Source of the DNA: Gammaproteobacteria bacterium
GTDB taxonomy: Bacteria > Pseudomonadota > Gammaproteobacteria > HK1
DNA length: 9,431 bases
NCBI GenBank assembly: GCA_022822245.1
Contig: JAJECB010000349.1
Span: forward strand, 1-9,431
Direction: 5' to 3'
How positions within the stretch are numbered: position 1 is the stretch's first letter; each line of letters starts with the position of its first letter. The translations under genes and the position numbers were made by a program. Below are positions 1 to 9,431 of this stretch, in pieces. Below the pieces are notes generated by a model. That model saw only the letters and a list, made by a program, of their open reading frames with translations, was not told the DNA's origin and made no database searches.

Positions 1-721
1 CGCGGTGGAGGAGGGCGGCGGTGGCTTGCAGGGTAGGTGCCTCGCGCCGACCGAGGATGTCGTCGAGAACGAACCGCAGCAGGCGGTTGTGGGTCCACTT
101 GCCCCGCTCGATCAGCAGGATCTGGCGCGGCGCGAGCAGGATTACCCAGCGCGCCGGATGCTCCGCGCCGAAGATGCGGCGCGTGATGATGTCGTTCCAG
201 GTCTCTCCGAGCAGCGATTCCGCTGGCGGGGCCTCGCCGTGGAACTGCGCCCGGTGGGGTCGGAGCGAGAGCGGGTCCTCGTCCTCCCCGTCCGGGTCGT
301 AGGCGCCGAGGACGAGAAGCTGCGCCGCACCGTTCCGGATTCCGGTTGCGGAGAGCACCGGCACTTCGTCGCCGTTGTCGGCGCCGCGGCTTCGCCGTTG
401 CGCGCCGCCGTCAAGGACGTGATTTTCGGGCTCGAAGTCGTAGCCGAGCGCGGTCAGAAGCAGGCGGAACCAGTCGCGTTGCAGGCGAACGCGGGTCTCG
501 TCTGTCCGAGTCCGACCGAACTCCTGCCGGAACCTGAGGTAAGGGCGTGCGAGACCGCGCAGGGTCTGATCGGGAGCCGTTTCACTTCGGCCCGTGCTCT
601 CGGCGGCAGGCTCGCGCCAGCGGGCGGTCGTGCCCTGGATGTCGTTGGCAAAGAGCTCCGCGAGGTAATGGTGGCTGTAGAACTCGTTCTCGTTCTGGAT
701 ACCGGTGAAGGTGGCGGGCAT
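1..721 (-). CDS. N-terminal part of a large DNA methyltransferase-like (Eco57I/type IIG-like) defence protein; runs off the left edge
   Basis: The frame is open from ATG (721-719) to base 1: 240 codons without a stop, so this is a partial gene. The start is chosen because the protein begins with a family-like opening, F-T-G-I-Q-N-E-N-E-F-Y-S-H-H-Y-L (residues 5-20). Further on come a segment rich in W, F and L (Q-R-D-W-F-R-L-L, about 101-108) and R-W-V-I-L-L-A-P-R-Q-I-L-L-I-E-R-G-K-W (about 191-210), then L-R-F-V-L-D-D-I-L-G-R-R-E. From memory of the family, this kind of sequence precedes the SAM-binding domain in large Eco57I-like methylases of about 1,000 residues or more. The catalytic NPPY motif and SAM motifs would lie beyond the edge, so methyltransferase function is inferred and not seen. 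No clear Shine-Dalgarno precedes the ATG. It lies 118 bases downstream of the AIPR gene on the same strand. If the locus is DISARM-like, this gene would take the place of drmMI. A restriction enzyme fused to a methylase is an alternative. Confidence 0.75.
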   Translation of the reverse strand, partial: MPATFTGIQNENEFYSHHYLAELFANDIQGTTARWREPAAESTGRSETAPDQTLRGLARPYLRFRQEFGRTRTDETRVRLQRDWFRLLLTALGYDFEPENHVLDGGAQRRSRGADNGDEVPVLSATGIRNGAAQLLVLGAYDPDGEDEDPLSLRPHRAQFHGEAPPAESLLGETWNDIITRRIFGAEHPARWVILLAPRQILLIERGKWTHNRLLRFVLDDILGRREAPTLQATAALLHR

Positions 722-839
722 GGTTCGCGGCCGATTAGCGTCCGGCGCCCCGCCCGGCGGCTCGCGCGGGTCTGTGGCCGTTTCGGATGCCGGAGCGGGC
801 GCTCATCTTTCCCACGCTACCGCGCGTTCGAGCCGCGCG

Positions 840-2585
840 TCAGGCAAGCGCAGGTCCATCCGCGTTCAGCATCTCGAGTAGGTCGCCGCGGCGGAAGGTG
901 GCGGCGAGTTGCTGAAGCGAGATGTCGCGGTCGCCATAGCAGGCTCGGAGGGCGTCACTCACCGACACGATCGCGAACGCGTGGTAGCGCTCCCCGTTCT
1001 CTTGCAGCGCGGTCCTGATGGCGTCGAAATCCCGGTGGGAGATCTCGTTGATCTCGAGTGGCAAGTCCCGCAGGATTGAGTGTCCAACTATCATGGACAG
1101 ATGGTGGGACGCATACGGGAGGAAGCTCGGTGCTCCCTCCACGTGCTCTTTCCTCACCTTTTCGACCGCTCTGTAGATCAGCGTTGCGACTACCGCTTGG
1201 GTCGCGTTGAGATCCTTGAAAATAAGATCGTACAGCCTTCCGAAATGCTCCCGGCGTCGGTACTTCGCCTGATGCGGCCTTCGGCGCCAGATCGCGAGTA
1301 CTGCTTCGGCGACAGTGGCACTCGTGATGATCTCGGGACCACCTGAACCCTCTTCCCTATGGCGTTTGTAACTGAAGCCCAAGTCCTTGATCCCCAGTTC
1401 CAGAGTCCTCTGCACTTCGTCGTTCGAGCGCAAGTCCCGGAGATCCACGGGGCTCTGACTGTTGGTGGCCTTGGTGATTTCTTGCACCACCTCGTCCGAT
1501 TCGTCGGGCAACTGGTAAATGCGAGCCATGACGTAGGCGGATTCACCGACCTGGCCACCATTCTCTTTCAAGGTTCGCTGGATCGTCTTGCAGGTCTGAC
1601 CGCCATTGATTACCTGCACATTCTTCAACTGCACTTGATAGTCCGAGCTCTGGAACGCGTTGTAGTCGAACCGATCGCAGACCAGGGTGATGCCATTGTT
1701 GTAGAAATAGAACCTGTCGGAGCGATCTTGATCGAGAAGGGTATTGCGAATATCGGCGTTTACGCGATTGGCGTGTCCCAGAAAACGCCGAATGTTGCGT
1801 TGAAGCAGTCGCTCTCCGTACTCGTCAAATAGACGTCCCACTTCCTGGACCGCCAGCCGGCCAACGAGTACGCGCATGAAGTTCATGTCCTCGATGATCG
1901 CCTTGCCGTTCAGCATCAAGGTGGCGTCTATGCGCTTCCCTCGTTGCATGGAGCGCACGATCGCGTCGTGGTTGAAATGCAGGAATTCCAATTGATCTCG
2001 ATATTCTTGCTCAGCTTCGTGGATCCAGGTATTGGCCTGATCCGTCCACCTCGCGCCGTTATTGCAGAGAACCACGCGCACGGTCGGCAGGTAGCCATCT
2101 TGAATGAACGAACGCACCTCGGCGATCTTCGGTGCGATTCTCTCGTTCAACACGACGGGGCGATCAGGATCGAACAACACCCGAGTGGCGTTCAGAGCTG
2201 AATGGACGCCGTTTTCGGGAAAGTTGGCGGTGCCGCCGAGATCCTTTACCTTGTACCTGCCCTGGAAAATCGTCACGAAGAACTCCCCGCCTTCGACGTC
2301 GCTCATGTACAGGCCGTCCACCCCGGCATCGTTCCCACCTTCGGTCAGCATTTCCGCGCATTCGTCGAGTGCGAAGCCGAGGGCTTCAGACATGCACAGG
2401 ACCACGAACGCGGCGGATTTACGCTTGTTCTCGTCCGGCCACGGAAACCATTCCGGGTTGGCATCAACGATGCCTGTTACTCGAAGATCGACGATGCTGG
2501 CGTTGATGTTCGTGGTCCTGCTCCGCTGCGATCGGCTCCGCGACCGGAAGGTGTATCCCCGCTGGCAGAACAGTACCACCGACAC
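840..2585 (-). CDS. AIPR-family (abortive infection phage resistance) protein
   Basis: This 581-codon gene encodes a protein with AIPR-family hallmarks: N-I-R-R-F-L-G (264-270), F-Y-N-N-G-I-T (294-300), V-I-N-G-G-Q-T (325-331) and A-T-N-S-Q-S-P-V-D-L-R-D-L-R-S-N-D (373-389). AIPR proteins are found in restriction-modification and abortive-infection loci. Their N-terminal half often carries a Mrr-like PD-(D/E)xK nuclease fold. The matching stretch here is D-A-G-V-D-G (86-91) followed by F-Q-G-R-Y-K (107-112), where the usual lysine after Q-x appears as arginine. The start is uncertain. GTG at 2585 follows an in-frame TGA at 2597-2595, and GTG at 2579 is an alternative. Neither has a convincing ribosome-binding site. 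Residues 1-28 are Arg/Ser-rich and unlike the rest; family-like sequence begins near N-A-S-I-V-D-L-R-V. Base composition is lower in GC than in both neighbours, suggesting separate acquisition. It sits 70 bases after the helicase stop and 118 before the methylase-like gene, same strand. Confidence 0.88.
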   Translation of the reverse strand: MSVVLFCQRGYTFRSRSRSQRSRTTNINASIVDLRVTGIVDANPEWFPWPDENKRKSAAFVVLCMSEALGFALDECAEMLTEGGNDAGVDGLYMSDVEGGEFFVTIFQGRYKVKDLGGTANFPENGVHSALNATRVLFDPDRPVVLNERIAPKIAEVRSFIQDGYLPTVRVVLCNNGARWTDQANTWIHEAEQEYRDQLEFLHFNHDAIVRSMQRGKRIDATLMLNGKAIIEDMNFMRVLVGRLAVQEVGRLFDEYGERLLQRNIRRFLGHANRVNADIRNTLLDQDRSDRFYFYNNGITLVCDRFDYNAFQSSDYQVQLKNVQVINGGQTCKTIQRTLKENGGQVGESAYVMARIYQLPDESDEVVQEITKATNSQSPVDLRDLRSNDEVQRTLELGIKDLGFSYKRHREEGSGGPEIITSATVAEAVLAIWRRRPHQAKYRRREHFGRLYDLIFKDLNATQAVVATLIYRAVEKVRKEHVEGAPSFLPYASHHLSMIVGHSILRDLPLEINEISHRDFDAIRTALQENGERYHAFAIVSVSDALRACYGDRDISLQQLAATFRRGDLLEMLNADGPALA

Positions 2586-2655
2586 CCGGGATCGTCACCC
2601 GTACCCGCCTCCATATGGCGGAGCGGGCGCCCGTGCGCCGGACGCACCGCGAGCT

Positions 2656-5600
2656 CTAACCCGGGAGCGGAGTCATCGCGCAGACGATCCTGATCCAGGG
2701 GTGGGGCTCGGTGGTCATGGTCTCCTGGATCCACTCCCAGTATTCGTCGTGGATGGTCTCGACCTCCTGGCGGGCCTGCTCGTCTCGGCGTTGCTTGAAG
2801 TGCTCCGCCTGATCGGACTGGAAGATGTCGAGCTCCAACTGCCGCAGGCGGCGGGCCCTGAATTCGTCCAGTGCTCTTACCTCGACGTCGAGCTTCGCAT
2901 TGATGGCTTCCTCGAACGCGTCGCGGCGTTCGATGAAGTGCTCCCGGGCGCGGTGTACGGCCTCCGTCAGGAGCCGCGAGAGGGAAGGCACGTCCACGGG
3001 CGGTTGACGGTTGGCGTGGCCCCGGCGCCCCAGGCCCGTGCGCTCGACCAGGTTCGTGAACGGGATCAGCTCCGACAACGCTCCGTCGCGGAAGGAGACG
3101 GCGATCCATTCATGGACGAGGGGATGGCTCTTCCGGTTCGGCACCAGGCCGGAGAAGACGAACACCGCCTCGCCCGGCACGAGGCCGGGGACCCCGGCGA
3201 GAACGGGCGCCTCGGAGCGGCCGAACGCGGCCAGCACCCGGTCGTTCAGCCACCCGACCACCGGGCTCAGCCGCCACAGGTAGTGCATGCGGGGCCAGGC
3301 CGACTCCGTCCGGCGGCTCTCCGCGATCGCTTCGGACATGCGGCGCCGGTCGGTGGTGAGGACGAAGCGGCGGCTGTCCGGGAGGATCTCCGGCGGCAGG
3401 TAGCGATAGCGGGCTACCAGGTCGTCCGGCGCGTCCAGGGTGAGGGTCTTTGAGTCGGCGTCGACCCGGAAGCGAATGCGGACCGGCATGATGGTCGTGT
3501 CGGCTGCACCGTCCGCATCGCCGCTCCTCGCTTGGAGCCGATGGAGGGCCGCTTCGCAGTACGCGAGATCGCTCTCGAAGAGCGAGAGCGGAGGTGGGGG
3601 CGGGGCCGGGGGCGCGGCGGACGGCCACGTCCCGGTCTCGACACCCCGCGTTCCAGCCTCTCCGCCTCGCATCGCGGCGGCGCCGCCCTGCGTCCCGACT
3701 TCATCGTCCCGTGTTCCGCCGTCACCGCCCTCCGGCCGCAGGAACATCGCGAGCAGGCTCTCGCCCTCGTTCGGTGTCGGGGTCAGGCGGCGGTCGAAGT
3801 CCGTGGCCGGCTCGCCGTGCGCGATGGCCCGCTCGGTGATCCGCTCCTCCTCGTGGACGTCGTGCACGTCCATGAACACGGACGGATCGCCGATGTTCCT
3901 GTATGCCTGCTCGTCCTTCTCCATCAGGACTTCGAGGATGCGCGTGTCGCCCCGAATCGTCGGATTGGCGCTCTCGGTCACCAGGTAGACGATCCGCGGC
4001 GTGGCGGTCTGGCCGTAGCGATCCACCCGGCCGTTTCGCTGCTGGAAGACCATCAGCGACCAGGGCAGGTCGAAGTGAATCAGGCGGTGGCATTGGTAAT
4101 GCAGGTTGATGCCCTCGGAGGCGACATCCGAGCAGATCAGGAGCCGCACCGGGCGTTGAGCGTTCCCGAAGTCCTCCACGACACGCTGCTGTTCGACGTC
4201 GCTCATGCCGCCGTGGAGGGTCTCCACTTGACCGGGCTTGAGCGCGAGATCCGTGGTGAGCTGCGTCTTCAGCCAGTTCAGGGTCGCAATGCGTTCGGTG
4301 AAGATGACGAGACGGTCGGCCGCGTCGTCGGCTTTCCAGACGAACGGCTGGTTGTTGCGGATCGCGGCGAGCAGCGCCTGGTACTTGGCGTGGGTCGCGG
4401 GGACGATCCGTTCGAGCGCGGTCCGGAGCTCATGCAGGCCGGCGACTTCCGCTTGCCGGGCCGCGCTGTCCTTGCCGTCGGCGATCTCCCGCTCTCGTCG
4501 CTGGACACGGTCCGCCGCGGTCTCGAGGCAGGCCGCGGGGCTCGAGAAGAGGGCCTTCTCCAGGGTCACCGTGAAGAGGTCGCGGCTCGCGGTGTCAGCC
4601 CCGCGGCCGGCGATGGGGACGGACAGCAATGTCTCATACGCCGCCTCTTCCTCCATCGACGCGGGGAATCGCGGAGAGAACACCTCCCGGTCCTGGAACG
4701 CCTCGCGCACTTGCTCCTGCACGTCCTTCTTGAAGCGGCGGACCACGAGCCCGGGGCGGAAGTCTGCCTTCGTGTACTCGTCGGGGTTGGTGATCGCGGT
4801 GGCATCCAGCATGTTGACCAGGCTGGCGAAGCTGCGCGCCTTGCCGTCGTGCGGGGTGGCCGAGAGCATGATGAGGGTGTCGGACTGCCTCGCCAGCAGC
4901 TTCGCGAGGCGGCTCCGCAGGGAGCCCGTACCCCGGTCGGCCACGTTGTGCGCCTCGTCGATGACGATGATGTCCCACCGCGCCTCTTCCAGATACGTAC
5001 GGTATTCCGCGTCCTGTTTGAGGGTGTCGATGGAGATGATCGCCTTGTCGTAGTAGTAGAACGGGTTGTGGTTGGTCGGAATGCGGCTCCGCACCCGCTG
5101 AATGCCGATCGAATCCAGGCGGGTGAGGGGAATCGTGAAACGGTTCCAGAATTCCTTCTGGAACTGGGTCAGCATGCTCTTCACCGCGAGCACGAGAATG
5201 CGCTGGCCGCGCCCCCGAGCGATGAGCTCGCTCACCAGGATGCCGGCTTCCAGGGTCTTGCCAAGGCCGACTGCATCGGCGATCAGGATGCGTTGGCGGG
5301 GCCGCGCAAGCGTGAGGCGCGCCGGGTCGAGCTGATAGGGGACGAGATCCATGGCGGCGGTGTGCCCGACGTGAATCTCCGCGTCGTTCGGCACGGCCTG
5401 ACGAAGCTGGCTCTCCATGTAGAGGATGCTGTCGGTGAACTGGGCGGAGCTGTCGGGAACCAGCTTCGTCTTCGCCGGATCGAGCACCTCGATGGCGGGC
5501 TCGAGCGCGGTGAGGAAGACGGCCTCGCGTCCCCGTACGAGCTCGGAGACGCCGTCGCAGACTAACTGGTACCCGCCCGGCGCGTGGTCTACCCGCCGGA

Positions 5601-5727
5601 CAATCCACTCCGCATCGCGCACGACGACGCGCGCGCCGGGGGTCGGGATGAAGGCTTGTCGGTCGGGCGGTGGTTTCATGGTGACCGGCAATCGCTCAGG
5701 TGACGCCGTGACAGAGAATCCGCCCAT
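2656..5727 (-). CDS. drmD: SNF2-family DEAH-box helicase, DrmD-like (class 1 DISARM)
   Basis: The 1023-residue protein is a superfamily 2 helicase/translocase of the SNF2 type. Visible motifs are Walker A D-A-V-G-L-G-K-T (151-158), Walker B/motif II D-E-A-H (257-260), motif III S-A-T (289-291), motif V S-D-V-A-S-E-G-I-N-L (533-542) and motif VI Q-Q-R-N-G-R-V-D-R-Y-G-Q (562-573). The N-terminus has P-G-x-x-V-x-V-R-x-x-x-W (30-41). A low-complexity linker rich in Gly, Thr and Pro (about 667-713) separates the motor from a C-terminal region. Its last ~120 residues are Arg/Glu-rich and probably coiled coil. Length and layout fit DrmD, the helicase of class 1 DISARM. The assignment to DrmD rather than another HepA-like SNF2 protein is inferred from the architecture and from the methylase-like gene downstream. 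The ATG at 5727 has a weak GGCGGA upstream; ATG at 5679 (residue 17) is an equally possible start. The gene begins 75 bases after res, same strand. Confidence 0.85.
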   Translation of the reverse strand: MGGFSVTASPERLPVTMKPPPDRQAFIPTPGARVVVRDAEWIVRRVDHAPGGYQLVCDGVSELVRGREAVFLTALEPAIEVLDPAKTKLVPDSSAQFTDSILYMESQLRQAVPNDAEIHVGHTAAMDLVPYQLDPARLTLARPRQRILIADAVGLGKTLEAGILVSELIARGRGQRILVLAVKSMLTQFQKEFWNRFTIPLTRLDSIGIQRVRSRIPTNHNPFYYYDKAIISIDTLKQDAEYRTYLEEARWDIIVIDEAHNVADRGTGSLRSRLAKLLARQSDTLIMLSATPHDGKARSFASLVNMLDATAITNPDEYTKADFRPGLVVRRFKKDVQEQVREAFQDREVFSPRFPASMEEEAAYETLLSVPIAGRGADTASRDLFTVTLEKALFSSPAACLETAADRVQRREREIADGKDSAARQAEVAGLHELRTALERIVPATHAKYQALLAAIRNNQPFVWKADDAADRLVIFTERIATLNWLKTQLTTDLALKPGQVETLHGGMSDVEQQRVVEDFGNAQRPVRLLICSDVASEGINLHYQCHRLIHFDLPWSLMVFQQRNGRVDRYGQTATPRIVYLVTESANPTIRGDTRILEVLMEKDEQAYRNIGDPSVFMDVHDVHEEERITERAIAHGEPATDFDRRLTPTPNEGESLLAMFLRPEGGDGGTRDDEVGTQGGAAAMRGGEAGTRGVETGTWPSAAPPAPPPPPLSLFESDLAYCEAALHRLQARSGDADGAADTTIMPVRIRFRVDADSKTLTLDAPDDLVARYRYLPPEILPDSRRFVLTTDRRRMSEAIAESRRTESAWPRMHYLWRLSPVVGWLNDRVLAAFGRSEAPVLAGVPGLVPGEAVFVFSGLVPNRKSHPLVHEWIAVSFRDGALSELIPFTNLVERTGLGRRGHANRQPPVDVPSLSRLLTEAVHRAREHFIERRDAFEEAINAKLDVEVRALDEFRARRLRQLELDIFQSDQAEHFKQRRDEQARQEVETIHDEYWEWIQETMTTEPHPWIRIVCAMTPLPG
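3600..3740 (-). repeat. Imperfect 63-base internal duplication in the helicase linker
   Basis: Within the helicase gene, the stretch starting CGTCCCGG at 3628 recurs in diverged form from CGTCCCGA at 3691, an offset of 63 bases or 21 codons. In the protein the two copies read G-T-R-D-D-E-V-G-T (671-679) and G-T-R-G-V-E-T-G-T (692-700), followed by a proline run (707-713). The surrounding linker is Gly/Thr-rich and carries no helicase motif, so it is probably a flexible, length-variable spacer between motor and C-terminal region. Confidence 0.5.
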
Positions 5728-5802
5728 GTCGGTGTCCGCCCGGCGTGCTCGGTTGTCCGAGGGGCCCGCTTGGGTAGCGGCCGTGCAACCACCCTCGACC
5801 CC

Positions 5803-6234
5803 CTATGGATGCGCCAGCCTGCGGTCGAACACGAAGGGCCGGAGCGTTCCGGGGAGCACCCGGTCGAAGTCGGGGTGGGCCGGATTGATCACGACATTGT
5901 GCTCGAGCGGATTCACGAAGCTCGGCGCCATGATCGCAAGGTGGATTCGGAGCATCTCGGCGCCGGTCCGCCGGGTATCGCCGATGGGTCCGGGCGGTGC
6001 GGTGATCGAGTCATCGGGAACATCGAGGTCCAGGATACGGTAGCTCGGGAACGTGGACAGGCGGACCAGGTTGGCAAGAATTTCCAGTGCCGCCAGCGAC
6101 GAGTTCTCGCTGCAGTACACGGCGGGCACCCCCTTGGGGTTCCACCTGCCGCCGTACCTGGCGGCGCCCTCACCGCTCAACATGTCCTCGACGCTGCCCG
6201 CGTGCCCGGACTTCGCGATTCGCCACACCTTCAC
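5803..6234 (-). CDS. res: RES-domain toxin of a RES-Xre toxin-antitoxin pair (predicted NAD+-degrading)
   Basis: The 143-residue protein is almost wholly a RES domain. It shows the R-I-A opening (5-7), L-S-G-E-G-A (19-24), G-G-R-W-N-P-K-G (28-35), Y-C-S-E (40-43), A-A-L-E (48-51), H-N-V-V-I-N-P-A-H-P (near 113-123) and an L-R-P-F-V-F-D-x-R-L tail. Family members such as MbcT and the Pseudomonas putida Res toxin are related to ADP-ribosyltransferases and deplete NAD+. Arg30, Tyr40 and Glu51 fit the conserved active-site residues, so the toxin looks intact. Its ATG overlaps the antitoxin stop in an ATGA arrangement (6234-6231), implying translational coupling and a fixed antitoxin-first order. 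The stop is TAG at 5805-5803. The helicase gene follows 75 bases downstream with no strong terminator between, so co-transcription is possible. Confidence 0.93.
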   Translation of the reverse strand: MKVWRIAKSGHAGSVEDMLSGEGAARYGGRWNPKGVPAVYCSENSSLAALEILANLVRLSTFPSYRILDLDVPDDSITAPPGPIGDTRRTGAEMLRIHLAIMAPSFVNPLEHNVVINPAHPDFDRVLPGTLRPFVFDRRLAHP

Positions 6235-6644
6235 GTCGGTATGCCATGCTCCAGGCGGCCAAGCAGGTCGATCACGTCCTCCGCCCCGGTGGCGGTGTCC
6301 GCGCGCCCGAGCGGTGTCTCTCCCCCCAGCGCGGGATTGGGGTGCTTCAGCCAGTCGAGGGCGTATTCCCGGTTGCCGTCGAAGTACGACACGGCCGTGT
6401 TGAATACCTTGGCTACCATGGCGGCACGATCACCCTCATCCCGGCGCAGGACCCCCTGACTCCTGCGCCGCACCAGGGTCTGACGCGCAATACCGACCAC
6501 ACTCGCAAGCTGCGTCTCCGTCACCTCCAGAGAGTCCTTCAGGCGCTCCAGAAAGCTGGTGGGCAGACCGCCACGGATCTCGGCCAGAGTGGGTTGAGGG
6601 AGCACCGAGAGTCGCGACGTGCTCCCCGAAGTCCCTGCGGTCAT
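6231..6644 (-). CDS. xre: Xre-family antitoxin with MbcA/ParS-type (DUF2384) C-terminal domain
   Basis: The 137-residue protein is the antitoxin partner of the RES toxin. A helix-turn-helix-like segment runs over about residues 42-64 (T-E-T-Q-L-A-S-V-V-G-I-A-R-Q-T-L). The C-terminal toxin-binding domain is typical: A-L-D-W-L-K-H-P-N-P-A-L-G-G-E-T-P-L (95-112), then T-A-T-G-A-E-D-V-I-D-L-L-G-R-L-E-H-G at the end. ATG at 6644 was chosen because GGAAGG lies 6 bases upstream. A longer version from TTG at 6677 is possible but lacks such a site. In this family the antitoxin binds the toxin and also represses its own promoter, and the short palindrome upstream (6682-6689) suits that. The stop overlaps the toxin start by 4 bases. 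Confidence 0.92.
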   Translation of the reverse strand: MTAGTSGSTSRLSVLPQPTLAEIRGGLPTSFLERLKDSLEVTETQLASVVGIARQTLVRRRSQGVLRRDEGDRAAMVAKVFNTAVSYFDGNREYALDWLKHPNPALGGETPLGRADTATGAEDVIDLLGRLEHGIPT

Positions 6645-6650
6645 CTGAAG

Positions 6651-6656
6651 CCTTCC
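6651..6656 (-). promoter_or_regulatory. Ribosome-binding site of xre
   Basis: GGAAGG on the minus strand lies 6 bases before ATG 6644. It decides the start in favour of this ATG over the upstream in-frame TTG at 6677. Confidence 0.7.
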
Positions 6657-6676
6657 GTCGTTTTTGGGATGAATCA

Positions 6677-6693
6677 ATGTATCATATGAACAT
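6677..6693 (-). promoter_or_regulatory. Candidate xre-res promoter -10 and operator
   Basis: On the minus strand TATGAT (6686-6681) resembles a sigma-70 -10 box and would start transcription about 30 bases before the xre ATG. It overlaps the perfect 8-base palindrome TCATATGA (6682-6689), flanked by ATGT (6677-6680) and ACAT (6690-6693), a second inverted repeat. The stretch is AT-rich within GC-rich DNA. No good -35 is visible at the usual distance. Role in autorepression by Xre is inferred. Confidence 0.4.
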
Positions 6694-6785
6694 CAAACCG
6701 ATGAGGGCTTTGAACGGGACGCCCAGGGTCGGGCCGCCCCGTTTCCTCCTCCGCACGGGCTCACTCTGAATGGGTCCTGCGCTTT

Positions 6786-6800
6786 GCACTGTTCCGGGGC
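6786..6800 (+). promoter_or_regulatory. Weak second NtrC-like site upstream of glnA
   Basis: GCACTG-TTC-CGGGGC resembles the NtrC consensus GCACYA-N3-TGGTGC, with five of six bases in the left half and four of six in the right half. It begins exactly 30 bases before the strong site at 6816, so both would lie on the same helix face, as with paired enhancer sites at enterobacterial glnA. Weak alone, it gains support from this spacing. Confidence 0.5.
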
Positions 6801-6815
6801 ATGACTTTCGATTAC

Positions 6816-6830
6816 GCACTAAAATGGTGC
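6816..6830 (+). promoter_or_regulatory. NtrC enhancer site of glnA
   Basis: GCACTA-AAA-TGGTGC matches the consensus GCACYA-N3-TGGTGC at every fixed position. It lies about 200 bases upstream of the predicted sigma-54 transcription start, within the normal range for an NtrC enhancer acting by DNA looping. Confidence 0.85.
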
Positions 6831-6890
6831 GCGCGGTCGAACGGAGCCCCGCCTTGTTGCCATTTCGGGCGCCGGCGGCAGGACACGCGT

Positions 6891-6906
6891 AGCGGCCCGG
6901 GCCGCT
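6891..6906. repeat. 16-base perfect GC palindrome
   Basis: AGCGGCCCGGGCCGCT reads the same on both strands. It lies between the NtrC sites and the sigma-54 promoter. There is no T tract, so it is not an intrinsic terminator. Its role is unknown. Confidence 0.6.
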
Positions 6907-6994
6907 TGAAACCCTGCACCCTCGGCGGCGCGGCAGGACGCGGAAGGAGGCGTACCGCATTCGCCGCTCGCCAGCGGGGCGGACCACCGGTTAT

Positions 6995-7010
6995 TGGCAC
7001 GGTTCCTGCA
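6995..7010 (+). promoter_or_regulatory. Sigma-54 (RpoN) promoter of glnA
   Basis: TTGGCACGGTTCCTGCA has the -24 GG (6996-6997) and -12 GC (7008-7009) separated by exactly 10 bases, and the TGGCACG block is complete. The start of transcription would be near 7021, giving a leader of about 73 bases. With the NtrC sites upstream this marks nitrogen-limitation control. Confidence 0.87.
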
Positions 7011-7081
7011 TTGTCTTCAGGTGGACCCCCGCGTTGACAAGCGGGTGACAGCCAAGCCGCCCGGCCCCCGGGCCGACCGCA

Positions 7082-7087
7082 AAGGAG
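7082..7087 (+). promoter_or_regulatory. Ribosome-binding site of glnA
   Basis: AAGGAG lies 6 bases before ATG 7094 and fixes the start. A small hairpin (7062-7075) ends just upstream. Confidence 0.85.
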
Positions 7088-7093
7088 CAAGAC

Positions 7094-8497
7094 ATGGCAA
7101 CCCCATCCGATGTCATCGGGAAGATCCGGGACGAGGACGTGAAGTTCGTGGACCTGAGGTTCACCGATACCCGCGGCAAGGAGCGGCACTCGACGGTACC
7201 CGCGAGGGTGGTCGATGAACGGTTCTTCGAGACGGGCAAGATGTTCGACGGCTCATCGATCGCGGGCTGGCGGAGCATCGACAAGTCCGACATGGTGCTG
7301 ATGCCCGAGGCCGCGAGCGCGGTCGTCGATCCCTTCCGCGACGAGCCGACCCTCATCCTTCGCTGCGACGTGCTCGTCCCCGACACCATGGAAGGCTACG
7401 ACCGCGATCCGCGCACCGTCGCCAGGCGCGCGGAGGCGTACCTCGCGTCGACCGGCATCGCGGACTTCGCCCTCTTCGGGCCCGAGCCCGAGTTCTTCAT
7501 CTTCGACGACGTGCGCTTCGGCGACGGCGTCAACCACTGTTTCTACGAGATCCGGTCCTCCGAAGGGGCGTGGGACTCCGAGTGGGAGGGCAACCGCGGC
7601 CACCGCGTCCGGCTCAAGGGCGGCTACTTTCCGGTGCCTCCGGTGGATTCCCTCTTCGACGTGCGCTCCGCCATGTGCCTCACCCTGGAGGAAGTGGGGC
7701 TCGAGGTGGAGATGCACCACCACGAGGTGGGCACCGGCGGGCAGGCGGAGATCGGGACCGGCGCCGCGACTCTCGTAGCGAAGGCCGACCAGGTCCAGAT
7801 GCTCAAGTACGTGGTGCACAACGTCGCCGCCTCCTTCGGCATGACCGCGACCTTCATGCCGAAGCCGATGGTGGGGGACAACGGCAACGGCATGCACGTC
7901 CACCAGTCGCTCGCGAAGGACGGGCGGAACCTCTTCCCCGGCGACCTCTACGGCGGGCTCTCCCAGGAGGCCCTGTGGTACGTCGGGGGCATCTTCAGAC
8001 ACGCCCGGGCCCTCAACGCGTTCACCAACTCCGGCACCAACTCCTACAAGCGGCTCGTGCCGGGCTTCGAGGCCCCGACCCTGCTCGCGTACTCCGCGAC
8101 GAACCGGTCGGCCTCGGTGCGCATCCCCTTCGTGCACGACCCCGACGCAGCCCGGGTCGAGGTGCGGTTCCCGGACTCGAACGGCAATCCCTACCTCACC
8201 TTCGCGTCGATGATGATGGCGGGGATCGACGGCATCCGGAACCGGATCGACCCCGGCGATCCGATCGACCGCGACCTCTACGAGCTGAGCCGCGAGGAGG
8301 AGCGGAGCATTCCCCACATCTGCGCGACCCTCGCCGAGGCCCTCGACGAACTGCGCGAGGACCGGGAGTTCCTCACCGCGTCGGAGGTCTTCACCGACGA
8401 CATGATCGACGCGTACATCGATCTCAAGATGGAGGAAGTGGATCGGATGCTGATGGCGACCCACCCCTGCGAGTTCGACATGTACTACAGCCTCTGA
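7094..8497 (+). CDS. glnA: Glutamine synthetase type I (GSI, adenylylated form)
   Basis: The enzyme joins ammonium to glutamate using ATP to make glutamine, the main entry of ammonium into metabolism. It acts in the cytoplasm as a dodecamer. At 467 residues it is close to the usual 468-469. Signatures in order: F-D-G-S-S-I-A-G-W (51-59); metal-binding Glu131 and Glu133 in G-P-E-P-E-F; the H-H-H-E-V block with Glu211; Glu219; N-G-M-H-V-H (265-270) with the active-site His268; Arg320; flap Glu326 in [15 protein letters not shown] (337-345); E-V-R-F-P-D (356-361). Tyr396 in D-L-Y-E-L matches the tyrosine that GlnE adenylylates (Tyr397 in enterobacteria), so covalent control is expected in addition to NtrC/sigma-54 transcriptional control. 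ntrB follows after 85 bases in the same direction. Confidence 0.98.
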
Positions 8498-8509
8498 GGG
8501 GCCGGAGAG

Positions 8510-8571
8510 GGGGCGGCCGCAGGGCGACCGAGGGGCGGTGGGGAGCCGCTTCCGGCTCCCGCGGCCGCCCC
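8510..8571 (+). repeat. Nested hairpin in the glnA-ntrB spacer
   Basis: An outer perfect 11-base stem pairs GGGGCGGCCGC (8510-8520) with GCGGCCGCCCC (8561-8571). Inside it an 8-base stem GGGAGCCG (8541-8548) / CGGCTCCC (8553-8560) has a CTTC loop; the right arms of both stems abut. No T tract follows, so it is not a standard intrinsic terminator. It ends 11 bases before the ntrB ATG and could limit read-through, stabilise the glnA message or affect ntrB translation. These roles are inferred. Confidence 0.7.
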
Positions 8572-8582
8572 GAACGAGGCAC

Positions 8583-9431
8583 ATGCACCCGGCCCTCACG
8601 CAGCGCATCCTCGAGAACATGAGCACGGCGGCGGTCGTGCTTGACGGCGCGTTCCGGGTGGTGGCCCTCAACCCGGCGGCGGAGACGCTGCTTCAGACGA
8701 GCGCGCGCCGGAGCGCGGGGCTTGCCTTCGCCCGGGTGGCGCGCGGCGACGAGGCGACGGAGCTCGCTCGCCGGGCCCTCGCCGGCGGGCGGGCGTGCAT
8801 CGAGCGGAACATGCGGCTCGGGCGGCGGCGGGTCGACTGCACCGCGACCCCCCTCGGAGAGGGCGAAGATGGGGGCGAGGGCGAGGGCGCGAACCTGGGC
8901 GGAGGAGGAGGCGTGCTCCTCGAGATGGCGGACATCGAGCACCATCAGCGCATGAGCCACGAGGGCCGGCTGTTGACGCAGAGCGAATCGGTGGAAGCGG
9001 TGGTGCGCGGGCTCGCCCACGAGATCCGGAACCCCCTCGGGGGGCTCCGCGGGGCCGCCCAGCTCCTCGAGCGCGAGCTCGGGGCGAGGACGGCCGACGA
9101 CCTTGCGGAGTACACCGGAATCATCATCTCCGAGGCGGACCGCCTGAGCCTGCTCGTGGACCGGCTGCTGATGCCCGATGCGCCCGCGGAGCGCGAGCCC
9201 GTCAACCTGCACCGCGTCACCGAGCACGTGTGCGCCCTCGTCGAGGCGGAGGCCGCGCCGCGGGTCGCGGTCGCGCGCGACTATGACCCGAGCATCCCCA
9301 CCCTCCTCGGGAGCTTCGACCAGCTCGTGCAGGCGGTGCTGAACGTGGTGCGGAACGCCGTCCAGGCGAGGGGCGACCGCATCGCGATCCGCACCCGGGT
9401 GGTCCACCAGGCCCACATCGGCCGGCGCCAG
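8583..9431 (+). CDS. ntrB: Nitrogen regulation sensor histidine kinase NtrB (GlnL), 3' end cut by the window edge
   Basis: The frame is open for 283 codons to the last base. NtrB phosphorylates and dephosphorylates the response regulator NtrC in the cytoplasm according to the PII protein signal. A small PAS-like sensor occupies about residues 5-115 (I-L-E-N-M-S-T-A-A-V-V-L-D, then A-L-N-P-A-A-E-T-L-L). The H-box is G-L-A-H-E-I-R-N-P-L-G-G-L-R-G-A-A-Q-L-L, with His146 the phosphorylated residue. E-A-D-R-L-S-L-L-V-D-R-L-L closes the dimerisation helices. The N-box of the ATPase domain, V-L-N-V-V-R-N-A-V-Q-A, is present; the G boxes lie off the edge. No membrane segment is seen, as expected. Between the PAS region and L-L-E-M, residues 92-110 are nearly all Gly and Glu, longer than in enterobacterial NtrB. 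The ATG has GAGG only 3 bases upstream, so translation may be modest. ntrC probably follows beyond the edge. Confidence 0.95.
   Translation, partial: MHPALTQRILENMSTAAVVLDGAFRVVALNPAAETLLQTSARRSAGLAFARVARGDEATELARRALAGGRACIERNMRLGRRRVDCTATPLGEGEDGGEGEGANLGGGGGVLLEMADIEHHQRMSHEGRLLTQSESVEAVVRGLAHEIRNPLGGLRGAAQLLERELGARTADDLAEYTGIIISEADRLSLLVDRLLMPDAPAEREPVNLHRVTEHVCALVEAEAAPRVAVARDYDPSIPTLLGSFDQLVQAVLNVVRNAVQARGDRIAIRTRVVHQAHIGRRQ

Follow-up and report, generated by a model that had tools for sequence, protein, structure and literature searches.

To which defence system does an AIPR gene belong when it lies between the genes of an SNF2 helicase and an Eco57I-like methylase, and what may it do there? 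This question is raised by the window, which is the whole stretch of 9,431 nucleotides analysed here. An earlier note reported three genes of these kinds on one strand, and this arrangement is confirmed, all three being encoded on the minus strand. They are the last of five minus-strand genes, which are, in the order of transcription, those for an Xre/MbcA/ParS antitoxin (6677-6231), a RES toxin (6234-5803), the helicase (2656..5727, 1023 aa), AIPR as called from a GTG start (840..2585, 581 aa) and a methyltransferase of the PglX/Eco57I type, whose N-terminus is represented by a 240-aa open frame truncated at the left window edge (2..721). The intergenic gaps are 75 bp between the RES toxin and helicase genes, 70 bp between the helicase and AIPR genes and 118 bp between the AIPR gene and the methylase frame. 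No terminator-like site is found within positions 1-7200, as compared with a mean of 4.4 in shuffled sequences. The glutamine synthetase gene (7094-8497) and a PAS/HisKA kinase gene cut by the window edge (8538-9431) are located on the plus strand. The toxin-antitoxin pair (5803-6677, minus strand) sits 75 bp upstream of the helicase gene on the same strand, and BLAST detects no RES or Xre match in loci L001-L081, including the four other loci in which AIPR accompanies ARMADA genes.

The assignment of the middle gene to the AIPR family is upheld by its match to PF10592 (E 4.5e-49, 168 bits against a Pfam gathering cut-off of 25). The names DrmD and DrmMI, which the DISARM reading of the earlier note would imply for its neighbours, do not survive the model scores. 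The helicase matches Pfam Helicase_C, SNF2-rel_dom, ResIII and DEAD and has intact Walker motifs, with the Walker A sequence GLGKT at residue 154 and DEAH at residue 257. Its best PADLOC model is DrmD (318 bits), but it reaches 353 bits against a cut-off of 610 and 114 bits against a cut-off of 950 with the NCBIfam DrmD models, much like E. coli ArmA, which gives 353 and 123 bits with the same models. The 240-aa methylase frame alone has no match in Pfam, PADLOC or NCBIfam, and it aligns at 64-69% identity with the N-terminal part of proteins of 1619-1669 aa encoded in loci L001, L003, L017 and L040. The full-length methylases of L001 and L017 contain Eco57I and N6_Mtase domains and fit the PADLOC type IIG model PDLC03614 with 843 and 849 bits, as against 181 and 168 bits for DrmMI. 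A class 1 DISARM variant, in which AIPR is inserted between drmD and drmMI, would share a DrmD-like helicase and a PglX-like methylase with this locus, and DrmD is indeed the best NCBIfam and PADLOC name for the helicase. This reading is nevertheless highly improbable and is rejected here, because the DrmD scores are far below the curated cut-offs, the methylases of the relatives fit the type IIG model better, and the third partner in the relatives is a DruE/YprA-like ArmC. Neither drmA, drmB nor drmC is called among the nine PADLOC-scanned neighbour genes of the relatives, barring weak DrmA matches to ArmC (51 bits). What stands of the proposed DISARM-like module is the DISARM-related helicase and methylase pair with a fixed AIPR; the module itself is read as ARMADA.

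ARMADA is a recently described anti-phage system and a cousin of DISARM. According to the main text of the preprint of Bell et al. (2025; PMC12458937), in type II the armA gene encodes a BrxHII/RapA-like helicase and armB encodes a PglX-like methylase with an NPPW motif. Four plasmid-encoded relatives of the window helicase, two from E. coli and two cyanobacterial, are 43-51% identical to it, and each is followed by a methylase and a helicase of roughly 2100 aa. The residues that Bell et al. mutated, K136 and D236 of ArmA and N971 of ArmB (PMC12458937), coincide exactly with GLGKT, DEAH and NPPW of the E. coli plasmid proteins in locus L139, indicating that the E. coli plasmid relatives are the published ARMADA type II. 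The relatives of ArmA are followed by ArmB and then by a DruE/YprA-like ArmC wherever the contig extends far enough. PADLOC reads the E. coli helicase at the ArmC position as DruE-like (349 bits) and its neighbour in L152 as UvrD/GajB-like. The window helicase is 70-71% identical to those of L001, L003, L017 and L040. Its four relatives cease to align with it at about residues 669-703, a stretch of low complexity in translation that is perhaps a lineage-specific insert. The 240-aa N-terminus of the window methylase is 38-70% identical to 13 ArmB N-termini. NPPW is present in the full-length ArmB of the same four loci and would fall beyond the edge in the window. Our preferred reading, to which we give a probability of about 0.6, is that the window contains the 5' half of an ARMADA operon, armA and then armB, from a lineage in which an extra aipr gene is fixed between them. 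It resembles the system in the main text of PMC12458937 in the order of armA and armB and in the YprA-like ArmC that accompanies a GajB-like ArmD in relatives. It differs in that AIPR lies between armA and armB, and in that armC is set apart by other defence genes in genomes G002 and G004; the term AIPR does not occur in that main text. The three-gene order, the homologies, the single AIPR clade and the presence of armC and armD elsewhere in the relatives are established at the level of sequence comparison.

The search for AIPR relatives gave 2926 matches among 7998 scored candidates, of which the best 120 are listed, and 275 genome places, from which 80 loci were kept. The order helicase-AIPR-methylase, suspected to be conserved, recurs in four of these 80 loci (L001, L003, L017 and L040). 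In L017, armA is separated from the AIPR gene by a transposase-like gene (7659-8600, named by eye) and two opposite frames. No DruE-like gene follows armB within the first fetched flanks of these loci, and ArmC was hunted by a whole-genome search in their four genomes, G001-G004. A strong match is located on the strand of armB about 6.4 kb downstream of it in G002 (contig C253, which ends at ArmC), on the strand of armB about 12 kb downstream of it in G004 (contig C34) and on a contig different from that of armB in G003, whereas G001 gives no strong match. GajB-like ArmD adjoins ArmC in G003 and G004 (by BLAST, and by PADLOC for G004 only). The interval between armB and armC is occupied in G004 by a short pAgo with its REase-PNTD partner, a DruH-like gene (all by PADLOC) and a DruE-like frame (by BLAST only), and in G002 by a type IIG enzyme (PADLOC); these genes are seen at 2622-9202 of L159 and in L176, and at 6754-9846 of L163. 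The presence of other defence genes between armB and armC suggests that ARMADA itself is a landing site. The helicase, AIPR and methylase might alternatively form an independent three-gene system without armC and armD, as the earlier note allowed, because G001 lacks a strong ArmC match, and other genes fill the roughly 6 and 12 kb between armB and armC in G002 and G004. Such a free-standing trio is improbable, because armC is encoded downstream or on another contig in three of the four relative genomes, being on the same contig and strand in G002 and G004, and ArmC is joined by ArmD in G003 and G004. Moreover, the E. coli system, for which the main text of PMC12458937 lists four genes without AIPR, is reported there to lose its defence when any of the four is lost. 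The idea that AIPR replaces ArmC is dropped for the same distribution of ArmC: AIPR is added to ARMADA in these genomes, and ArmC is not replaced by it.

AIPRs of this family are not confined to ARMADA. According to our own clustering, with PADLOC applied to eight representative genes only, the 80 loci include nine of BREX III, ten of BREX I, three of HKD-Snf2/IIG and four of ARMADA, and 54 loci contain none of these gene sets in the fetched stretch, many of them on short contigs. BREX III-like, BREX I-like and HKD-Snf2/type IIG operons house AIPR with a methylase adjacent or near (L006, L034, L044, L051, L068; L065, L069, L071, L072, L074, L076; L009, L013, L023). Little weight is given to a count of adenine-methylase motifs near AIPR, as the BREX I methylase cluster escaped the pattern used. 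A general partnership between AIPR and BREX III was considered and rejected, since within the 1.5 kb fetched upstream AIPR is found at only one of 18 BrxH places, that of the query itself. These places come from 345 genomes of one phylum; three have a methylase upstream, L193 has no upstream sequence, and different genes are present at the others. In the BREX III loci L178-L195, the stretch that immediately precedes brxH is a variable slot, with AIPR as one of several cargo genes. A search of 350 genomes for AIPR gives two matches, one of which is the centre genome.

Within ARMADA, AIPR is associated with a single lineage. Among the 50 best database AIPRs, 19 of the 33 whose contig is 10 kb or longer match a listed ArmA/ArmB contig by exactly equal size, compared with four of 35 at ranks 51-120; the ArmA and ArmB lists hold the best 120 each, and the remaining 14 and 31 AIPRs match neither among the matches listed. 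This difference, together with the recurrence of the order in four of 80 loci, indicates that the order helicase-AIPR-methylase is beyond chance. In a quick tree of 88 AIPRs, all 12 ARMADA-linked AIPRs, seven of them labelled by a contig of exactly the same size as that of an ArmA match, form one 15-row clade with three of unknown context. The support for this clade is 100 there, and 100/100 in a more careful tree built from 44 of these rows. BREX III AIPRs, unlike these, are scattered over the tree. The ArmA tree shows a corresponding pattern: all 19 ArmAs with AIPR fall in one 37-row clade, whose other 18 members have unknown context, and all 14 ArmAs read as without AIPR fall outside it. 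L153, a fifteenth locus without AIPR, was left out because it gives no match at the E limit of 1e-50. The armA and armB genes are adjacent in 13 of the 14 AIPR-minus loci, and in L158 they are separated by a 529-aa frame that matches none of the reference proteins. The distances of ArmA and AIPR are correlated (Mantel r 0.741, reached in 0 of 5000 permutations, n=20 pairs, 15 of which are joined by equal-sized contigs), and shared host ancestry could contribute to this correlation. These trees indicate that a single lineage of ARMADA has stably kept AIPR. Strong ArmA matches occur in 6/369, 7/398, 3/244 and 3/244 genomes in searches of overlapping sets that include the centre genomes. Beyond these centre genomes, the searches give no complete armA from the lineage with AIPR, the sole trace being a 281-aa fragment with 73% identity, so that this lineage is rare in that genome collection. 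A scan of viral contigs with the helicase gives no relative.

The AIPR protein is predicted to consist of a PD-(D/E)xK nuclease like FokI, MspJI and HamA (residues about 22-214; 1944..2522, minus strand), fused to a ParB/DUF262-like nucleotide-binding domain, like those of SspE and BrxU, with a helical C-terminus (residues 233-581; 843..1889, minus strand). In a structure comparison of the C-terminal part, the top 10 rows are ParB, SspE and BrxU. Plain Foldseek with AIPR gives no significant match, and a profile search of solved structures by sequence gives none at E<=0.1. In a Pfam scan of 55 AIPRs, neither DUF262 nor HNH appears in the families shown, which are 25 of 30, and no nuclease family is supported, one member matching RE_HindVP with E 0.044. 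The predicted nuclease motif (D90...Q108-x-K110) reads D, D, Q, K in 194 of 198 aligned AIPRs. Codon 110 is AGG in the window (2256..2258, minus strand), and Arg at this predicted catalytic Lys is confined, among the 198, to the window and to P0001, a database copy identical to it. The window AIPR may therefore be weak or dead as a nuclease. Gln108 is replaced by Leu or His in the single relatives P0032 and L025. NGGQT at residues 327-331 (1593..1607, minus strand) is present in 196 of 198 AIPRs, and we infer that it corresponds to the DGQQR-like motif found in DUF262 proteins.

The position at which translation of AIPR starts also requires consideration. The conserved protein in BREX-type and other AIPR relatives begins with M-N-I-N-A-S. 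The codon for this Met is ATG in L017, L006, L009 and L011, and the codon aligned with it is ACG in the window (2511..2513, minus strand), L001, L003 and L040. A Shine-Dalgarno-like GGAG precedes the ACG by 7 nt in the window (2521..2524, minus strand), L001 and L003, and GGGAGGAG precedes it by 6 nt in L040. Among the best 120 AIPR proteins, those at ranks 1-42, where rank 1 is the window's own, have Thr in 29, Met in five and an unreadable start position in eight, whereas those at ranks 43-120 have Met in 59, Thr in two and an unread position in 17, four of which do begin at this Met with a variant NINAS. Only Met or Thr occurs at this position in the 95 readable rows. Thr is encoded by any ACN codon, and ACG itself was read in DNA for the four loci only. 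A tree of 70 rows includes a 62-row clade (support 100) with 33 Thr, nine Met and 20 unread rows, that is, Thr in 33 of 42 readable ones. All eight rows outside this clade have Met; the tree requires five changes, and the placement of its root is weak. For 27 of the 62 rows an ARMADA context has support, from loci in four and from equal-sized contigs in 23.

Natural ACG starts are very rare and weak in bacteria. We found no natural bacterial gene with an ACG start in the portion of the literature on such starts that we searched. The ACG might be an ordinary internal Thr codon, preceded by an N-terminal extension, another weak start, a frameshift or a stop that is read through. An in-frame GTG 24 codons before the ACG in the window, upstream in-frame GTG or ATG codons in many database proteins and a CTG six codons before the ACG in L040 speak for this explanation. 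It is unlikely, because in L001, L003 and L040 in-frame stops are located 8, 8 and 19 codons upstream of the ACG without ATG, GTG or TTG between (L001 and L003 being near-identical), and across the four DNA loci GGAG and ACG are kept while the upstream sequence otherwise varies. In addition, 19 of the 20 clade rows that are unreadable at this position have their called start at a Met within the conserved region. Translation of AIPR quite probably starts at the ACG behind the Shine-Dalgarno site, which would keep the level of AIPR very low and limit self-damage. A weak start would suit a product that harms the host when in excess. The ACG start is read as inherited within the AIPR clade, as judged from the aligned sequences.

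How AIPR would act beside ARMADA is suggested by BrxU. As far as the text of Picton et al. (2021; PMC8565348) available to us goes, this type IV enzyme of the GmrSD family is embedded in a BREX locus, sufficient alone and NTP-dependent, and contains a DUF262 domain with DGQQR. It differs from AIPR in having a C-terminal HNH DUF1524 nuclease, rather than a predicted PD-(D/E)xK-like one at the N-terminus, and in being located between brxC and pglX. By analogy, AIPR would be a self-contained NTP-gated nuclease beside ARMADA: its ParB-like half would sense invading DNA or an NTP-linked cue, its N-terminal half would cut DNA, and it would cover phages that escape the methylation-based self/non-self check of ARMADA, as BrxU does within BREX. 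We regard the odds of such a second layer as about even, the chain from sensor through NTP to cut being inferred. AIPR might instead be an integrated, obligatory fifth subunit of ARMADA that is signalled by ArmA or ArmB and is, or helps, the effector nuclease. Its fixed position and its co-divergence with ArmA in one lineage would be explained in this way, but AIPRs of the same family lack the ArmA/ArmB pair in 76 of the 80 loci, indicating that AIPR can probably act outside ARMADA. ArmC, to which the main text of Bell et al. (PMC12458937) credits a predicted active Vsr nuclease, is still encoded in three of the four genomes. An obligatory subunit is therefore unlikely. It is somewhat less likely still that AIPR is an abortive-infection arm, through which an infected cell would die of damage to its own genome once the first line fails. 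The family name, the link to abortive infection in the literature and an apparently throttled start, which would suit a toxic product, agree with this role, but the mechanism of the E. coli ARMADA, whose four listed genes include no AIPR, is reported as non-abortive in the main text of PMC12458937. The earlier note had AIPR as a nuclease or suicide arm; it is probably the former, as judged from the predicted domains, and the latter is the lesser alternative. The self-contained nuclease remains our preferred role for AIPR.

The AIPR/AbiU family (PF10592) is known beside restriction-modification genes, according to the parts consulted of Iyer 2008 (PMC2292703) and Makarova 2012 (PMC3506569). The present protein resembles the AIPRs of these accounts in family membership and methylase neighbours, and differs from them in its N-terminal domain, which is predicted to be a nuclease and not HEPN. 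No description of AIPR inside ARMADA or BREX was found in the literature searched, which is largely open-access, supplements aside. Within this literature, ARMADA, a newly described system, gains an unreported gene, and a domain reading is proposed for a widespread family with an unsettled mechanism. The family also provides a warning, because gene callers mis-start or truncate its members. Our fullest account of the fixed fifth gene, which we put forward tentatively and hold to be slightly less probable than its negation, is that it encodes an NTP-gated PD-(D/E)xK-ParB nuclease with a conserved ACG start behind a Shine-Dalgarno site, a natural and inherited translational throttle on a restriction nuclease, which would have arisen at the clade's base and since disappeared several times by return to ATG. 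If the ACG start is true, a single defence gene offers a natural evolutionary series of alleles with ACG and with ATG, by which the taming of defence nucleases through inefficient initiation would become directly testable.
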